A program made the position numbers and the translations under genes. Positions 1 through 64,000 of a DNA stretch of 64,000 bases are shown here, one piece after another. Origin of the DNA: Pseudaquabacterium pictum (GTDB lineage: Bacteria; Pseudomonadota; Gammaproteobacteria; Burkholderiales; Burkholderiaceae_C); the NCBI RefSeq assembly GCF_005403045.1, contig NZ_BJCL01000002.1, positions 248,001 through 312,000 on the forward strand, in the 5' to 3' direction. Below the pieces are notes generated by a model. That model saw only the letters and a list, made by a program, of their open reading frames with translations. It was not told where the DNA came from and ran no database searches. How positions within the stretch are numbered: position 1 is the stretch's first letter; every line of letters starts with the position of its first letter.

Positions 1-49
1 CGCCACGCTCACCTTCGACGTGGAACTGCTGGGCATCGCCGGGCGCTGA
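1..49 (+). CDS. C-terminal end of an FKBP-type peptidyl-prolyl isomerase (partial)
   Basis: Only the last 15 codons are inside the window, read from base 2 to the TGA at 47-49. The peptide ATLTFDVELLGIAGR matches the way FKBP-fold prolyl isomerases end: a final beta strand of the type T-L-x-F-x-V-E-L-L followed by a few residues. FKBPs catalyse cis-trans isomerisation of Xaa-Pro bonds during protein folding. The fragment is too short for certainty, and another beta-rich protein could end similarly. It converges on the chemoreceptor gene at 64. Confidence 0.55.
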   Translation, partial: ATLTFDVELLGIAGR

Positions 50-55
50 GCGCCC
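41..55. terminator. Short perfect hairpin between convergent genes
   Basis: GGGCGC and GCGCCC pair perfectly across a three-base loop that is itself the TGA stop codon of the upstream gene. It lies between two convergent genes and could act as a bidirectional terminator. There is no T-run on either side, so intrinsic termination is uncertain. Confidence 0.35.
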
Positions 56-63
56 CGCGGCGC

Positions 64-1617
64 TCAGGCCGCCAGCCGGAAGGTCGACACCAGGGCCGCC
101 AAGCGGTCTGACTGGTCCTTCAGCGACTCGGCCGCTGCGGCGCTCTGCTCCACCAGCGCGGCGTTCTGCTGCGTCATCTGGTCCAGCGTGGCCACCGAGT
201 CATTGACCTGGGCGATGCCCTGGCTCTGCTCGTTGGCGGCCGACATCACCTCGCCGATGATGTCGCTGACCCGGCGCACGCTGGCCACGATCTCGGCCAT
301 GGTGCCGCCGGCATCACCGACCAGGCGCGAGCCCGATTCCACCCGGTCCACGCTGGTGCCGATCAGGCTCTTGATCTGCTTGGCCGCCTCGGCGCTGCGC
401 TGGGCCAGGCTGCGCACCTCGGCCGCCACCACGGCAAAGCCGCGGCCCTGCTCGCCAGCCCGCGCGGCTTCCACCGCCGCGTTCAGCGCCAGGATGTTGG
501 TCTGGAAGGCGATGCCGTCGATGGTGCCGATGATGTCGCCGATCTGCCGGCTGCTGGCATGGATGGATTCCATGGTGCGCACCACCTGGTCGACCATCTC
601 GCCGCCGCGCCCGGCCACGTCGCTGGCCGAGGCCGCGAGCTGGTTGGCGGCACGCGCCGAATCCGAAGTCTGGGCCACGGTGGCGGTGATCTGCTCCATC
701 GCGCTCGCGGTCTGCTGCAGCGAGCCCGCCGTCTCCTCGGTGCGCTGGCTCAGGTCGGTGCTGGCCGAGGCGATCTCGGCGCTGGCCGTGGCCACGCCGG
801 CCGTGCCGGCGCGGATCTCCCGCACCATCTCGACCAGGCTGCCCTGCATCTGGCCCAGGGCCTGCTGCAAGGTGCCGATCTCGTCGCCGCGGCGCACCAC
901 CGCAGGCGGCGACGACAGGTCCTTGGCGGCGATGCGCTCGGCGATGTCGACCGCCTGGCGCAGCGGGTGGGTGACCGAGCGGGTGATGGCCCAGGCCAGG
1001 CCGCTGCCCAGCGCCAGGGCCAGCACCGACAGCGCCAGCATCAGCGTCTGCGCCAGGCTGGCGCGCTGGCTGGCGGCCAGTTCCATGGCATCGGCAGCGG
1101 CCTGCACATGGGCCTGCAGCGCGGCGATGGCGTCCTTGTAGGCCTTGGCGCCGTCGGTCATCGGTCCGCTGACGATGCGGTTGCCGTCTTCGGCACGGCC
1201 TTCCTTGAAGGCGGCCGCGGCCTTGGCCCGGGCCTCGACATAGGCCTTGCGGCGCGCGCCGATCTCGTCGAGCATCGCCCGCTCCTCCGGCCCGGTCAGC
1301 GACTGGTTGACCCGCTCCTGCAGCTTGGTGATGGCCTCGGAGGTCTCCTTCATCGGCGGCTCGAGGAAGGCGACGGTGGCCGGGTGGTAGCCCGAGGCGC
1401 CCACGCCCAGGGCGCGGGTCAGGTTCAGGGTGACGGCGCCCTGCCAGCGCTCGATGCTGGTGGCGTGTTCGGCGAGGTCGGCCCGCTTGGCATGGAGCAC
1501 GCCGATCTCGCGCAACTGCAGCATGCCGAGGGTGGCGATGAGGACCAGCAGCACGAGCACGCTGGCGAAACTGAGGCCCAGGCGGGTGCCGATGCCGATG
1601 TTGGAGAACTTGTACAT
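64..1617 (-). CDS. Methyl-accepting chemotaxis protein (transmembrane, four-helix-bundle sensor)
   Basis: A 517-residue classical chemoreceptor. A membrane helix at about 12-34 is followed by a helical periplasmic sensor to about 190, a second membrane helix to about 212, a HAMP domain and a long methyl-accepting coiled coil. The hairpin tip reads [20 protein letters not shown], essentially the enterobacterial Tsr/Tar tip that contacts CheA and CheW. The sensor resembles the 4HB_MCP type, so the ligand cannot be predicted. There is no NWETF-type CheR-docking pentapeptide; the protein ends LVSTFRLAA. The start chosen is the ATG at 1617 (MYKFSNIG). The frame stays open upstream to 1818, but that extension runs into the carboxylase gene and looks like non-coding translation. 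A sigma-28 promoter lies immediately upstream, implying co-expression with flagella. Confidence 0.93.
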
Positions 1618-1624
1618 CAGGTCT

Positions 1625-1651
1625 TTTTCGGCATGCTGTCGGGAAACTTGA
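1625..1651 (-). promoter_or_regulatory. Sigma-28 (FliA) promoter of the chemoreceptor gene
   Basis: On the minus strand the sequence reads TCAAGTTT, 11 bases, GCCGAAAA. The enterobacterial FliA consensus is TAAAGTTT-N11-GCCGATAA, so both boxes and the spacing fit. The -10 box ends only seven bases before the ATG at 1617, which would put transcription start at or next to the start codon. The mRNA would then be leaderless or nearly so. Confidence 0.75.
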
Positions 1652-1684
1652 ACCTGGCCATGTGGGGTCTCCCCCACAGGCTCG

Positions 1685-3688
1685 TCAACCCGCCTGCGCG
1701 GCCGCGCCTGCCGCCGGGTCGGCCACCACCTCGGCCACCACACGGTGCGAGCCCACCTGCTCGCCCAGGCTGACATGCAGCGCCGCCACCACGCCGGCGA
1801 TCGGCGCGGCATGCACATGCTCCATCTTCATCGCCTCCAGCGTCAGCATCGGCTGGCCGGCGGCCACCCGGTCGCCCACGGCCACCTGCACCGCCACGAC
1901 ACGGCCGTTCATGCTGGCGCGCAGCTTGCCGTCGCTGGCGCCTTCACCGCCGCGGGCGGCCACGGCGCGGCTGAGGTCCTGCACCACCCAGGCGCGGCCG
2001 GCCAGGGCCAGGTGCAGGGTGGCGCCGTCACGCTGCCACACCACCGTCTCGGCCAGGCCGTCGACCAGCACCCGCGCGCGCCCGTGGCCGCTGCCGTCGG
2101 CATGCAGCAGCACCTGCAGCTGGCTGTCGTCGCCGTTCAGCCGGCTGCTGAAGTGCTGCGGGCCGGCCTGCACCAGCGCGCCCTGCACCGCCACACCGTC
2201 CAGGGTGAAGCGCTGCAGCGTGGGCAGGCGGTGGGCCAGCGGGCTGGCCTGGGCCACCGCGCCGGCGCTGTGGTGCAGCAGCAGCGCGCCCAGCGCCGCC
2301 ACCCGGCGGCGCAGCGTGGCATCGCCCTCGGTGCCCAGCGGGCCGAGCAGCGCATCCTGGTGGTCACCGATGAACGCGGTGGTGGCGCCGCCAGCGGCGA
2401 ACACCGGGTGCCCGATGCACTGCAGCAGGAAGGCCTGGTTGGTGGCCACGCCCAGCGCCACCGCCTGGCGCAGGCCGCGCTGCAGCCGGCGCAGGGACTC
2501 GGCCCGGTTGGCGCCATGGGCCACCAGCTTGGCGATCATCGAGTCGTAGAACGGCGGGATCTCGTCGCCCGGGCGCAGCGCATGCTCCACCCGCAGGTCG
2601 GTGGGCATCTGCCAACCCAGCATGCGGCCGCTCTGCGGCATGAAGCTCTGGCGCGGGTCTTCGGCGCACAGCCGCACCTCGATGGCATGGCCGTGGAAGG
2701 TGATCTGCTGCTGCGCCAGCGGCAGCGGCTCACCGGCGGCCACGCGCAGCTGCCAGTCGACCAGGTCGAGCCCGGTGATGGCCTCGGTGACCGGATGCTC
2801 CACCTGCAGCCGGGTGTTCATCTCCATGAAGAAGAATTCACCCCGGCTGTCGAGCAGGAACTCCAGCGTGCCGGCGCCCTCGTAGCCGATGGCCTTCACC
2901 GCCTTGACCGCCACCTCGCCCATGCGGGCACGCAGCGCGGCATCCACCGCCGGTGACGGTGCCTCCTCGATCACCTTCTGGTGGCGGCGCTGCACCGAGC
3001 AATCCCGCTCGCCCAGGTGGAGGGCGTTGCCGTGGCGGTCGGCGAACACCTGGATCTCGATGTGGCGCGGGGCGATCAGCGCCCGCTCCAGGATCACGGT
3101 GGCATCGCCGAAGGCGCCCAGCGCCTCGCTCTGGGCGCTTTGCAGCGCCCCGGCAAAGTCGGCGGCCCGGTCGACCCGGCGCATGCCACGCCCACCGCCG
3201 CCGGCCGTGGCCTTGATCATCACCGGCCAGCCGATGCTGGCGGCCTCGGCGGCCAGCCGTTCGGCCGACTGGTCTTCGCCCTGGTAACCCGGGATGACTG
3301 GCACGCCGGCCGCGGCCATCAGCGCCTTGGCGCCGGCCTTGTCGCCCATGGCCTTGATCGCCTCGGGCGACGGGCCAATGAACACCAGGCCGGCGTCGCG
3401 GCAGGCGGCGGCGAAGTCCTCGTTCTCGGCCAGGAAGCCGTAGCCCGGGTGCACCGCATCGGCACCGCTCTGGCGGGCGGCATCGATGATGGCCGGGATG
3501 TTCAGGTAGCTCTGGCGCGGCAGCGGTTCGCCGATGCACACGGCCTGGTCGGCCTCCAGCACATGGCGGGCACCGGCATCGGCGGTGGAGTACACCGCCA
3601 CCGTCTGGTAGCCCAGGGCATGGGCGCTGCGCAGCACGCGCAGCGCGATTTCGCCGCGGTTGGCGATCAGGATCTTGGTGAATGACAT
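1685..3688 (-). CDS. Acyl-CoA carboxylase, biotin carboxylase/biotin carrier (alpha) subunit
   Basis: A 667-residue alpha subunit of the acetyl-, propionyl-, methylcrotonyl- or geranyl-CoA carboxylase type. It begins with the biotin carboxylase signature [15 protein letters not shown]. The ATP-grasp region has [12 protein letters not shown] and [14 protein letters not shown], and a C-terminal biotinyl domain carries LEAMKMEH with the biotinylated lysine. It would carboxylate biotin with ATP and bicarbonate and pass the carboxyl group to the beta subunit encoded two genes upstream. It is the last gene of a four-gene operon, 16 bases behind an acyl-CoA dehydrogenase. The length fits AtuF/LiuD-type subunits. 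The acyl-CoA substrate is set by the beta subunit and cannot be read from this sequence. Confidence 0.9.
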
Positions 3689-3704
3689 CGGATTGCCCTC
3701 GCCT

Positions 3705-4865
3705 TCAACGGCCGGTGGGGAAGGTGCCCATGAACTTGCACAGGATCTGCAGCATCACCTCGTCGGCGCCGCCGCCGATGCTGGTGAGCCGGCCATCCCG
3801 CCACATGCGGCTGATCGGGCTGTCCATCACATAGCCCATGCCGCCCCAGAACTGCAGGCAGCCGTCGGTCACCTCGCGGATGGTGCGGCCAGCCTTCAGC
3901 TTGGCCATGGTGGCCAGCTTGGTGGCATCTTCACCCTTGACCACCATCTCCACGCCGCGCCAAGCCAGGCTGCGCAGGGCTTCCACCTCGGTCTGCAGCT
4001 CGGCCAGCTTGTAGTGCACCCACTGGTTGTCGAGGATGCTGCGGCCGAAGGCCTGGCGCTCGCGGGTGTAGGTGATGGTGTGGTCGATGGCGCGCTGGGC
4101 CATGGCGCCGCAGTTCAGCGCGCCCCACAGCCGCTCGATCTGGAACTGCTCCATCTGGTACATGAAGCCCATGCCCTCTTCGCCGATGCGGTAGCGCTGT
4201 GGCACGCGCACATCGTCGAAGTGCAGCTGCGCGGTGTCGCTGGCATCCATGCCCACCTTCTTCAGCTTCTTCGCCACGCTGACGCCGGGCGTCTTCATCG
4301 GCACGATGATCAGCGTCTTGTTTTTGTGGCTGGCGCCCTCGCTGGTGTTGGCCAGCACGCAGCAGAAATCGGCCTGCGTGCCGTTGGTGGTCCACATCTT
4401 GCCGCCGTTGATGATGTAGTCGTCCCCATCCTTGCGGGCCTTGGTCTTGATGCTGGCGACATCGCTGCCACTGCCCACCTCGCTGACACCCAGGCAGGCC
4501 ACCATGTCGCCGCTGATGGCGGGTGCCAGGAACTCGGCGCGCAGCTCGGCGCTGCCGCGCCGCGCCAGGGCCGGCGTGGCCATGTCGGTCTGCACGCCGG
4601 TGGCCATCGGGATGCCGCCGCAGTTGATGTCGGCCAGCGCCTCGGCAAACACCGCGGCATAGCTGTAGTCCAGGCCGCTGCCGCCGTTCTCCACCGGCTT
4701 GTCCAGGCCCAGCAGGCCCAGGTCGCCCATGCCCTTGAACACCTGGTGGGCCGGGAAGATCTCGTCGGCCTCCCACTGGTCGACAAATGGGTTCACCTTC
4801 TCGGCGATGAAGCGCTTGGTGGTGGCGCGCAGGGCGTCGTGCTCGGGGGTGAGCTGGTTCAGCAT
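3705..4865 (-). CDS. Acyl-CoA dehydrogenase
   Basis: A 386-residue acyl-CoA dehydrogenase, an FAD enzyme that forms an alpha,beta-double bond in an acyl-CoA and passes electrons to ETF. Visible family segments are CLGVSEVGSGSDVASIKT (FAD/substrate region) and the C-terminal QFWGGMGYVMDSPISRMWRD. The catalytic base has not been assigned from sequence alone. The chosen start is the ATG at 4865 (MLNQLTPEHDALR), 19 bases after the carboxylase beta gene stops, with GAGG upstream. The frame is open to 4931 but that would overlap the upstream gene. Operon partners suggest oxidation of a branched or isoprenoid acyl-CoA before or after carboxylation. Confidence 0.9.
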   Translation of the reverse strand: MLNQLTPEHDALRATTKRFIAEKVNPFVDQWEADEIFPAHQVFKGMGDLGLLGLDKPVENGGSGLDYSYAAVFAEALADINCGGIPMATGVQTDMATPALARRGSAELRAEFLAPAISGDMVACLGVSEVGSGSDVASIKTKARKDGDDYIINGGKMWTTNGTQADFCCVLANTSEGASHKNKTLIIVPMKTPGVSVAKKLKKVGMDASDTAQLHFDDVRVPQRYRIGEEGMGFMYQMEQFQIERLWGALNCGAMAQRAIDHTITYTRERQAFGRSILDNQWVHYKLAELQTEVEALRSLAWRGVEMVVKGEDATKLATMAKLKAGRTIREVTDGCLQFWGGMGYVMDSPISRMWRDGRLTSIGGGADEVMLQILCKFMGTFPTGR

Positions 4866-4884
4866 GGTGGGTGCCTCGGGGAGA

Positions 4885-6498
4885 TCAGGGACGGGAGACG
4901 GAGAACTGCATCGGCCGCGGGCGGCGCGCATCGGCCTCGCGGCAGGTGGCCAGCGTCAGGGCCAGCACGGCGCGGGTGTGGCGCGGGTCGATCACGCCAT
5001 CGTCCAGGCCCAGCGCGCTGGTGGTGAACACGCTCATCTGGCTGTCGAAGCGCTGCTGGATGCCGGCCTTGAGCTGCTCGATCTTGGCGTGGTCGACTTC
5101 GCCCTTGCGCTTCATCGCCGCCTCGGTGACGATGGCCATGGTGCCGGCGGCCTGCTCACCGCCCATCACCGCCGTCTTGGCATTGGGCCAGCTGAAGCAG
5201 AAGCGCGGCGCGAAGCCGCGGCCGCACATGCCGTAGTTGCCGGCGCCGAAGCTGGCGCCGCATTGCACGGTGATCTGCGGCACGTTGGCGCTGGCCACCG
5301 CCTGGATCATGCCGCTGCCCTGCTTGATCATGCCGCGCTCTTCATACTGCCGGCCCACCATGTAGCCGGTGGTGTTCTGCAGGTAGACGATGGGCGTGCC
5401 GCTCTGGCAGCAGGCATGGATGAAGTGGGTGGCCTTGGCCGCGCCGGCGTTGTCGATCGGGCCGTTGTTGGTGATGATGCCCACCGCATGGCCCTCGATG
5501 CGGGCATGGCCGCAGACGGTGGCGCTGCCGTAGTCGGCGCTGAACTCCAGGAACTCGCTGCCATCGACGATGCGGGCGATCACCTGCTTCATGTCCACCG
5601 GCCGCTTGTGGTCCATCGGCATGATGCCCAGCAGCTCCTCGCTGTCGTAGCGCGGCGGCTGGAACGGGCGGGCGGCCGCACGTTCATGCGGCCAGTCGAT
5701 CTGGCCCATCACCTCGCGGGCGATGCGCAGCGCGTCGCGGTCGTCCTCGGCCATGTAGTCGCCCAGGCCGCTGATGGTGGTGTGCATCTCGGCGCCGCCC
5801 AGTTCCTCTTCCGTCGCCACTTCACCGGTGGCGGCCTTCAGCAGCGGCGGGCCGGCCAGGAAGGCCCGGCTGCGGCCGCGCACCATGATGATGTAGTCGC
5901 TCAAGCCGGTCTGGTAGGCGCCACCGGCAGTGGACGAGCCATGGGTGACGGTGACCACCGGCAGGCCCGCAGCCGACATCAGCGCCAGGTTGCGGAACAG
6001 GCTGCCGCCACGCACGAAGCCTTCCACCCGGTACTTCAGCAGGTTGGCGCCGGCAGATTCGACCAGTTGCACATACGGCAGGCGGTTCTCCAGCGCCAGC
6101 TCCTGGATGCGCAGCGCCTTCTCCAGGCCGCCGGCCTGCATGGCGCCGGCGTCGATGCCGGAATCACTGGCGGCGATCATGCAGCGGATGCCGGACACGA
6201 AGCCGATGCCGCCGATCACGCCGCCACCGGGCACGGTCTTGCTCTCGTCCGGCGTGTCCAGCCCGTAGCCGGCCAGGGTGGCGATCTCCAGCCACGGCGA
6301 GCCGGGGTCCAGCAGCAGCGCGATGCGGTCGCGCGGCAGCAGCTGGCCGCGGGATTCGAAGCGCTGGCGCGAGGCGCCGCTGGCGGCCACCGCGCGGCCT
6401 TCGGCCTCGCGGATCTTGCCGATCAGCGCGAGCATGCCGTCGCGGTTGGCGGCGAAGGTCTCGCTGCCGGTGGAGATGGTGGAGTCGATGACAGCCAT
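4885..6498 (-). CDS. Acyl-CoA carboxylase, carboxyltransferase (beta) subunit
   Basis: A 537-residue biotin-dependent carboxyltransferase beta subunit (crotonase-like double domain). Landmarks are SRGQLLPRDRIALLLDPG near the N terminus, HGSSTAGGAYQTGLSDY, FLAGPPLLKAATGEVATEE and GAEMH in the first half, and GASFGAGNYGMCGRGFAPRF in the second. It transfers the carboxyl group from biotin to an acyl-CoA. The segment after LVESAGANL differs from the methylcrotonyl-CoA carboxylase version as I remember it and looks closer to the geranyl-CoA (AtuC) type, but it is not identical to either. I therefore leave the substrate open. It lies between two acyl-CoA dehydrogenase genes, with gaps of 12 and 19 bases. 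Confidence 0.9.
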   Translation of the reverse strand: MAVIDSTISTGSETFAANRDGMLALIGKIREAEGRAVAASGASRQRFESRGQLLPRDRIALLLDPGSPWLEIATLAGYGLDTPDESKTVPGGGVIGGIGFVSGIRCMIAASDSGIDAGAMQAGGLEKALRIQELALENRLPYVQLVESAGANLLKYRVEGFVRGGSLFRNLALMSAAGLPVVTVTHGSSTAGGAYQTGLSDYIIMVRGRSRAFLAGPPLLKAATGEVATEEELGGAEMHTTISGLGDYMAEDDRDALRIAREVMGQIDWPHERAAARPFQPPRYDSEELLGIMPMDHKRPVDMKQVIARIVDGSEFLEFSADYGSATVCGHARIEGHAVGIITNNGPIDNAGAAKATHFIHACCQSGTPIVYLQNTTGYMVGRQYEERGMIKQGSGMIQAVASANVPQITVQCGASFGAGNYGMCGRGFAPRFCFSWPNAKTAVMGGEQAAGTMAIVTEAAMKRKGEVDHAKIEQLKAGIQQRFDSQMSVFTTSALGLDDGVIDPRHTRAVLALTLATCREADARRPRPMQFSVSRP

Positions 6499-6510
6499 GG
6501 TTGCTTTCGT

Positions 6511-7698
6511 TCAGATGCCCAGTTGCCTTGCGGCCAGGTCCTTCATGATTTCTTCCGACCCGCCGCCGATCATCATGACCTTGACCTCGCGGTAGATGCG
6601 CTCGCTCTTGGTGCCGCGCATGAAGCCCATGCCGCCGAGGATCTGCACCGCGCTGTCGGCACAGAACTGCATGCAGCGGGTGCTCTCCACCTTGGCCATG
6701 GCGATGCGGGCCACCCGCAGGTTGGGGTCGCCATGGTCGTGCTGCTGGGCCCAGGCCAGGTCGTAGACATGGCAGCGGGCCACGTCGATCGCGCGCAGCA
6801 TGTCCATCAGCTTGTGGCGGATCACCTGCCGCTCGGAGAGCGGCGCGCCGAAGGTGCTGCGCTGGCGGGCCCAGTCCAGTGCCTCGTCGAAGCAGACCTG
6901 GGCATAGGCCACGGCCTGCGCGGCCATGCCCAGGCGCTCGCCGTTGAAGTTGGTCATGAAGGTCTTGAAGCCCTTGTGCTCCTCGCCGATCAGGTTGGCC
7001 ACCGGCACCCGCACGTTGTCGAAGCGCAGATGCGCCGTGTCGCTGGCCCACCAGCCCATCTTGTCGAGCTTGGTGCGGGTGAGGCCCGGCATGTCGCCCT
7101 CGATCAGCAGCGCCGAGATGCCGTTGGCGCCCTTGCTGGCCGGGTCGGTGCGCACCGCGGCGGTGATGAAGTCGGCGCGCATGCCCGAGGTGATGAAGAC
7201 CTTCTCGCCGTTGACGATGTAGTGGTCGCCCGAACTGTCGGATTGACGCACGGCGGTGGTCTTGAGTGCCGCCACGTCCGAGCCGCCCGAGGGCTCGGTG
7301 ACCGCCAGCGCGGCGATCTTCTCGCCGGCCAGCACCGGCGGGATCACCCGCGCCTGCAGCGCCGGGCTGCCGAAGTTCTTGATCGGCGGCAGGCCGATGC
7401 TGTGCGACATCAGGCTGGCCGACACGCCGCCGGCGCCGGCCCTCGCCAGTTCCTCGCTGAGGATCAGGTGGTAGAACAGGTCGGCCGGCGTGCCGCCGTG
7501 GGCCTCGGCATAGTCCAGGCCCAGCAGGCCGATGGCCGAGGCCTTCTTGTACAGCTCGCGCGGGAAGCCGCCGGCCTCGTCCCAGGCGGTGGCATGCGGC
7601 GTGATCTCGCGCGCCACCCAGTCACGCAGGCTGTCGCGGAACTGCACATGGGCATCGGTGAAGTAGTGGGGCGCCGGCGGGGCGTCTGGCAGGGACAT
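6511..7698 (-). CDS. Acyl-CoA dehydrogenase (first gene of the carboxylase operon)
   Basis: A 395-residue acyl-CoA dehydrogenase with LAVTEPSGGSDVAALKTTA in the middle domain and QILGGMGFMRGTKSERIYRE near the C terminus. It is clearly paralogous to the dehydrogenase at 3705 but only distantly similar. It heads the minus-strand operon dehydrogenase - carboxylase beta - dehydrogenase - carboxylase alpha. No enoyl-CoA hydratase or lyase gene is in the same operon, though a PaaG-like hydratase/isomerase lies near 23.1 kb. The start at 7698 (MSLPDAPPAPHYF) is the only reasonable one. The 7699-7872 gap to the divergent binding-protein gene must hold both promoters; no clear box was found. Confidence 0.9.
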   Translation of the reverse strand: MSLPDAPPAPHYFTDAHVQFRDSLRDWVAREITPHATAWDEAGGFPRELYKKASAIGLLGLDYAEAHGGTPADLFYHLILSEELARAGAGGVSASLMSHSIGLPPIKNFGSPALQARVIPPVLAGEKIAALAVTEPSGGSDVAALKTTAVRQSDSSGDHYIVNGEKVFITSGMRADFITAAVRTDPASKGANGISALLIEGDMPGLTRTKLDKMGWWASDTAHLRFDNVRVPVANLIGEEHKGFKTFMTNFNGERLGMAAQAVAYAQVCFDEALDWARQRSTFGAPLSERQVIRHKLMDMLRAIDVARCHVYDLAWAQQHDHGDPNLRVARIAMAKVESTRCMQFCADSAVQILGGMGFMRGTKSERIYREVKVMMIGGGSEEIMKDLAARQLGI

Positions 7699-7872
7699 GG
7701 GCAGACCTCAGACCGTGGAGACCGCATGGTGTGGCCCCGCCACCGGGGCGTCTTGCGGGAATTGGCTGATCGCCGCCCGGCTGCCGGCTGATCGTCTGAA
7801 CCGACGATGGCGGCCGCCTGCGGCCATGGCCACACTGCGCCGATTGCCTTGGCCGAACATCCCGGAGACACC

Positions 7873-9054
7873 ATGCCTGCCCTGCCCCGCCGCTTGACCT
7901 TGACCGCCTGCATGGCTGCCGGCCTGGCCGTGCTGGCCGGTCCGGCGCTGGCCCAGGCCACCCAGGGCGTGAGCAAGACCGAGATCGTGATCGCCACCAT
8001 CCAGGATCTGTCGGGCCCGGTGGCGGCCTACGGCAAGGCGGCGCGCAACGGCCTGCAATTGCGGGTGGACGAGATCAACGAGCAGGGCGGCATCCACGGC
8101 CGCAAGATCAAGCTGCTGGTCGAGGACAACGCCTACGACCCCAAGCGCGCGGTGCTGGCCACGCAGAAGCTGGTGAACCAGGACAAGGTGTTCCTGATCG
8201 CCTCGCACATCGGCACGCCGATGAACAACGCCTCCATGCCGGTGATGTTCGAAAAGAACGTCATCAACTTCATGCCGCTGTCGGCCGGGCGCGAGATGTT
8301 CGAGCCGGTGCACAAGCTCAAGTTCGCCAGCGTGGCCTCGTACCACGACACCATGCGCATGAACGTGGCCAAGCTCTACAAGGAGAAGGCCGCCAAGAAC
8401 GCCTGCACCCTGTACCAGGACGACGACTACGGCCTGGAGGTGGTCAAGGGCGCCGAGGCCGGCCTGAAGGACATCGGCGTGGCCATGGGCGAGAAGACCA
8501 CCTACAAGCGCGGCGCCACCGATTTCTCCAGCCAGATCGCGCGGCTCAAGGCCAGCAACTGCGACTTCCTGGTGCTGGGCACCATCGTGCGCGAGACCAT
8601 CGGCGCCATCGGCGAGGCCCGCAAGATCGGCTGGTCGCCCACCATCGTGGGCTCGCAGGCCAGCTACACCGACCTGATCCACAAGCTGGGCGGCAAGGCG
8701 ATGGACGGCTACTACGCCGTCAGCACCCAGCACTTCCCGTACACCGACCTGGACAACCAGCCGCTGCGCTTCTGGGCCAACAAGTACAAGACCAAGTTCG
8801 GCGATGATCCCAGCACCTATTCCACCGGCGGCTACAGCACGATGGACATCTTCATCAAGGCCGCGCTGAAGGCCGGCCCGAACCTGACGACCGACAGCTT
8901 CATCAAGGCCATGGAGACCATGGGCGAGGTGCCGACCGACATCTTCGGCACGCCGCCGCTGACCTTCACCGCCACCAAGCGGCTGGGCTCGAACCTGTCG
9001 CGGCTCAGCCAGATCCAGGACGGCCGCTGGAAAGTGGTCACCGACCTCCGCTGA
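7873..9054 (+). CDS. ABC transporter periplasmic substrate-binding protein, branched-chain amino acid (LivK) type
   Basis: A 393-residue secreted binding protein. The signal peptide has Arg-Arg near the start, a hydrophobic stretch and cleavage after GPALAQA. The mature protein starts KTEIVIATIQDLSGPVAAYGK, the usual opening of the Peripla_BP_6 family, followed by LVEDNAYDPKRAV. Members bind branched-chain amino acids, aromatic acids, amides or urea for an ABC importer. No permease or ATPase genes are adjacent, so it is an orphan here. It sits divergently from the acyl-CoA carboxylase operon, so its ligand may be a precursor of that pathway (inference). The start is the ATG at 7873 after GGAGACACC; an upstream in-frame ATG at 7807 would spoil the signal peptide. 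Confidence 0.88.
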   Translation: MPALPRRLTLTACMAAGLAVLAGPALAQATQGVSKTEIVIATIQDLSGPVAAYGKAARNGLQLRVDEINEQGGIHGRKIKLLVEDNAYDPKRAVLATQKLVNQDKVFLIASHIGTPMNNASMPVMFEKNVINFMPLSAGREMFEPVHKLKFASVASYHDTMRMNVAKLYKEKAAKNACTLYQDDDYGLEVVKGAEAGLKDIGVAMGEKTTYKRGATDFSSQIARLKASNCDFLVLGTIVRETIGAIGEARKIGWSPTIVGSQASYTDLIHKLGGKAMDGYYAVSTQHFPYTDLDNQPLRFWANKYKTKFGDDPSTYSTGGYSTMDIFIKAALKAGPNLTTDSFIKAMETMGEVPTDIFGTPPLTFTATKRLGSNLSRLSQIQDGRWKVVTDLR

Positions 9055-9068
9055 ATGAAAGCATCCCC

Positions 9069-9764
9069 ATGACCACACCCGCCAAGACCGTCACCGAAGC
9101 CCTCGACACCCGCCTGTCGGTGCGCGATTTCCTGCCCGACCCGGTGCCGATGGCCACCATCCGCCAGGTGCTGGCGACCGCCTCGCGCTCACCGTCTGGC
9201 GGGAATGTGCAGCCCTGGCGCATCGATGTCGTCACCGGCGCCAAGCTGGACGAACTGAAGGCCATCATGCAGCGCCGCCTGGCCGAGGTGGCCGCCGGCG
9301 ACAAGAGCGAGTCGCCCGAGTACGACATCTACCCCAAGGAACTGGTGGCGCCGCACCGCGACTACCGCTTCAAGATCGGCGAGGACATGTACGCCCGCCT
9401 GGGCATCCCGCGCGAGGACAAGGCCAAGCGGCTGCAGTGGTTTGCGCGCAACTACCAGTTCTTCGGTGCGCCGGTGGCGCTGTTCTGCAGCATCGACCGC
9501 CGCATGGGCCCGCCGCAGTGGAGCGACTGCGGCATGTTCCTGCAAAGCCTGATGCTGCTGCTGCGCGAGCAGGGCCTGGACAGCTGCGCCCAGGAATGCT
9601 GGGCCGTCTACCCCAAGACCATCGGCGACTTCATCGGCATCCCGCCCGAGCGCATGCTGTTCACTGGCATGGCCATTGGCTGGCGCAACCCCGATCATCC
9701 GATCAACGGGCTGCGCTCGGAACGGGCGGCGGTGGACAGCTTCGCGCAGTTCCACGGCGGCTGA
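9069..9764 (+). CDS. Nitroreductase-family FMN oxidoreductase
   Basis: A 231-residue protein with the nitroreductase-fold N terminus, RLSVRDFLPDPV, then ATASRSPSGGNVQPWR, which contributes to FMN binding, and a C-terminal GMAIGWRNPDHPIN. Family members are dimers that use NAD(P)H to reduce nitro groups, quinones or enones. It starts 14 bases after the binding-protein gene and may be its operon partner. The physiological substrate cannot be inferred. A strong hairpin follows the stop codon. Confidence 0.88.
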   Translation: MTTPAKTVTEALDTRLSVRDFLPDPVPMATIRQVLATASRSPSGGNVQPWRIDVVTGAKLDELKAIMQRRLAEVAAGDKSESPEYDIYPKELVAPHRDYRFKIGEDMYARLGIPREDKAKRLQWFARNYQFFGAPVALFCSIDRRMGPPQWSDCGMFLQSLMLLLREQGLDSCAQECWAVYPKTIGDFIGIPPERMLFTGMAIGWRNPDHPINGLRSERAAVDSFAQFHGG

Positions 9765-9771
9765 CCGGCAC

Positions 9772-9795
9772 GCCCGCCCGCGGCTTGCGGCGGGC
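9772..9795 (+). terminator. GC-rich hairpin after the nitroreductase gene
   Basis: GCCCGCC at 9772-9778 pairs perfectly with GGCGGGC at 9789-9795 around a ten-base loop, eight bases after the stop codon. There is no T-run, so it may only partly terminate or may protect the 3' end. Confidence 0.35.
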
Positions 9796-9864
9796 CATGC
9801 GCTATGCTGGCGCGCCTGCACAACGCGGATTGGCTGCGTGGCATCTGCTGGAGAAGCCACTGTC

Positions 9865-10341
9865 ATGAGCGCCGCCCCACGCCCCCCGCTGGATGAACCA
9901 CGCGCCGGCCATGTCGAGCCGCTGCTCTACCAGCTGGTCTACTGCAGCCGCGCCACGCCTGGTGTCGATGACGAGGCGGTGCACGGCATCATCCGCAGCG
10001 CCCGCCGCCGCAACCCGGCGCAGGGCATCACCGGCCTGCTGGTGTTCGGCAGCGGCATCTTCTTCCAGTGGCTGGAAGGCCCGCGCGACAACATCCAGGC
10101 GCTGATGGCCCACCTCGAGGCCGACCCGCGCCATGTCGACCTGGTGACCCTGGACACCAGCGAAGAGGTGCGTGAGCGCCTGTTCCCCGACTGGGACATG
10201 GAACTGGTGGGCGGCGCCCACATCCGCGAGGTGCTGCAGGACGCGCTGGACAACGCCCGTGACGCCGCCAGCGCCACCACCCTGCGCGGCCTGCTGCAAC
10301 GGCTGGAAACCGGCGAGTTGAGCCGGCTGGTCGATCTCTGA
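9865..10341 (+). CDS. BLUF-domain blue-light photoreceptor
   Basis: A 158-residue protein that is essentially one BLUF (blue light using FAD) domain plus a short helical tail. The photochemical residues are present: Tyr26 in LVYCSRA, Asn50 in RRNPAQGITG, Gln68 in GIFFQWLEG, and the Trp/Met pair in FPDWDMEL. Light rearranges the hydrogen bonds of the flavin with the Tyr and Gln. There is no EAL or other output domain; about 40 C-terminal residues are predicted helical and probably form the interface with a partner protein. The start is the ATG at 9865 behind GGAGAAG. The partner is unknown; adjacent genes give no hint. Confidence 0.9.
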   Translation: MSAAPRPPLDEPRAGHVEPLLYQLVYCSRATPGVDDEAVHGIIRSARRRNPAQGITGLLVFGSGIFFQWLEGPRDNIQALMAHLEADPRHVDLVTLDTSEEVRERLFPDWDMELVGGAHIREVLQDALDNARDAASATTLRGLLQRLETGELSRLVDL

Positions 10342-10347
10342 CCGGGC

Positions 10348-11157
10348 TCAGCCCGCCCAGGCGCTGTCGTAGCCCGACTGGCCGGGCAGCAACACGCCGC
10401 TGATCCTGCCCTCGGCATTGAAAGTCACCCGCGGATGGATGGCCGGCAGCGCTGTCTGGGCGGCGGCATGGTCCAGCAGCGCGGCCACGCTGGCAAACGG
10501 CACCAGCGACTGCACCGTGGCCACGGTGGCGAACTCCATCTGGAATTCACCCCGGCTGCGGGCGTCCAGCGCCGCGGCGGGCTGCACCCAGGCCAGCGTG
10601 GTGGTCTCGCCGGCATCGACCTCGGGCAACTGACCGATTGGCGCCCTTGCCACCAGGAACAGGGTGTCGAAGCGCTTGGGCAGGCCGGCCGGCGTGACCC
10701 AGCGGCTCCAGGGCTGCAGCCCGCTGGTGGCCAGCGGCAGGCCGGCCTCGGTGGCCAGCGCGGCCAGCGTGGTGCCGGCATGCAGGCGCGCGCGCAGCGG
10801 CGCCCAGCCGGCGGGCGGCAGGTGGTCGTCGGGCGCGCCCAGCCACAGGCCGCACTCCTCGAAGCATTCCCGCAGCCCGGCCACGGCGAAGGCGCCGGCC
10901 TGGTCGCCGACGCCGGTCACCCCGCCGATGCGCTGCTGCAGCACGGCCAGCGGCTCGTCCAGGCGGGCCAGATGGGCGGCATCGCCGTCGGCCGCATCCA
11001 CCGCGCCGCCGGGAAACACATAGGCCCCGGGCATGAAGCTGGCCTGCATCGAGCGGCGCACCATCAGCACCTCGGGGCCGGCAGCGCCATCGCGCAGGAT
11101 CAGGGTGGTGGCCGCCAGGCGCGGCGTGACGGTGGGGGGCGGGGTCGGCATGGGCAT
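10348..11157 (-). CDS. NUDIX hydrolase with a split Nudix box (RP2/NUDT19-like)
   Basis: A 269-residue NUDIX protein. The second half of the Nudix box is intact, RECFEECGL (RE-U-x-EE-x-G-U). About 45 residues rather than 13 separate the opening glycine of PGGAVDAAD from it, so the box carries an insertion of roughly 30 residues. This resembles the mammalian RP2/NUDT19 group, whose members hydrolyse CoA and acyl-CoAs; assignment of substrate here is inference. The start is the ATG at 11157, with GGAG immediately upstream. The frame is open further upstream but would overlap the MATE gene. It converges on the BLUF gene with a six-base gap. Confidence 0.8.
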   Translation of the reverse strand: MPMPTPPPTVTPRLAATTLILRDGAAGPEVLMVRRSMQASFMPGAYVFPGGAVDAADGDAAHLARLDEPLAVLQQRIGGVTGVGDQAGAFAVAGLRECFEECGLWLGAPDDHLPPAGWAPLRARLHAGTTLAALATEAGLPLATSGLQPWSRWVTPAGLPKRFDTLFLVARAPIGQLPEVDAGETTTLAWVQPAAALDARSRGEFQMEFATVATVQSLVPFASVAALLDHAAAQTALPAIHPRVTFNAEGRISGVLLPGQSGYDSAWAG

Positions 11158-11185
11158 GTCTCCTGGATGTCGTGTCCACAAGCGG

Positions 11186-12586
11186 TCAGCGGAAGCGGCC
11201 GCTCTGGTGCAGCCGCCGGTGCATCTGGCGTGCGGCCGGCAGCCAGCCCAGACGGGACCAGCGCCACCAGTTGAGCAGGCCGCGCAGCCACTCGTCAGCC
11301 GCATAGGCGACCCACACACCCACCAGCCCCCAGCCGAGGTGGGCGCCCAGCAGCCAGCTGCCGCCGGCCATCACCAGCGCAAAGCTCACCGCGCCGGCCT
11401 GCACCGGAAAGCGGGCATCGCCCGCGGCGCGCAGCGCATTCACCAGCACCAGGTTGAAGGTGCGGCCGGTCTCCAGGGCGATGGTCAGCCACAGCAGGGT
11501 GGCGCCGGCGGCGATGATCTGCGCATCGGCGGTGAACCAGCCCATCAGCCAGCGCCCGGCCAGCGCCACCACCAGCGAGACGGCCAGCGCCATCAGCAGG
11601 CCGCGGCCCAGCAGCCGGCGCACCAGCGCGTTGGCCTGGTGCAGCCGGCCGGCGCCCACCAGGTGGCCCACCATGATCTCGGCCGCCAGCCCCAGCGTGG
11701 CGGCGAACAGCAGGATGAAGTGGATCAGCTGCATGGTGTAGGCATGGGTGGCCAGTGCCAGCGTGCCCATGCTGCCCACCACCGAGATGCTGAAGACATA
11801 GGCGGCGCGCCAGGCCACGTTCTCGGCCGCGCCCGGCAGGCCGATGTGCAACACCGGCGCCAGCGCGCGCTGCCGCCACTGCCACCAGTCGGCGCCGGTG
11901 GGCACACCGCCCAGCCGGGTGTGCCAGGCCTGCAGGAACAGGACCAGCCCCAGCGTGCGGGCGGCCAGCAGGGCCAGCGCATAGCCGGCCAGGCCCAGGC
12001 CGTCCCAGCCGAAGGCGCCACCCATCAGCGGCACGGCCAGCGCCAGGTGCACCACCTGCATGGTGATGTTGACCACCATCGTCGGCCGGGCATGCAGGTG
12101 CGAGCGCAGCACGCTGGCGGCGGTGCTGTTCCAGGCATCCAGCAGCACGGCCGGCGCCATCCACTGCAGCAGCGGCACGGCCAGCGGCAGCACCTCGGGC
12201 GGCGCATTCATCACGCCCAGCAGCGGCGCGGCCAACACCGCGGCCAGCAGCATGCAGATGCCGCCGATCCAGCTGCTGGCGCCCCAGGCGGCCCGCGCCG
12301 CGGCATCGGCCGCGGCACGCTTGTTGCCGCCCAGCGCCTGCGCCACCACCACACCCACCCCGGCACCGATGATGCGGAAGAACACGAACAGCATCGCCAG
12401 CACCTGGTTGACCAGGGCGAAGGCCGCGCCCTGGGCATCGCCCAGGCGGGCCGCCAGCACCGTGCCCACCAGGCCCATGCCGATGGCCAGCGCCATCTCG
12501 GCGAACAGCGGCACGGCCAGCGGCAGCAGCCGCGGCGCGGGCGGCGGTGGCCGCGGGTCGTCGCGCAGGGCGTGGCGGGTGGTCAA
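11186..12586 (-). CDS. MATE-family multidrug efflux transporter
   Basis: A polytopic membrane protein of about 466 residues with the MATE layout: two homologous halves of about six helices each, beginning LLPLAVPLFAEMALAIGMG. Members export cationic drugs or metabolites in exchange for H+ or Na+. The start is uncertain. No ATG lies between the end of the upstream isomerase gene and the first helix, so I place it at a TTG at 12586, ten bases after that gene's stop. An ATG at 12676 lies inside the upstream gene. It is the third gene of a GST - HCCA isomerase - MATE operon, which suggests export or detoxification of an aromatic compound or a glutathione adduct (inference). Confidence 0.85.
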   Translation of the reverse strand: MTTRHALRDDPRPPPPAPRLLPLAVPLFAEMALAIGMGLVGTVLAARLGDAQGAAFALVNQVLAMLFVFFRIIGAGVGVVVAQALGGNKRAAADAAARAAWGASSWIGGICMLLAAVLAAPLLGVMNAPPEVLPLAVPLLQWMAPAVLLDAWNSTAASVLRSHLHARPTMVVNITMQVVHLALAVPLMGGAFGWDGLGLAGYALALLAARTLGLVLFLQAWHTRLGGVPTGADWWQWRQRALAPVLHIGLPGAAENVAWRAAYVFSISVVGSMGTLALATHAYTMQLIHFILLFAATLGLAAEIMVGHLVGAGRLHQANALVRRLLGRGLLMALAVSLVVALAGRWLMGWFTADAQIIAAGATLLWLTIALETGRTFNLVLVNALRAAGDARFPVQAGAVSFALVMAGGSWLLGAHLGWGLVGVWVAYAADEWLRGLLNWWRWSRLGWLPAARQMHRRLHQSGRFR

Positions 12587-12596
12587 GCGCTGGGCT

Positions 12597-13220
12597 TCAG
12601 GCGACCGTGCGCCGCCGCAGCACCGCCGCACGCAGCAGGGGCAGGCGGTCATTGCCGAAGTACATGTCGTCGCCACCGACGAAGAACGTCGGCGAGCCGA
12701 AGCCGCCGCGGGCGATGACCTCGTCGGTGTTGGCCTTCAGCAGGGCCTTGACCTCGGGCGTGGCGATCGCCGCCAGCAGCACCGCGGCATCCAGCCCCAA
12801 GGTGGTGGCGATACCGGCGAGCACGCTGTCCTGGCTGATGTCGCGGTCGTGTGTCCAGTAGGCCTGGAACACCGCCTCGGCAAAGGCTTCCATCGGCGCT
12901 GTCCCGTCCGGCCTGGTCAGCAGCCAGCAGCAGGCCCGCATGGCCTTGACGCTGTTGACCGGGAAGATGCTGGGCGGAAAGCGGATGTCCACACCCTCGT
13001 GGCGGGCCCAGTCCTGCAGGTCCTTCTTCAGGTAGGCCTGCTTGGCGGGCACGCCACGCTCGCGGCTTTCGTAGACGCTGGGGTTGACCGCATTGAAGAT
13101 GCCGCCCACCAGCACCGGCTTCCACTGCACCGGCACGTCCAGCTCGGCCGCCAGCTGGCGCAGGTTGCGGAAGCCCAGCCAGGTCCAGGGGCTGCTGCAG
13201 TCGAAGAAGCATTCGATCAT
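12597..13220 (-). CDS. 2-hydroxychromene-2-carboxylate isomerase / DsbA-kappa-GST family protein
   Basis: A 207-residue thioredoxin-fold protein of the DsbA/kappa-GST group. It starts IECFFDCSSPWTWLGFRNL, where the kappa class has its active Ser just after the first strand, and has the cis-Pro region GGFGSPTFFVGGDDMYFGNDR near the C terminus. The family includes the naphthalene-pathway enzyme that isomerises 2-hydroxychromene-2-carboxylate with glutathione, but most members have unknown substrates. The start at 13220 lies four bases after the stop of the GST gene, so the two glutathione-dependent enzymes are probably translationally coupled. Confidence 0.85.
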   Translation of the reverse strand: MIECFFDCSSPWTWLGFRNLRQLAAELDVPVQWKPVLVGGIFNAVNPSVYESRERGVPAKQAYLKKDLQDWARHEGVDIRFPPSIFPVNSVKAMRACCWLLTRPDGTAPMEAFAEAVFQAYWTHDRDISQDSVLAGIATTLGLDAAVLLAAIATPEVKALLKANTDEVIARGGFGSPTFFVGGDDMYFGNDRLPLLRAAVLRRRTVA

Positions 13221-13224
13221 CGGG

Positions 13225-13935
13225 TCATTCTCCGGGCTGGGTGGCCGCCGGCGGCGTGCCGAACAGGTTCTTTCGGGTTTCAGCGTCCATGCCGGCGGCC
13301 TTGCGCAGGTCCTTGCCCACGGCCAGGCCACGCTGCACGGCCTCGCGGGCGCGCACCGTGGCATACCAGCGCTGGATGTGGGGCCAGTCATCCAGCGTCA
13401 GCCCCTGGGCCTTGTGGGTCATGGTCCAGGGGAAGATGGCGATGTCGGCGATGCCGTAGTCGTCACCGGCCACATAGGCCCCGGTGCGGCCGAGCTGGCC
13501 GTCGAGCACGCCGTAGAGCCGGCGGGTCTCGCGCTCGTAGCGGTCGATGGCGTAGGGGATCTTTTCCGGCGCATAGAGCCGGAAGTGGCCGTGCTGGCCC
13601 AGCATCGGCCCCAGGCCGCCCATCTGCCACATCAGCCAGGGCAGCACGGTGTGGCGGCCGCGCCAGTCGGTGGGCAGCAGGCGGCCGGTTTTCTCGGCCA
13701 GGTAGACCAGCATGGCGCCAGTCTCGAAGCTGGCAAACGGGGCGCCACCGCCGGGTGGGTCGTGGTCGACCAGTGCCGGAATGCGGTTGTTCGGGCTGAT
13801 GGCCAGGAAGTCGGGCGTGAACTGCTCGCCGCGGCCGATGTTCACCGGCTTGAGGGTGTAGGGCAGGCCCAGTTCCTCCAACGCGATGCTGATCTTCCAG
13901 CCGTTGGGCGTGGGCCAGGAATACAGGTCGATCAT
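13225..13935 (-). CDS. Glutathione S-transferase, nu-class (YfcG/YghU-like)
   Basis: A 236-residue GST with an N-terminal thioredoxin domain (MIDLYSWPTPNGWKISIALEE, in parts) and an all-helical C-terminal domain. The TPNGWK motif is typical of the YfcG/YghU (nu) class, where Thr and Asn rather than Tyr or Ser contact glutathione. Enterobacterial members act mainly as disulfide-bond reductases. FASFETGAMLVYLAEKTG provides the glutathione gamma-glutamyl site. It is the first gene of the operon with the isomerase and the MATE transporter and is divergent from the transglutaminase-like gene. Confidence 0.88.
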   Translation of the reverse strand: MIDLYSWPTPNGWKISIALEELGLPYTLKPVNIGRGEQFTPDFLAISPNNRIPALVDHDPPGGGAPFASFETGAMLVYLAEKTGRLLPTDWRGRHTVLPWLMWQMGGLGPMLGQHGHFRLYAPEKIPYAIDRYERETRRLYGVLDGQLGRTGAYVAGDDYGIADIAIFPWTMTHKAQGLTLDDWPHIQRWYATVRAREAVQRGLAVGKDLRKAAGMDAETRKNLFGTPPAATQPGE

Positions 13936-13985
13936 GGTGCTGCGCCCCCTTGGCGCCGGTGTGACAGCAGGCTGCCGACGCTACC

Positions 13986-14699
13986 GTGAAACTGCCGTGG
14001 ATGGACGACGCCATGACGACACCAGCGCCCGCCACGCTGGCACCCACCGCTGCCATCGACAGCGACCATCCGGCGGTGCAGGCCTTCGCCCGCCAGCATG
14101 CCGTGGGCGCCGACGACCGCGAGCGCGCCGTGGCCCTGGCCCTGGCGGTGCGCGACGGCTTCCGCTACGACCCGTACAAGGCCGACCTGTCGCCGCTGGG
14201 CATGCGCGCCAGCACCGTGCTGGCCCAGGGCTACGGCTGGTGCGTGCCCAAGGCGGTGCTGCTGGCGGCGGTGTGCCGGGCCGCCGGCATCCCGGCGCGG
14301 CTGGGCTTTGCCGACGTGCGCAACCACCTCAGCACCGAGCGCATGCGCCGCAACATGGAGACCGAAGTCTTCTACTGGCACGGCTACACCGACCTCTGGA
14401 TCGCCGGCGCCTGGCGCAAGGCCACGCCGGCCTTCAACCTGAGCCTGTGCCAGAAGTTCGGCCTGAAACCGCTGGACTTCGACGGCCGCGCCGATTCGAT
14501 CTACCACCCGTTCGACCTGGCCGGCAACCGCCACATGGAATACATCCACCAGCGCGGCAGCTTCGACGACCTGCCGCTGGACGCCATCCTGGCCGACTTC
14601 CGCGTGCACTATCCGCGCTGGGTCAGCGGCAGCGACGGCCAGCAGGCGGCCGACTTCCTGGCCGACGTGGATGCCGAGACCGGCCGGAGCCGCGCATGA
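13986..14699 (+). CDS. Transglutaminase-like (papain-fold) protein
   Basis: A protein of up to 237 residues with the transglutaminase-like core: GYGWCVPKAVLLAAVCRAAGIPARLGF supplies the nucleophilic Cys (quoted in part: GWCVPKA), and FYWHGYTDLWI supplies the His. An Asp should follow but is not certain. Bacterial members are often peptidases or amidases rather than cross-linkers. The opening codon used is a GTG at 13986; in-frame ATGs at 14001 and 14013 are equally possible because no convincing ribosome-binding site is visible. No signal peptide is seen, so it is likely cytoplasmic. Its stop overlaps the start of the thioesterase gene. Confidence 0.8.
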   Translation: MKLPWMDDAMTTPAPATLAPTAAIDSDHPAVQAFARQHAVGADDRERAVALALAVRDGFRYDPYKADLSPLGMRASTVLAQGYGWCVPKAVLLAAVCRAAGIPARLGFADVRNHLSTERMRRNMETEVFYWHGYTDLWIAGAWRKATPAFNLSLCQKFGLKPLDFDGRADSIYHPFDLAGNRHMEYIHQRGSFDDLPLDAILADFRVHYPRWVSGSDGQQAADFLADVDAETGRSRA

Positions 14700-15166
14700 A
14701 CGACGTCACCCTGCCCATGCCCGTGCCCGAGGGCTTCAAGCCGCTGCCGGTGGGCGGCGACTTCATCGCCGGCAACGGCCCGCTGTACATCCGCAGCGTG
14801 GTCCAGCCCGATGGCAGCAAAGTGCGCCACCTGGGCTTCCGGGTGGAGCAGCGCCACACCAACCCGATGGGCAACTGCCACGGCGGCATGCTGGCCACCT
14901 TCGCCGACATGATGCTGCCGATGCTGGCGCACCGGCAGGCGCCCGAGCTGCGCAACCAGTTCCTGCCCACGGTGAGCCTGCAGATCGACTACCTGGCGCC
15001 CAGCCCGCTGGGCGCCTGGGTGCAGGGCGAGGCGCAGGTGCTGCGCACCACCCGCAACCTGGCCTTCGTGCAGGGCCTGATCACGGCCGATGGCGTGCCG
15101 GCGCTGCGGGTCAGCGGCATCTTCAAGATCGGCAAGCCGTTCCATCCGCCCGCGCCGCCGGCCTGA
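14696..15166 (+). CDS. PaaI-family hotdog thioesterase
   Basis: A 156-residue hotdog-fold protein. RHTNPMGNCHGGMLATFADMM (in parts: NPMGNCHGGM) matches the PaaI group, in which the Asn and HGG region bind and hydrolyse acyl-CoA thioesters. A second half with VSLQIDYLAP and a C-terminal GIFKIG complete the fold. The ATG at 14696 overlaps the TGA of the transglutaminase-like gene (ATGA), so the pair is translationally coupled. The substrate is unknown. Confidence 0.87.
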   Translation: MNDVTLPMPVPEGFKPLPVGGDFIAGNGPLYIRSVVQPDGSKVRHLGFRVEQRHTNPMGNCHGGMLATFADMMLPMLAHRQAPELRNQFLPTVSLQIDYLAPSPLGAWVQGEAQVLRTTRNLAFVQGLITADGVPALRVSGIFKIGKPFHPPAPPA

Positions 15167-15229
15167 CCGGCCGCAGGAGCGTGTAGATTCCGGTCCGTGG
15201 CGCCGTGGGCGCCTGTGACCGGGACCCGG

Positions 15230-16027
15230 ATGTTGAAACGTCTCTCACGCGGACTGGGCGTGGTGCTGTCGCTGCTCGGCCTGCTGGCGACGGCGGCCCA
15301 GGCCGCCGACGGCCCCGACTGCAGCCGCCCCTACACCCTGGCCCTGCATGACCACGGCCTGCTCTACGACAGCCAGACCGGCGAAGGCATCGACCGCGAC
15401 ATGGCCGAGGCGCTGACCCGCCGCAGCGGCTGCAAGATCAATGTCACGTTGATGCCGCGGGCGCGCATCTGGCAGCTGATCGAGTCCGGCGTGCTCGACT
15501 TCAGCCTGTCGGGCATCCGCAACGACGCGCGCGACAACTTCGCCAGCTTCGCCTGGTACTTCTCGAACAAGTACTACCTGCTGGTGCGCAAGGATGCCGG
15601 CGTGCAGACGCTGGCCGACTTCGACCGCAACCCGGCGCTGAAGCTGGGCGTGATCCGCAGCTTCCGCTACAACCCCACGGCCAACCGCCTGGTCGACCGG
15701 CTGGACAGCCAGGGCCGCGTCAGCCATGCCACCACGCTGGCCGCGCTGTACCAGGTGCTGCTGGAGAACCGGCTGCAGGCGATGATCATCGAGCCCTTCG
15801 ACTACCCGGCGCTGGAGAATGCCCGCATCCGCGAACAGACCATGGTGCTGGAGTTCGACGACCCGCCGGTGCCGCACGGGCTGATCATGTCGCGCAAGGC
15901 GCTGCCGCCTGCGCAGCAGCAGGCCTGGCGGGCGCTGGTCGATGCGATGCGGGCCGATGGCACCGTCACCCGCATCTTCGAGAAGTACTTCAAGCCCGAG
16001 CTGGCGCGCCAGCTCACCCAGTTCTGA
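15230..16027 (+). CDS. Family 3 periplasmic solute-binding protein (possible kinase sensor partner)
   Basis: A 265-residue secreted protein with a signal peptide (MLKRLSRGLGVVLSLLGLL, cleaved near AQA) and the SBP_bac_3 fold. The hallmark GEGIDRDMAEALTRRSG is followed by PRARIWQLIESGVLDFSLSG and a C-terminal FEKYFKPEL. Such proteins bind amino acids or related small molecules. No ABC permease lies nearby. Instead a CHASE-domain hybrid kinase starts 29 bases downstream, so this protein may deliver ligand to that sensor (inference). The ATG at 15230 is preferred over the one at 15197 because it places the positively charged residues right before the hydrophobic core. Confidence 0.83.
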   Translation: MLKRLSRGLGVVLSLLGLLATAAQAADGPDCSRPYTLALHDHGLLYDSQTGEGIDRDMAEALTRRSGCKINVTLMPRARIWQLIESGVLDFSLSGIRNDARDNFASFAWYFSNKYYLLVRKDAGVQTLADFDRNPALKLGVIRSFRYNPTANRLVDRLDSQGRVSHATTLAALYQVLLENRLQAMIIEPFDYPALENARIREQTMVLEFDDPPVPHGLIMSRKALPPAQQQAWRALVDAMRADGTVTRIFEKYFKPELARQLTQF

Positions 16028-16056
16028 ACTCCGGTGCAGCGCGGCCGCCATCTGCC

Positions 16057-18564
16057 TTGAAACGCTGGACGACCTGGTTCTGGCCGGCCCTGGTGGGCCT
16101 GCTGGCCCTGCTGACCACGGCCTGGCTGACCAGCCACGAGCGCGAACTGCAGCAGCGCGACCTGCGCCGCAACTTCGACTTCGGCCTGCGCCAGGCCGCC
16201 ACCCAGGTGGAGCAGCGCATGGCCAGCTACGAGCAGATGCTGCGTGGCGTGCGCGGGCTGTTCGATGCCTCGTCCGAGGTCAGCCCGCAGGACTTCGACC
16301 GCTATGTCGACCTGCTGCAGGCCGGGGCCGATTTCGCCGGCCTGCGCGGCATCGGCCATGCGCCGCTGCAGGACCCGGCCGATGCACCACGCGCGCCGGT
16401 GGCCCTGCTGGCGCCTGCGGGCGGCGCCCGCATCACCGCGCCCGGCAGCGACCTGCTGGCCCGGCCGCAGCTGCGTGCAGCCATGCTGCAGGCCCGTGAT
16501 GCCGGCGGCGCGGTGATGACGCCGCTGGTACGGCCCGACAACCCGGCCGACGGCAGCGAGCCGGGCGTGCTGCTGTTCATGGCGCTCTACACCCCGGGCC
16601 AGCCGCTGCTGACGGCGGCCGACCGCCGCCAGCACCTGCGCGGCTGGGTGTTCGCCGCCTTCCGGCTGGACGACTTGGTGGCCAGCCTCTACGGCCAGGG
16701 CACGCCGGGCCTGGACCTGCGCATCCACGACGGCGCCAGCATCGACGCCGGCAGCCGCATCTTCCCGGCCAGCGTGGCCGACGCGCCGGGGCGCACACCG
16801 CGCTTCGACGCGCAGGAGTACATCGGCGTGCCCGGCCACACCTGGACGCTGTGGGCCCGCAGCACGCCGGCCTTCGAGCACCAGCCGGGACAGGACCCGG
16901 CCCAGGTGATCGCGGTGGCCGGCACCGCCATGGGCGCGGCGCTGACCCTGCTGGCCTGGCTGCTGCTGACCGGCCGCGACCGTGCCCAGGCCGCCGCGCG
17001 GGAGATGACCCGCCAGCTGCAGGACAGCGAGCGCCAGTACCGCCGCATCGTCGAGACCGCCAGCGAGGGCATCTGGATGGTCGACGCGCAGGGCCTCACC
17101 ACCTTCGCCAACCCGGCCCTGCTGCGACTGCTGGGCTGCGCGGCCGGGGACCTGACCGGCCGGCCCTGGGCCGACTTCATGGATGCCGACGGCGGCGTGG
17201 CCCTGCACGGCGCAGGCGCCGGCGCGGCGGTGGCGCAGCACGACATCCGCTTCCGCCGGCCCGATGGCAGCCAGCTGTGGGCGCAGGTGTCGGCCAGCCG
17301 CATCGTCGACGAAGCCGGCCAGGGCGCCGGCATGCTGGCCATGGTGACCGATGTCAGCCAGCGCCACCAGGACGAAGCCCGCCGCACCCTGCTGGAAGAC
17401 CAGCTGCGCCAGTCGCAGAAGATGGAGGCCATCGGCACGCTGGCCGGCGGCATCGCGCACGACTTCAACAACATCCTGGCCGCCATCCTGGGCAACGTGG
17501 CCCTGGTGCAGCAGGACCTGGGCAGCAGCCACCCGTCGCAGCCGCGGCTGCAGCAGATCGCCCAGGCCGGCGCCCGCGCCCGCAGCCTGGTGCAGCAGAT
17601 CGTCACCTTCAGCCGCCAGCAGCCGCAGGCCCTGGTGGTGCAGCCGTTGCGCCCGCTGCTGGAGGAGACGGTCAAGCTGCTGCGCGCCACGCTGCCGGCG
17701 CGGGTTCAGCTGGTGCTGCAGGGCGCCACCGAACCGCTGCCGGTGGCTGCCGACGCCACCCAGCTGCAGCAGGTGCTGCTGAACCTGTGCACCAACGCCT
17801 GGCACGCCCTGCCCGGCGACAGCGGCCGCATCGCCGTGGGGCTGGACAGCACCGTGCTGGATGCCGGGCTGGCCGAGCGGCTGGGCGGCCTGCACCCCGG
17901 GCCGCATGTCCATGTCTGGGTGCAGGACGACGGCACCGGCATGGACGAGGCCACCCGCCAGCGCATTTTCGAACCCTTCTACACCACCAAGCCGGTGGGC
18001 CAGGGCACCGGCCTGGGCCTGGCGGTGGTGCACGGCATCGTCACCAGCCATGGCGGCGCCATCACCGTCGACAGCACGCCCGGCCGCGGCAGCACCTTCC
18101 ACCTGTACTTCCCGCAGGCGCAGCAGGCGCTGGCCGCGCCGGACAGCAGCGCCAGCACGCCGCTGCGGCTGCTGGGCCAGGGCCGGCATGTGCTGTACGT
18201 GGACGACGACCCGGTGATGGGCCTGATGGTCGAGACCCTGCTGCTGCGCCAGGGCTGGCGTGTCAGCTGCCTGGACGACCCGCGCGCCGCGCTGGCGCGG
18301 GCGCAGCAGGCGGGCGACGCGGTGGACGTGGTGGTGACCGACTTCAACATGCCCGGCCTGTCGGGCCTGGAGCTGGCGCGCACGCTGGCGGACAGCCGGC
18401 CGGCGCTGCCGGTGGTCATCACCTCGGGCTACATCACCGACGGCCTGCGCGCCGAGGCCCGGCAGGCCGGCGTGCGCCAGCTGCTGCAGAAGGAGCACAC
18501 GCTGGACCAGCTGGGCCCGTTGCTGGTGCAGGTGCTGGCCGAGGCCAGTCACCCGGGCGGCTGA
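16057..18564 (+). CDS. CHASE-PAS hybrid histidine kinase with C-terminal receiver
   Basis: An 835-residue membrane sensor kinase. A first membrane helix at about 8-25 precedes a periplasmic CHASE-like domain (MLRGVRGLFDAS is typical), and a second helix lies near 290-310. A PAS domain follows at about 325-440, then a HisKA box with the phospho-acceptor His in GGIAHDFNNIL. The HATPase has DDGTGMDEATRQ and GQGTGLGLAVVHG, and the C-terminal receiver carries its Asp in VVTDFNMPGLSG. The AHDFNN-type His box is shared with NtrB-like and chemosensory hybrid kinases. The start is a TTG at 16057. No separate response regulator with an output domain is adjacent, so the output is unknown. Confidence 0.88.
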   Translation: MKRWTTWFWPALVGLLALLTTAWLTSHERELQQRDLRRNFDFGLRQAATQVEQRMASYEQMLRGVRGLFDASSEVSPQDFDRYVDLLQAGADFAGLRGIGHAPLQDPADAPRAPVALLAPAGGARITAPGSDLLARPQLRAAMLQARDAGGAVMTPLVRPDNPADGSEPGVLLFMALYTPGQPLLTAADRRQHLRGWVFAAFRLDDLVASLYGQGTPGLDLRIHDGASIDAGSRIFPASVADAPGRTPRFDAQEYIGVPGHTWTLWARSTPAFEHQPGQDPAQVIAVAGTAMGAALTLLAWLLLTGRDRAQAAAREMTRQLQDSERQYRRIVETASEGIWMVDAQGLTTFANPALLRLLGCAAGDLTGRPWADFMDADGGVALHGAGAGAAVAQHDIRFRRPDGSQLWAQVSASRIVDEAGQGAGMLAMVTDVSQRHQDEARRTLLEDQLRQSQKMEAIGTLAGGIAHDFNNILAAILGNVALVQQDLGSSHPSQPRLQQIAQAGARARSLVQQIVTFSRQQPQALVVQPLRPLLEETVKLLRATLPARVQLVLQGATEPLPVAADATQLQQVLLNLCTNAWHALPGDSGRIAVGLDSTVLDAGLAERLGGLHPGPHVHVWVQDDGTGMDEATRQRIFEPFYTTKPVGQGTGLGLAVVHGIVTSHGGAITVDSTPGRGSTFHLYFPQAQQALAAPDSSASTPLRLLGQGRHVLYVDDDPVMGLMVETLLLRQGWRVSCLDDPRAALARAQQAGDAVDVVVTDFNMPGLSGLELARTLADSRPALPVVITSGYITDGLRAEARQAGVRQLLQKEHTLDQLGPLLVQVLAEASHPGG

Positions 18565-18595
18565 TGCGCCTGCCGCACGGTGGTGTACTGCGGGC

Positions 18596-20362
18596 ATGAC
18601 CGACCGCAATCCCGACGCCATGCCGCCCCGCCTGACACCCGCCCAGCTGCGCAGCGCGCGCTGGTTCGCGCCCGACGACCTGCGCAGTTCCAGCCACCGG
18701 TCACGCGCCATGCAGATGGGCTACGGCCCGGAAGACTGGGCCGGCAAGCCGGTGATCGCCATCGTCAACACCTGGAGCGACATCAACCCCTGCCACGGCC
18801 ACTTCAAGCAGCGGGTGGAGGATGTGAAGCGCGGCGTGCTGCAGGCCGGCGGCTTTCCGCTGGAGCTGCCGGCGCTGTCGCTGGCCGAGGTGTTCGTCAA
18901 GCCCACCACCATGCTCTACCGCAACCTGCTGGCGATGGAGACCGAGGAGCTGCTGCGCAGCCACCCGGTGGACGGCGCGGTGCTGATGGGCGGCTGCGAC
19001 AAGACCACGCCAGGCCTGCTGATGGGCGCCATCTCGATGGGCCTGCCCTGCATCTACCTGCCGGCCGGGCCGATGCTGCGCGGCCATGTGGCCGGCCAGA
19101 CCCTGGGCTCGGGCTCGGATGCCTGGAAGTTCTGGGACGAGCGCCGCGCCGGCCAGCTGACCGATGCGCAGTGGCTGGCCATCGAGGGCGGCATCGCCCG
19201 CAGCCCCGGCACCTGCATGACCATGGGCACCGCCGCCACGATGATGGCCCTGGCCGAGACCCTGGGCCTGGCCCTGCCCGGCGCCAGCAGCATCCCGGCG
19301 GTGGATGCCCACCATCCGCGCATGGCCGCCGCCTGCGGCCGGCGCATCGTCGACATGGTGTGGGAGGGCCTGACACCGGACAAGCTGCTCAGCCGCGCCA
19401 GCTTCCACAACGCCATCGCCGCGGCCATGGCGCTGGGCTGCAGCACCAATGCCATCATCCATCTGGTGGCACTGTCGCGCCGCGCCGGGGCGCACTGCGC
19501 CATCGGCCTGGACGACTTCGATGCCGCCAGCCGCCGGGTGCCGGTACTCGCCAACATCCGCCCCAGCGGCAGCCAGTACCTGATGCAGGATTTCTACGAA
19601 GCCGGCGGCCTGCCGGCCCTGCTGCAGCGGCTGGCGCCGCACCTCGATCTGTCAGCCGCCACCGTCACCGGCCGCAGCCTGGGCGACAACATCGCCGGCG
19701 CCCGCGTGGTCAACGACGACGTGATCCGCCCGCTGGACCGGCCGCTGTATGCCGAGGGCGCGCTGGCGGTGCTGCGCGGCAACATCGCGCCTGGCGGCGC
19801 GGTCATCAAGCCCAGCGCCTGCGCGCCGCAGTACCTGCAGCACACCGGGCCGGCGCTGGTCTTCGACGACTACCCGGCGCTGAAGGCGGCGGTGGACGAC
19901 CCCGACCTGGACGTGACCGCCGACCACATCCTGGTGCTGCGCAACGCCGGCCCCAAGGGCGGCCCCGGCATGCCGGAATGGGGCATGCTGCCCATCCCCA
20001 CCAAGCTGGTGAAGCAGGGGGTGCGCGACATGCTGCGCCTGAGCGATGCGCGCATGAGCGGCACCAGCTACGGCGCCTGCATCCTGCACTGCGCGCCCGA
20101 GGCCTTCATCGGCGGCCCGCTGGCCCTGGTCCGCACCGGCGACCGGATCACCGTGGACGTGCCGGCCCGGCGCATCCACCTGGAGGTCAGCGATGCCGAA
20201 TTGGCCGCCCGCCGTGCCGCCTGGGTGCCGCCACCACCGCGCTATGAACGCGGCTACGGCTGGATGGCTGCGCAGCACATCCTGCAGGCCGACGCCGGCT
20301 GCGACTTCGACTACCTGGAAACCGGCTTCGGCGCCCCGGTGCCGGAACCCGACATCTTCTGA
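18596..20362 (+). CDS. IlvD/Edd-family dehydratase, sugar-acid (L-arabonate dehydratase-like)
   Basis: A 588-residue iron-sulfur dehydratase. The three expected cluster cysteines are present: Cys in INPCHGHF, in MGGCDKTTPG and in SPGTCMTMGTA. LRNAGPKGGPGMPEWG and SDARMSGTSYG are the C-terminal signatures. The family removes water from 2,3-dihydroxy acids: IlvD in branched-chain amino-acid synthesis, Edd on phosphogluconate, and the arabonate/xylonate/galactonate dehydratases on sugar acids. The length and the text after the Cys motifs look like the sugar-acid branch, not housekeeping IlvD. A LysR regulator follows on the same strand, 16 bases downstream, which supports a catabolic role. Confidence 0.85.
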   Translation: MTDRNPDAMPPRLTPAQLRSARWFAPDDLRSSSHRSRAMQMGYGPEDWAGKPVIAIVNTWSDINPCHGHFKQRVEDVKRGVLQAGGFPLELPALSLAEVFVKPTTMLYRNLLAMETEELLRSHPVDGAVLMGGCDKTTPGLLMGAISMGLPCIYLPAGPMLRGHVAGQTLGSGSDAWKFWDERRAGQLTDAQWLAIEGGIARSPGTCMTMGTAATMMALAETLGLALPGASSIPAVDAHHPRMAAACGRRIVDMVWEGLTPDKLLSRASFHNAIAAAMALGCSTNAIIHLVALSRRAGAHCAIGLDDFDAASRRVPVLANIRPSGSQYLMQDFYEAGGLPALLQRLAPHLDLSAATVTGRSLGDNIAGARVVNDDVIRPLDRPLYAEGALAVLRGNIAPGGAVIKPSACAPQYLQHTGPALVFDDYPALKAAVDDPDLDVTADHILVLRNAGPKGGPGMPEWGMLPIPTKLVKQGVRDMLRLSDARMSGTSYGACILHCAPEAFIGGPLALVRTGDRITVDVPARRIHLEVSDAELAARRAAWVPPPPRYERGYGWMAAQHILQADAGCDFDYLETGFGAPVPEPDIF

Positions 20363-20378
20363 CCACGAGCGAACCCCC

Positions 20379-21305
20379 ATGGCCATGCACTTCGATCTGG
20401 TCGACCTGCGCCTGATGGTGCGCATCGCCGAGACCAACGGCCTGACCCGCGGCGCCGAGGCCTCGCACATGAGCCTGCCCGCGGCCAGCACCCGGGTGAA
20501 GAACCTGGAGGAGAGCATCGGCGCCAAGCTGCTCTACCGCACCAGCCAGGGCGTGACGCTGACGCCGCCGGGCCAGGCCTTCGTGCACCACGCGCGGCTG
20601 GTGCTGGGCCAGATCGAGCACCTGCGCGGTGATTTGCAGAGCTATGCCAAGGGCATCAAGGGCCACCTGCGGGTGTTTGCCAACACCACGGCGCTGGGCG
20701 AGTTCCTGCCGCCGGTGCTGCGCGATTACCTGGCGAGCCACCCCGACGTGAACATCGACCTGCGCGAGCGGCTCAGCCACGACATCGTGCGCGCCGTCAG
20801 CGAGGGGCAGACCGACATCGGCATCGTCGCCGGCGCGGTGCGCACCGAGAACCTGGAGACCCTGCCCTACCGCCAGGACACGCTGCTGCTGGTGGTGCCC
20901 CGCGGCCACCCCTTGTCGCTGGCCGGCGCCGGCGCGGTGGCCTTTGCCGACACGCTGGACCTGGACCATGTCGGCCTGCACGAGGCCAGCGCCATCCATG
21001 CCTTCCTGCGCCAGGCGGGCGACAAGCTGCACCGGGTGCTGCCCACCCGCATCGAGGTGGGCAACTTCGAAGCCGCCTGCCGCATGGTCGAGGCGGGCGT
21101 GGGCGTCAGCATCCTGCCGGGCTCGGCCGCGCGCCGGCATGCCCAGACCATGGCCATCGACACCGTCGCGCTCAGCGATGACTGGTCGCTGCGCGAGATG
21201 CAGATCTGCATGCGCAGTCTGCAGGCCTTGCCGGCGTTTGCGCGTGATCTGGTCGATCTCCTCGTGGCGGACGCCGAGCGCGCCCGGGCGGCCGTCACCG
21301 ATTGA
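20379..21305 (+). CDS. LysR-family transcriptional regulator
   Basis: A 308-residue LysR regulator. The N-terminal winged helix-turn-helix includes GLTRGAEASHMSLPAASTRVKNLEE (in parts), followed by LLYRTSQGVTLTPPGQAF. The C-terminal effector-binding domain has LVVPRGHPLS. LysR proteins act as tetramers and usually control neighbouring genes in response to a pathway metabolite. Its likely targets are the dehydratase upstream or the cyclase-family gene downstream. The start is the ATG at 20379, 16 bases after the dehydratase stop. Confidence 0.9.
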   Translation: MAMHFDLVDLRLMVRIAETNGLTRGAEASHMSLPAASTRVKNLEESIGAKLLYRTSQGVTLTPPGQAFVHHARLVLGQIEHLRGDLQSYAKGIKGHLRVFANTTALGEFLPPVLRDYLASHPDVNIDLRERLSHDIVRAVSEGQTDIGIVAGAVRTENLETLPYRQDTLLLVVPRGHPLSLAGAGAVAFADTLDLDHVGLHEASAIHAFLRQAGDKLHRVLPTRIEVGNFEAACRMVEAGVGVSILPGSAARRHAQTMAIDTVALSDDWSLREMQICMRSLQALPAFARDLVDLLVADAERARAAVTD

Positions 21306-21468
21306 CACATCGGCGACAAGGCGGACCCTCGCAATCCCCAACGCCGATCCGGAGCGGACCACGGATGATGGCCGCGGGTGTTGCCCGCCGGCGCCAAACC
21401 AACCGAGAGGGGACCTGGCAGCACCCAGCACAAGACCGCCGGCACCTCGCAAGTCTCAGGAGACAACC

Positions 21469-22434
21469 ATGGCATCCTCATCCCGTCCCGTCCTGCGCAG
21501 CCTGCTCGGCGCCGCAACCCTGGCCGCCGCCAGCCTGGCCGCCACGCCGGCCCTGGCCCAGGCCGACTGGTGCAAGAGCAAGTGGGGCCCGAACGACCAG
21601 GTGGGCGCCCTGAACCTGCTGACGCCCGCGATGACCCAGAACGCGGCCAAGCTGATCAAGACCGGCAAGACCTACCGCCTGGGCGTCGAGACCAATGCCC
21701 AGACGCCGGCCTTCGCCACCCGCACCTGGTCGGTGCTGATCCAGCAGCCCGGCCAGGCCGGCGGCGGCAGCCTGGGCCCCACCAAGACCACCTACAACGA
21801 CGACATCTACATGGGCTACACCGCCGTGGGCTCGCAGCTCGACGGCCTGGGCCACATCGGCGTCGATGGCGTCTACTACAACTGCAACAAGCAGGCTGAA
21901 TTCGCCCAGCCCGACGGCCTGAAGAAGCTGGGCATCGAGCAGGTGCCGGCCATCGCCACCCGCGGCGTGGTGCTCGACATGGTGGCCTACACCGGCAAGA
22001 ACCCGGTGCCCGAGGGCACGGCCTTCAACCGGAAGGAGATCGACGAGCAGGCCCAGCGCCAGGGCATCAGCATCGGCACCGGTGATGTGGTGCTGTTCCA
22101 CACCGGGTGGCAGGACCTGGCCTACAAGGACAAGAAGCGCTTCCTGGCCGGCGAACCCGGCCTGGGCAAGGAAGGCGCCGAGTACCTGATCAGCAAGGGC
22201 GTGGTGGCCGTGGGCGCCGACACCTGGGGCCTGGAGGTGATTCCGTTCGAGAAGGGCGTGGGCGTGTTCGAGGTGCACCAGATCCTGCTGGCGCGCAACG
22301 GTGTCTACATCCTGGAGAACATGGACACCTCCGAGCTGGTGAAGGACAAGGCCTGGGAGTTCATGTTCACGCTGGGCGCCTCGCGCATCACTGGTGGCGT
22401 GCAGGCCATCATCAACCCGATCGCGATCCGCTGA
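21469..22434 (+). CDS. Secreted cyclase-family protein (kynurenine formamidase-like fold)
   Basis: A 321-residue protein with a clear signal peptide ending ATPALAQA and a cyclase (PF04199) domain. In kynurenine formamidase the metal site is H-x-G-T-H-x-D followed by a His; here the matching stretch is AVGSQLDGLGHIG. The Asp and last His are kept, but the first two His are replaced. GDVVLFHTGW, GADTWGLEV and FEVHQILLARNG are further family segments. Members hydrolyse amides or lactones or isomerise cyclic substrates; this exported variant has no assigned substrate. The start follows the ribosome-binding site CAGGAGACAACC. A 163-base leader separates it from the LysR gene. Confidence 0.85.
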   Translation: MASSSRPVLRSLLGAATLAAASLAATPALAQADWCKSKWGPNDQVGALNLLTPAMTQNAAKLIKTGKTYRLGVETNAQTPAFATRTWSVLIQQPGQAGGGSLGPTKTTYNDDIYMGYTAVGSQLDGLGHIGVDGVYYNCNKQAEFAQPDGLKKLGIEQVPAIATRGVVLDMVAYTGKNPVPEGTAFNRKEIDEQAQRQGISIGTGDVVLFHTGWQDLAYKDKKRFLAGEPGLGKEGAEYLISKGVVAVGADTWGLEVIPFEKGVGVFEVHQILLARNGVYILENMDTSELVKDKAWEFMFTLGASRITGGVQAIINPIAIR

Positions 22435-23111
22435 TGTGGCGGCAGCTGCCGGCCCTGGCCGGGCTGCTGTGCCTGGCCGGCCCGGCAGCGGCCCATCCGC
22501 ATGGCCGCATCGACTGCCAGGCGCAGGTGCAGGCCGGCCCGGCCGGGCTGCAGGCGATTGCGCTGCAGCTCACGCTGGATGCGCAGTCGTCGGCCGCGCT
22601 GGTGCCGCGGCTGCAGTTCGATGACCGGGGTCAGCTGGCCGGCGACAAGCCGGTGCGGCAGTTCGCCGACCTGGTGGCCGGCATGTTCCGCCAGAGCGGC
22701 TGGATGCTGAAGCTGCAGGCACTGGGCGCCGATGGCGAGCCGGCCGGTGCGGCGCTGGAGCTGGCCGACCCCGATCCGGCCCGCTTCAGCCGCCGTGCAG
22801 ACGGCCAGGTGGTGGTGCAGGTGGCGCTGAAGCCGGCGGAGCCGGCCAACCCGGCCCATGGCTGGAGGCTGGCCTGCCTCGATCCCACCTGGTACTGGGC
22901 CACCGGCTTCGCCGGCCCGACACAGTTCACCGCCAGCGCGCCCTGCCGGGCCGAGCTGGAAGCCATGCGCAGCATGGCCGAGCAGGCCCAGGCGCTGCAG
23001 GCTGCCGCCTTGAAGGCCGGCGTGCTGGGCGCGGACCAAGCCGCCCCCGGCCTGCTCACCGCCGCCGGCGTGCGGGCGCCGTCGGGCACCATCCGCTGCA
23101 CGATGCCCTGA
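22434..23111 (+). CDS. DUF1007-family secreted protein
   Basis: A 225-residue exported protein whose signal peptide ends PAAAHPHGRID. The His-Pro-His directly after cleavage is the signature of DUF1007, periplasmic proteins sometimes linked to metal transport. The remainder is beta-rich and ends in an Ala-rich helix plus a Cys-containing tail. Start and stop overlap with the cyclase gene (TGATG), so the two exported proteins are translationally coupled. No transporter genes are adjacent and the function is unknown. Confidence 0.75.
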   Translation: MWRQLPALAGLLCLAGPAAAHPHGRIDCQAQVQAGPAGLQAIALQLTLDAQSSAALVPRLQFDDRGQLAGDKPVRQFADLVAGMFRQSGWMLKLQALGADGEPAGAALELADPDPARFSRRADGQVVVQVALKPAEPANPAHGWRLACLDPTWYWATGFAGPTQFTASAPCRAELEAMRSMAEQAQALQAAALKAGVLGADQAAPGLLTAAGVRAPSGTIRCTMP

Positions 23112-23123
23112 GCGGGCCGTTGC

Positions 23124-23915
23124 TCAGCGATCCTTGAAGATCGCCGGCCGCTTCTGCAGGAAGGCGGCCACGCCTTCGGCAAAGTCATGGCCACGGCTCA
23201 TGGCGCCCTGCACCCGGGCCTCCAGGCTCAGCGCGGCGTCGAAGTCCATGCCGCCAGCGTCGTCGATGACCTGGCGGGTGGCCGCCAGCGCCTTCGACGA
23301 CAGGCCGGCCAGCCGCTGGGCCAGCGCCATCGTGGTCTCCAGCAGCGCGGCATCGTCCACGCACTGCCAGATCATGCCCATGGCCGCGGCCTCGGCCGCG
23401 GGGAGCTTGTCGCCAGTCATCGCCAGGCCCAGGGCGCGGGCGCGGCCCACCAGGCGCGGCAGCAGCCAGGTGCCGCCGCCATCGGGCACCAGGCCGATCT
23501 TGCTGAAGGCCTGGATGAAGCTGGCCGAGCGGGCGGCGATCACCATGTCGCAGCCCAGGGCGATGTTGGCGCCGGCGCCGGCAGCCACGCCATTGACCAT
23601 GGCGATCACCGGCACCGGCATGCTGCGGATTCGCAGGGCCAGCGGCTTGTAGTGGCGCTCGACCACGCCTTCCACGTCCGCGGGCGTGCCGTCCTGGCCC
23701 ATGCCCTCGTCGTTCAGGTCCTGGCCGGCGCAGAAGCCGCGGCCGGCGCCGGTCAGCACCACGCAGCGCACGGTGGCGTCGGCGGCGGCAGCATCCAGCC
23801 CGGCCAGCAGTTCGCGGTGCAGCGCGGCGGTGAAGCTGTTCAGCGCCTGCGGCCGGTTGAGGGTGAAGGTGCGCACGGCGCCTTGGTCGCTGACCAGGAC
23901 CAGGGGTTCGGACAT
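23124..23915 (-). CDS. paaG: Enoyl-CoA hydratase/isomerase, PaaG-like
   Basis: A 263-residue crotonase-fold protein. AGRGFCAGQDLND and VNGVAAGAGANIALGCD form the CoA-binding and oxyanion-hole regions. GLVPDGGGTWLLPRLVG carries the Asp characteristic of PaaG, which isomerises ring-1,2-epoxyphenylacetyl-CoA to an oxepin-CoA in aerobic phenylacetate degradation. No other paa genes are in the window, so an enoyl-CoA hydratase/isomerase of another beta-oxidation pathway is possible, for instance one serving the acyl-CoA carboxylase operon at 1.7-7.7 kb. It is transcribed divergently from serB. Confidence 0.82.
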   Translation of the reverse strand: MSEPLVLVSDQGAVRTFTLNRPQALNSFTAALHRELLAGLDAAAADATVRCVVLTGAGRGFCAGQDLNDEGMGQDGTPADVEGVVERHYKPLALRIRSMPVPVIAMVNGVAAGAGANIALGCDMVIAARSASFIQAFSKIGLVPDGGGTWLLPRLVGRARALGLAMTGDKLPAAEAAAMGMIWQCVDDAALLETTMALAQRLAGLSSKALAATRQVIDDAGGMDFDAALSLEARVQGAMSRGHDFAEGVAAFLQKRPAIFKDR

Positions 23916-23983
23916 GGGTTGGTCTCCATCGTGGTTGTCGAACGCCGATTCTGCCGGGGGCGGCGGGTAAGATCCGCCGCGCC

Positions 23984-24697
23984 ATGTCTGCCCACGAGTT
24001 CGCCCCCGGCCTGTTCATCCGCGGTTTCACGCCACCGCTGCCGCTGTCGGCCTACAAGCTGGTGGCCTTCGACATGGATTCCACGCTGATCAACATCGAG
24101 TGCGTGGACGAGATCGCCGCGGTGGCCGGCCGCAAGGACGAGGTGGCCGCCATCACCGAGGCGGCCATGCGCGGCGAGATCACCGACTTCAAGGACAGCC
24201 TGCGCCGCCGCGTGGCGCTGCTGGCCGGCGTGCCCGAGACCGCGCTGCAGCAGGTCTACGACCAGCGCCTGCGGCTCAACCCCGGGGTCGAGACCTTCGT
24301 GCAGGCCTGCCAGCGCGCCGGTCTGAAGACGCTGCTGGTCTCCGGCGGCTTCACCTTCTTCAGCGAGCGCATCCGCCACCGCCTGGGGCTGGATTTCGCC
24401 CGGGCCAACAGCCTGGGCACCTTCAACGGCCGGCTCACCGGCACGCTGTTCGACCGCCCCTGGGGCGACATCTGCGACGGCGCCGAGAAGCGCCGGGTGG
24501 TGCTCGAGGTGTGCGAGCTGATGGGCATCGACACCACCCAGGCCATCGCCGTGGGCGACGGCGCCAACGACCTGCCGATGATGGCCGCCGCCGGCCTGTC
24601 GATCGCCTACCACGGCAAGCCGGCGGTGCGCGAGCAGGCAATGATCTCGATCGAATCCGGCGGCATGGACCGCGCGCTGGAGCTGCTGCGGACTTGA
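23984..24697 (+). CDS. serB: Phosphoserine phosphatase
   Basis: A 237-residue HAD-superfamily phosphatase catalysing the last step of serine synthesis (phosphoserine to serine). FDMDSTLINIECVDEIA carries the nucleophilic Asp and the Asp acid/base, LLVSGGFTFF is motif II with Ser, and VGDGANDLPMM is the Mg-binding motif IV. It has only the catalytic domain, without the N-terminal ACT extension of longer SerB proteins, which is common in Burkholderiales. It is a single gene, divergent from the paaG-like gene. Confidence 0.93.
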   Translation: MSAHEFAPGLFIRGFTPPLPLSAYKLVAFDMDSTLINIECVDEIAAVAGRKDEVAAITEAAMRGEITDFKDSLRRRVALLAGVPETALQQVYDQRLRLNPGVETFVQACQRAGLKTLLVSGGFTFFSERIRHRLGLDFARANSLGTFNGRLTGTLFDRPWGDICDGAEKRRVVLEVCELMGIDTTQAIAVGDGANDLPMMAAAGLSIAYHGKPAVREQAMISIESGGMDRALELLRT

Positions 24698-24827
24698 GCA
24701 TTGTCAATGGGCACGCCGCCGCATAGCGCAGGCGCGCCGGTCTGGCAATCCCTGCAACGGCGCGCCGGTGGCCGCAGGCGGTGTGCCGGCGGCAGACAGA
24801 ATCCCGGGCAGGCCCACCCCACCGCCC

Positions 24828-25280
24828 ATGTCCTCGCCCGCCCCACCCGAGCGCCGGTCCGCCGCGTTGCATGCCGCCAGCCTGCCGCACCTGCAGCGGC
24901 CCGACGGCCAGCCCTGGCTGGCGCTGCTGGCCGACGACAACCCGATCAACCGGGAGGTGGGCAGCGCCCTGCTGGAGGCCCTGGGCCTGCAGGTGCACAC
25001 CGCCAAGGACGGCCACGAGGCGGTGGACATGGCAAGCGCCGCCCGCTATGACCTGGTGCTGATGGATGTGCAGATGCCGCGGCTGGATGGCTTTGCCGCC
25101 ACCCGCCACCTGCGCACGCTGCCCGGGCTGGGCACGCTGCCGGTGATCGCCGTCACCGCCAACAGCAGCGACCAGAGCCGGCTGGACTGCATGGCCGCCG
25201 GCATGAACGACTTCGTCACCAAGCCGATCGACATCCTGTCGCTGGCCAACGCGCTGCGGCGCTGGCTGCCGCAGGTCTGA
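24828..25280 (+). CDS. Single-domain response regulator (receiver only)
   Basis: A 150-residue protein: a short Pro/Ala-rich N terminus, then one receiver domain. The acidic pocket is LLADDNPINREVG, the phospho-Asp is in LVLMDVQMPRLDG, Thr is in VIAVTANS and Lys is in FVTKPID. The N-P-I-N-R-E-V sequence is typical of receivers taken from hybrid kinases rather than of CheY. There is no output domain. It converges on cheZ, 14 bases apart, so a role in chemotaxis signalling is plausible but unproven. Confidence 0.88.
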   Translation: MSSPAPPERRSAALHAASLPHLQRPDGQPWLALLADDNPINREVGSALLEALGLQVHTAKDGHEAVDMASAARYDLVLMDVQMPRLDGFAATRHLRTLPGLGTLPVIAVTANSSDQSRLDCMAAGMNDFVTKPIDILSLANALRRWLPQV

Positions 25281-25294
25281 CGGCCGCCGCGGGC

Positions 25295-25906
25295 TCAGAA
25301 GCCCAGCGAAGCCAGCAAGTCGTCCACGTCTTCCTGCGCCACGGCCTTGTCAGGCACCTGCGGGCCGGCCAGCTGCGACTTCTCGCGCTGGGCCACCACC
25401 GCCACCTTGCCTTCGCTCTGCGCCAGCATCTGCTGCAGTTGCTGCTCGGCATGGCCGATGATGTTGACCACCTTCTTGATCACCTGGCCCGACAGGTCCT
25501 GGAAGTCCTGCGCCATCATGATGTCGGTGAGCACGGCGTTGTGCGCCTTCTGCAGGCTGGCCTGGTGGCGCAGCGCAGCGGTGGCCTCGGCCAGTGCGGC
25601 GCGGGCCTCGCCCACGCCCAGCTCGGCATGGGTGCCGACGCCCTCCAGACGGTCGGCCAGGGCCAGCGCCTCGGTGGCGGCCGCCTGGCAGACCGGCTGC
25701 GTGGCGTCCACCATGTTCAGCACCTTCATGGCGGCGTCCTCGGTCATCCGGCCGACGTAGGCCAGGCGGTCGCGGGCGTCCGGCAACTCGTCGGCCAGCT
25801 GGTGCAGGGCCACATCCCAGCCCAGTTCGGCCAGGGTGGCGCCCAGGCGCCGCACCAGCGCATCCAGCTCGTCGAGAGCATCCGGGCCATCAGACAGATC
25901 ACTCAC
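25295..25906 (-). CDS. cheZ: CheZ, phosphatase of CheY-P
   Basis: A 203-residue helical protein with the CheZ catalytic motif MMAQDFQDLSGQVIKKV, in which Asp137 and Gln141 form the D-x-x-x-Q pair that positions water to hydrolyse CheY-phosphate. The C terminus VDDLLASLGF is the CheY-docking peptide. Length is close to enterobacterial CheZ (214). The start is a GTG at 25906 preceded by GGGAG; no suitable ATG exists. It stands apart from the main che locus, with a sigma-28-like promoter about 95 bases upstream, and probably serves the flagellar pathway. Confidence 0.93.
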   Translation of the reverse strand: MSDLSDGPDALDELDALVRRLGATLAELGWDVALHQLADELPDARDRLAYVGRMTEDAAMKVLNMVDATQPVCQAAATEALALADRLEGVGTHAELGVGEARAALAEATAALRHQASLQKAHNAVLTDIMMAQDFQDLSGQVIKKVVNIIGHAEQQLQQMLAQSEGKVAVVAQREKSQLAGPQVPDKAVAQEDVDDLLASLGF

Positions 25907-25998
25907 GTTGACGCACTCCCCACTGCAAGATCGATGGAAGACGGGTTGGCGACTGGCACCGACGCGCGGGCCCGCGACGGCGGGCCACCTGTGCTGCT

Positions 25999-26026
25999 GT
26001 ATCGGCCAGCCGACGGCCAGGCTTGA
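25999..26026 (-). promoter_or_regulatory. Sigma-28-like promoter upstream of cheZ
   Basis: On the minus strand: TCAAGCCT, 12 bases, GCCGATAC. The -10 box matches FliA at seven of eight positions and the -35 core TCAAG is the same as at the other two sites in this window. The spacer is one base longer than the optimal 11. The remaining part of the 25907-26186 gap shows no other recognised element. Confidence 0.55.
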
Positions 26027-26186
26027 CCGCGCCGGACGGCTGCGCGTGTCAACACCGTCACGCTCAGCCACCCTGTCTGCACCTGAACGGGGCTTCCGGC
26101 CCTGCGGGCAAGTCCGGCTGGGCGCGCCGTCCGGCCCTGCCTAGCATGCAGCCCAGCTCCACCCCACACGACGAGGATTGCTCCCG

Positions 26187-27548
26187 ATGGCCACCACCCA
26201 GTACCTGCTCGACGCCAGCCGCATGCCCAAGCACTGGTACAACATCGCCGCCGACCTGCCCAGCCCGCCGCCGGCGGTGCTGCATCCCGGCACCTTGCAG
26301 CCCATCGGCCCGGCCGATCTGGCGCCGCTGTTCCCGATGGAGCTGATCCTGCAGGAGGTGTCGACCGAGCGCGAGATCGAGATCCCCGAGCCGGTGCGCG
26401 AGGTGTTCAAGCTGTGGCGGCCGGCGCCGCTGTTCCGCGCCCACCGGCTGGAGAAGGCGCTGGGCACGCCGGCCAAGATCTACTACAAGTACGAGGGCGT
26501 CTCGCCCGCCGGCAGCCACAAGCCCAACACCGCCGTGCCGCAGGCCTGGTTCAATGCCCAGGCCGGCGTGAAGAAGCTCACCACCGAAACCGGCGCCGGC
26601 CAGTGGGGCTCGTCGCTCAGCTTCGCCGGCAGCCTGTTCGGGCTGGATGTGACGGTGTTCCAGGTGCGCGTCAGCTACGACCAGAAACCCTACCGCCGCG
26701 CGCTGATGGAGACCTACGGTGCCCGCTGCGTCGCCAGCCCCAGCAACGAGACGGCGTATGGCCGCGCCGTGCTGGCCCAGCGGGCCGACCACCCCGGCAG
26801 CCTGGGCATCGCGATCAGCGAGGCGGTGGAGATCGCCGCCCAGAACGACGACACCAAGTACGCGCTGGGCTCGGTGCTGAACCATGTGCTGCTGCACCAG
26901 ACCATCATCGGCCAGGAGGCCATGCTGCAGCTGGAGATGGCCGGCGACGACCCCGACGTGATCGTCGGCTGCACCGGCGGCGGCAGCAACTTCGCCGGCA
27001 TCGCCTTCCCGTTCATCGGCCAGCAGCTGCGCGGCGGCAAGAAGCGCCGCATCGTGGCGGTGGAGCCGGCCGCCTGCCCCAGCCTGACCCGCGGCAAGTA
27101 CGCGTACGACTTCGGCGACACCGGCCACATGACGCCGCTGACCAAGATGCACACGCTGGGCTCCACCTTCACGCCGCCGGGCTTCCATGCCGGCGGGCTG
27201 CGCTACCACGGCATGGCGCCGATGGTCAGCCACCTGAAAGAGCTGGGCCTGCTGGAAGCCACCGCCTACCACCAGGTGGCCTGCTTCGAGGCCGGCGTGC
27301 TGTTCGCCCGCAGCGAGGGCATCGTGCCGGCGCCCGAGGCCAACCACGCGGTCAAGGGCGCCATCGTCGAGGCACTGCGCTGCAAGGCCGAGGGCCGCAG
27401 CGAGACCATCCTGTTCAACCTCTGCGGCCACGGCCACTTCGACATGGCGGCCTACAGCAACTACTTCGCCGGCAAGCTCAGCGACCAGAGCTACAGCGAG
27501 GAAGAGCTGGCGATGGCGCTGTCGGGCCTGCCCTCCGTGCCAGCCTGA
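26187..27548 (+). CDS. TrpB2-type tryptophan synthase beta-like protein
   Basis: A 453-residue PLP enzyme of the TrpB2 group. The Schiff-base Lys is in SPAGSHKPNTAVPQ, and the phosphate-binding loop is VGCTGGGSNFAG. RPAPLFRAHRLEKAL and the C-terminal LCGHGHFDM are further family marks. TrpB converts indole and serine to tryptophan; TrpB2 proteins have a longer N terminus and weak or no interaction with TrpA. There is no trpA or other trp gene nearby, so it probably acts alone, salvaging indole or acting as a serine deaminase (inference). The ATG at 26187 is chosen over an in-frame TTG nine bases upstream. Confidence 0.9.
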   Translation: MATTQYLLDASRMPKHWYNIAADLPSPPPAVLHPGTLQPIGPADLAPLFPMELILQEVSTEREIEIPEPVREVFKLWRPAPLFRAHRLEKALGTPAKIYYKYEGVSPAGSHKPNTAVPQAWFNAQAGVKKLTTETGAGQWGSSLSFAGSLFGLDVTVFQVRVSYDQKPYRRALMETYGARCVASPSNETAYGRAVLAQRADHPGSLGIAISEAVEIAAQNDDTKYALGSVLNHVLLHQTIIGQEAMLQLEMAGDDPDVIVGCTGGGSNFAGIAFPFIGQQLRGGKKRRIVAVEPAACPSLTRGKYAYDFGDTGHMTPLTKMHTLGSTFTPPGFHAGGLRYHGMAPMVSHLKELGLLEATAYHQVACFEAGVLFARSEGIVPAPEANHAVKGAIVEALRCKAEGRSETILFNLCGHGHFDMAAYSNYFAGKLSDQSYSEEELAMALSGLPSVPA

Positions 27549-27606
27549 CGGCAGCACCGGGGCCCGCGGCCGGATCGCCGGCGCGCCGCGCTGGCATCAT
27601 CGCCGC

Positions 27607-29963
27607 ATGTTGTCGCTCCGCCTGCTGGGGCCGGTCAGCCTGCTGCAGGACGACCAGCTCCTGCCGTTGCCCATGCACAAGGCGCAGGCCCTGCTGCTGC
27701 TGCTGGCGCTGGGCGGCCCTGGCCACCGGGCACGCCTGGCCAGCTGGCTGTGGCCGCTGGCCGACGACAGCGCCAGCCGCCGCAACCTGCGCCGTGAGCT
27801 GGCCCGCCTGCGCGATGCCGGCGCCGGCGATGCGCTGCGCAGCCAGGGCGAGGTGCTGGCTCTTTCGCCGGCCGTGCAGTGCGACGCGCTGGCGTTTGCC
27901 GCGCTGGCCGATGGCGGCCGGGCCGCCGAGGCGCTGGCCCTGTGGCGGGGCCCGCTGGCCGATGGCCTGCAGACTGGCGCCACCGAGGCCTTCGACGACT
28001 GGCTGGCCCATCAACGCCAGCGCCTGGCCGGCCGCCGGCGCCAGCTGCTGGCGGCCGAGGCCGCAGCGGCCGAAGCGGCCGGCAACCTGCCGCGGGCGCT
28101 GGACACGGTGCAGCAGCTGCTGGCCGACGACCCGCTGCAGGAACAATTGCACCGCAGGCCATGCGCCTGCACGCCGCCGCGGGCGACCGCAGCGCCGCAC
28201 TGACCCAGCACGTGCGCTGCCGCGACGCCCTGGTGCGCGAGTTGGGCCTGGCACCCGGCGCCGAGACCGAGCAACTGGCCGCACGCATCCGCGCCGGCCT
28301 GGGCGTGGCCAGCACGGCGGTGGCCGCGCCGCCCGCCGCGCAGGCCGGCGGCACAGCCTGGCCGGTCGGTGAGATCTGGGTGCAGCGGCCCGAATGGCCG
28401 TCGGCCGAGGCCGCAGCCCGGCAGCAGGCGCTGCAGCAGGCCGCCGGCGCCTGCGTGCTGCGCCTGGCGCCGCTGGATGGCGACGGCGTCTCTGCACTGG
28501 TCAATCGGCTGTCGGGCGCCGGCGACCCGCGCCGCTTCGCCCAGCGGCTGGAACGCGCCACCGGCGGCAACCCGTTCTTCCTGGGCGAGACGCTGCGCCA
28601 GTGGCGCGGCCCGGGCCTGCTGCGCCTGGGGCCGGATGGCGCCTGGCAGACGCCGTTCGACGATGCCACGCAGGACGATGCCGAACTGCCGGTGCCCGAC
28701 AGCGTGCGCAACGCTGTGATCGCCCGGGTGCAGCGCCAGCCCGAGGCGGTACGCCGGGTGCTGGAGGCGGCCGGCCAGGACAGCGCCGACATCGCACGCC
28801 ACTGGGAAGCCGGCGGCGAGCCGGCCCGCGCCGTGGCCCACCGCCTGGCCGCGGCCGAAGCGGCGCTGGCGCTGTATGCCGACGCCGACGCCCAGGCCCA
28901 CTGGCAGGCGGCGCTGGACGACCAGCCCACGCTGGCGCAGCGGGTGCGCATCCTGGGCCAGCGCTGGCAGATCCTGGGCCACCGGGGCGACCAGCCCGAC
29001 CTGCTGGCCGCGGTGCAAGCGCTGGACGCCGCCCGCGATGCGGCCCGTACCGGCGCCGGCGCCGGCGCCGAGGCCCTGGCGCTGGACGCCGAGGTGCATG
29101 CGGCCGAGATCCTGGCGCACAGCCAGCGCAACGACGACGCGCTGGCCCGCATCCAGGCCTGCCTGGCCCACCCGGCGCTGGGCACGGTGGACCGCGCCCA
29201 GGCCCTGCGGGTGCAGAGCCAGGTGCTCAGTCGCCTGGGCCGCGCTGGAGGACGCCTTCGCCCAGGCCGCGACGCTGCGCATGGTCGACCTGCAGCGGGT
29301 GGTGGCCAACAACCTGGCCAACAACCGCATCAACCACGGCGGTCCGGCGCGGGCGATCCGGGTGATCCGCGAGGCGCAGGCGCTGGCACCGCACTTCACC
29401 ATGCCGGCCATGCCGGTGTTCTGCCTGGGCATCCTGGTGCAGGCCCATGCCCAGCTGGGCGAACTGGGCACCGCGCTCGATCTGGCCGACGAGGCGCTGG
29501 ACCGCGCCATCGCGCTGGACGAGACCCTCAACCTGGCCGACTGCCTGCTGATGACCCTGGGCCTGCGCAGCGCGTTGGGCGACCAGGCCGGCGTGCAGCG
29601 CCTGCTGGAGGCGATGGCCGGCCGCCGGCTGGACGGCCTGGGCTACTTCGGCGCCAAGGTGGCGCTGGAACTGGCCGGCCATGCGCTGCAGCAGGGCCGG
29701 CGCGACGACGCCCGCGCCCACCTGGCGGCCGTGGGCGGTGTGGCGGCGCTGCGCATCCCGCCCGACCGCGCCGCCGCCCGCCAGCGCCTGGCCGAGCTGG
29801 CCCTGGCCGATGGCGACGCTGCCGGCGCGCTGGACTGGCTGGCGCCGCTGGCCGGCCAGGTGCTCTACACCGAGGTGCAGGCGCCGCAACCCGGCGGCAG
29901 GCCCGGCTGGCCGGCAGCCTGGGGCGCTGGCAGGCATTGCTGCCGGCGCTGGACGCGCCCTGA
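27607..29963 (+). pseudogene. BTAD-type transcriptional activator with helical repeats, broken by three frameshifts
   Basis: The N terminus (MLSLRLLGPVSLLQDD, a winged helix, then the helical BTAD domain) resembles SARP/AfsR-like regulators. The frame is interrupted after 28155, where one C seems missing between EQLHR and AMRLHAA. It shifts again at about 29244 (one extra G) and at about 29885 (one base missing), ending at 29963. Between the shifts the protein continues without stops: an ATPase-like C-terminal piece (LERATGGNPFFLGETLR) then about 400 residues of TPR-like helices. The Walker A and B half of the ATPase that normally follows BTAD is absent. Either the gene is decaying or the frameshifts are sequencing errors on top of an older internal deletion. 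Confidence 0.75.
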
Positions 29964-29967
29964 GCGG

Positions 29968-30441
29968 TCAGGCTGGCGCCGGCGCCAGGAAGCGATCGAT
30001 CTCGCCGAACAGCCGGGCGCTGGCGATCGGCTTGGTGATGTAGGCGTCGAAGCCGCCGCGCAATGCCTCGGCGATGTCGTCGGGCATGGCATTGGCCGAC
30101 ACCGCCACGCAGGGCACGCCCGCCAGCTGCGGGTCGGCCCGCAGCGCCTGCAGCAGCTGCAGGCCGCTCATGTCGGGCAGCCGCATGTCCAGCAGCAGGA
30201 GGTCGGGCGGCGCGGCGCGCGCAGCGGCCAGGCCGCTGGCGCCGTCGACCGCCAGATCCAGCGCCAGGCCAGGCCGCAGCTCCAGCAGCGCCAGCATCAG
30301 CAGCCGGTTCAGCTCCTCGTCGTCCACGTACAGCACGCGCCCCCGCGGCTGGGGCAGCGGCGCCGGCATGGCGGTGCGCAGCGGCAGCGGCGTGCCCGGC
30401 GGAAGGCCTTGGGCATGGGGGGTGATCGCGCAGCGGTCCAT
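29968..30441 (-). CDS. Single-domain response regulator (receiver only)
   Basis: A 157-residue protein. After about 30 Pro-rich residues comes one receiver: VLYVDDEELNRLL supplies the acidic pair, LLLLDMRLPDMSG the phospho-Asp, and AYITKPIA the Lys. The sequence resembles the receivers of hybrid kinases. The start is taken as the ATG at 30441 with AAGG just upstream; an ATG at 30369 would give a minimal domain. It lies four bases from the end of the broken regulator and is divergent from the chemosensory locus, separated by 400 bases. Confidence 0.85.
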   Translation of the reverse strand: MDRCAITPHAQGLPPGTPLPLRTAMPAPLPQPRGRVLYVDDEELNRLLMLALLELRPGLALDLAVDGASGLAAARAAPPDLLLLDMRLPDMSGLQLLQALRADPQLAGVPCVAVSANAMPDDIAEALRGGFDAYITKPIASARLFGEIDRFLAPAPA

Positions 30442-30841
30442 GGGGTGCCTTGTCGGTCATCCGGGTGAGCGTGCCGCGCAGGTTGCGCGGTGCATGTGAG
30501 GCGACATCTTGCGGCCCCACGGGGGCGTCCGCAACGCGACTGGGCAGCGGCGGTCAACGTCGCGAGAGATCCTGTCGCACGCTGTCCATAACTCCCGACA
30601 ACAGTTCCCGCAACCACTGCGGAACGACCGGAATTGCCGGCCGGCTTCGCGTCACTTTGATCGATTGAGACCGGAGGTCGAGCCCTCCAATGACCGTGCT
30701 CTCGTTGACCCCACCACCCACCCACCGGCCGGACTCCAGCCGGTCAGCGCTGGCCACCCCGATCCATCCCCGAGAGACGGCCTTCCGGACGCACCGGATC
30801 GATGCGGCATGCACAAGCCGCCACCCCAAGAGGAAAACGCG
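30442..30841. other. 400-base non-coding region in front of the chemosensory locus
   Basis: This is the longest gap in the window. I found no convincing sigma-70, sigma-28 or sigma-54 boxes. Two possible secondary structures are visible: a GC-rich imperfect hairpin at 30511-30532 and a six-base inverted repeat, ACCGGC/GCCGGT, at 30724-30729 and 30739-30744. The ribosome-binding site AAGAGG lies just before 30842. The promoter of the big che operon presumably lies here but cannot be pinpointed. Confidence 0.6.
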
Positions 30842-32770
30842 ATGTCCCTGGTGATGAAGAACCGCAGCCCGGCTGCCGATGCCGCCCCTGCCCCCGTCAT
30901 GGCCAAGGGCCTGACCAAGACCATGGCCCGCGATGCCGAGGCCAACCGCAAGCGGGCCCGCACGCTGGCCAAGCAGCAGCAGGCCGCCGAGCGGGTAGCC
31001 AGCGCGTCCAGCCAGCTGTCGGCCGGCATCAACGAGGCTGCCTCGGCCAGCGAGGAACTCAAGCGCGCCGCCGACCAGATCGCCAGCGGCGCCGAGGAAG
31101 CCTCGGGCGCGGCGCAGGAATCGCTGGCCGCCATCACCCAGGTCAGCGGCGCCATCACCCGCCAGCTCGCCTCCGCCAACAATGCCCAGGGCAAGGCCGA
31201 GGGCATGCAGACCCTGGTCGGCCGCATCAACACCGAAGTGCAGGCCACAGTGGGCGCGCTGAACGTGGCGGCCAAGCGCCAGGGTGAATCGGTCAAGATG
31301 GTGGGCGAGCTGGAGCGCCAGGCCGCCAACATCGGCGACATCGTCAAGGCCGTCGCCCGCATCGCCGACCAGACCAACCTGCTGGCGCTGAACGCCGCGA
31401 TCGAGGCCGCCCGCGCCGGCCAGCATGGCAAGGGCTTCGCGGTGGTGGCCGACGAGGTGCGCACCCTGGCCGAGACCAGCGAGAAGAGCGCCAAGCAGAT
31501 CCAGGACCTGGTCGGCCAGATCCAGGGCGAGGTGAAGGTCATCGCCGGCGGCATCAACACCTCGGCCGAGGTGATCGAGGCCGAAGTGGAGAAGAGCGCG
31601 CTGATCGTGCAGCAGCTCGAGCAGATCCGGGCCGACGCCGCCGACATCGTGGCCGGCGCCACCGAGATCGCCTCGGCCGCCGCCCAGAGCAACGTGGCCT
31701 CGGCCCAGGCGCTGAAGGGCGCCGAGCAGATCGCCTCGGCCGCCGCCGAGCAGAGCAGCGCCTGCGAGGAAACCGCCAAGACGGTGGAAGAGCAGAGCGC
31801 CGCGCTGAGCGAGTGCGAGCAGACCGCCAGCAACCTGTCGGAGATCGCCGACGACCTGAAGAACAGCACCGACATCGCCAAGAGCGCCGAGGAGGTGGCC
31901 TCGGCCGCCGAGGAGCTGAGCAGCGCGGTGCAGGAGATCAACCGCTCGGCCGCGCAGATCCTGGTGGCGCTGGACCAGGTGCGCCAGGGCGCCCAGACCC
32001 AGGCCGCCGCCACCACCGAATCGGCTGCCGCCATCACCCAGATCGAGAAGGGCGCGCAGCTGGCCGAGGAGCGTGCCGGCCAGGCACGCGAGCGGGCCTC
32101 CGCCATCCGCAAGCTGCTGGGCGAGAACAAGACCCACATCAACGGCCTGGTGGCCAGCATCGCCAGCGGCGTGGACAGCACCCGCACCAGCATGCAGCAG
32201 ATCAAGGACCTGGAGCTGGTGAGCCGCAAGATCGACAAGATCGTCGACGCCATCACCCAGGTCAGCATCCAGACCAACATGCTGGCCGTCAACGGCAGCA
32301 TCGAGGCTGCGCGCGCCGGCGAGTACGGCAAGGGCTTCGTGGTCGTGGCCACCGACATCCGCAACCTGGCGCACGATTCGGCCGAGAACGCCGACCGCAT
32401 CAAGGACCTGGTCAAGAGCATCCAGGACCAGATCGGCACCGTGGGCCGCGACCTGGCCGAGATCATGGCCGCCAGCCTGACCGAGGTGGAGAAGACCAAG
32501 TCCATCACGGTGAACCTGGAGTCGATGGAAGCCGACGTGGTGTCGGTGGAGAAGGGCAATGCCGAGGCGGTGAGCGCCTCGCAGGAGATCGTCACCGCGC
32601 TGAGCCAGGTGAAGATCGCCGTGGACCAGGTGTCCTCGGCCGCGCAGGAAGCCGAGAAGGCCGCCGAACAGGCCGCCAGCGCTGCCAAGCAGCAGAGCCA
32701 GGGCGCCGAGGAGCTGAGCGCCGCGATCGAGGAGATCTCGTCGCTGGCCGACGAGCTGCAGAGCAACTGA
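30842..32770 (+). CDS. Soluble chemoreceptor with two complete signalling hairpins
   Basis: A 642-residue, almost entirely coiled-coil protein rich in Ala, Glu and Gln, with no membrane helix, PAS or HAMP domain. It contains two MCP signalling tips: [20 protein letters not shown] (QTN at 177-179) and [20 protein letters not shown] (QTN at 477-479), exactly 300 residues (900 bases) apart. SLAAITQ at 94-100 and SAAAITQ at 394-400 show that the duplication extends beyond the tips. Each unit should fold as an antiparallel hairpin that can engage CheA and CheW. The second tip is more diverged (NGS for NAA). The protein ends [10 protein letters not shown], without a CheR-docking pentapeptide. It is the first gene of the locus, 43 bases before the triple-CheW gene. 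Confidence 0.9.
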
Positions 32771-32813
32771 GCCGCCCCGCCCCGACCTTCCCATCTTCAG
32801 AAGGAGGTGTGCC

Positions 32814-34433
32814 ATGGGTGCGCCTGACCAAGACGCCGCGGCCGAGACCGGCGCGGCGGTGACGGACCGCCAGTTCGTCACCTTCAACGTGGCCGGCGAG
32901 ATGTTCGCCGTGCCGATGGCACCGGTGCAGGAGATCATCCGCGTGCCGGACGTGGCCCGCCTGCCGCTGGCGCCAGCCGCGCTGGACGGGCTGTCCAACC
33001 TGCGCGGCCGGGTGCTGCCCATCGTCAACCTGCGCCGGCTGTTCAACACCGACGAGCGCGCCCATGACGACGCCACCCGCGCCCTGGTGATCAACCTGGG
33101 CCAGCCGCTGGGCTTCGTGGTGGACCGCGTGGCCAGCGTGGTCAGCGTGGAACCTGGCGAGATCGAGCCGGCCACCGCCATCCAGACCATCGTGCAGGCC
33201 GACTACCTGACCGGCGTGATCAACCGCGCCGGCGCCGACGGCCAGCGCCAGCTGATGCTGGTGCTGGACTTCGAGCGCCTGGTGGCCGACCAGTTCAGCC
33301 AGGTCAAGGGCGTGGGCGCGGTGTCGCAGCTGGCCGGCGAGGGTGGCAGCCACGACGAAGCCAGCCGCGTGGCCAGCGCCGATGAACTGCGCCTGGTGAG
33401 CTTCACCGTGCAGGGGCAGGAATACGCCATCGACATCGCCAATGTGCAGGAGATCGTGCAGGTGCCGGAGGCCGTCACCGCCGTGCCCAACACGCCGCAC
33501 CATGTGCTGGGCCTGATCTCGTTGCGCCAGCGCCTGCTGCCGCTGGTGAGCCTGCGCAGCCTGTTCGGCCTTGCCGCGGTGGACAGCGACGAGCAGCACC
33601 GCATCGTGGTGGTGGCCCTGCCCGGCGGCGCCCAGGTGGGCCTGGTGACCGACACCGTCAAGGAAGTGCTGAGCGTGCCGCGCAGCCAGGCCGATGCCAT
33701 GCCCGGCGTGCTCTCGCGTGACAGCCAGCTCGGCGAGTTCGAGTCGATCTGCCGCCTGGACGGCGGCAAGCGCCTGGTGTCGATCATCGCCGCCGACAAG
33801 CTGCTGGGCGTGCCGGCCATCCGCGAGGCCCTGAACGCCACCGACAGCGCCGCCACGCCTGGCGACGCTTCCACCGACCACGAGGAGACCGACATGTCGC
33901 GCGCTGCCAGCACCGCCACCGCCACCGACGACGACGCCCAGGTGGTGATCTTCCGCCTCGGCGCCGAGGAGTTCGGCGTGCCCATCATGAGCGTGCAGGA
34001 GATCGTGCGCGTGCCCGAGGTGCTGACCCGCGTGCCCAAGACGCCGCGCTTCGTCGAAGGCGTGATCAACCTGCGTGGCACGGTGCTGCCGGTGATCGAC
34101 CAGCGCACCCGCTTCGGCATGGCGTCCATCGCCCGCAACGACCGCCAGCGCATCATGGTCTACATGCTCAACGGGCTGCGCACCGGCTTCATCGTCGATT
34201 CGGTGGCCGAGGTGCTGCGCATCGGTCGCAGCCAGATCGAGCGGGCGCCCGAGCTGGGCGACGAGCAGGCCGGCCTGATCACCCAGGTGGCCAAGCTCGA
34301 CGGCGACAAGCGTCTGGTGATGCTGATCGAACCCAGCCAGCTGCTGGGTGCGCGCGAGTCCAAGGCCATGGCCGGCATCGACGGCCTGCAGCCCGACGAC
34401 GGCGCCGCAGCGCCCTGGGCCCAGGCGGCCTGA
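32814..34433 (+). CDS. Triple CheW-domain adaptor protein
   Basis: A 539-residue protein made of three CheW domains at roughly 18-165, 188-340 and 375-520. The diagnostic strand-turn reads NLRGRVLPIVNLRRLF in domain 1, SLRQRLLPLVSLRSLF in domain 2 and NLRGTVLPVIDQRTRF in domain 3; domain 2 has lost the usual Gly after Arg. CheW couples receptors to CheA. Three linked copies could crosslink receptors or form their own ring element. Translation starts at 32814 after a perfect AAGGAGGT. A second strong site inside the gene, before an ATG at 33894, could yield domain 3 alone. There is no separate cheW in this locus. Confidence 0.92.
   Translation: MGAPDQDAAAETGAAVTDRQFVTFNVAGEMFAVPMAPVQEIIRVPDVARLPLAPAALDGLSNLRGRVLPIVNLRRLFNTDERAHDDATRALVINLGQPLGFVVDRVASVVSVEPGEIEPATAIQTIVQADYLTGVINRAGADGQRQLMLVLDFERLVADQFSQVKGVGAVSQLAGEGGSHDEASRVASADELRLVSFTVQGQEYAIDIANVQEIVQVPEAVTAVPNTPHHVLGLISLRQRLLPLVSLRSLFGLAAVDSDEQHRIVVVALPGGAQVGLVTDTVKEVLSVPRSQADAMPGVLSRDSQLGEFESICRLDGGKRLVSIIAADKLLGVPAIREALNATDSAATPGDASTDHEETDMSRAASTATATDDDAQVVIFRLGAEEFGVPIMSVQEIVRVPEVLTRVPKTPRFVEGVINLRGTVLPVIDQRTRFGMASIARNDRQRIMVYMLNGLRTGFIVDSVAEVLRIGRSQIERAPELGDEQAGLITQVAKLDGDKRLVMLIEPSQLLGARESKAMAGIDGLQPDDGAAAPWAQAA
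33882..33896 (+). promoter_or_regulatory. Internal ribosome-binding site and start codon for a stand-alone CheW domain
   Basis: GAGGAG at 33882-33887, six bases, then ATG at 33894, in frame with the triple-CheW gene and located exactly in the linker before domain 3. Initiation here would give a 179-residue single-domain CheW. It looks like the remains of a former gene boundary whose stop codon was lost, or a device for making two adaptor forms from one mRNA. Confidence 0.6.
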
Positions 34434-34464
34434 CGCCCACGCACCGCATGGCAGGAGACGCACG

Positions 34465-35589
34465 GTGACCAAGGTGCTGGTGGTGGACGATTCGGCGCTG
34501 ATGCGCCGCCTGTTGTCCGGCTTGCTGACCGACGCCGGCTTCCAGGTGGCCTCGGCCCGCAACGGCGTGGAGGGCGTGCAGCAGCTCACCGAATGGCAGC
34601 CCGACGTGGTGACGCTGGACATCAACATGCCCGAGATGGACGGCCTGACCGCCCTCTCGCTGATGATGCAGGCAAGGCCCACGCCGGTGGTGATGGTGTC
34701 GTCGCTGACCGAGAAGGGGGCGCAGGCCACCTTCGAGGCGCTGGCCCTGGGCGCGGTGGACTTCATCGCCAAGCCCGGCGGCACCATCTCGCTGTCGGTG
34801 GAGGACATCGCCGACCAGCTGATCCAGAAGGTGAAGGCCGCGTCGCGGGCCCGCATGCGGCCGGCGTCCAGCGCCACCACCCGGGCGGCCGAGGCGCCGG
34901 CGCGCATGGCCCTGGGCCGCGGCGCGCCCAGGCCACCGGCTGCCGCGCCGGCGCCGGCGGCCGCACCGGCCAGCACGGCACCGCGCGCGAGCGCGGCCCT
35001 GGCCAAGCTGGATGGCCTGGTGATCATCGGCGTGTCCACCGGCGGGCCGCGCACGCTGGAAGACATCCTGCCCACGCTGCCGGCAGATTTTCCGTGGCCG
35101 GTGCTGGTGGCCCAGCACATGCCCAGCAACTTCACCGACACCTTCGCCAAGCGCATGGACAAGCTCAGCCGCATCGCGGTGCGCGAGTGCAACACCACGC
35201 TGCCGCTGGAGCCGGGCCATGCCTACATCGGCAAGGGCGGCACCGACATGGTGGTGGTGGAACGGCTGGGCCGCATCGCGGTGCAGCCACGGCCCGAGAC
35301 GCCCGGTCACCCCTGGCACCCCAGCGTGGACGTGCTCGTCGACAGCGCCATGAAGCTGCTGCCGCCCGAGCGCATCGTGGGCGTGCTGCTCACCGGCATG
35401 GGCAACGACGGTGCCCGCGCCATGGCCCAGCTCAAGGCCAGGGGCGGCCGCACCATCGCCGAATCGAAGGACACGGCGGTGGTCTTCGGCATGCCGCAGG
35501 AGCTGATCGAGCTCGGCGGCGCCAGCCTGGTGCTGCCCTGCACCGACGTGACACGCCAGCTGTGCCACTGGATCCACAAGAAGACCTGA
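34465..35589 (+). CDS. cheB: CheB, receptor methylesterase/glutamine deamidase
   Basis: A 374-residue CheB: an N-terminal receiver with VVDDSALMRR, phospho-Asp in VTLDINMPEMDG and Lys in IAKPGG, an Ala/Pro-rich linker at about 130-180, and the methylesterase domain. The catalytic triad is visible: Ser in GVSTGGPRTL, His in VAQHMP and Asp in GMGNDGARAM. Phosphorylated CheB removes receptor methyl groups for adaptation. The start is a GTG at 34465 behind GGAGA. Its presence with cheR means that at least some receptors in this pathway adapt by methylation. Confidence 0.95.
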   Translation: MTKVLVVDDSALMRRLLSGLLTDAGFQVASARNGVEGVQQLTEWQPDVVTLDINMPEMDGLTALSLMMQARPTPVVMVSSLTEKGAQATFEALALGAVDFIAKPGGTISLSVEDIADQLIQKVKAASRARMRPASSATTRAAEAPARMALGRGAPRPPAAAPAPAAAPASTAPRASAALAKLDGLVIIGVSTGGPRTLEDILPTLPADFPWPVLVAQHMPSNFTDTFAKRMDKLSRIAVRECNTTLPLEPGHAYIGKGGTDMVVVERLGRIAVQPRPETPGHPWHPSVDVLVDSAMKLLPPERIVGVLLTGMGNDGARAMAQLKARGGRTIAESKDTAVVFGMPQELIELGGASLVLPCTDVTRQLCHWIHKKT

Positions 35590-35604
35590 ACAAGGACACA
35601 CGCC

Positions 35605-36231
35605 ATGGGACTGCGAAAGACCAACAGCCACGACGCTCTGCGCGAAGTGGTGGAACGCGAACACCCGCGCGACCTGGCCGGCCTGCTGGGTCAGCTGCGC
35701 AGCGGGGATGTGGAGCAGCGCCGCTGGGCCGCACGGGATCTGGCCGCCCACCCGCAGGCCGCCAGCGCGCTGGGCGAGCAGCTGCTGACGGAGACCGACG
35801 CGTCGGTGCGCGAGTCCATGCTCACCAGCCTGACCAGCCAGGCCAGCGAGGCCGCGGCCGGTGCCCTGCTGCCGCTGCTGCGCAGCGAGGACGCCCAGCT
35901 GCGCAACGGCGCCATCGAGGCCCTGGCCGGCATGCCGCAGGCCGCCGGGCCGCGCATCGCCGGCCTGCTGCGCGACGCCGATGTGGACGTGCGCATCTTC
36001 ACCGTCAACCTGCTGGGTGAACTGCGCCATCCGCAGGTGCTGCCCTGGCTGCTGCAGGTGCTGGCCCGGGACCCCGAGGTGAACGTGGTGGCCGCCGCGG
36101 TGGAGGTGCTGGCCGAGGTGGGCAGCCCTGAGCATGGCGACGCCCTGCGCGCAGCACGGGCCCGGTTCGCCGGGGATGACTTCATCGGCTTTGCGGTGGA
36201 CATGGCCGTCGAACGGATCGAGGCCGCATGA
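35605..36231 (+). CDS. HEAT-repeat protein embedded between cheB and cheR
   Basis: A 208-residue all-helical protein with about four to five HEAT-like repeats, for example VEQRRWAARDLAAHP, VRESMLTSLTSQA, AQLRNGAIEALAGMP and VDVRIFTVNLLGEL. No signal peptide or membrane segment is present. HEAT solenoids bind other proteins, so it is probably an accessory scaffold of this chemosensory complex. It is tightly packed between cheB (15 bases) and cheR (52 bases). HEAT proteins are occasional accessory genes of non-flagellar chemosensory loci; no function is established here. Confidence 0.85.
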   Translation: MGLRKTNSHDALREVVEREHPRDLAGLLGQLRSGDVEQRRWAARDLAAHPQAASALGEQLLTETDASVRESMLTSLTSQASEAAAGALLPLLRSEDAQLRNGAIEALAGMPQAAGPRIAGLLRDADVDVRIFTVNLLGELRHPQVLPWLLQVLARDPEVNVVAAAVEVLAEVGSPEHGDALRAARARFAGDDFIGFAVDMAVERIEAA

Positions 36232-36283
36232 ACAACACACCAGCACGGCGCCTGCCGCCTGCCTGCCACGGGGGGAGCGTGCC

Positions 36284-37153
36284 ATGAAGGCCACCGCACT
36301 GAACCGGCGGCAGGAGATCACCGACGCGGACTTCCTGAAGTTCCGCGACTTCTTCTACCGCAAGACCGGCATCCACTTCGACGAGGGCAAGCGCTACTTC
36401 GTCGACAAGCGGCTGATCGAACGCATCGAGGCCACCGGCGCGGACGACTTCCGCAGCTACTTCATCGCCCTGCGCTTCGAGACCAAGGGCACGGAGCTGC
36501 AGCAGCTGGTCAACGCGATGACGGTCAACGAGACCTACTTCTTCCGCGAGGCCTACCAGTTCGACTGCATGGTCAAGGACATGCTGAACGAGATCGTCAA
36601 GCGCAAGCGCCCGGGCGGGCGCATCCGCATCTGGTCGATCCCGTCGTCCACCGGCGAGGAGCCCTACTCCATCGCCATCTACCTGCTCGAACGCTGGCCG
36701 CTGATCGACCAGTACGAGGTGGAGATCCTGTCGTCGGACATCGACACCACGGTGCTCGAGTCGGCGCAGCGCGGCGTGTACTCGGCGCGCTCGGTGGGGC
36801 AGCTGCCGCCCGAGTACCTGGCGCGCTACTTCAAGCAGCGCAATGCGAACGAGTTCGTGATCTCGCGGGATCTGGTGGCGGCGGTGGACTTCAGCCGCGT
36901 CAACCTGACCGATGCGAGCGACACCCGCGCCTTCCGCGACATCGACATCATCTTCTGCCGCAACCTGCTGATCTATTTCGACGACCTGTCGCGCCGGGTG
37001 GCCGCCGAGGCCATGTACGACGCGATGAGCCCGGGCGGCTTCATCTGCCTGGGCCATTCGGAATCGATGAGCCGCATCACACCGCTGTTCCAGCCGCGCC
37101 GCTTTGCCGACGCCATGGTGCACCAGAAACCGATCAAGGGAGATCGCGCATGA
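36284..37153 (+). CDS. cheR: CheR, receptor methyltransferase
   Basis: A 289-residue SAM-dependent glutamate methyltransferase. The helical N-terminal domain (FLKFRDFFYRKTGIHF) precedes the catalytic domain, with TVNETYFFRE, SIPSSTGEEPYSIAIYLLE for SAM binding and the C-terminal DIIFCRNLLIYFDD and GFICLGHSES. It methylates receptors and, with CheB, sets adaptation. The ATG at 36284 follows GGGGGAG. Its last four bases overlap the receiver gene downstream. Confidence 0.95.
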   Translation: MKATALNRRQEITDADFLKFRDFFYRKTGIHFDEGKRYFVDKRLIERIEATGADDFRSYFIALRFETKGTELQQLVNAMTVNETYFFREAYQFDCMVKDMLNEIVKRKRPGGRIRIWSIPSSTGEEPYSIAIYLLERWPLIDQYEVEILSSDIDTTVLESAQRGVYSARSVGQLPPEYLARYFKQRNANEFVISRDLVAAVDFSRVNLTDASDTRAFRDIDIIFCRNLLIYFDDLSRRVAAEAMYDAMSPGGFICLGHSESMSRITPLFQPRRFADAMVHQKPIKGDRA

Positions 37154-37581
37154 CCCACCATGTCCTGGTCATCGACGATGCCGCCACCGTGCGCATGTAC
37201 CACCGCAAGATGCTCAGCGACGCCGGCTGGCAGGTCGACGAGGCGGTCAACGGCCTGGAGGCGCTGGAGAAGGTGATGAGCCGCCCGCCGGGACAGGCCT
37301 TCGACCTGTACGTGGTCGACATCAACATGCCCAAGATGGACGGCTACACCTTCGTGCGCGAGCTGCGCCGCCTGGGCGGCACGCCGCCGGCCCCGGTGCT
37401 GATGGTGTCCACCGAATCGCAGATGCAGGATGCCACCGCGGCCCGCGATGCCGGCGCGAATGGCTACCTGGTCAAGCCGGCCAAGCCGGCCGAACTGATG
37501 CTGACCGCCGCGCTGATGCTGGGCGATGCCGCCGCGTCGCTGCGCGCGGCCGGCAAACTCGTTGCAGGAGCGTCCGCATGA
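37150..37581 (+). CDS. CheY-like single-domain response regulator
   Basis: A 143-residue receiver: VLVIDDAATVRMYHRKML, phospho-Asp in YVVDINMPKMDGY, Ser/Thr in LMVSTESQ and Lys in YLVKPAKP, plus a short Ala-rich tail. It overlaps cheR by four bases and cheA by four (ATGA at both ends), so the three are translationally coupled. It is the most likely immediate phosphotransfer target of the CheA next to it. Confidence 0.92.
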   Translation: MTHHVLVIDDAATVRMYHRKMLSDAGWQVDEAVNGLEALEKVMSRPPGQAFDLYVVDINMPKMDGYTFVRELRRLGGTPPAPVLMVSTESQMQDATAARDAGANGYLVKPAKPAELMLTAALMLGDAAASLRAAGKLVAGASA

Positions 37582-39923
37582 ACACCTCCGAACTGCTGGA
37601 CCAGTTCATCCAGGAGGCCCGCGAGGGTCTGGAAACCATCGGCCAGCGCCTGCTGGAGGTGGAGCGCAGCCCCGGTGATGCCGAGCTGCTGAACGACCTG
37701 TTCCGCCAGGTGCACACCCTCAAGGGCAACTGCGGGCTGTTCGACTTCAAGCCGCTGGAAACCGTGGTGCATGCCGGTGAAGACCTGCTGGACCGGGTGC
37801 GCAACGGCAGCCTGGCCTACAGCGGCGCCATCGCCGATGCCCTGCTGGAGGCGATGGACTACACCTCCGAGCTGATCGACACGATCGCGCAGGACGGCGC
37901 CCTGCCGGCCGGCGCCGCGCCGCGCGCCCAGACCCTGGCCGCCGCCCTGCGCCAGCACCTGGCCGGCCCGGCAGCGGCCGCCGTGGTCGCGGCGGCACCG
38001 GCACCGGCCGCCGTGGTGGCACCGCCGCTGCCGGACTGGGCTGCCGATCTGCCGCCGGCCCTGCAGCTGCCTGGCAGCACCGCGCTGCGCTACCAGCCCG
38101 AGGCGGAATGCTTCTTCAAGGGCGAAGACCCCTGGCACCTGGCGCGCAGCACCCCCGGGCTGCGCCACCTGGCGGTGCGCCCGGCCGCACCCTGGGCCAC
38201 GGCGGAGGCCTTCGACTGCTACCGCTGCAACCTGGACCTGCTGATCGTCAGCGACGCACCGCGCGCCGAGCTGGAGGCGCACTTCCGCTACGTGCCCGAG
38301 CAGCTGCAGTGGCACAGCCTGCGCATGCCGGCCGAGGCACCCGCGGTGGTGGGCGCCGAGCTGGCCTACCTGCGCGGCCGCATCGCGCTGGCCTGGGACG
38401 AGCAGCGTGCGCTGCTGGCCCGCCCCGGCATTGCCGCCGGCACCGTGGCCGCCACGCGGCGCGTGCTGGCCAACCTGCTGCAGTGCTGGGGCGACGAGGC
38501 GCTGTACCGGGCCCTGCACCCGACGCTGGAGAGCCTGCCGCCCGGCGCCCAGGCGCTGGCCACCTGGGCGCTGCAGCACCGGCCGTCCGACGCCACCGGC
38601 GCCGACATCGCGCAGCTGGCCGATGCCGCCAGCGCTGCAGGCCAGGCCGACGGCGACGGCGCCGGCGACACCACCGGCACGCCCGCCACGGTGACCGACT
38701 TCAAGCGCGGCGCCACGCCACCCGACGACGGCGGCGGCAATGCCGGCGGCCACAAGGTGCTCAAGGTCGGCCAGGACAAGATCGACCGGCTGATGGACCT
38801 GATCGGCGAGATGGTGGTGGCCAAGAACGCCCTGCCCTACCTGGCCCAGCGCGCCGAGGATGTGTTCAAGCAGCGCGAGCTGGCCCGAGAGATCAAGACG
38901 CAGTACAGCGTGATCAACCGCATCGCCGAGGACATGCAGCACGCCATCATGCAGGTGCGCATGCTGCCGGTGGGCACCATCTTCCAGCGCTTCGGCCGGC
39001 TGGTGCGCGACATCAGCAAGAAGCTGGGCAAGGACGTGCAGCTGGTCATCGAGGGCGAGGACACCGAGGCCGACAAGAACGTCATCGAGAGCCTGGCGGA
39101 CCCGCTGATCCACATCCTGCGCAACAGCCTGGACCACGGCATCGAGCTGCCCGCCGTGCGGCAGGCCGCCGGCAAGCCGGCCCAGGGCACGCTGCGGGTG
39201 TCGGCCCGCCAGGAGGCCGACCGCGTGCTGCTGGACATCAGCGACGACGGCGCCGGTGTCGACACCGAGCGGGTGCGCGCCAAGGCGGTGGAACGCGGCC
39301 TGATCGCCGCCGACCGCGCCGGCACGCTGACCGACCACGAGGCGGTGCAGCTGGTCTTCCTGCCGGGCTTCAGCACGGCCGAGTCCATCAGCGACCTGTC
39401 GGGCCGCGGCGTGGGCATGGACGTGGTGCGCTCGGCAGTGGAACGCATCAACGGCACGGTGGAGCTGTCCAGCGTGCGCGGCCAGGGCACCACCATCCGG
39501 CTGGCGCTGCCGCTGTCGATGGCGGTGACCAACGTGATGATGATCGAGACCGCCGGCCGCCGCTTCGGCGTGCCGATGGACCTGATCGTGGAAACCGTGC
39601 GGGTGCATGCCGACGACATCCACCACTTCAAGAGCGCCATGACCACGGTGCTGCGCGGGCGCATCGTGCCGCTGCGCCCGCTCAACGCCCTGCTGGCCCT
39701 GGACGAGGCCGCCCTGCGCAACGGCGATGGCGAGCATGCGGTGCTGGTGGTGCGCCTGGGCCACGAGACCCTGGGCCTGCTGGTGGACGACTTCCACGGC
39801 ACCAGCGACATCATCCTCAAGCCGCTGGAAGGCGTGCTGGCCGGCCTCACCGGCTTTGCGGGCACCGCCCTGATGGGCGACGGCAGCGTGCTGATGATCC
39901 TCAACCCGAAGGAGCTGGCATGA
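37578..39923 (+). CDS. cheA: CheA, chemotaxis histidine kinase
   Basis: A 781-residue CheA. The P1 domain has phospho-His46 in QVHTLKGNCGLF. An Ala/Pro-rich linker leads to a central region at about 170-330 (CFFKGEDPW and CNLDLLIVSDAPRAELEAHF, quoted in parts) that does not look like the enterobacterial P2 domain. P3 dimerisation helices start at GQDKIDRLMDLIGEMVV. The P4 kinase has HILRNSLDHGIE, DDGAGVD and GRGVGMDVV. The C-terminal P5 domain is CheW-like (VTNVMMIETAGRRFGVPM). It is coupled to the upstream receiver and the small downstream gene by start-stop overlaps. The unusual middle resembles CheAs of non-flagellar systems. Confidence 0.95.
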   Translation: MNTSELLDQFIQEAREGLETIGQRLLEVERSPGDAELLNDLFRQVHTLKGNCGLFDFKPLETVVHAGEDLLDRVRNGSLAYSGAIADALLEAMDYTSELIDTIAQDGALPAGAAPRAQTLAAALRQHLAGPAAAAVVAAAPAPAAVVAPPLPDWAADLPPALQLPGSTALRYQPEAECFFKGEDPWHLARSTPGLRHLAVRPAAPWATAEAFDCYRCNLDLLIVSDAPRAELEAHFRYVPEQLQWHSLRMPAEAPAVVGAELAYLRGRIALAWDEQRALLARPGIAAGTVAATRRVLANLLQCWGDEALYRALHPTLESLPPGAQALATWALQHRPSDATGADIAQLADAASAAGQADGDGAGDTTGTPATVTDFKRGATPPDDGGGNAGGHKVLKVGQDKIDRLMDLIGEMVVAKNALPYLAQRAEDVFKQRELAREIKTQYSVINRIAEDMQHAIMQVRMLPVGTIFQRFGRLVRDISKKLGKDVQLVIEGEDTEADKNVIESLADPLIHILRNSLDHGIELPAVRQAAGKPAQGTLRVSARQEADRVLLDISDDGAGVDTERVRAKAVERGLIAADRAGTLTDHEAVQLVFLPGFSTAESISDLSGRGVGMDVVRSAVERINGTVELSSVRGQGTTIRLALPLSMAVTNVMMIETAGRRFGVPMDLIVETVRVHADDIHHFKSAMTTVLRGRIVPLRPLNALLALDEAALRNGDGEHAVLVVRLGHETLGLLVDDFHGTSDIILKPLEGVLAGLTGFAGTALMGDGSVLMILNPKELA

Positions 39924-40177
39924 CCATCCGCTACCTGAAGAAGCACGCCGCCCTGGAAGGCCATGTGGGCGTGGACGATGCCGAGGCGCTGGGCCAGTGG
40001 CTGCGCAACCAGAACGCGCCCGCGGTGCACCTGGGCAAGTGCGAGCAGGTGCACAGCGCCGTGCTGCAGGTGCTGCTGGCGCTGAACCCGCGCATCAGCG
40101 CGCCGCCGGCCGATCCCTGGCTGGCGGCGGCGCTGCAGCAGTCGGGCGACCTGCACGCCAGCCAGGCGCCGGCCTGA
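39920..40177 (+). CDS. Small STAS-like protein after cheA
   Basis: An 85-residue protein beginning MTIRYLKKHAALEGHVGVDD. The segment VHLGKCEQVHSAVLQVLLALNPR has the spacing of the STAS domain core, where an anti-anti-sigma factor has D-x-S-A-x-L-x-x-L. A His replaces the residue before Ser-Ala. A Trp-containing helix follows. Its ATG overlaps the cheA stop. STAS-like proteins occur in some chemosensory loci as small partners, but this assignment rests on weak similarity. Confidence 0.6.
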   Translation: MTIRYLKKHAALEGHVGVDDAEALGQWLRNQNAPAVHLGKCEQVHSAVLQVLLALNPRISAPPADPWLAAALQQSGDLHASQAPA

Positions 40178-40198
40178 GGCCGGCCGCCGCCCGCCGCC

Positions 40199-42382
40199 AT
40201 GCGCGCCTGGATCGACCGCCACCTGCACCGCCTGCCGTGGCTGGTGTTCGGCGGCGGCCTGGCGCTGGACGTGCTGACGCTGTGGCTGTTCCACCAGGGC
40301 AGCTCGGTGCTGGAGGCCACGGTGCGTGGTGCCTGGCCGGCGCTGTTCTTCCTGTGCGGCCTGCTGGCCAGCACCCTGCTGGCGCTGCTGCTGCACTGGC
40401 AGATCACCAGCCGGCGGCGGGCCGAGGCCGCCGCGCAAGGCATGTCGGCCGACCTGGAGCTGCTGGCCCTGGTGGCGCACAGCACCACCAACACCGTGCT
40501 GGTCACGGACCTGCAGGGCCGCATCACCTGGGTGAACAACGCCTGCGAGACCATCACCGGCTACAGCAGGGCCGAACTCATGGGCAAGACGCCCGGCGCC
40601 ATGCTGCAGTGCGAGGCCAGCGACCGCACCACCCGGCTGCGCATCCGCCAGGCATTGGCCACCGGCCAGCCCTTCCGCGGCGACATCCTCAACCGCAGCA
40701 AGAGCGGCCGGCTGTACTGGATCAACCTCGACATCCAGCTGCTGCGTGATGCCGGCGGCCGGCATGTGGGCTTCATCGGCATCAACAGCGACGTGACCGA
40801 GCGCCGCCAGACCGAGCAGGCACTGCGGGTGAGCCAGGCCTTCCTGCACAACACCGGCCGCATCGCCGGCGTTGGCGGCTGGGAGCTGGACCTGGACACC
40901 GGCCTGCTGCAGTGGACCGAGCAGGCCTGCCACATCCTGGAGGCGGCGCCCGGCCACCATCCCAGTGCCGCCGACTGCATCGCCCTGGTGGCGCCCGAGG
41001 CGCGCAGCCAGGTGCAGCAGCTGCTGGCCGAGGGGCTGGAGCGCGCCGGCACCGGCTGGGACGTGCAGCTGCCGGTCATCACCTTCGGCGGCAAGCGCAT
41101 CTGGGTGCAGCTGGTGGCCGAGGGCGAGTTCGGCGACCACGGCCTGGTGCGCATCGTCGGCGCGCTGCAGGACATCACCGTGCGCCGCCAGCTCGAGACC
41201 GAGATGCGCCGCAGCGAAGCCCTGCTGCGCGGCGCGATGGAAACCATCGACGAGGCCTTCGTGCTGTTCGACCCGGCCGACCGGCTGGTGTTCTGCAACG
41301 ACCGCTACCGCCAGGTGCACGGCGTGTCGGCGCACCTGCTGAAGCCGGGCACGCCGTTCGAGACCATCCTGCGCCACGGTGCGGAGCAGGGCCTGTACGG
41401 CAAGCTGGACATGCCGTTGGACGACTGGATGGCCGAGCGCCTGGCCAGGCACCGCCAGGGCAACCTCACCACCACCCTGCACCTGGGCGATGGCCGGGTG
41501 ATGCGCCTGCTCAACCGCCGCATGCCCGACGGGCACCTGGTGGGCTTCCGCTTCGACATCACCGACCTCACCCGCGCCACCGAGGCGGCCGAGCGGGCCA
41601 ACCGGGCCAAGGGCGAGTTCATCAACACCGTCAGCCACGAGCTGCGCACGCCGCTGCAGTCGGTGATCGGCTTCTCCGAGCTGGGCAAGGCCTTTGCGCA
41701 GGGTCAGGCGCCGTTCGACGCGATGTTCGACGACATCCATGCCGGCGGCCAGCGCATGCTGACGCTGGTGAACGCGCTGCTGGACGTGTCCAAGATCGAC
41801 GGCAGCCCGGGTGCGCTGTCGCTGCACCGCAGCGACCTGTTCGCCCTGGCCGCCGGCGTGGTGCGCGAGCTGGGCCCGCTGGGCGACAAGCGCGGCGTGC
41901 AGCTCCGCCTGCCCGATCCGCTGCCACCGCTGCCGGCGCGGGTGGACGGCTTCCGCATGCAGCAGGTGCTGCGCAATGTGCTGGCCAATGCGCTGCGCTT
42001 CGCGCCCGAGGGCAGCGACATCGAACTCACCGGCGACGACCTGGGCAGCGAAGGCGTGCTGCTGGAGGTGCGCGACCACGGCCCCGGCATTCCGCCGGAC
42101 GAGCTGGAGACCATCTTCGACGCCTTCGTGCAATCCAGCCGCACCCGTGACGGATCTGGCGGCACCGGCCTGGGCCTGACGATCTGCCGCAAGATCATGA
42201 CGGCCCACGGCGGCATCATCCTCGCCACCAACGCGCACGACGGCGGCGCCTGCATCCGCCTGTGGCTGCCCGCCGCGGCCGCGCTGGTCCAGCCTGCCCG
42301 CCCGGCGGCCGACCAGTCCCCGGCCGGTACACGCCCCGCCCCGCCATCCACCACCCCCCTGCCCGCCGAGGCCCTGCCATGA
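40199..42382 (+). CDS. Membrane-anchored three-PAS sensor histidine kinase
   Basis: A 727-residue kinase. Two membrane helices (about 13-33 and 46-68) are followed by PAS 1 ([19 protein letters not shown], in part) ending INSDVTERR, a second PAS-like module at about 225-330, and PAS 3 beginning [18 protein letters not shown]. HisKA has its phospho-His in [17 protein letters not shown], and the HATPase has [12 protein letters not shown] and [17 protein letters not shown] 1 has Cys in AMLQCEASD but not the LOV GxNCRFLQ motif. The stop overlaps the start of the receiver gene, its probable partner. Confidence 0.9.
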
Positions 42383-42753
42383 CCCGCACCGTGCTCACCA
42401 TCGAAGACCAGGCCGACATCCGCCGGCTGATCCGCATGACGCTGGAGTTCAAGGGCTTCCGCGTCCTGGAGGCGGCCAACGGCCCGGAAGGCCTGCAGCT
42501 GGCCCGCAGCCAGCAGCCCGACCTGATCCTGCTGGACGTGATGATGCCGGGCATGGACGGGCTGACGGTGAGCCAGACCCTGGCCAGCGATGCTGCGCTG
42601 CAGCAGACGCCGGTGATCATGCTGTCGGCCCTGGGCACGGCCGATGCGGTGCAGGCCGGCCTGCAGACCGGCGCCCGCGCCTACCTGGTCAAGCCCTTCA
42701 GCCCCTGGGAGCTGGTGGCGCTGGTGGACAAGCTGACCGCGGCCACGGCCTGA
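42379..42753 (+). CDS. Single-domain response regulator paired with the PAS kinase
   Basis: A 124-residue receiver: [16 protein letters not shown] (Glu-Asp pair), phospho-Asp in [13 protein letters not shown], Ser in VIMLSALG and Lys in YLVKPFSP. It is translationally coupled to the preceding kinase (ATGA overlap). A receptor-like protein with a CheZ-type motif begins 35 bases downstream, so kinase, receiver and potential phosphatase are consecutive genes. Confidence 0.92.
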
Positions 42754-42788
42754 CTCAAGAACCGCCGCCACAGGCCGAAGACCCGCGC

Positions 42789-44000
42789 ATGCCGATTCCC
42801 GAACTCCCGACCGCGCCGCGTCCCCCGCTGGGCGCCCCCTTGCTGGCCGGCGTGGCCGCCCTCAGCCTGCTGGCCACGGCCGGGCTGGGCCCGGCGCTGG
42901 GGCTGGCGGGTGCCGCCGCCGCCGCCGCGCTGGCCGCGCTGACGCTGGCGCTGGCCGGCCTGCTGGCCTGGGGCTGGGGCCGCCTGGCCGGCGCCCGCCA
43001 CCGCGTGCTGCCGCGCGATGCCGCGGCGCAGGAGGTGCGCGACATGGGCCCCTATGTCACGCTGATGAAGCAGCAGCTGGGCGGCGCCCTGGACGAGTCC
43101 GAAGGCGGCACGCTGCAGGCCATCGAGCGCATGAACGCCATCCACCGCTTGTCGGCCGACCAGCTGGAACGCATCCGCACCACCGAGGGCAACAGCGACG
43201 CGCTGGCCCAGGTGGTGCGCGACAAGGTCATGGTCGACACCCAGCTGGGCTCGATCCTGACGATGTTCGTCGAGAAGCAGGAGGCCGACCTGCAGGCCAA
43301 CCTGGAACGCATCAAGCGGCTGCAGGGCGTGAAGGACCTCACGCCCATGGTCGACGTGATCGCCACCGTGGCACGGCAGACCAACTTCCTGTCGATCAAC
43401 GCCGCGGTGGAAGCCGCCCGCGCCGGCGAGTCCGGCCGCGGCTTCGCGGTGGTGGCCTCCGAGATCCGCCAGCTGTCCACCCGCACCGCGGCGGTGGCGG
43501 TGGAGATCGCCGCCAAGATCACCGCCGCCACCGACGGCATCGATGCCGAGCTGGCCGCCGCCACCAACCAGGGCGGTGTCAGCACCACCAGCAGCAACAT
43601 GCGCCAGGTGCTGACCGACATCGCCGAGATGCAGAAGCGCTTTGCCGAGAGCATCGAGCAGCTGCAGCTGGGCCGGGTGATCGCCGACATCAAGGCCGGC
43701 CACGAGGACATCGCCGAGCGGCTGAGCGACGCGCTGTCGCAGCTGCAGGGCCAGGATGTGATGCGCCAGCGGGTGGAATCGGTGCAGCAGGCGCTGGACG
43801 CGCTGCAGGAGCACCTGCAGGGCATGGCCACGCTGCTGCAGGGCGGCGAGGTGCTGCCGGCGCTCAAGCCGCTGCATCTGCAGCTGCAGGAACAGGCCGG
43901 CCGCTACGTGATGGACAGCCAGCGCATCACCCACGCCAGCGTCGCCGGTGGGGCGGCCGCGGCCGCGGCCAGCACCGCACCGCGTGTGGAGCTGTTCTGA
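42789..44000 (+). CDS. Membrane chemoreceptor-like protein with a CheZ-type phosphatase motif (copy 1)
   Basis: A 403-residue protein with a hydrophobic N-terminal hairpin at about 15-65 and no periplasmic sensor domain. A shortened MCP signalling hairpin has the tip [20 protein letters not shown] at about 194-213. A further helical region contains [15 protein letters not shown], with Asp323 and Gln327 in the D-x-x-x-Q spacing of CheZ. Then come [11 protein letters not shown] and the C-terminal PRVELF. The gene at 44529 has the same layout. I infer that it signals like a receptor and may dephosphorylate the receiver encoded just upstream. Low sequence identity to CheZ outside the motif means the activity is a hypothesis. 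Confidence 0.85.
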
Positions 44001-44048
44001 ACGCCAGCGCTCGACCGGACTGCCTGCACAGCGGCTGCAAAACCCTCC

Positions 44049-44075
44049 TCAAGTTCTCCGCAAGACCGCCGATAT
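44049..44075 (+). promoter_or_regulatory. Sigma-28 (FliA) promoter of the receiver/receptor pair
   Basis: TCAAGTTC at 44049-44056, 11 bases, GCCGATAT at 44068-44075, against the consensus TAAAGTTT-N11-GCCGATAA. It lies 71 bases before the start codon of the receiver gene at 44146 and in the only AT-containing stretch of this gap. It marks this gene pair as part of the flagellar late-gene regulon, separately from the large operon upstream. Confidence 0.8.
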
Positions 44076-44145
44076 TTTTATCAATTCGGGTCTGCAATGG
44101 CGCTGCGGCGGCGCCAGGATCCCAGCCCTCCACACAGGTGTCCTG

Positions 44146-44511
44146 ATGAAAAGCGTGTTCCTGGTCGACGACTCCGCCACGATGTTGATGAGCCTGAAGG
44201 GCACGCTGGAGATCAGCGGCTACAAGGTGGAGACCGCCAGCGACGGCGAGGCGGCGCTGACCAAGTTGAAGGCCGGCCTCAAGCCCGACCTGATCATCAC
44301 CGACATCAACATGCCCAAGCTCGACGGCATCGGACTGATCCGCGAGGCGCGCAAGCTGCTGCGCTTCACGCCGATCCTGGCGCTCACCACCGAGAGCCAG
44401 CAGGGCAAGCGCGACGATGCCAAGAAGAACGGGGCGACGGGCTGGCTGGTCAAGCCGGTGGGCGGTGCGGAGCTGGTGAAGGTGATCAAGCAGGTCCTGC
44501 CGGGCGCCTGA
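44146..44511 (+). CDS. CheY-like chemotaxis response regulator
   Basis: A 121-residue receiver that starts [17 protein letters not shown]. The phospho-Asp is in [13 protein letters not shown], Thr is in LALTTESQ, and Lys is in WLVKPVGG. The NMPKLDG and TTES segments are typical of CheY-type receivers. It is the first gene after a sigma-28 promoter and is followed 17 bases later by the second receptor-phosphatase-like gene. It may be the main CheY for the flagellar motor, although no fli genes are in the window. Confidence 0.92.
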
Positions 44512-44528
44512 TACCGGGAGGACACACC

Positions 44529-45767
44529 ATGGCACGACCCGCTTCCTGGCCACGCCCCTCGCTGCGTGATCTGGGCTTGCTTGCCTTGTTCGGCGGCGCA
44601 ATGCTGGCCCACAGCCTGTGGGCGGACGAGGTTCCCTGGTCGGCGGTCTTCGGCGTGGGCGTCGGGGTGGTGCTGGGCAACTGGCTGCAGCGCTTCCACC
44701 GGCCGATGCTGGGCCGCAACCACCGCGACACCGCCGTGGTGGTGCAGGACATCCACACCCTGCGCCAGGCGTTCAACGTGCTGACCAAGCAGGTGGACGC
44801 CACGATCCAGGCGTCGGAGTCGGCCGTGATGTCGATGATCGACCGGGTGCACCGGGTGCACAACCATGCCCAGTCGCTGCAGACCAAGATCCATGCCGCG
44901 GTCGGCCGCTCGCAGGCGCTGAGCACCGATTCACTCAGCCGCGCCGGCCAGCACGGCCAGGCCGTGGCGTCGCTGGCCGAGCACCAGCAGGCGCTGGAAA
45001 CGGTGCAGGCCGAGAACCAGCAGCGCGTGGGCGCGGTGGCCGAGCGGGTGCGCCAGCTGACGCCGCTGGCCACGCTGATCACCGACATCTCGCGCCAGAC
45101 CAATCTGCTGGCGATCAACGCCTCGATCGAGGCGGCCCGCGCCGGCCCCGAAGGCGCCGGCTTCAAGGTGGTGGCGGCCGAGGTGCGGCGGCTGTCGCAG
45201 CAGACGGCCGAGGCCGCCCGGCAGATCAGCGAGGGCATCCACCAGGCTGCCGGCACCATCGATGCCGAGATGGCCCGCGCCGAGTCGCAACACGGCACCA
45301 GCGCAGCCCGCCAGCTTGGCGAGATCGCCCAGCACATCCAGCTGATGAGCGACACCCTGAGCGACGTGGTGCCCTACCTGGGCGAGCTCTCGCAGCACAT
45401 GGACCAGGGCATGGCCACCATCGACCACGATGTCATGGACATCCTGGCCGAGATGCAGTTCCAGGACATCAACCGCCAGCTGCTGGAGCAGATCAATGCG
45501 GCGCTGGCCTCGCTGTCGGAGCACTTCGCGCAGATCTACAGCCTGATCGACGGCCAGGCACCGCCGCCGCCGATCCTGCTGGAAGAACTGCTGGCGCGCT
45601 GGACCGACAACTACGTGATGCACTCGCAGCGGGTGGCGCATGCCCAGGGCACCGGCCGCGGCGACGTGCCTGCGCCCACGCCGGCGCCCGAACGGGCCAG
45701 CACCAGCCCCCCGCCGGCCGAGCTGTCGCTGGCCGGCAACCAGGGCGCCCGCATCGAGTTCTTCTGA
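44529..45767 (+). CDS. Membrane chemoreceptor-like protein with a CheZ-type phosphatase motif (copy 2)
   Basis: A 412-residue paralogue of the gene at 42789. Two hydrophobic helices lie at about 12-30 and 36-52, followed by a coiled-coil hairpin with tip [20 protein letters not shown] at about 187-206. The helical segment [15 protein letters not shown] has Asp313 and Gln317 in the CheZ D-x-x-x-Q spacing, and the QFQD sequence is very close to the QDFQD of the true CheZ in this window. It shares [11 protein letters not shown] and a hydrophobic-acidic C terminus (GARIEFF) with its paralogue. Translation starts behind GGGAGG. Its partner is most likely the CheY-like protein encoded immediately upstream. 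Confidence 0.87.
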
Positions 45768-45838
45768 CGGCGGCGCCCGGCGGCATGCCGGGCGGGTGGC
45801 ACACTGTGGCAGCCCTCGTGCCACCGACGACCACCCCC

Positions 45839-46759
45839 ATGCCGCCCGCCACCGCCCCCAGCCCGCCCCTGCCGGCGCCGGTGTCGGGCGACCCGGTGGT
45901 GCTGCAGCTGCCGGGCTTCGGCCGGGTGGTGGCCTTGGTGGCCGGGCAAGGTGCCCCGCTGCTGCTGCTGCACAGCGTCAATGCCGCCGCCTCGGCCGCC
46001 GAGGTGCGGCCGCTGCACGAGCACTTCCGCCACAGCCGCACCGTGCTGTCGATCGACCTGCCCGGCTACGGCCTGAGCGACCGGCCCGATGTGGCCTACA
46101 CCCCGCGCCTGATGACCGACGCACTGCATGCGGCCAGCGCCTGGCTGCGCCAGCGCTGCGGCGGCACGCCGGTGGATGCGCTGGCGCTGTCGCTGGGCTG
46201 CGAATTCCTGGCCCGCGCCGCGGTGGAGCGGCCGGCCGACTACCGCAGCCTGGCCCTGGTCAGCCCCACCGGCTTCATGGGCACGCGGGTGTGGCGCGGC
46301 GCGCCGGGCAGCACCCGTGCGGTGCCGGGCCTGCTGAAGGCCCTGCGCGGCCCGGGCTGGGGTGGCGCGCTGTTCCGCGGGCTGACGCGGCCCGGCGTGA
46401 TCCGCTACTTCCTGGAGCGCACCTGGGGCGCCAAGGCCATCGACGAGGCGCTGTGGCAGTACGACGTGCTGACCACCCGCCAGCCGGGTGCCGAGTTCGC
46501 GCCGCTGCATTTCCTGTCGGCCGGACTGTTCTCGGCGGACATCCACACCGTCTACGGCCAGCTGCAGCTGCCGGTGTGGATGAGCCATGGCGTGCGCGGT
46601 GATTTCACCGACTACCGCGGCTGCGGCTTCCTGCGCCAGCAGCCGAACTGGCAGTTCAGCGTCTACCCCACCGGTGCCCTGCCCCAGTTCGAGCTGCCCG
46701 AGGCGGTGTGCGCCGACCTGGCCAGCTTCCTGGCCGGGCAGCAGGTGCCGCAGCGCTGA
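45839..46759 (+). CDS. Alpha/beta hydrolase-fold protein lacking the usual catalytic His
   Basis: A 306-residue alpha/beta-hydrolase. LLLLHSVNAAASAAEVRPL is the oxyanion region, DLPGYGLSDRPD the next strand-turn, and ALSLGCEFLARAA carries the nucleophile Ser (x-S-x-G instead of G-x-S-x-G). In most relatives the sequence G-H-x-P-x-x-E-x-P provides the catalytic His; here it reads GALPQFELPEAV, so Ala stands in its place. It may be inactive or use another His. The start could be the ATG at 45839 or an in-frame ATG at 45785; neither has a good ribosome-binding site. It follows the chemosensory genes by 71 bases. Confidence 0.8.
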   Translation: MPPATAPSPPLPAPVSGDPVVLQLPGFGRVVALVAGQGAPLLLLHSVNAAASAAEVRPLHEHFRHSRTVLSIDLPGYGLSDRPDVAYTPRLMTDALHAASAWLRQRCGGTPVDALALSLGCEFLARAAVERPADYRSLALVSPTGFMGTRVWRGAPGSTRAVPGLLKALRGPGWGGALFRGLTRPGVIRYFLERTWGAKAIDEALWQYDVLTTRQPGAEFAPLHFLSAGLFSADIHTVYGQLQLPVWMSHGVRGDFTDYRGCGFLRQQPNWQFSVYPTGALPQFELPEAVCADLASFLAGQQVPQR

Positions 46760-46809
46760 GCACGGCATCCCGTCCTACACGGGCTTGCGGCCGGCACTGT
46801 CGGCAGGGG

Positions 46810-46824
46810 ACGGCCAGCGGCCGT
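46810..46824 (+). terminator. Small hairpin after the hydrolase gene
   Basis: ACGGCC and GGCCGT pair across AGC, 51 bases after the hydrolase stop, followed by TTGTACA. The stem is short and there is no proper T-run, so this is a weak terminator candidate at the end of the chemosensory region. Confidence 0.25.
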
Positions 46825-46902
46825 TGTACAGGCAGAGCGGCGCCGGCAAGATGCCAGCGTCAGCGGATCCCGAACCATCCACCACCACACACCAGGTTGA
46901 CC

Positions 46903-47952
46903 ATGCTCCTGCAACGCCCCCTCTCTGCCCTGACCCTGGCCCTGGCGGCCGCCCTGCCGCTGGCCCTGCCGGCCACGCCTGCGCTGGCGCAGTCCTGGTC
47001 CCAGCAGGTCGGCCAGGGCATCTCCGGCTTCGGTGTCACGCCCCTGGAACAGCTGCGCCCCGGCGAGGTGCTGGTCTTCCGCGTCGACGGCACGCCCGAC
47101 GCGCGGGTCAGCCTGCAGATCAGCGGCGCCACCGCGGCGCTGCAGCTCAACGAGACCTCGCCCGGCCGCTACGAGGGTGAATACACCATCCGCCAGCGTG
47201 ACCGGCTGTCGGCCAGCAGCACGGTGACCGCCAGGCTCGAGAAGAACGGCCAGGCCACCACCGCCACGCTGGGCCAGTCGCTGCAGGCCGGGGCAGCGCC
47301 TGCGGCAACGGCGCCGATCAGCAGTTTCCAGGTCAGCGCGCCGGACCCGGTGCGGCCGGGCGACGAGCTGGCCTTCACGCTGCAGGGCAAGCCGGGCGGT
47401 CAGGCCAGCGCGTCGGTGCAGGGCATTGCCCAGCGCATTCCGCTGACCGAGGTGCGGCCGGGCGTCTACGAGGCCACCTACGTGTTGCGCCGCAAGGACA
47501 ACCTGCGCGGCAAGCTGGTGGCCGACGGCCGCCTGGTCGTCGACCGGCGCGAATCGACGCTGCGCTTCGACGCGGGGCAGCACGGTGGCCAGCACGGCAG
47601 CCAGCCGGTGGCCAGCTGCGCCCAGTGTGGCGCGGTCACCGCGGTGAAGCTGGTCACGGTGAAGGACGACCATCCCAATGTGCTGGGCACGATTGCGGGC
47701 GGCGTGATCGGCGGCGTGCTGGGCAACCAGGTGGGCGGCGGCAGCGGCCGCGACCTGGCCACCATCGCCGGTGCCGTGGGCGGTGCCTACGCCGGCAACC
47801 GGGTGGAGAACAACATGAACAAGAAGCAGGTGCACCGGGTGACGGTGCGGTTGGACAACGGCACCACCCGCAGCTTCGACTACGCCCAGGACCCGGGCCT
47901 GCAGGCCGGCGCCCGGGTGAAGGTGGAGAACGACGCGCTGGTGCGGCTCTGA
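46903..47952 (+). CDS. Secreted protein with a duplicated beta domain and a glycine-zipper segment
   Basis: A 349-residue exported protein with a signal peptide ending ATPALAQS. Two similar domains follow. The first has RPGEVLVFRVDG and PGRYEGEYTIRQRDRL, and the second has RPGDELAFTLQGKP and PGVYEATYVLRRKDNL. Both look like beta sandwiches. Next come CAQCG and a glycine-zipper region with VLGTIAGGVIGGVLGNQ and AGAVGGAYAGN, as in 17-kDa surface-antigen type lipoproteins that insert into or associate with the outer membrane. No lipobox Cys is seen at the signal cleavage site. The function is unknown; a cell-envelope role is likely. Confidence 0.82.
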   Translation: MLLQRPLSALTLALAAALPLALPATPALAQSWSQQVGQGISGFGVTPLEQLRPGEVLVFRVDGTPDARVSLQISGATAALQLNETSPGRYEGEYTIRQRDRLSASSTVTARLEKNGQATTATLGQSLQAGAAPAATAPISSFQVSAPDPVRPGDELAFTLQGKPGGQASASVQGIAQRIPLTEVRPGVYEATYVLRRKDNLRGKLVADGRLVVDRRESTLRFDAGQHGGQHGSQPVASCAQCGAVTAVKLVTVKDDHPNVLGTIAGGVIGGVLGNQVGGGSGRDLATIAGAVGGAYAGNRVENNMNKKQVHRVTVRLDNGTTRSFDYAQDPGLQAGARVKVENDALVRL

Positions 47953-47992
47953 CGGCACGCGGGCCGCGCCCGGCCTCCCTCCCACAGAGGAC

Positions 47993-48054
47993 GGGTCTGG
48001 CGCGGCTTGCAACGCCTTTGCAACGGCGCGGCGGGACAGTGTGCTCCCAGACCC
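47993..48054. repeat. Inverted repeat upstream of the PEP-CTERM gene
   Basis: GGGTCTGG at 47993-48000 and CCAGACCC at 48047-48054 are perfect inverted copies about 46 bases apart. Between them is a short direct repeat in which GCAAC occurs twice, ten bases apart. It could be a hairpin in the leader mRNA or an operator. No promoter was recognised with confidence. Confidence 0.4.
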
Positions 48055-48097
48055 GGGCCAGCCGGCCCGGTGCAGTCCACACCGACCCGGAGTTGCC

Positions 48098-48554
48098 ATG
48101 CCTCAGACCGCCGCCCGCCCGCCACGCTGCCCGCCGGCCCACCCGCTGGCCTGGGCCCTGCTGCTGGCCTGCGCCGGCGGCGCCCAGGCGCAGCAGCTCA
48201 CCCGCAGCGCGCTCACCGCGTCGGCGGCGATGTTGTCGGTGTGGGCGGGCTGAGCAGCGGGGCGTACAGCGGCACCGCGCCGGTCCCAACTGGTGGAGCG
48301 AGGCCAGCAACCAGTTCGGCAGCGTCGCCTGGAACGGCATCACCGGCGTGCAGGTGGCGGGCGCGCCGGTGGCCTCGTCGGTGCACGCCGGCAGCGGTGT
48401 GAACTGGGCCGGGGCCCATGCCGCGCCGGTGGCGGAGCCGGGTACCTGGGCCCTGCTGGCGGCCGGTGCAGCGCTGCTGCTGTGGCGCGGCCGGCGCAAC
48501 GCCCAGTCGGCAGTCAGCTCGACAGCTGCTGCCAGGCCTTGTCCAGCCGCTTGA
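48098..48554 (+). pseudogene. Small PEP-CTERM exported protein, reading frame broken twice
   Basis: A signal peptide (HPLAWALLLACAGGAQAQQ) opens at the ATG 48098 behind GGAG, but that frame stops at 48253. Continuing in the next frames gives VGGDVVGVGGLSSGAYSGT and then NWWSEASNQFGSVAWNG. The ending is VAEPGTWALLAAGAALLLWRGRR, a textbook PEP-CTERM sorting signal (E-P-G-T, membrane helix, Arg cluster; quoted here in full only as its key parts). Two frameshifts at about 48220 and 48280 are needed to join them. The 3' end overlaps hrpA by 41 bases. PEP-CTERM proteins are processed by exosortase, so the genome should encode one. Sequencing error cannot be excluded. Confidence 0.7.
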
Positions 48555-51500
48555 CCGACACCGGCTGCGGCGTGCGCAGCTCCTGAGCGAAGAAGCTGAC
48601 CCGCAGCTCCTCCAGCAGCCAGCGGTACTCATCCAGCCGGGCATCGGCCACGCCCTTCTGCTCGGCCAGGCGGCGGATGTAGCGCTGCTCGATCGGCCGC
48701 AGCTCGGCCAGGCGCTGGGCATCGCGCGCCGGGTCGGCGCGCCACTTGTCCAGCCGCAGCGTCACCGCCTTCAGGTAGCGGGCGAAGTGCGCCAGCTGGG
48801 CATAGGGCGCGGCCTGCAGGAAGTGCTTCGGCACCAGCCGCTGCAGCTGGGCGGTCACGTCATCGGCCACCTCCTTGGCCGGCCGGCTGTCCTTGAGCTT
48901 GCGCTGGGCCGTGGCGTACTCGGCCAGGATGGTGCCGGCCAGGCGCGCCACTTCCTGCGCGATCAGGTTCAGCCGGCCGCGGCCCTCGGTGATGCGCTTG
49001 GCGAAGGCGTCTGCATCGGCGGGCAGCGGCTCGGCCAGGAAGGCGCGGTCCAGCGCCACCGCGATGATCTGGTTGCGCAGCTCGTCGGCCGTGCCCAGCG
49101 GCATGTACAGCGCCGCCATCTTCACCAGATCGGGGATGTTCTTCTCCAGGTACTTCAGCGGCTCCTTGATGGCCAGCGCCACCAGCCGGCGCAGGCCGGC
49201 GCGGTGCCTGGCGGCGGCCACGTCGGGCTCGTCGAAGACCTCGATCTCCACATGCGCGCCCTTGTCGATCAGCGCCGGGAAGCCGATCAGCACCTGGCCG
49301 GCCTTGTGGATCTCCATCAGCTCGGGCAGCGCGCCGAAGGTCCAGGCGGTGTGGGCGACCGGCGCGGCCGGCGGTGGCGGTGGCGGTGGCGGTGCCGGTG
49401 GCGCTGCAGCGGCCTTCTCCACACGCCGCGGCCCGCCGGTGGCAGGCGCGGGGGCGGGGGTGGCCGGAGCCGGTGCCGCCCCGCTGCCCAGCTTCAGCGC
49501 CGCCAGCGCCTGGAAGGCCGACCGCGCCTGGCCACCCAGCTCGGCCTTCAGCGTGGCCAGGTGCCGGCCCATGCCCAGCTGGCGGCCATGCTCGTCGACC
49601 ACGCGGAAGTTCATGAACAGATGGGGCTGCAGCATGTCGAGCTTGAAGTCGTTGCGCTGCACGGCGATCTGGCTGCGCTCGCGCACCGCCTTCAGCAGCA
49701 CGTCCATCAGCGCGCCCTGGGCGAAGGGGTGGGTCTCGACGAACTCGGCCACGTAGTCGGGCAGCGGCACCAGGCGGCTGCGCGGGCGCTGGTGCAGGCT
49801 CTTGCACAGCGCCGTCACCTTGGCGGCCAGCATGCCGGGCACCAGCCACTCGCAGCGCTCCTCGCTGACCTGGTTCAGCGCGTAGATCGGCACCGTCACC
49901 GTGACGCCGTCCTTGGGGTCGCCGGGGTCGTGCAGGTAGGTGGCGGTGCAGTCCACACCGCCCAGGCGGATGGTCTTGGGAAAGGCCTGGCCGGTGATGC
50001 CGGCGGCCTCGTGGCGCATCAGCTCGTCGCGGGTCAGCTTCAGCAGCTCGGGCTGGCGCTTCACCTCGTCCCGGTACCAGCGCTCCAGCGTGGCGCCTGA
50101 GAACACCGTGGCCGGCAGCTGCTGGTCGTAGAACGCGAAGATCAGGCTGTCGTCGACCAGCACATCCTGCCGGCGGCTCTTGTGCTCCAGCTCTTCCACC
50201 TGGGCCAGCAGCTTGCGGTTGTGGGCGATGAAGGGCAGCTTGCTGTCCCAGTCCTCTTCCACCAGCGCCTCGCGGATGAAGATCTCGCGCGCCGCCCTGG
50301 GGTCGACGTTGCCGAAGTTCACCCGCCGGTTGGCGTAGATCACGATGCCGTACAGCGTGGCGCGCTGCAGCGCCACCACCTCGCCGGCCTTCTTCTCCCA
50401 GTGCGGCTCCAGCAGCTGGGTCTTGAGCAGGTGGCCGGCCAGCGGCGGGATCCACTGCGGCTCGATGCCGGCCAGGCCGCGGCCATACAGACGGGTGGTG
50501 TCGACCAGCTCGGCGGCGATCAGCCAACGGCCGGGCTTCTTGCTGAGGTGGGCGCCCGGGTGGCGCCAGAACTTGATGCCGCGTGCGCCCAGGTACCACT
50601 CGTCGTCGTCGCTCTTGCAGCCCACGTTGCCCAGCAGGCCGGCCAGCATGGCCAGGTGGATCTGCTCGTACGTGGCCGGGCTGCCGTTCAGCCGCCAGCC
50701 CTGTTCGGCCACCACGGTGTGCAGCTGCGAGTGGATGTCGCGCCATTCGCGCACCCGGCGCGGGTTGACGAAGCTCTCGCGCAGCCGCTGCTCCTGCTGG
50801 CGGTTGCTGAGCTTGTGGCTGTCGGTCTTCTGCTGGGCCGAGCCGGGGTGGCCGTGCACTCCGCGGCCTTCCTCGATCCAGCTCCACAGCTTCAGGTAGC
50901 CCATGAATTCCGACTTCTCGTCGTCGAACTTCTTGTGCTTCTCGTCGGCGGCCTGGGCGGCATCCATCGGCCGGTCGCGCACGTCCTGCACGCTCAGCGC
51001 GCTGGCGATGATCAGCACCTCGTGCAGCGCATCGCGCTCGCGGGCGGCCAGGATCATGCGGCCCACCCGCGGGTCCAGCGGCAGGCGGGCCAGTTCACGG
51101 CCGATGGGCGTGAGCTGGTTGTCGTCGTCCACCGCGGCCAGCTCGCCCAGCAGCTCGTAGCCGTCGGCAATCGCCTTGGCGCGCGGCGCCTCCAGGAACG
51201 GGAAGTCCTCCACCTGGCCCAGGCGCAGGCTCTTCATCCGCAGGATCACGCCGGCCAGGCTGCTGCGCAGGATCTCGGGGTCGGTGAACCTGGGCCGGCC
51301 GGTGAAGTCCTTCTCGTCGTACAGCCGGATGCAGATGCCGTTGGCCACCCGGCCGCAGCGGCCGGCACGCTGGTTGGCCGCCGCCTGGCTGATGGCCTCG
51401 ACCTGCAGCTGCTCGACCTTGGTGCGGTAGCTGTAGCGCTTGACCCGGGCGAAGCCGGAGTCGATCACATAGCGGATGCCCGGCACGGTGAGCGAGGTCT

Positions 51501-52482
51501 CGGCCACGTTGGTGGCCAGCACGATGCGCCGGCCGTTGCCGGGGTTGAACACCGCCTCTTGCTCAGCCTGCGACAGGCGCGCGAACAGCGGCAGGATCTC
51601 CGGCTGCGGCCCGCCGCGGTGCTGCTTGGCCAGGTGCTTGCGCAGGTGGTCAGCGGCATCGCGGATCTCGCGCTCGCCGGGCAGGAAGACGAGGATGTCG
51701 CCGGCGCCATGGCCCTGCCACAGCTCGTCCACCGCATCGGCGATGGCTTCATCGAGCCCGTACTCGCGTGAATCCTCGAACGGCCGCCAGCGCTGCTCCA
51801 CCGGGAACAGCCGGCCGCTGACCTGGATGACCGGCGCCGGCCCAAGGCGGCTTTCAAAGTGCTTCGCAAACCGGTCGGCATCGATGGTGGCCGAGGTCAC
51901 CACGATCTTCAGATCCGGCCGGCGCGGCAGCAGCTGGCGCAGGTAGCCCAGCAGGAAGTCGATGTTCAGGCTGCGCTCATGCGCCTCGTCGATGATCAGC
52001 GTGTCGTACTGGCGCAGGTCGGGGTCGCCCTGGGTCTCGGCCAGCAGGATGCCGTCGGTCATCAGCTTGACGCTGGCGCCGGGCTGCAGCCGGTCCTGGA
52101 AGCGCACCTTGTAGCCCACCACCTCGCCCAGCGGGCTGTTCAGCTCGTCGGCGATGCGCTTGGCCACGCTGGTGGCGGCCAGCCGGCGCGGCTGGGTGTG
52201 GCCGATCAGGCCGGTGCCGCCGGCGCCCAGGCCGCGGCCCAGCTCCAGCGCGATCTTCGGCAGCTGGGTGGTCTTGCCCGAGCCGGTCTCGCCGCAGACG
52301 ATGACCACCTGGTGGGTGGCCAGCGCGCGGGCGATCTCCTCGCGCCGGCTGGAGACCGGCAGCGACTCGGGGTAGGTGATGGGCGGGATCGGTGTGGCGG
52401 GGCGCGGCGGCCGGGGCTCGCGCGCGGGTCGCGCGGCGGCATCGGGCCGCGGCGGCCGCACCGGTTGGGCGGGCAGGTTCAC
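48514..52482 (-). CDS. hrpA: ATP-dependent RNA helicase HrpA (DEAH box)
   Basis: A 1322-residue DEAH-box helicase. Walker A is CGETGSGKTTQLPK, Walker B is IIDEAHERSLN, motif III is VVTSATID, and the C-terminal helicase half has LATNVAETSLTVPGI and QRAGRCGRV. The HA2/OB region and the long HrpA-specific C-terminal domain follow. HrpA unwinds RNA and rescues stalled ribosomes in E. coli. Length is normal, with a Pro-rich insertion at about 1030-1045 encoded by a GGCGGT repeat. The N-terminal 30 residues are Pro/Arg-rich. Confidence 0.95.
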   Translation of the reverse strand: MNLPAQPVRPPRPDAAARPAREPRPPRPATPIPPITYPESLPVSSRREEIARALATHQVVIVCGETGSGKTTQLPKIALELGRGLGAGGTGLIGHTQPRRLAATSVAKRIADELNSPLGEVVGYKVRFQDRLQPGASVKLMTDGILLAETQGDPDLRQYDTLIIDEAHERSLNIDFLLGYLRQLLPRRPDLKIVVTSATIDADRFAKHFESRLGPAPVIQVSGRLFPVEQRWRPFEDSREYGLDEAIADAVDELWQGHGAGDILVFLPGEREIRDAADHLRKHLAKQHRGGPQPEILPLFARLSQAEQEAVFNPGNGRRIVLATNVAETSLTVPGIRYVIDSGFARVKRYSYRTKVEQLQVEAISQAAANQRAGRCGRVANGICIRLYDEKDFTGRPRFTDPEILRSSLAGVILRMKSLRLGQVEDFPFLEAPRAKAIADGYELLGELAAVDDDNQLTPIGRELARLPLDPRVGRMILAARERDALHEVLIIASALSVQDVRDRPMDAAQAADEKHKKFDDEKSEFMGYLKLWSWIEEGRGVHGHPGSAQQKTDSHKLSNRQQEQRLRESFVNPRRVREWRDIHSQLHTVVAEQGWRLNGSPATYEQIHLAMLAGLLGNVGCKSDDDEWYLGARGIKFWRHPGAHLSKKPGRWLIAAELVDTTRLYGRGLAGIEPQWIPPLAGHLLKTQLLEPHWEKKAGEVVALQRATLYGIVIYANRRVNFGNVDPRAAREIFIREALVEEDWDSKLPFIAHNRKLLAQVEELEHKSRRQDVLVDDSLIFAFYDQQLPATVFSGATLERWYRDEVKRQPELLKLTRDELMRHEAAGITGQAFPKTIRLGGVDCTATYLHDPGDPKDGVTVTVPIYALNQVSEERCEWLVPGMLAAKVTALCKSLHQRPRSRLVPLPDYVAEFVETHPFAQGALMDVLLKAVRERSQIAVQRNDFKLDMLQPHLFMNFRVVDEHGRQLGMGRHLATLKAELGGQARSAFQALAALKLGSGAAPAPATPAPAPATGGPRRVEKAAAAPPAPPPPPPPPAAPVAHTAWTFGALPELMEIHKAGQVLIGFPALIDKGAHVEIEVFDEPDVAAARHRAGLRRLVALAIKEPLKYLEKNIPDLVKMAALYMPLGTADELRNQIIAVALDRAFLAEPLPADADAFAKRITEGRGRLNLIAQEVARLAGTILAEYATAQRKLKDSRPAKEVADDVTAQLQRLVPKHFLQAAPYAQLAHFARYLKAVTLRLDKWRADPARDAQRLAELRPIEQRYIRRLAEQKGVADARLDEYRWLLEELRVSFFAQELRTPQPVSVKRLDKAWQQLSS
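49370..49393 (-). repeat. hrpA: Four-copy GGCGGT microsatellite inside hrpA
   Basis: Four perfect tandem copies of GGCGGT on the plus strand encode part of a polyproline stretch (PPAPPPPPPPPAAP) in the HrpA C-terminal region. Hexamer units keep the frame, so copy-number changes would alter only linker length. Confidence 0.8.
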
Positions 52483-52518
52483 GGAACCGCCGATTATCCC
52501 CGGCCGGGGCGACAGGCG

Positions 52519-53751
52519 TCAGCGCAGGAGATCGGCCACCGTCATGCCGGCCCAGCCACTGCGCTGGCGGAAGGCCGCCGTGCTGGCCTGGTCCTGCAGC
52601 AGCAGGCGGTCGACCAGCGGCTGGGCCGCCGTGTGCGGCGGCTCGATCAGCAGCACATGGCGCTGCGCGCCCTCTTCGTCCAGCCGGCCGCACCAGCCCA
52701 GGGCCAGCAGGTCGTCGAGCACCGGCTCCACCTGCAACGGATCGGTGCGCAATTGGCCGGCCAGGGCCTCGGCGCTGAGGCCACGGTGGTCGGTGGCGCG
52801 GGCGGCGGCCAGCGCCTGCAGCAGGGCCACCGCCAGCGCAAAGCGCTCGCCAGGGCGGTCGGGCCGGCGCACCACCCGCAGCGCCAGGCTGGGCGCATAG
52901 GCGGCGATCACCGCGCCGCACAGCACGATCAGCCAGCCCAGGTAGATCCACAGCAGGAAGATCGGCAACGTGGCAAAGGCGCCGTACACCATCGAGTAGG
53001 CCGGCACCGATTTCACATACCAGGCTAGTGCGCGCTTGGCCAGCTCGAAGCCCAGGGCCACGAACAGCGCGCCGGCCCAGGCATGGCGCCAGCGCACATG
53101 GGTGTTGGGCATGAAGCGGTACAGCAGCGCCATGCCAGTGGCCAGCAACGTGAACTCGGCCAGGTCGATCAGCAGCGACAGGCTGCCCGGCAGCGTGCCG
53201 ACCAGCCCGCGCGAGGCCGACACCGCGTACGAGGTCAGCGACAGGCTGGCCCCCAGCAGCAGCGGGCCCAGGGTCAGTGCGGCCCAGTACACCAGCACCC
53301 GCTGCGCCAGCGGCCGCGGCCGCGGCACCCGCCAGATGCCGTTGAGCGTGCGGTCGATGGTGAACATCAGCGCCAGCGCGGTCAGGCCCAGCAGCAGCAG
53401 GCCCAGGCTGCCCAGCTTGCTGGCCTTGCCGGCGAACTGTGTCAGCGCCTGCAGCACCGGCCGCGCGATGCTGTCGGGCACCAGGGCCTGCACGAAGTAC
53501 TGCTGCACCGACAGCTGGAAGCGCGCGAACATCGGAAACGCGGTGAAGATCGCCAGCATCACCGTGACCAGGGGCACCAGGCTGATCAGCGTGGTGAAGG
53601 TCAGGCTGCCGGCGGTCAGCGCCAGGTGGTCTTCGCGGAAGCGCTGGCGCAGCGTGCGCAGGGTGTCGAACCAGGGCCAGTGCCGCAGCACACCGGCCAA
53701 CCCGGCCAGCCACTGCCGCCATCGCCGCAGGGCCGAAGGGGTGGAAGTCAT
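52519..53751 (-). CDS. YihY/BrkB-family inner membrane protein
   Basis: A 410-residue membrane protein of the YihY (formerly ribonuclease BN) family. About six membrane helices follow RFREDHLALTAGSLTFTTLISLVPL, and the family signature TIDRTLNGIWRV lies after the third. A C-terminal cytoplasmic domain of about 120 residues looks like a winged helix. The molecular function is not established. The start is the ATG at 53751 (MTSTPSALRRWR); longer frames upstream overlap the divergent DUF2069 gene. It lies 36 bases downstream of the hrpA start codon in the minus-strand sense and may be independent. Confidence 0.88.
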   Translation of the reverse strand: MTSTPSALRRWRQWLAGLAGVLRHWPWFDTLRTLRQRFREDHLALTAGSLTFTTLISLVPLVTVMLAIFTAFPMFARFQLSVQQYFVQALVPDSIARPVLQALTQFAGKASKLGSLGLLLLGLTALALMFTIDRTLNGIWRVPRPRPLAQRVLVYWAALTLGPLLLGASLSLTSYAVSASRGLVGTLPGSLSLLIDLAEFTLLATGMALLYRFMPNTHVRWRHAWAGALFVALGFELAKRALAWYVKSVPAYSMVYGAFATLPIFLLWIYLGWLIVLCGAVIAAYAPSLALRVVRRPDRPGERFALAVALLQALAAARATDHRGLSAEALAGQLRTDPLQVEPVLDDLLALGWCGRLDEEGAQRHVLLIEPPHTAAQPLVDRLLLQDQASTAAFRQRSGWAGMTVADLLR

Positions 53752-53806
53752 CCGTCTATGATGCCAGCCGCCACCTTGCCTGCTGCCCGCTCCGCGCCCG
53801 TCCGCC

Positions 53807-54247
53807 GTGTCCACCTCGCCTGCCCCGGCCTCGCCCGCCCTGCCCCACGCCGACGGCCTGGCACCCCAACCCCCCCATGCCTTCGTGCAGGCCACCCGCA
53901 CGCTGGCCGTGGGCGCGCTGGTCGGCTTGATCCTGCTGGGTCTGGCCTGGGAGCTGTGGCTGGCACCCACCGGCTCGCGCTTCCTGGCCTTCAAGGTGCT
54001 GCCGCTGGTGATCCCGCTGGCGGGGCTGCTGAAGCACCGGCTCTACACCTACCGCTGGGTCAGCCTGCTGGTGTGGCTGTATTTCACCGAGGGCGTGGTG
54101 CGGGCCACCGGCCTGCCCCCCGGCGCGGCGCTGGGCATCGGCGAGTGGCTGGCCTGGGGCCAGGTGCTGCTGTGCTGCCTGCTGTTCACCGCCTGCGCCG
54201 CGCATGTGCGCTGGCGGCTGAAGCACAAGACGGTGGCGGCCGCATGA
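53807..54247 (+). CDS. DUF2069-family membrane protein
   Basis: A 146-residue protein with four predicted membrane helices. The segment LYTYRWVSLLVWLYFTEGVVRA is the DUF2069 hallmark (its middle, WVSLLVWLYFTEG, is most conserved). The family is widespread in beta- and gammaproteobacteria with no known function. The start is a GTG at 53807; the first 25 residues are Pro/Ala-rich. The end overlaps the flavoprotein gene by four bases. Confidence 0.82.
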   Translation: MSTSPAPASPALPHADGLAPQPPHAFVQATRTLAVGALVGLILLGLAWELWLAPTGSRFLAFKVLPLVIPLAGLLKHRLYTYRWVSLLVWLYFTEGVVRATGLPPGAALGIGEWLAWGQVLLCCLLFTACAAHVRWRLKHKTVAAA

Positions 54248-55656
54248 CGGCCCTGCTCGACGCCCTGCGCACCCTGGTCGGCCCCGCGAATGTGCTGACC
54301 CGCGACAGCCACGGCGACCTGTCGGCCTGGGAGCGCGACTGGCGCAAGCGCTGGCATGGCCAGGCCCTGGCAGTGGTGCGGCCCGGCAGCACCGCCGAGG
54401 TGGCTGCAGTGGTGCAGGCCTGCGCACAACACGGCGTGGCCATCGTGCCGCAGGGCGGCAACACCGGCCTGGTGGGCGGCGGCGTCCCGGACAAGAGCGG
54501 CAGCCAGGTGCTGCTGAGCCTGCAGCGGCTGAACCGGGTGCGCGCCACCGACCCAGCCAACCTGACGATGACGGTGGAAGCCGGCATGGTGCTGCAGGCG
54601 GTGCAGCAGGCCGCGGCCGACGCCGGCCTGCTGTTCCCGCTGAGCCTGGCGGCCGAGGGCAGCTGCACCATCGGCGGCAACCTGGCGACCAATGCCGGCG
54701 GCACCCAGGTGCTGCGCTATGGCAATGCCCGCGAGCTGTGCCTGGGCCTGGAAGTGGTGACGGCGGCCGGCGAGGTGTGGAGCGGCCTGAGCGGGCTGCG
54801 CAAGGACAACACCGGCTACGACCTGCGCGACCTGTTCATCGGCAGCGAAGGCACGCTGGGCATCATCACCGCGGCCACGCTGAAGCTCTACCCGCAGCCC
54901 GCGGCCAGCCTGACAGCGCTTGCCAGCACCGCCTCGCTGGAGCAGTGCGTGGGCCTGCTGGGGCTGGCGCAGGCCCGCCTGGGCGCCGGGCTGACCGGCT
55001 TCGAGGTGATGAACACCTTCTCGCTGCAGCTGGTGCGGCGGCACTTTCCGCAGTTGGCCCAGCCGCTGGCGGCGGCACCGTGGACGGTGCTGCTGGAGTA
55101 CGCCGATGCCGACGGCGAAGCCGGTGCGCGCAGCCGCTTCGAGGGGCTGCTGGAAGCCGCGCTGGACCAGGGCCTGATCGGCGATGCCGCCGTGGCCGAG
55201 AGCCTGGCGCAATCGGCCGGGCTGTGGCACCTGCGGGAATCCATCCCGCTGGCGCAGAGCGAGGAAGGCCTGAACGTCAAGCACGACATCGCGCTGCCGG
55301 TCTCGGCCATCCCGGCGTTCTGCCAGCGCACCGATGCCGCGCTGCTGGCGGCCATCCCCGGCGTGCGGCTGGTCAACTTCGGCCACCTGGGTGACGGCAA
55401 CCTGCACTACAACGTGCAGTGCCCCGAAGGCGGTGAATCGCTGGCCTTCCTCGCCACGCATGAAGCGGCGATCAACCGCATCGTCTACGACGCGGTGCAG
55501 GCCTGCGGCGGCTCGTTCTCGGCCGAGCACGGTGTGGGCGCGCTCAAGCTGCAGGAGATGGCCACCCGCAAGAGCCCGGTGGCGCTGGGCCTGATGCGCG
55601 CCATCAAGCAGGCGCTGGATCCGCAGGGCCGGCTGAACCCGGGCCGCGTGGTCTGA
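54244..55656 (+). CDS. FAD-linked D-2-hydroxyacid dehydrogenase (GlcD/D2HGDH type)
   Basis: A 470-residue flavoprotein with an N-terminal FAD-binding PCMH domain (VPQGGNTGLVGGGVP, LFIGSEGTLGIIT) and a C-terminal oxidase domain with GHLGDGNLHYNV and EHGVGALKLQEM, which supply metal- and substrate-binding His residues. Related enzymes oxidise D-lactate, glycolate or D-2-hydroxyglutarate. In Burkholderiales the stand-alone single-subunit form is often the D-2-hydroxyglutarate dehydrogenase type, but the substrate is not readable here. Its ATG overlaps the DUF2069 stop. Confidence 0.88.
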   Translation: MTALLDALRTLVGPANVLTRDSHGDLSAWERDWRKRWHGQALAVVRPGSTAEVAAVVQACAQHGVAIVPQGGNTGLVGGGVPDKSGSQVLLSLQRLNRVRATDPANLTMTVEAGMVLQAVQQAAADAGLLFPLSLAAEGSCTIGGNLATNAGGTQVLRYGNARELCLGLEVVTAAGEVWSGLSGLRKDNTGYDLRDLFIGSEGTLGIITAATLKLYPQPAASLTALASTASLEQCVGLLGLAQARLGAGLTGFEVMNTFSLQLVRRHFPQLAQPLAAAPWTVLLEYADADGEAGARSRFEGLLEAALDQGLIGDAAVAESLAQSAGLWHLRESIPLAQSEEGLNVKHDIALPVSAIPAFCQRTDAALLAAIPGVRLVNFGHLGDGNLHYNVQCPEGGESLAFLATHEAAINRIVYDAVQACGGSFSAEHGVGALKLQEMATRKSPVALGLMRAIKQALDPQGRLNPGRVV

Positions 55657-55672
55657 GCTGCTGCCTGTCCGG

Positions 55673-56731
55673 CTACGGCGTCAGGGCGCCGGCCAGCGCC
55701 GCCACGCCCTGCTCGGTGACCGCCAGCACCCGCGCGCAGCGGGCCGGCGACAGGTCCAGCCGCTGCCACAGCGCCGGGTCCAGATCGGGCACCCGTTCGT
55801 CCTCGGCCTGGTGCAGGTCCAGCGCATGCACCAGCGCATCGGCGCCCTGCACCACGTCCAGCAGCCAGGCATGCTCGGCCGCGGGCTGCGCGCCGGTGCC
55901 GTGGTGGCCGGCCACCGCCGCCACCAGCGCCGGCGGGAAGTGCCAGTGCCGGGCCACCAGGGCGCCGGCCTCGGCATGGTCGATGCCCAGCACCTCCTGC
56001 TCGGCCAGATGCAAGGGCTGGTCATGCAGCCGGGCCCAGGCCATGGCCTGGGCCATGGCGGCCGGCAGCTGGCTCACCAGCACCAGGTGGCCGATGTCGT
56101 GCAGCAGGCCGGCGGTGAAGGCCAGGCCACCATCGGCACCCAGCTCGTTGGCCAGGGTCTGGGCGGCGATGCCGCTGGCAAAGGCCTGCCGGCTGTAGCG
56201 CTGGCGGTCGAAGCCGGGGCAGCGCGCATCCTGGAACTGCGCCGCCACGGCGGCGGCCGTCAGCACCGAACCCACCGCTGCGCGGCCCAGCAGGGCCACG
56301 GCCTCGTACAGGCTGCCGATGCGGCCGCTGCGGCCGTAAGCCGCGGCATTGGCCAGGCGCAACAGCATGGCCGCCAACGCCGGATCACGGCCAAGCGCCG
56401 CGGCGCACTGGGCGGTGCTGCTGCCGTCCTGCTGCAGCACACGGATGGCGGCCAGCACCGCCTGCGGCAGGGCCGGCAGCGCGTCCACCCGGGCGCAGAG
56501 CCAGGCGCGGTCGATGGTGTGGCGCGGCGGCTGCGGTTGCGGCGTGCGGGTTGGCGGCGGCGGGATCAGCACGGCCGCGTCGCCCAGGTCACGCAGACAA
56601 GACAGCGGCTGCAGCAACGGGTGGACCGGGCCTTGCGTGCCGTCGCAGCCGCGGAACAGCCAGGCCAGGCGCTCGGACTGGGCCTGGGCAGGGTTGACCT
56701 GCGGGGAACGTGGCGGCGCGGCGGTGTGCAT
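55673..56731 (-). CDS. HDOD-domain signalling protein
   Basis: A 352-residue protein with an HDOD domain from about residue 75. It has PALPQAVLAAIRVLQQD, FTAGLLHDIGHLVL with an intact His-Asp pair, and GIDHAEAGALVARHWHFPPALVAAV (in parts). HDOD proteins are usually non-catalytic relatives of HD-GYP phosphodiesterases and act in signalling. The retained HD is common in the family and does not prove activity. The first 70 residues are Pro-rich and unassigned. The start is the ATG at 56731; a GTG at 56767 is the alternative. An AT-rich patch upstream probably holds its promoter. Confidence 0.82.
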   Translation of the reverse strand: MHTAAPPRSPQVNPAQAQSERLAWLFRGCDGTQGPVHPLLQPLSCLRDLGDAAVLIPPPPTRTPQPQPPRHTIDRAWLCARVDALPALPQAVLAAIRVLQQDGSSTAQCAAALGRDPALAAMLLRLANAAAYGRSGRIGSLYEAVALLGRAAVGSVLTAAAVAAQFQDARCPGFDRQRYSRQAFASGIAAQTLANELGADGGLAFTAGLLHDIGHLVLVSQLPAAMAQAMAWARLHDQPLHLAEQEVLGIDHAEAGALVARHWHFPPALVAAVAGHHGTGAQPAAEHAWLLDVVQGADALVHALDLHQAEDERVPDLDPALWQRLDLSPARCARVLAVTEQGVAALAGALTP

Positions 56732-56825
56732 GCAGGGCAATCGGTCGTGGCGGGAGCGGGTGGGCACCCAGCACCAATGCCGGGCATGTCGACGCCGGCA
56801 TGCAGGGCATGTTCAGCAGCACGCA

Positions 56826-56850
56826 GATTATCATTTTTATCGAATTTCAA
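56826..56850 (-). promoter_or_regulatory. AT-rich promoter-like patch with weak Fur-box resemblance
   Basis: The only markedly AT-rich stretch between the HDOD and DUF1178 genes. On the minus strand it contains GATAAAAATGATAATC, which by hand alignment over the 19-base window matches the Fur consensus at 12 positions. That score is borderline, so iron control is only a possibility. It is about 95 bases before the HDOD start codon. Confidence 0.25.
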
Positions 56851-56921
56851 GCGTGATGCGGTGCACATTCGGCAGCCCACCCCACCCTGCAAACCGGTGG
56901 TGCACACCGGTCGGCAATGGG

Positions 56922-57374
56922 TCAGTGCGCCGTGCCCTTGAGCGCCACCGGGACTGGCAACGGCACCACCTCAATGCCCTCGTCGGCGAGCTCGGCCCGC
57001 TCGTCGGCACTGGCCTGGCCCCGGATGCCGCGGTGCGGCGCCTCGCCGTAGTGGATGCGGCGGGCCTCTTCGGGAAAGCGCTCGCCGACATCTTCGGTGT
57101 TCTGCAGCACCTGGGCCACGGCCTGCAGCCACTGGGCCTGCAGCGTGGCCTGCGGCGGTGCCGCGGACTCGGGCGCTGCGGATGCCGGCGCGTCCGGCTC
57201 GCGGGCGCCGGAGAGATTCAGCCGCGGCGCGCTGGGCAGCCGGTGCACCTGCAGCGAACCGCACAACGGGCAGGCCACCACACCCCGGCTGGCCTGGTCC
57301 TGGAAATCCGCCTCGGAGGCAAACCAGCCTTCAAAGGCGTGGTCGTGGTCGCAGCGCAGGTTCAGCACCTTCAT
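56922..57374 (-). CDS. DUF1178-family zinc-ribbon protein
   Basis: A 150-residue protein starting MKVLNLRCDHDHAFEGWF with a downstream VACPLCGS. The Cys-x-x-x-His and Cys-Pro-x-Cys pair should bind zinc. The rest is charged and helical. DUF1178 is a conserved proteobacterial family of unknown function. The ATG at 57374 is the natural start. In Burkholderiales it commonly sits beside the NUDIX and DUF2818 genes after nuoN, as here. Confidence 0.85.
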   Translation of the reverse strand: MKVLNLRCDHDHAFEGWFASEADFQDQASRGVVACPLCGSLQVHRLPSAPRLNLSGAREPDAPASAAPESAAPPQATLQAQWLQAVAQVLQNTEDVGERFPEEARRIHYGEAPHRGIRGQASADERAELADEGIEVVPLPVPVALKGTAH

Positions 57375-57402
57375 CGTGCTGACATTATCCCCGCGGCACC
57401 TG

Positions 57403-57981
57403 TCAGACGGGCGCCACCCAGTCGAGTGCCCACAGACCGGCACGCCACTTCTGCAGCCACTGCAAGCCGATCAGGGTCTTCACGTCGGTCAGTTCGCCGC
57501 GGCTGGCCAGCGCATCCAGCTCGGACTCGCCCATCACGCAGACGTCGAGCAGCTCACCCGCATCCAGCCGGCGCGGGCCGGGCTGCAGGCCGCGGGCGAA
57601 CCAGATCTCGATCGCCTCGTCGGCGTAGGCGCAGGCGTTGTGGATGTGGCAGGCGCGGGCCCATTCGCGGGCGACATAACCGGTCTCCTCGGCCAGCTCG
57701 CGCTGGGCACAGCGCTGCACCGGCTCGCCGGGATCACGCTTGCCGGCAGGAAACTCCAGCAGGATGCGACCCAGCGGATAGCGGAACTGCCGCTCCATCA
57801 CCAGCCGGCCGTCGTCCAGCAGGGGGACCACCATCACCGCGCCCGGATGCACGATGTACTCGCGCGTCGCGGTGTGGCCGTCATGCTGCACGATCACGTC
57901 GCGCCGCACGTCGAGGAAGCGGCCGCGCCAGACCTGCTCGCCGCTGAGGCGGCGCTCGACCAGGGCCTCGTCGTCTCTCAC
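57403..57981 (-). CDS. NUDIX hydrolase, ADP-ribose pyrophosphatase type
   Basis: A 192-residue NUDIX protein with a perfect Nudix box, GKRDPGEPVQRC followed by AQRELAEETGY (G-x5-E-x7-RE-U-x-EE-x-G-U). The upstream EFPAGK and downstream tail fit ADP-ribose pyrophosphatases (NudF type), which cleave ADP-ribose to AMP and ribose-5-phosphate. The start is a GTG at 57981 overlapping the stop of the DUF2818 gene (GTGA), consistent with translation coupling in the nuo operon tail. Confidence 0.87.
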   Translation of the reverse strand: MRDDEALVERRLSGEQVWRGRFLDVRRDVIVQHDGHTATREYIVHPGAVMVVPLLDDGRLVMERQFRYPLGRILLEFPAGKRDPGEPVQRCAQRELAEETGYVAREWARACHIHNACAYADEAIEIWFARGLQPGPRRLDAGELLDVCVMGESELDALASRGELTDVKTLIGLQWLQKWRAGLWALDWVAPV

Positions 57982-58295
57982 GGGGTCGCGTCGGCCGCCG
58001 ACTGCTTGCGCAGGATGCGCCAGACGAAGCCCGGGAACGCGAAGGTGACCATCAGGCACAGGGCCGCGACATAGAACTCCCAGCCTTGCGGCGCACGCTG
58101 GCCCAGCCGCGTCTCGATGAGCATGCCCAGTGCGATGGTCAGGCCCGACAGCAGCAGCAGTTCCAGCAGGCGCCAGCCCAGCGCCTTGGGCGCCCGGCGC
58201 GGGCCGACCAGCATCAGCCGGTCGGTGAGAAACGGCAGATTGGCGGCGATGAAGCCCACCAGCAGCAGCGCCCAGCCCGGACCAGCCCCCGACAT
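57978..58295 (-). CDS. DUF2818-family membrane protein
   Basis: A 105-residue protein with three predicted membrane helices, starting MSGAGPGWALLLVGFIAANLPFL (first half shown by its ends) and including APQGWEFYVAALCLMVTFAF (in part). DUF2818 is a small betaproteobacterial family found directly after nuoN, so an accessory role with complex I is plausible but unproven. It starts five bases after nuoN ends. Confidence 0.83.
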   Translation of the reverse strand: MSGAGPGWALLLVGFIAANLPFLTDRLMLVGPRRAPKALGWRLLELLLLSGLTIALGMLIETRLGQRAPQGWEFYVAALCLMVTFAFPGFVWRILRKQSAADATP

Positions 58296-58300
58296 GGCGG

Positions 58301-59788
58301 TCAGGTGGCCAGCGCGCGCAGGATCGCGTCGCGGCACATCGCCATCAGGCCGCCAGGCAGCAGGCCGAACACCAGCACCGCCGCGCCGTTGACCGCCAGC
58401 AGTGCGCTCACGCCACCGCCCTGCACCGGACGGCTGGCGTTGGCGGGCAGCGGCTCGTCGAAGTACATCACCTTGACGATGCGCAGGTAGTAGAACGCGC
58501 CGACCAGCGACAGCAGCACCGCCACCACCGCCAGCACCAGGTAGCCGGTGACATTGGTGGTGATCAGCGCCTGCAGGATGGCCAGCTTGGCATAGAAGCC
58601 CACCATCGGCGGCACGCCGGCCAGGCTGAACATGAAGAGGGTCATGATGCCGGCCAGCCAGGGCGCGCGCTTGCCGAGGCCCGCCAGGTCGGCGATCTCC
58701 TCGCTCTCGAACCCACCACGGGCCAGGAACATGATCAGCCCGAAGGTGCCCAGCGTGGTGATGACGTAGGTGACCACGTAGAACATCGCCGAGCTGTAGG
58801 CATTGCCCGCGCTCAGGGTGTTGCCGCTGACCACGCCAGCCGTCATGCCCAGCAACATGAAGCCCATCTGGCTGATGGTGGAATAGGCCAGCATGCGCTT
58901 CAGGTTGGTCTGCGCGATGGCGGCCAGGTTGCCGATGACCAGCGACGACACCGCCAGCACCACCATCATCTGCTGCCAGTCGACCGCCAGGCCCAGCATG
59001 CCCTCGACCAGCAGGCGCACGGTGATGGCAAACGCGGCCAGCTTGGGCGCACCGCCGATCAGCAGGGTGACGGCCGTGGGCGCACCCTGGTAGACATCGG
59101 GCACCCACATGTGGAACGGCACCACGCCCAGCTTGAACGCCAGGCCGGCGACGACGAACACCACGCCGAAGGTGAGCACCGTGCCGTTGATGCGGCCGGT
59201 GCCGATGGCGGCGAAGACCTCGTTGATCTCCAGCGATTTGGTGGCGCCGTACATCATCGACAGGCCGTAGAGCAGAAAGCCCGAGGCCAGCGCGCCCAGC
59301 ACGAAGTACTTCATCGCCGCCTCGGTGCTGACACCATGGTCGCGCCGCAGCGCCACCAGGGCGTACAGCGACAGGCTCATGATCTCCAGGCCGAGGTAGA
59401 CCACCAGGAAGTTGTTGGCCGAGCACATCACGCAGATGCCCAGCAACACGAACATGGTGAGGCTGAAGAACTCACCCTTCAACATCTCGCGGCTGGCGAT
59501 GTAGGGCTGGGCGTAGGCGATGGTGATGATCACCGCCACGGTGGCGAAGAAGGCCAGCAGGTGGCCCATCGGATCGCTGACCATCATGCCCTGCATGCCG
59601 TAGGCGGTGGCACCGCCCTGGTAGTAAGCCAGGTGCATGGCGGCCACGGCCACCAGGCTGGCCTGGGTCAGCCAGAAGGTGGGGCGGCGGCGTTCATCGG
59701 TGACGTAGAGGTCGACCAGCGCCACGGCACAGGCCATCAGCAGCAGCAGCGCCTCGGGGTAGACGACCAGCCAGTTCATGGGATTCAT
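58301..59788 (-). CDS. nuoN: NADH-quinone oxidoreductase subunit N
   Basis: A 495-residue antiporter-like membrane subunit of complex I with about 14 helices. Characteristic stretches are AMKYFVLGALASGFLLYG, FKLGVVPFHMWVPDVYQGAPT and LKRMLAYSTISQMGFMLLG, carrying the conserved Lys residues of the proton path. It follows nuoM by 22 bases. It couples quinone reduction by NADH to proton pumping. Confidence 0.96.
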   Translation of the reverse strand: MNPMNWLVVYPEALLLLMACAVALVDLYVTDERRRPTFWLTQASLVAVAAMHLAYYQGGATAYGMQGMMVSDPMGHLLAFFATVAVIITIAYAQPYIASREMLKGEFFSLTMFVLLGICVMCSANNFLVVYLGLEIMSLSLYALVALRRDHGVSTEAAMKYFVLGALASGFLLYGLSMMYGATKSLEINEVFAAIGTGRINGTVLTFGVVFVVAGLAFKLGVVPFHMWVPDVYQGAPTAVTLLIGGAPKLAAFAITVRLLVEGMLGLAVDWQQMMVVLAVSSLVIGNLAAIAQTNLKRMLAYSTISQMGFMLLGMTAGVVSGNTLSAGNAYSSAMFYVVTYVITTLGTFGLIMFLARGGFESEEIADLAGLGKRAPWLAGIMTLFMFSLAGVPPMVGFYAKLAILQALITTNVTGYLVLAVVAVLLSLVGAFYYLRIVKVMYFDEPLPANASRPVQGGGVSALLAVNGAAVLVFGLLPGGLMAMCRDAILRALAT

Positions 59789-59810
59789 CTTGTAGTTCTC
59801 CGCCGCCGGC

Positions 59811-61292
59811 TCAGCCGCCGACCAGCTTGGACGTGGCCACGTGCTTGAGCAGTTCGGTCACCGACTGGTGCATCACATCGGTGAAGGGCTTGGGGTACAC
59901 GCCCATCCACAGCGTGGCGATGGCCAGCACGGCCATCAGGCCGAATTCACGGGCGTTCAGATCGGTGAGGCCGCGCACCTCGTCATTCGTCACATCGCCG
60001 AAGTACACCCGCTTGTACATCCACAGCGAGTAGGCGGCACCGAAGATCAGCGCAGTGGCGGCGATGGCCGCCAGCCAGAAGCTGGCCTGCACCGTGCCGA
60101 GGATCACCATCCACTCGCCGACGAAGCCGCCGGTGCCCGGCAGGCCGCAGTTGGCCATGGTGAAGAACAGCGCGAACGCGGCGAACTTGGGCATGGTGTT
60201 GACCACGCCACCGTAGGTGGCGATCTCGCGGCTGTGCACCCGGTCGTACAGCACGCCGATGGCCAGGAACATCGCGCCCGAGACGAAGCCGTGGCTGATC
60301 ATCTGCACCAGGCCACCGGACACGCCCAGCTCGTTGAAGACGAAGAAGCCCAGGGTGACGAAGCCCATGTGCGCGATGGACGAATAGGCCACCAGCTTCT
60401 TCATGTCCTGCTGCACCAGGGCCACCAGGCCGATGTAGACCACGGCGATCAGGCTCAGCGCGATGATGAACCAGGCGTATTCGCGGCTGGCATCCGGGGC
60501 GATGGGCATCGAGAAGCGCAGGAAGCCGTAGGCACCCAGCTTCAGCATGATGGCCGCCAGCACCACCGAGCCGCCGGTGGGCGCCTCGACGTGGGCATCG
60601 GGCAGCCAGGTGTGCACCGGCCACATCGGCACCTTGACCGCAAATGCCGCGAAGAAGGCGAAGAACAGCAAGGCCTGCGCCGGCATCGGCAGCGGCAGCT
60701 TGTGCCAGCTGGCGATGTCGAAGCTGCCACCCGACTTGTAGTACAGGAAGATCAGCGCCACCAGCATCAGCAGCGAGCCGAGCAGCGTGTAGAGGAAGAA
60801 CTTGAATGCCGCATACACCCGGCGCGGGCCACCCCAGATGCCGATGATGAGGTACATCGGGATCAGCGTGGCCTCGAAGAACACATAGAACAGCAGGCCG
60901 TCGGCCGCGCTGAACACGCCCACCATCAGGCCCGACAGGATCAGGAAGGCGCCCATGTACTGGTGCACCCGCTCGGTGATCACCTCCCAGCCGGCCACCA
61001 CCACCACGATGGTGATGAAGGCGGTGAGCAGCACGAACCACACCGAGATGCCATCGACACCCAGGTGGTAGCGCACATTGAAGCGCTCGATCCACAGCAG
61101 GTTCTCGCTGAACTGCAGCGCGGCGGTGCCGGTGTCGAAGCCGGTGATCAGCGGGATGGTGACGATGAAGCTCAGCACCGCCCCCACCAGGGCCAGCCAG
61201 CGGGCGCTGTCAGCCTTGTCATCCCGCCCGGTGGCCAGCAAGACCGCGCCAAAGGCGATCGGCAGCCAGATCGAAACACTCAAGAGACCCAT
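59811..61292 (-). CDS. nuoM: NADH-quinone oxidoreductase subunit M
   Basis: A 493-residue membrane subunit with the antiporter-like core. VPMWPVHTWLPDAHVEAPTGGS (in part), KKLVAYSSIAHMGFVTLG and GGLVQMISHGFVSGAMF are clear NuoM segments. The conserved Glu of the proton channel lies in the N-terminal third (GLLFYVFFEATLIPMY). It lies 22 bases after nuoL. Confidence 0.96.
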   Translation of the reverse strand: MGLLSVSIWLPIAFGAVLLATGRDDKADSARWLALVGAVLSFIVTIPLITGFDTGTAALQFSENLLWIERFNVRYHLGVDGISVWFVLLTAFITIVVVVAGWEVITERVHQYMGAFLILSGLMVGVFSAADGLLFYVFFEATLIPMYLIIGIWGGPRRVYAAFKFFLYTLLGSLLMLVALIFLYYKSGGSFDIASWHKLPLPMPAQALLFFAFFAAFAVKVPMWPVHTWLPDAHVEAPTGGSVVLAAIMLKLGAYGFLRFSMPIAPDASREYAWFIIALSLIAVVYIGLVALVQQDMKKLVAYSSIAHMGFVTLGFFVFNELGVSGGLVQMISHGFVSGAMFLAIGVLYDRVHSREIATYGGVVNTMPKFAAFALFFTMANCGLPGTGGFVGEWMVILGTVQASFWLAAIAATALIFGAAYSLWMYKRVYFGDVTNDEVRGLTDLNAREFGLMAVLAIATLWMGVYPKPFTDVMHQSVTELLKHVATSKLVGG

Positions 61293-61314
61293 TGTTCTTC
61301 TCCGCCCTGCGTGA

Positions 61315-63339
61315 TCAGTGGCCAGCCAGGCCGGCCAACGCGGGCCACAGCTGCCAGGTCAGCAGCCCGAAAACGCCCAGCAGCATCACCAGTGCGTACC
61401 AATACACATGCCCGGTCTGCACCAGGCGCGACAGCCCGGCCATCAGGCCCACCACCTTGGCCGAGCCGTTGACCAGCAGGCCGTCGATCAGGAAGCCGTC
61501 GCCGCCCTTCCACAGGCCGCGGCCCAGCAGCCGGGTGCCGGCGGCCAGCACATGCTCGTTGAACCAGTCCAGGTAGTACTTGTTCTCCAGCACCTTGACC
61601 ACCGGTGCCAGCGTGCGGCCGATGGCCGCCGGGATGTGCGGCGCCTTCATGTAGAAGAACCACGACACCACCACGCCGGACAGCGCCAGCCAGAACGGCA
61701 GCGTGGCGAAGCCATGCAGCGCCATGCCCACCGCATGGCCGGCATGCTCGGCCACCGCTGCCATCGCCGGGTGGCGTGCAGCATCGACGGTGATCGCGTC
61801 CTTGAAGAAATCACCCACCAGCATCGGCGCCATGGTGGCGAAGCCGATCAGCACCGACGGGATGGCCAGCAGCACCAGCGGCAGCGTCACCACCCAGGGC
61901 GATTCATGCGGCGTGTGGGCATGACCGTGGCCGTGGTCGTCGTGGTGGTCATGCTCGCCCGGGAAGGGCTTGTGGCGGAAGTTTTCCTTGCCGTGGAAGA
62001 CCAGGAAGTACATCCGGAACGAGTAGAACGCGGTGACGAACACGCCGGCCACCACCGCGAAGTAGGCCCAGCCGGCCGCCGGCAGCTGGCTGGCACCCAC
62101 GGCCAGGATGATGCTGTCCTTGGAGTAGAAGCCCGAGAAGAACGGCGTGCCGATCAGCGCCAGGCTGCCCAGCAGCGAGGTGATCCAGGTGATGGGCATG
62201 TACTTCCGCAGGCCGCCCATGTTGCGGATGTCCTGGTCATGGTGCATGCCGATGATCACCGACCCGGCGCCCAGGAACAGCAGCGCCTTGAAGAAGGCAT
62301 GGGTCATCAGGTGGAACACCGCCACGCTGTAGGCCGACACGCCCAGGGCCACCGTCATGTAGCCCAGCTGGCTGAGGGTGGAATAGGCCACCACGCGCTT
62401 GATGTCGGTCTGGATGATGCCCAGGAAGCCCATGAACAGCGCGGTGATGCTGCCGATCACCAGGATGAAGTTCAGTGCGGTCTCCGACAGCTCGAACAGC
62501 GGCGACATGCGCGCCACCATGAAGATGCCCGCCGTCACCATGGTGGCGGCGTGGATCAGCGCGGAGATGGGCGTCGGGCCTTCCATCGAATCGGGCAGCC
62601 ACACATGCAGCGGGAACTGCGCGCTCTTGCCCATCGCGCCGATGAACAGGCAGATGCAGGTGACCGTGATCAGCATCCAGGTGGTGCCGGGGAAGGTCAG
62701 CTTGGCCAGCTCGTCCGCCTTGGCGAAGGTCTCGGCATAGCTCAGGGTGCCGGCGTAGGTGACGATCAGGCCGATGCCCAGGATGAAGCCGAAGTCGCCG
62801 ACCCGGTTCACCAGGAAGGCCTTCATGTTGGCGAAGATGGCCGTGGGCTTCTTGTACCAGAAGCCGATCAGCAGGTAGCTGACCAGGCCCACCGCCTCCC
62901 AGCCGAAGAACAGCTGCAGGAAGTTGTTGCTCATCACTAGCATGAGCATGCTGAAGGTGAACAGGCTGATGTAGCTGAAGAAGCGCTGGTAGCCCGGGTC
63001 CTCTTCCATGTAGCCGATGGTGTAGATGTGCACCATCAGCGAGACGAAGGTGACCACCACCATCATCATCGCCGTGAGGCCATCGACCAGGAAGCCGACT
63101 TCCATCTTCAGGCCGCCCAGCACCATCCACTCGTAGATGGTGGCGTTGAAGCGGGCGCCGCCGATGACGTCGATCAGCACCGACACCGAGATCAGGAACG
63201 CGACCAGCACGCCCAGGATGGTGACGGTGTGGGCGCCCTTGCGGCCGATGGCCTTGCCGAAGAAGCCGGCGGCAATGGCGCCGGCCAGCGGCGCCAGCGG
63301 GACCGCCAGCAGCAGGTTCTGAGAGAGTTGTGCAGCCAT
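61315..63339 (-). CDS. nuoL: NADH-quinone oxidoreductase subunit L
   Basis: A 674-residue membrane subunit, the most distal proton-pumping module, with the long lateral helix at the C terminus. AQFPLHVWLPDSMEGPTPIS and IKRVVAYSTLSQLGYM (quoted in parts) are core motifs. A His-rich cytoplasmic or periplasmic loop, HDHHDDHGHGHAHTPH, lies at about residue 455; such loops occur in related NuoL proteins but this one is notably rich. Starts 22 bases after nuoK. Confidence 0.96.
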   Translation of the reverse strand: MAAQLSQNLLLAVPLAPLAGAIAAGFFGKAIGRKGAHTVTILGVLVAFLISVSVLIDVIGGARFNATIYEWMVLGGLKMEVGFLVDGLTAMMMVVVTFVSLMVHIYTIGYMEEDPGYQRFFSYISLFTFSMLMLVMSNNFLQLFFGWEAVGLVSYLLIGFWYKKPTAIFANMKAFLVNRVGDFGFILGIGLIVTYAGTLSYAETFAKADELAKLTFPGTTWMLITVTCICLFIGAMGKSAQFPLHVWLPDSMEGPTPISALIHAATMVTAGIFMVARMSPLFELSETALNFILVIGSITALFMGFLGIIQTDIKRVVAYSTLSQLGYMTVALGVSAYSVAVFHLMTHAFFKALLFLGAGSVIIGMHHDQDIRNMGGLRKYMPITWITSLLGSLALIGTPFFSGFYSKDSIILAVGASQLPAAGWAYFAVVAGVFVTAFYSFRMYFLVFHGKENFRHKPFPGEHDHHDDHGHGHAHTPHESPWVVTLPLVLLAIPSVLIGFATMAPMLVGDFFKDAITVDAARHPAMAAVAEHAGHAVGMALHGFATLPFWLALSGVVVSWFFYMKAPHIPAAIGRTLAPVVKVLENKYYLDWFNEHVLAAGTRLLGRGLWKGGDGFLIDGLLVNGSAKVVGLMAGLSRLVQTGHVYWYALVMLLGVFGLLTWQLWPALAGLAGH

Positions 63340-63361
63340 GTTGTAGTCGTCCGTCCCGGCG

Positions 63362-63679
63362 TCAGCCCTTGAGCGTGTCGAGCTCTTCGACGTTGATGGT
63401 CGAGCGGTTGCGGAACAGCACCACCAGGATCGCCAGGCCGATGGCGGATTCCGCCGCGGCCACGGTGAGGATGAAGAAGACGAACACCTGGCCGCCCAGA
63501 TCGCCCAGATAGTGGGAGAAGGCGATGAAGTTCAGGTTGACGGCGAGCAGCATCAGCTCGATGGCCATCAACAGCACGATCAGGTTGCGGCGGTTCAGGT
63601 AGATGCCGATGACGCTGAGGGCGAACAGCATGCCGCCCAGCGACAGGTAGTGCCCGAGGGTGATGGGGCCGAGGCTCAT
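63362..63679 (-). CDS. nuoK: NADH-quinone oxidoreductase subunit K
   Basis: A 105-residue subunit with three membrane helices. [19 protein letters not shown] contains the conserved Glu of the E-channel, and [19 protein letters not shown] carries the second conserved Glu. The start overlaps the nuoJ stop by four bases. Confidence 0.97.
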
Positions 63680-64000
63680 TTCTTGTCTCCACCGGCGGGC
63701 GCGGCCGGGGCTGCGGGGGGTGCGGGCGGCGCAGAAGGCAGGTCCAGCACCGGGTCCATCTTGACCACGCGCAGGCGGTCGGCCTTCTTGGCCAGCACCT
63801 GCTGCGACGGGTCCTGCGAGCGGCTGTCCTTGCGCTTGCGCAGCGTCAGCGCGATGGCCGCGATGATGGCCACCAGCAGCAGTACCGCCGCGAGCTGCAC
63901 CGGGTACAGGTACTTGGTGTAGATCTCGATGCCCAGCAGCCGCGAGTTGCCCAGCTTGGCCAGCTGCGGATCGGGCGCTGGCACATCGGTCAGGCGGAAG
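63676..64000 (-). CDS. nuoJ: NADH-quinone oxidoreductase subunit J (C-terminal part, cut by window edge)
   Basis: About 108 C-terminal residues are visible, starting [12 protein letters not shown] at the edge. [40 protein letters not shown] (in parts: [16 protein letters not shown]) is the last membrane helix of NuoJ. A Pro/Ala-rich tail of about 25 residues ending AGGDKK follows. The remaining nuo genes should lie beyond the window on the same strand. Confidence 0.93.

Follow-up and report, generated by a model that had tools for sequence, protein, structure and literature searches.

The gene at 30842-32770, on the forward strand of the window (the whole stretch of 64,000 nucleotides that was analysed), encodes a chemoreceptor with two signalling tips in one chain. 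It is very probably DosM, which serves F9 chemosensory systems as scaffold receptor: a two-tip rod that would bridge two CheA/CheW3 baseplates and set the distance between them, without itself sensing. The identification is based on architecture and gene context, rather than on a direct alignment to the Vibrio cholerae protein. F9 systems are characterized by DosM, which has double signalling domains, and by CheW3 (PMC7534058, PMC9321776; these and the other papers are cited from excerpts). Double-tip receptors are thus an already described class tied to F9 systems, not the novelty that an earlier note on this DNA had implied, and the gene described here extends the class. Three details go beyond the literature consulted: the tip spacing, a register break at the centre of the chain and covariation between hairpins 1 and 2; the last two are hints of a joint in the middle and of a pairing between the two unlike tips.

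The receptor gene and its internal repeat

The receptor gene has the following features.

30830-30835, forward strand: GAGGAA, a ribosome-binding-site-like sequence just 5' of dosM, read from the sequence
30842-32770, forward strand: dosM, soluble receptor of 642 amino acids with two signalling hairpins (two MCPsignal stretches; 137 distinct homologues)
30977-31876, forward strand: unit 1, hairpin with the canonical tip, residues 46-345 (offset-300 repeat)
31334-31477, forward strand: core of tip 1, residues 165-212 (sequence and family alignment)
31853-31879, forward strand: central joint, residues 338-346, with the LKNSTD motif (heptad break, predicted helix break at 342-344, adjoining inter-tip indels at 345-348)
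31877-32767, forward strand: unit 2, hairpin with the variant tip, residues 346-642 (offset-300 repeat)
32234-32377, forward strand: core of tip 2, residues 465-512 (sequence and family alignment)

The open reading frame starts with the ATG at 30842, and its stop codon ends at 32770. Two MCPsignal stretches are matched in the 642-residue product (Pfam, whole-protein E 6.1e-61), and the QTN triplets lie at residues 177 and 477 (DNA positions 31370 and 32270), 300 residues apart, just where the earlier note had placed them. That note had also proposed an internal duplication, with a self-alignment as a check. The repeat is real: identity is 32.7% at offset 300, against a mean of 9.5% (sd 2.2) at the other offsets between 100 and 449. 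With the tip core left out, the halves agree at 64 of 230 positions, where 5000 shuffles gave a mean of 24.2 and a maximum of 41. The two halves are a true internal repeat, homologous at offset 300.

MCPsignal is the sole family matched by Pfam at E 0.001, and at this limit no sensory domain is found, in keeping with the earlier reading by eye. A simple hydropathy scan found no membrane segment in the protein; the scan is coarse and missed the segments seen by eye in a neighbouring receptor. By Pfam and this coarse hydropathy, DosM differs from an ordinary transmembrane MCP, which has one tip and membrane segments. A scan for methylation motifs returned four matches, around residues 85, 92, 357 and 617. 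The organism's own genome carries 36 MCPsignal matches, and only at dosM do two fall in one frame. When own-genome receptors were scored against the DosM profile by arm length, all except DosM were negative at every shift listed (the best two per arm), so that no partner receptor emerged. An MCPsignal match on contig C14 at 66961-67167 contains an in-frame TGA and is possibly a decayed receptor gene.

The gene cluster

Downstream of dosM the following genes are found.

32814-34433, forward strand: cheW3, three concatenated CheW domains, the F9 signature (Pfam; three CheW matches in one frame)
34465-35589, forward strand: cheB, start not fixed (Pfam match)
35605-36231, forward strand: HEAT-repeat protein of the F9 cluster (Pfam)
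36284-37153, forward strand: cheR, start placed by where the CheR domains lie (domain match)
37150-37581, forward strand: cheY-like response regulator (domain match)
37578-39923, forward strand: cheA, with Hpt, H-kinase_dim, HATPase and CheW (domain matches; inner ATG start)
39920-40177, forward strand: small STAS-like open reading frame, overlapping the cheA stop (ATGA)
40199-42382, forward strand: PAS histidine kinase adjoining the cluster, a putative member only (domain match)
42789-44000, forward strand: single-tip MCP with two N-terminal membrane segments (domain match, hydropathy)
43948-44511, forward strand: receiver-domain open reading frame between the two MCP genes (Pfam)
44529-45767, forward strand: second single-tip MCP, start inferred, membrane segments by eye only (domain match)

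The receptor gene heads a complete F9 set of cheW3, cheB, the HEAT-repeat gene, cheR, cheY and cheA. For cheA the inner ATG is preferred because the Hpt domain starts at residue 163 of the long frame. A CheW3 match starts less than 1.5 kb downstream of dosM in all 80 loci of the first scan, a count of matches and not of three-domain genes. Where 9 kb or more of sequence was available downstream (61 loci), matches to CheB and CheA were found in 61 each and to HEAT, CheR and CheY in 60 each; the figure for CheY is a loose one, since it may include other receiver domains. The same gene order appears in plasmid records of Azospirillum lipoferum, A. brasilense, Methylosinus trichosporium and Sphaerotilus sulfidivorans.

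Several neighbours merit notice in their own right. The HEAT-repeat protein is a regular part of the cluster, with a match in 60 of the 61 roomy loci. The STAS-like open reading frame encodes 85 residues, and relatives follow CheA in 60 of the 60 first-scan loci where the CheA C-terminus was found; there is one match in the organism's own genome. Its Pfam matches to STAS_2 all fall below the curated cut-off. The predicted fold (pLDDT 86) lies nearest to SpoIIAA-type STAS proteins, with a best Foldseek E of 1.8e-3; no Foldseek match was found at E 0.001. In Sinorhizobium the STAS protein CheS binds CheA (PMC12654446), and by analogy the small protein may be the F9 counterpart of CheS. A small STAS-like protein seems regularly to accompany the F9 kinase CheA. 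In Azospirillum (loci L134 and L137) a gene annotated as CheC and a response regulator lie 5' of dosM; the A. lipoferum gene matches both the CheC and the CheX families (Pfam), and some F9 clusters may have a phosphatase of their own. The two downstream single-tip MCPs have unusual tips and similar C-terminal ends, ARVELF and ARIEFF, and matches to them also follow many of the loci listed. Their topology recalls that of VC1394, a membrane receptor of the V. cholerae F9 cluster (PMC7534058). The own genome also has six CheA-type H-kinase_dim matches, which makes it probable that several other chemosensory systems exist there beside F9.

Distribution, rod length and a proposed central joint

The search for homologues proposed in the earlier note returned 137 distinct proteins with the same two-tip layout. 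With the window's own protein they form an alignment of 138; nine loci with identical proteins and the genome's own copies were dropped. The first scan used exact peptide matches and so leans to close relatives, a lean that the genome searches do not have. Carriers of dosM number 9 of 398 genomes in a phylum sample, 9 of 369 in a class sample, 10 of 330 in an order sample and 16 of 299 in a family sample; around the carrier genome G028 they number 3 of 289 in its class and 15 of 149 in its family. Overall, about 1-10% of the genomes in the samples searched are carriers, with the proviso that the samples overlap and that each is centred on, and counts, a known carrier. The E limit was 1e-60, except for the class sample of 369 genomes (1e-40). 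Among plasmid records, 22 of 72,556 carry the gene (E 1e-60). The phylum rate is close to the published one, F9 clusters being reported in 72 of 2781 species, 64 of them full and 8 partial (PMC9321776).

The distance between the tips is 300 residues in 135 of the 138 sequences, down to 35% core identity; it is 299 in two (L163, L178) and 298 in one (L162). The deletions of one or two residues that alter the spacing in these three relatives all fall at 345-348, beside the inter-tip midpoint at 344, and have glycines adjoining them. They are the only inter-tip indels of the aligned family. Past residue 45, the other indels are a one-residue deletion at 608 and a one-residue insertion after 636; in addition, 39 rows have extra C-terminal residues, and row L174 is truncated over residues 46-77 at a contig edge. 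Ordinary receptors of one length class are likewise expected to be free of indels, so the fixed length alone is unsurprising.

What lies at the midpoint? The central motif is well kept (among 115 rows, S342 in 111, D344 in 110 and K347 in 111), and the heptad register changes there. With family-averaged hydrophobicity and a period of 3.5, the Fourier phase runs from 5 to 56 degrees in unit 1, its tip included, and from 104 to 158 degrees in unit 2. The jump at the centre is 101-109 degrees, about one residue (103 degrees); among the controls, none of eight junctions exceeds 42 degrees and neither tip exceeds 18. A free search for a break, over positions 230-459 and shifts of -3 to 3, placed it best at residue 344, where a one-residue shift gives an amplitude of 82, compared with 48 for an unbroken register; positions 338-346 score nearly as well. 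The AlphaFold2 model (mean pLDDT 88.6, pTM 0.61) predicts helices at 26-341 and 345-641. In its secondary-structure string the break at 342-344 is the sole one between 26 and 641, with none at the tips; a hairpin turn at the tips is predicted from a Foldseek match to a hairpin, not from this string. That match is to the Thermotoga maritima hairpin 2ch7, over 299 columns with a TMt of 0.71, the half of the model that is matched being unstated. The hits for the full model also included unrelated helical proteins, and nothing on the relative placement of the two halves came from Foldseek on the full model. The register break at 344 and the helix break of the model together argue, at the level of sequence, against a continuous heptad coil. 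It is proposed that the centre of the rod is a joint.

Covariation between hairpins and the possible pairing of chains

Which tips face each other at an end of the rod? Four geometries were named before the family alignment was scanned for covariation: i+j=388 and i+j=988, within hairpins 1 and 2 (positive controls), and i+j=688 and j-i=300, which compare the two hairpins with each other at equal height. The first scan was a plain one, and the scores were matched for entropy only afterwards. Among 820 antiparallel lines, the scan of 137 sequences peaks at 987 (z 3.13), 688 (2.99) and 387 (2.11), and the best line elsewhere reaches 2.04. The 81 first-scan sequences (window included) give z 4.68 at 688, with 2.94 at 388, 3.06 at 988 and at best 2.78 elsewhere. 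In the 57 sequences from the genome and plasmid searches (window included), the corresponding values are 3.12, 2.26, 3.47 and 2.27. Among the 99 rows at least 60% identical to the window's protein, 688 has z 4.46, and another line, at 3.57, stands above both positive controls. The 38 rows below 60% give 3.01, against 2.12 elsewhere; in the 27 rows below 50%, 688 (2.36) is under the best other line (2.85). Six random halves gave z 2.59-3.10 at 688 and 1.93-2.63 for the best line elsewhere. The observed score of 7.68 was never reached in 100 simulations with independent sites on the family tree (maximum 3.58), a comparison that overstates significance, as the background sd is 2.62 in the real data and 1.06 in the simulated, and the effective number 53 and 77, respectively.

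The signal is unevenly distributed. Between the N1 and C2 arms the peak falls at exactly 688 (score 7.0); the signal is highest, at 5.78, over the stretch 10-40 residues away from the tips, and weak, at 0.95, near the centre. The C1-N2 arms are weaker, with 3.16 at 688 and a peak at 693. Control geometries running in the wrong direction have maxima of 1.5 to 5.2. In mean-field DCA, which is not entropy-matched, lines 685-688 rank first. Three points speak against contact: when the 688 line was tested block by block, most blocks stayed within the range of the controls; surface-surface pairs contribute to the N1-C2 signal at least as strongly as core-core pairs do; and tips that share partners could coevolve without touching. 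Shared-partner coevolution should, however, favour equivalent positions, i.e. the line at difference 300, which has z 0.73 in the close set against 4.68 for 688; in the full set it is the best parallel line, at 3.07.

If each rod end consisted of two copies of the same hairpin, positions of hairpins 1 and 2 far from the centre would never meet. A rod made only of parallel homodimers, with tip 1 on tip 1, does not fit the covariation. Two other arrangements would bring the hairpins together. The likelier of the two, though less likely than not, is that DosM dimers are antiparallel: each end would combine tip 1 of one chain with tip 2 of the other in a mixed four-helix bundle, with the chains meeting at the central joint. 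Alternatively, a single chain might fold back at the joint, hairpins 1 and 2 forming a four-helix pseudo-dimer with both tips at the same end. The helix break in the model, the one-residue register break, the short central deletions with their glycines and the covariation at equal height would all accord with a fold-back, and the covariation leaves room for the fold-back with two docking sites that the earlier note had listed. The published V. cholerae work speaks against it, and C1-N2 covariation is absent beside the centre (-0.69), although a tight turn would be expected to produce its maximum there; a fold-back is considered unlikely. For mixed bundles of tips 1 and 2 the covariation is a fair lead, not a demonstration, and it would make antiparallel rods likelier than a fold-back.

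Were the antiparallel arrangement true, both baseplates would be given the same mixed pair of tips, which would explain both the presence of two lastingly different tips in one gene and the formation of two equivalent layers by one scaffold. In the literature searched, one paper, PMC10390336, has the terms DosM, chemoreceptor and antiparallel together; the idea may already be in print. The 138 aligned sequences supply a fixed rod length, a conserved middle joint and, in the covariation, a prediction of the tips that lie opposite one another, so that the assignment of tips to baseplates and the question of parallel or antiparallel chains become testable.

Divergence of the two tips

The earlier note regarded the second tip as diverged, with NGS in place of NAA. 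The difference is real; it is not special to this genome. Tip 1 has alanine at 185 and tip 2 glycine at 485 (the G of NGS) in 138 of 138 sequences, which rules out a genome-specific divergence; the full NGS triplet is common, not universal, among the aligned proteins. A tree of hairpin cores was built from 21 chosen family members and 142 columns, one fragment of the window's gene being among the tip-2 rows. All 21 tip-2 rows lie on one side of a branch with 100% SH-aLRT support, from which it follows that the tips parted once, before the sampled members did. The branch that unites both tips against other receptors has a support of only 84, and the tips may have originated either by duplication of one hairpin or by fusion of two. 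Distinct, long-separated roles are proposed for tips 1 and 2.

Does the second tip dock at all? It departs from canonical sites that tip 1 keeps (VNG for LNA, T-D-I for D-E-V), as might be expected if it were dead or a decoy, with tip 1 alone docking CheA/CheW and unit 2 serving as a spacer. The constraint on tip 2 is strong, however: all 104 rows have E488, R491 and F499, and 102 of them have R507 (the window's gene counted twice). By comparison with E. coli Tsr, these are presumably docking or trimer-contact positions. The 300-residue spacing is kept as well, and a decoy tip is judged very unlikely. The exact spacing and clear internal repeat might also suggest that an ordinary receptor gene was duplicated recently or by artefact, but with units only 33% identical, a split of the tips that predates the divergence of the sampled members, and the layout shared by 137 distinct homologues from many other records, which rules out the assembly duplication that the earlier note had named as its refutation, this is scarcely credible.

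Geometry and comparison with known systems

Observed here are the repeat with its fixed spacing, the F9 genes around dosM and the conservation. By analogy with the V. cholerae work, each chain would consist of two tandem hairpins of about 300 residues joined base to base, and both ends of the resulting long rod would carry a tip that docks the kinase and CheW. In an array lying entirely in the cytoplasm, the rod would connect the two facing CheA/CheW3 baseplates and fix the distance between them, and the same geometry is assumed for the present organism. DosM itself would sense nothing, input would come from other array receptors or proteins, and CheR and CheB would adapt it.

With a helix rise of about 0.15 nm per residue, 300 residues correspond to a tip-to-tip distance of about 44 nm. 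Tar hairpins are about 19-20 nm long each. Between baseplates, the F9 arrays of V. cholerae have a gap of 35 nm, and those formed by E. coli Tar fragments one of 31 nm (PMC3964821, PMC7184735). By this estimate the 44 nm tip distance would be compatible with the 35 nm gap, because the Tar lengths place the baseplates several nm inside the tip-to-tip length.

In the literature consulted on F9 and on tandem-tip receptors under other names, no system closer than DosM/F9 was found. V. cholerae DosM (VC1403) is likewise a soluble chain with two signalling domains and without a sensory domain (PMC7534058, PMC9321776), and it is encoded in an F9 cluster with a triple-CheW adaptor and cheA, cheB, cheR and cheY. 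It is described as an extended rod, tipped at both ends, that reaches across two CheA/CheW layers (PMC7534058), in agreement with the double-ended rod that was among the options of the earlier note. Of DosM homologues, 98% lack sensory domains (PMC9321776), in line with that note's view that input comes through a partner. F9 receptors are assigned to the 44H length class (PMC9321776); in the present receptor, a candidate member, the unit has 300 residues, and the model aligns to 2ch7 over 299 columns. The host lineage differs from that of V. cholerae, the closest named first-scan relatives including Sphaerotilus, Leptothrix and Rubrivivax.

Other likenesses are found in single-tip receptors. 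The T. maritima hairpin 2ch7 matches DosM residues 342-640 by sequence, but comes from a receptor with one tip. The two-layer arrays of Rhodobacter sphaeroides are built from single-tip soluble receptors. In these cytoplasmic arrays, too, receptors lie between two opposed baseplates; the layers are 27-30 nm apart and curved, whereas those of V. cholerae are 35 nm apart and flat (PMC3964821).
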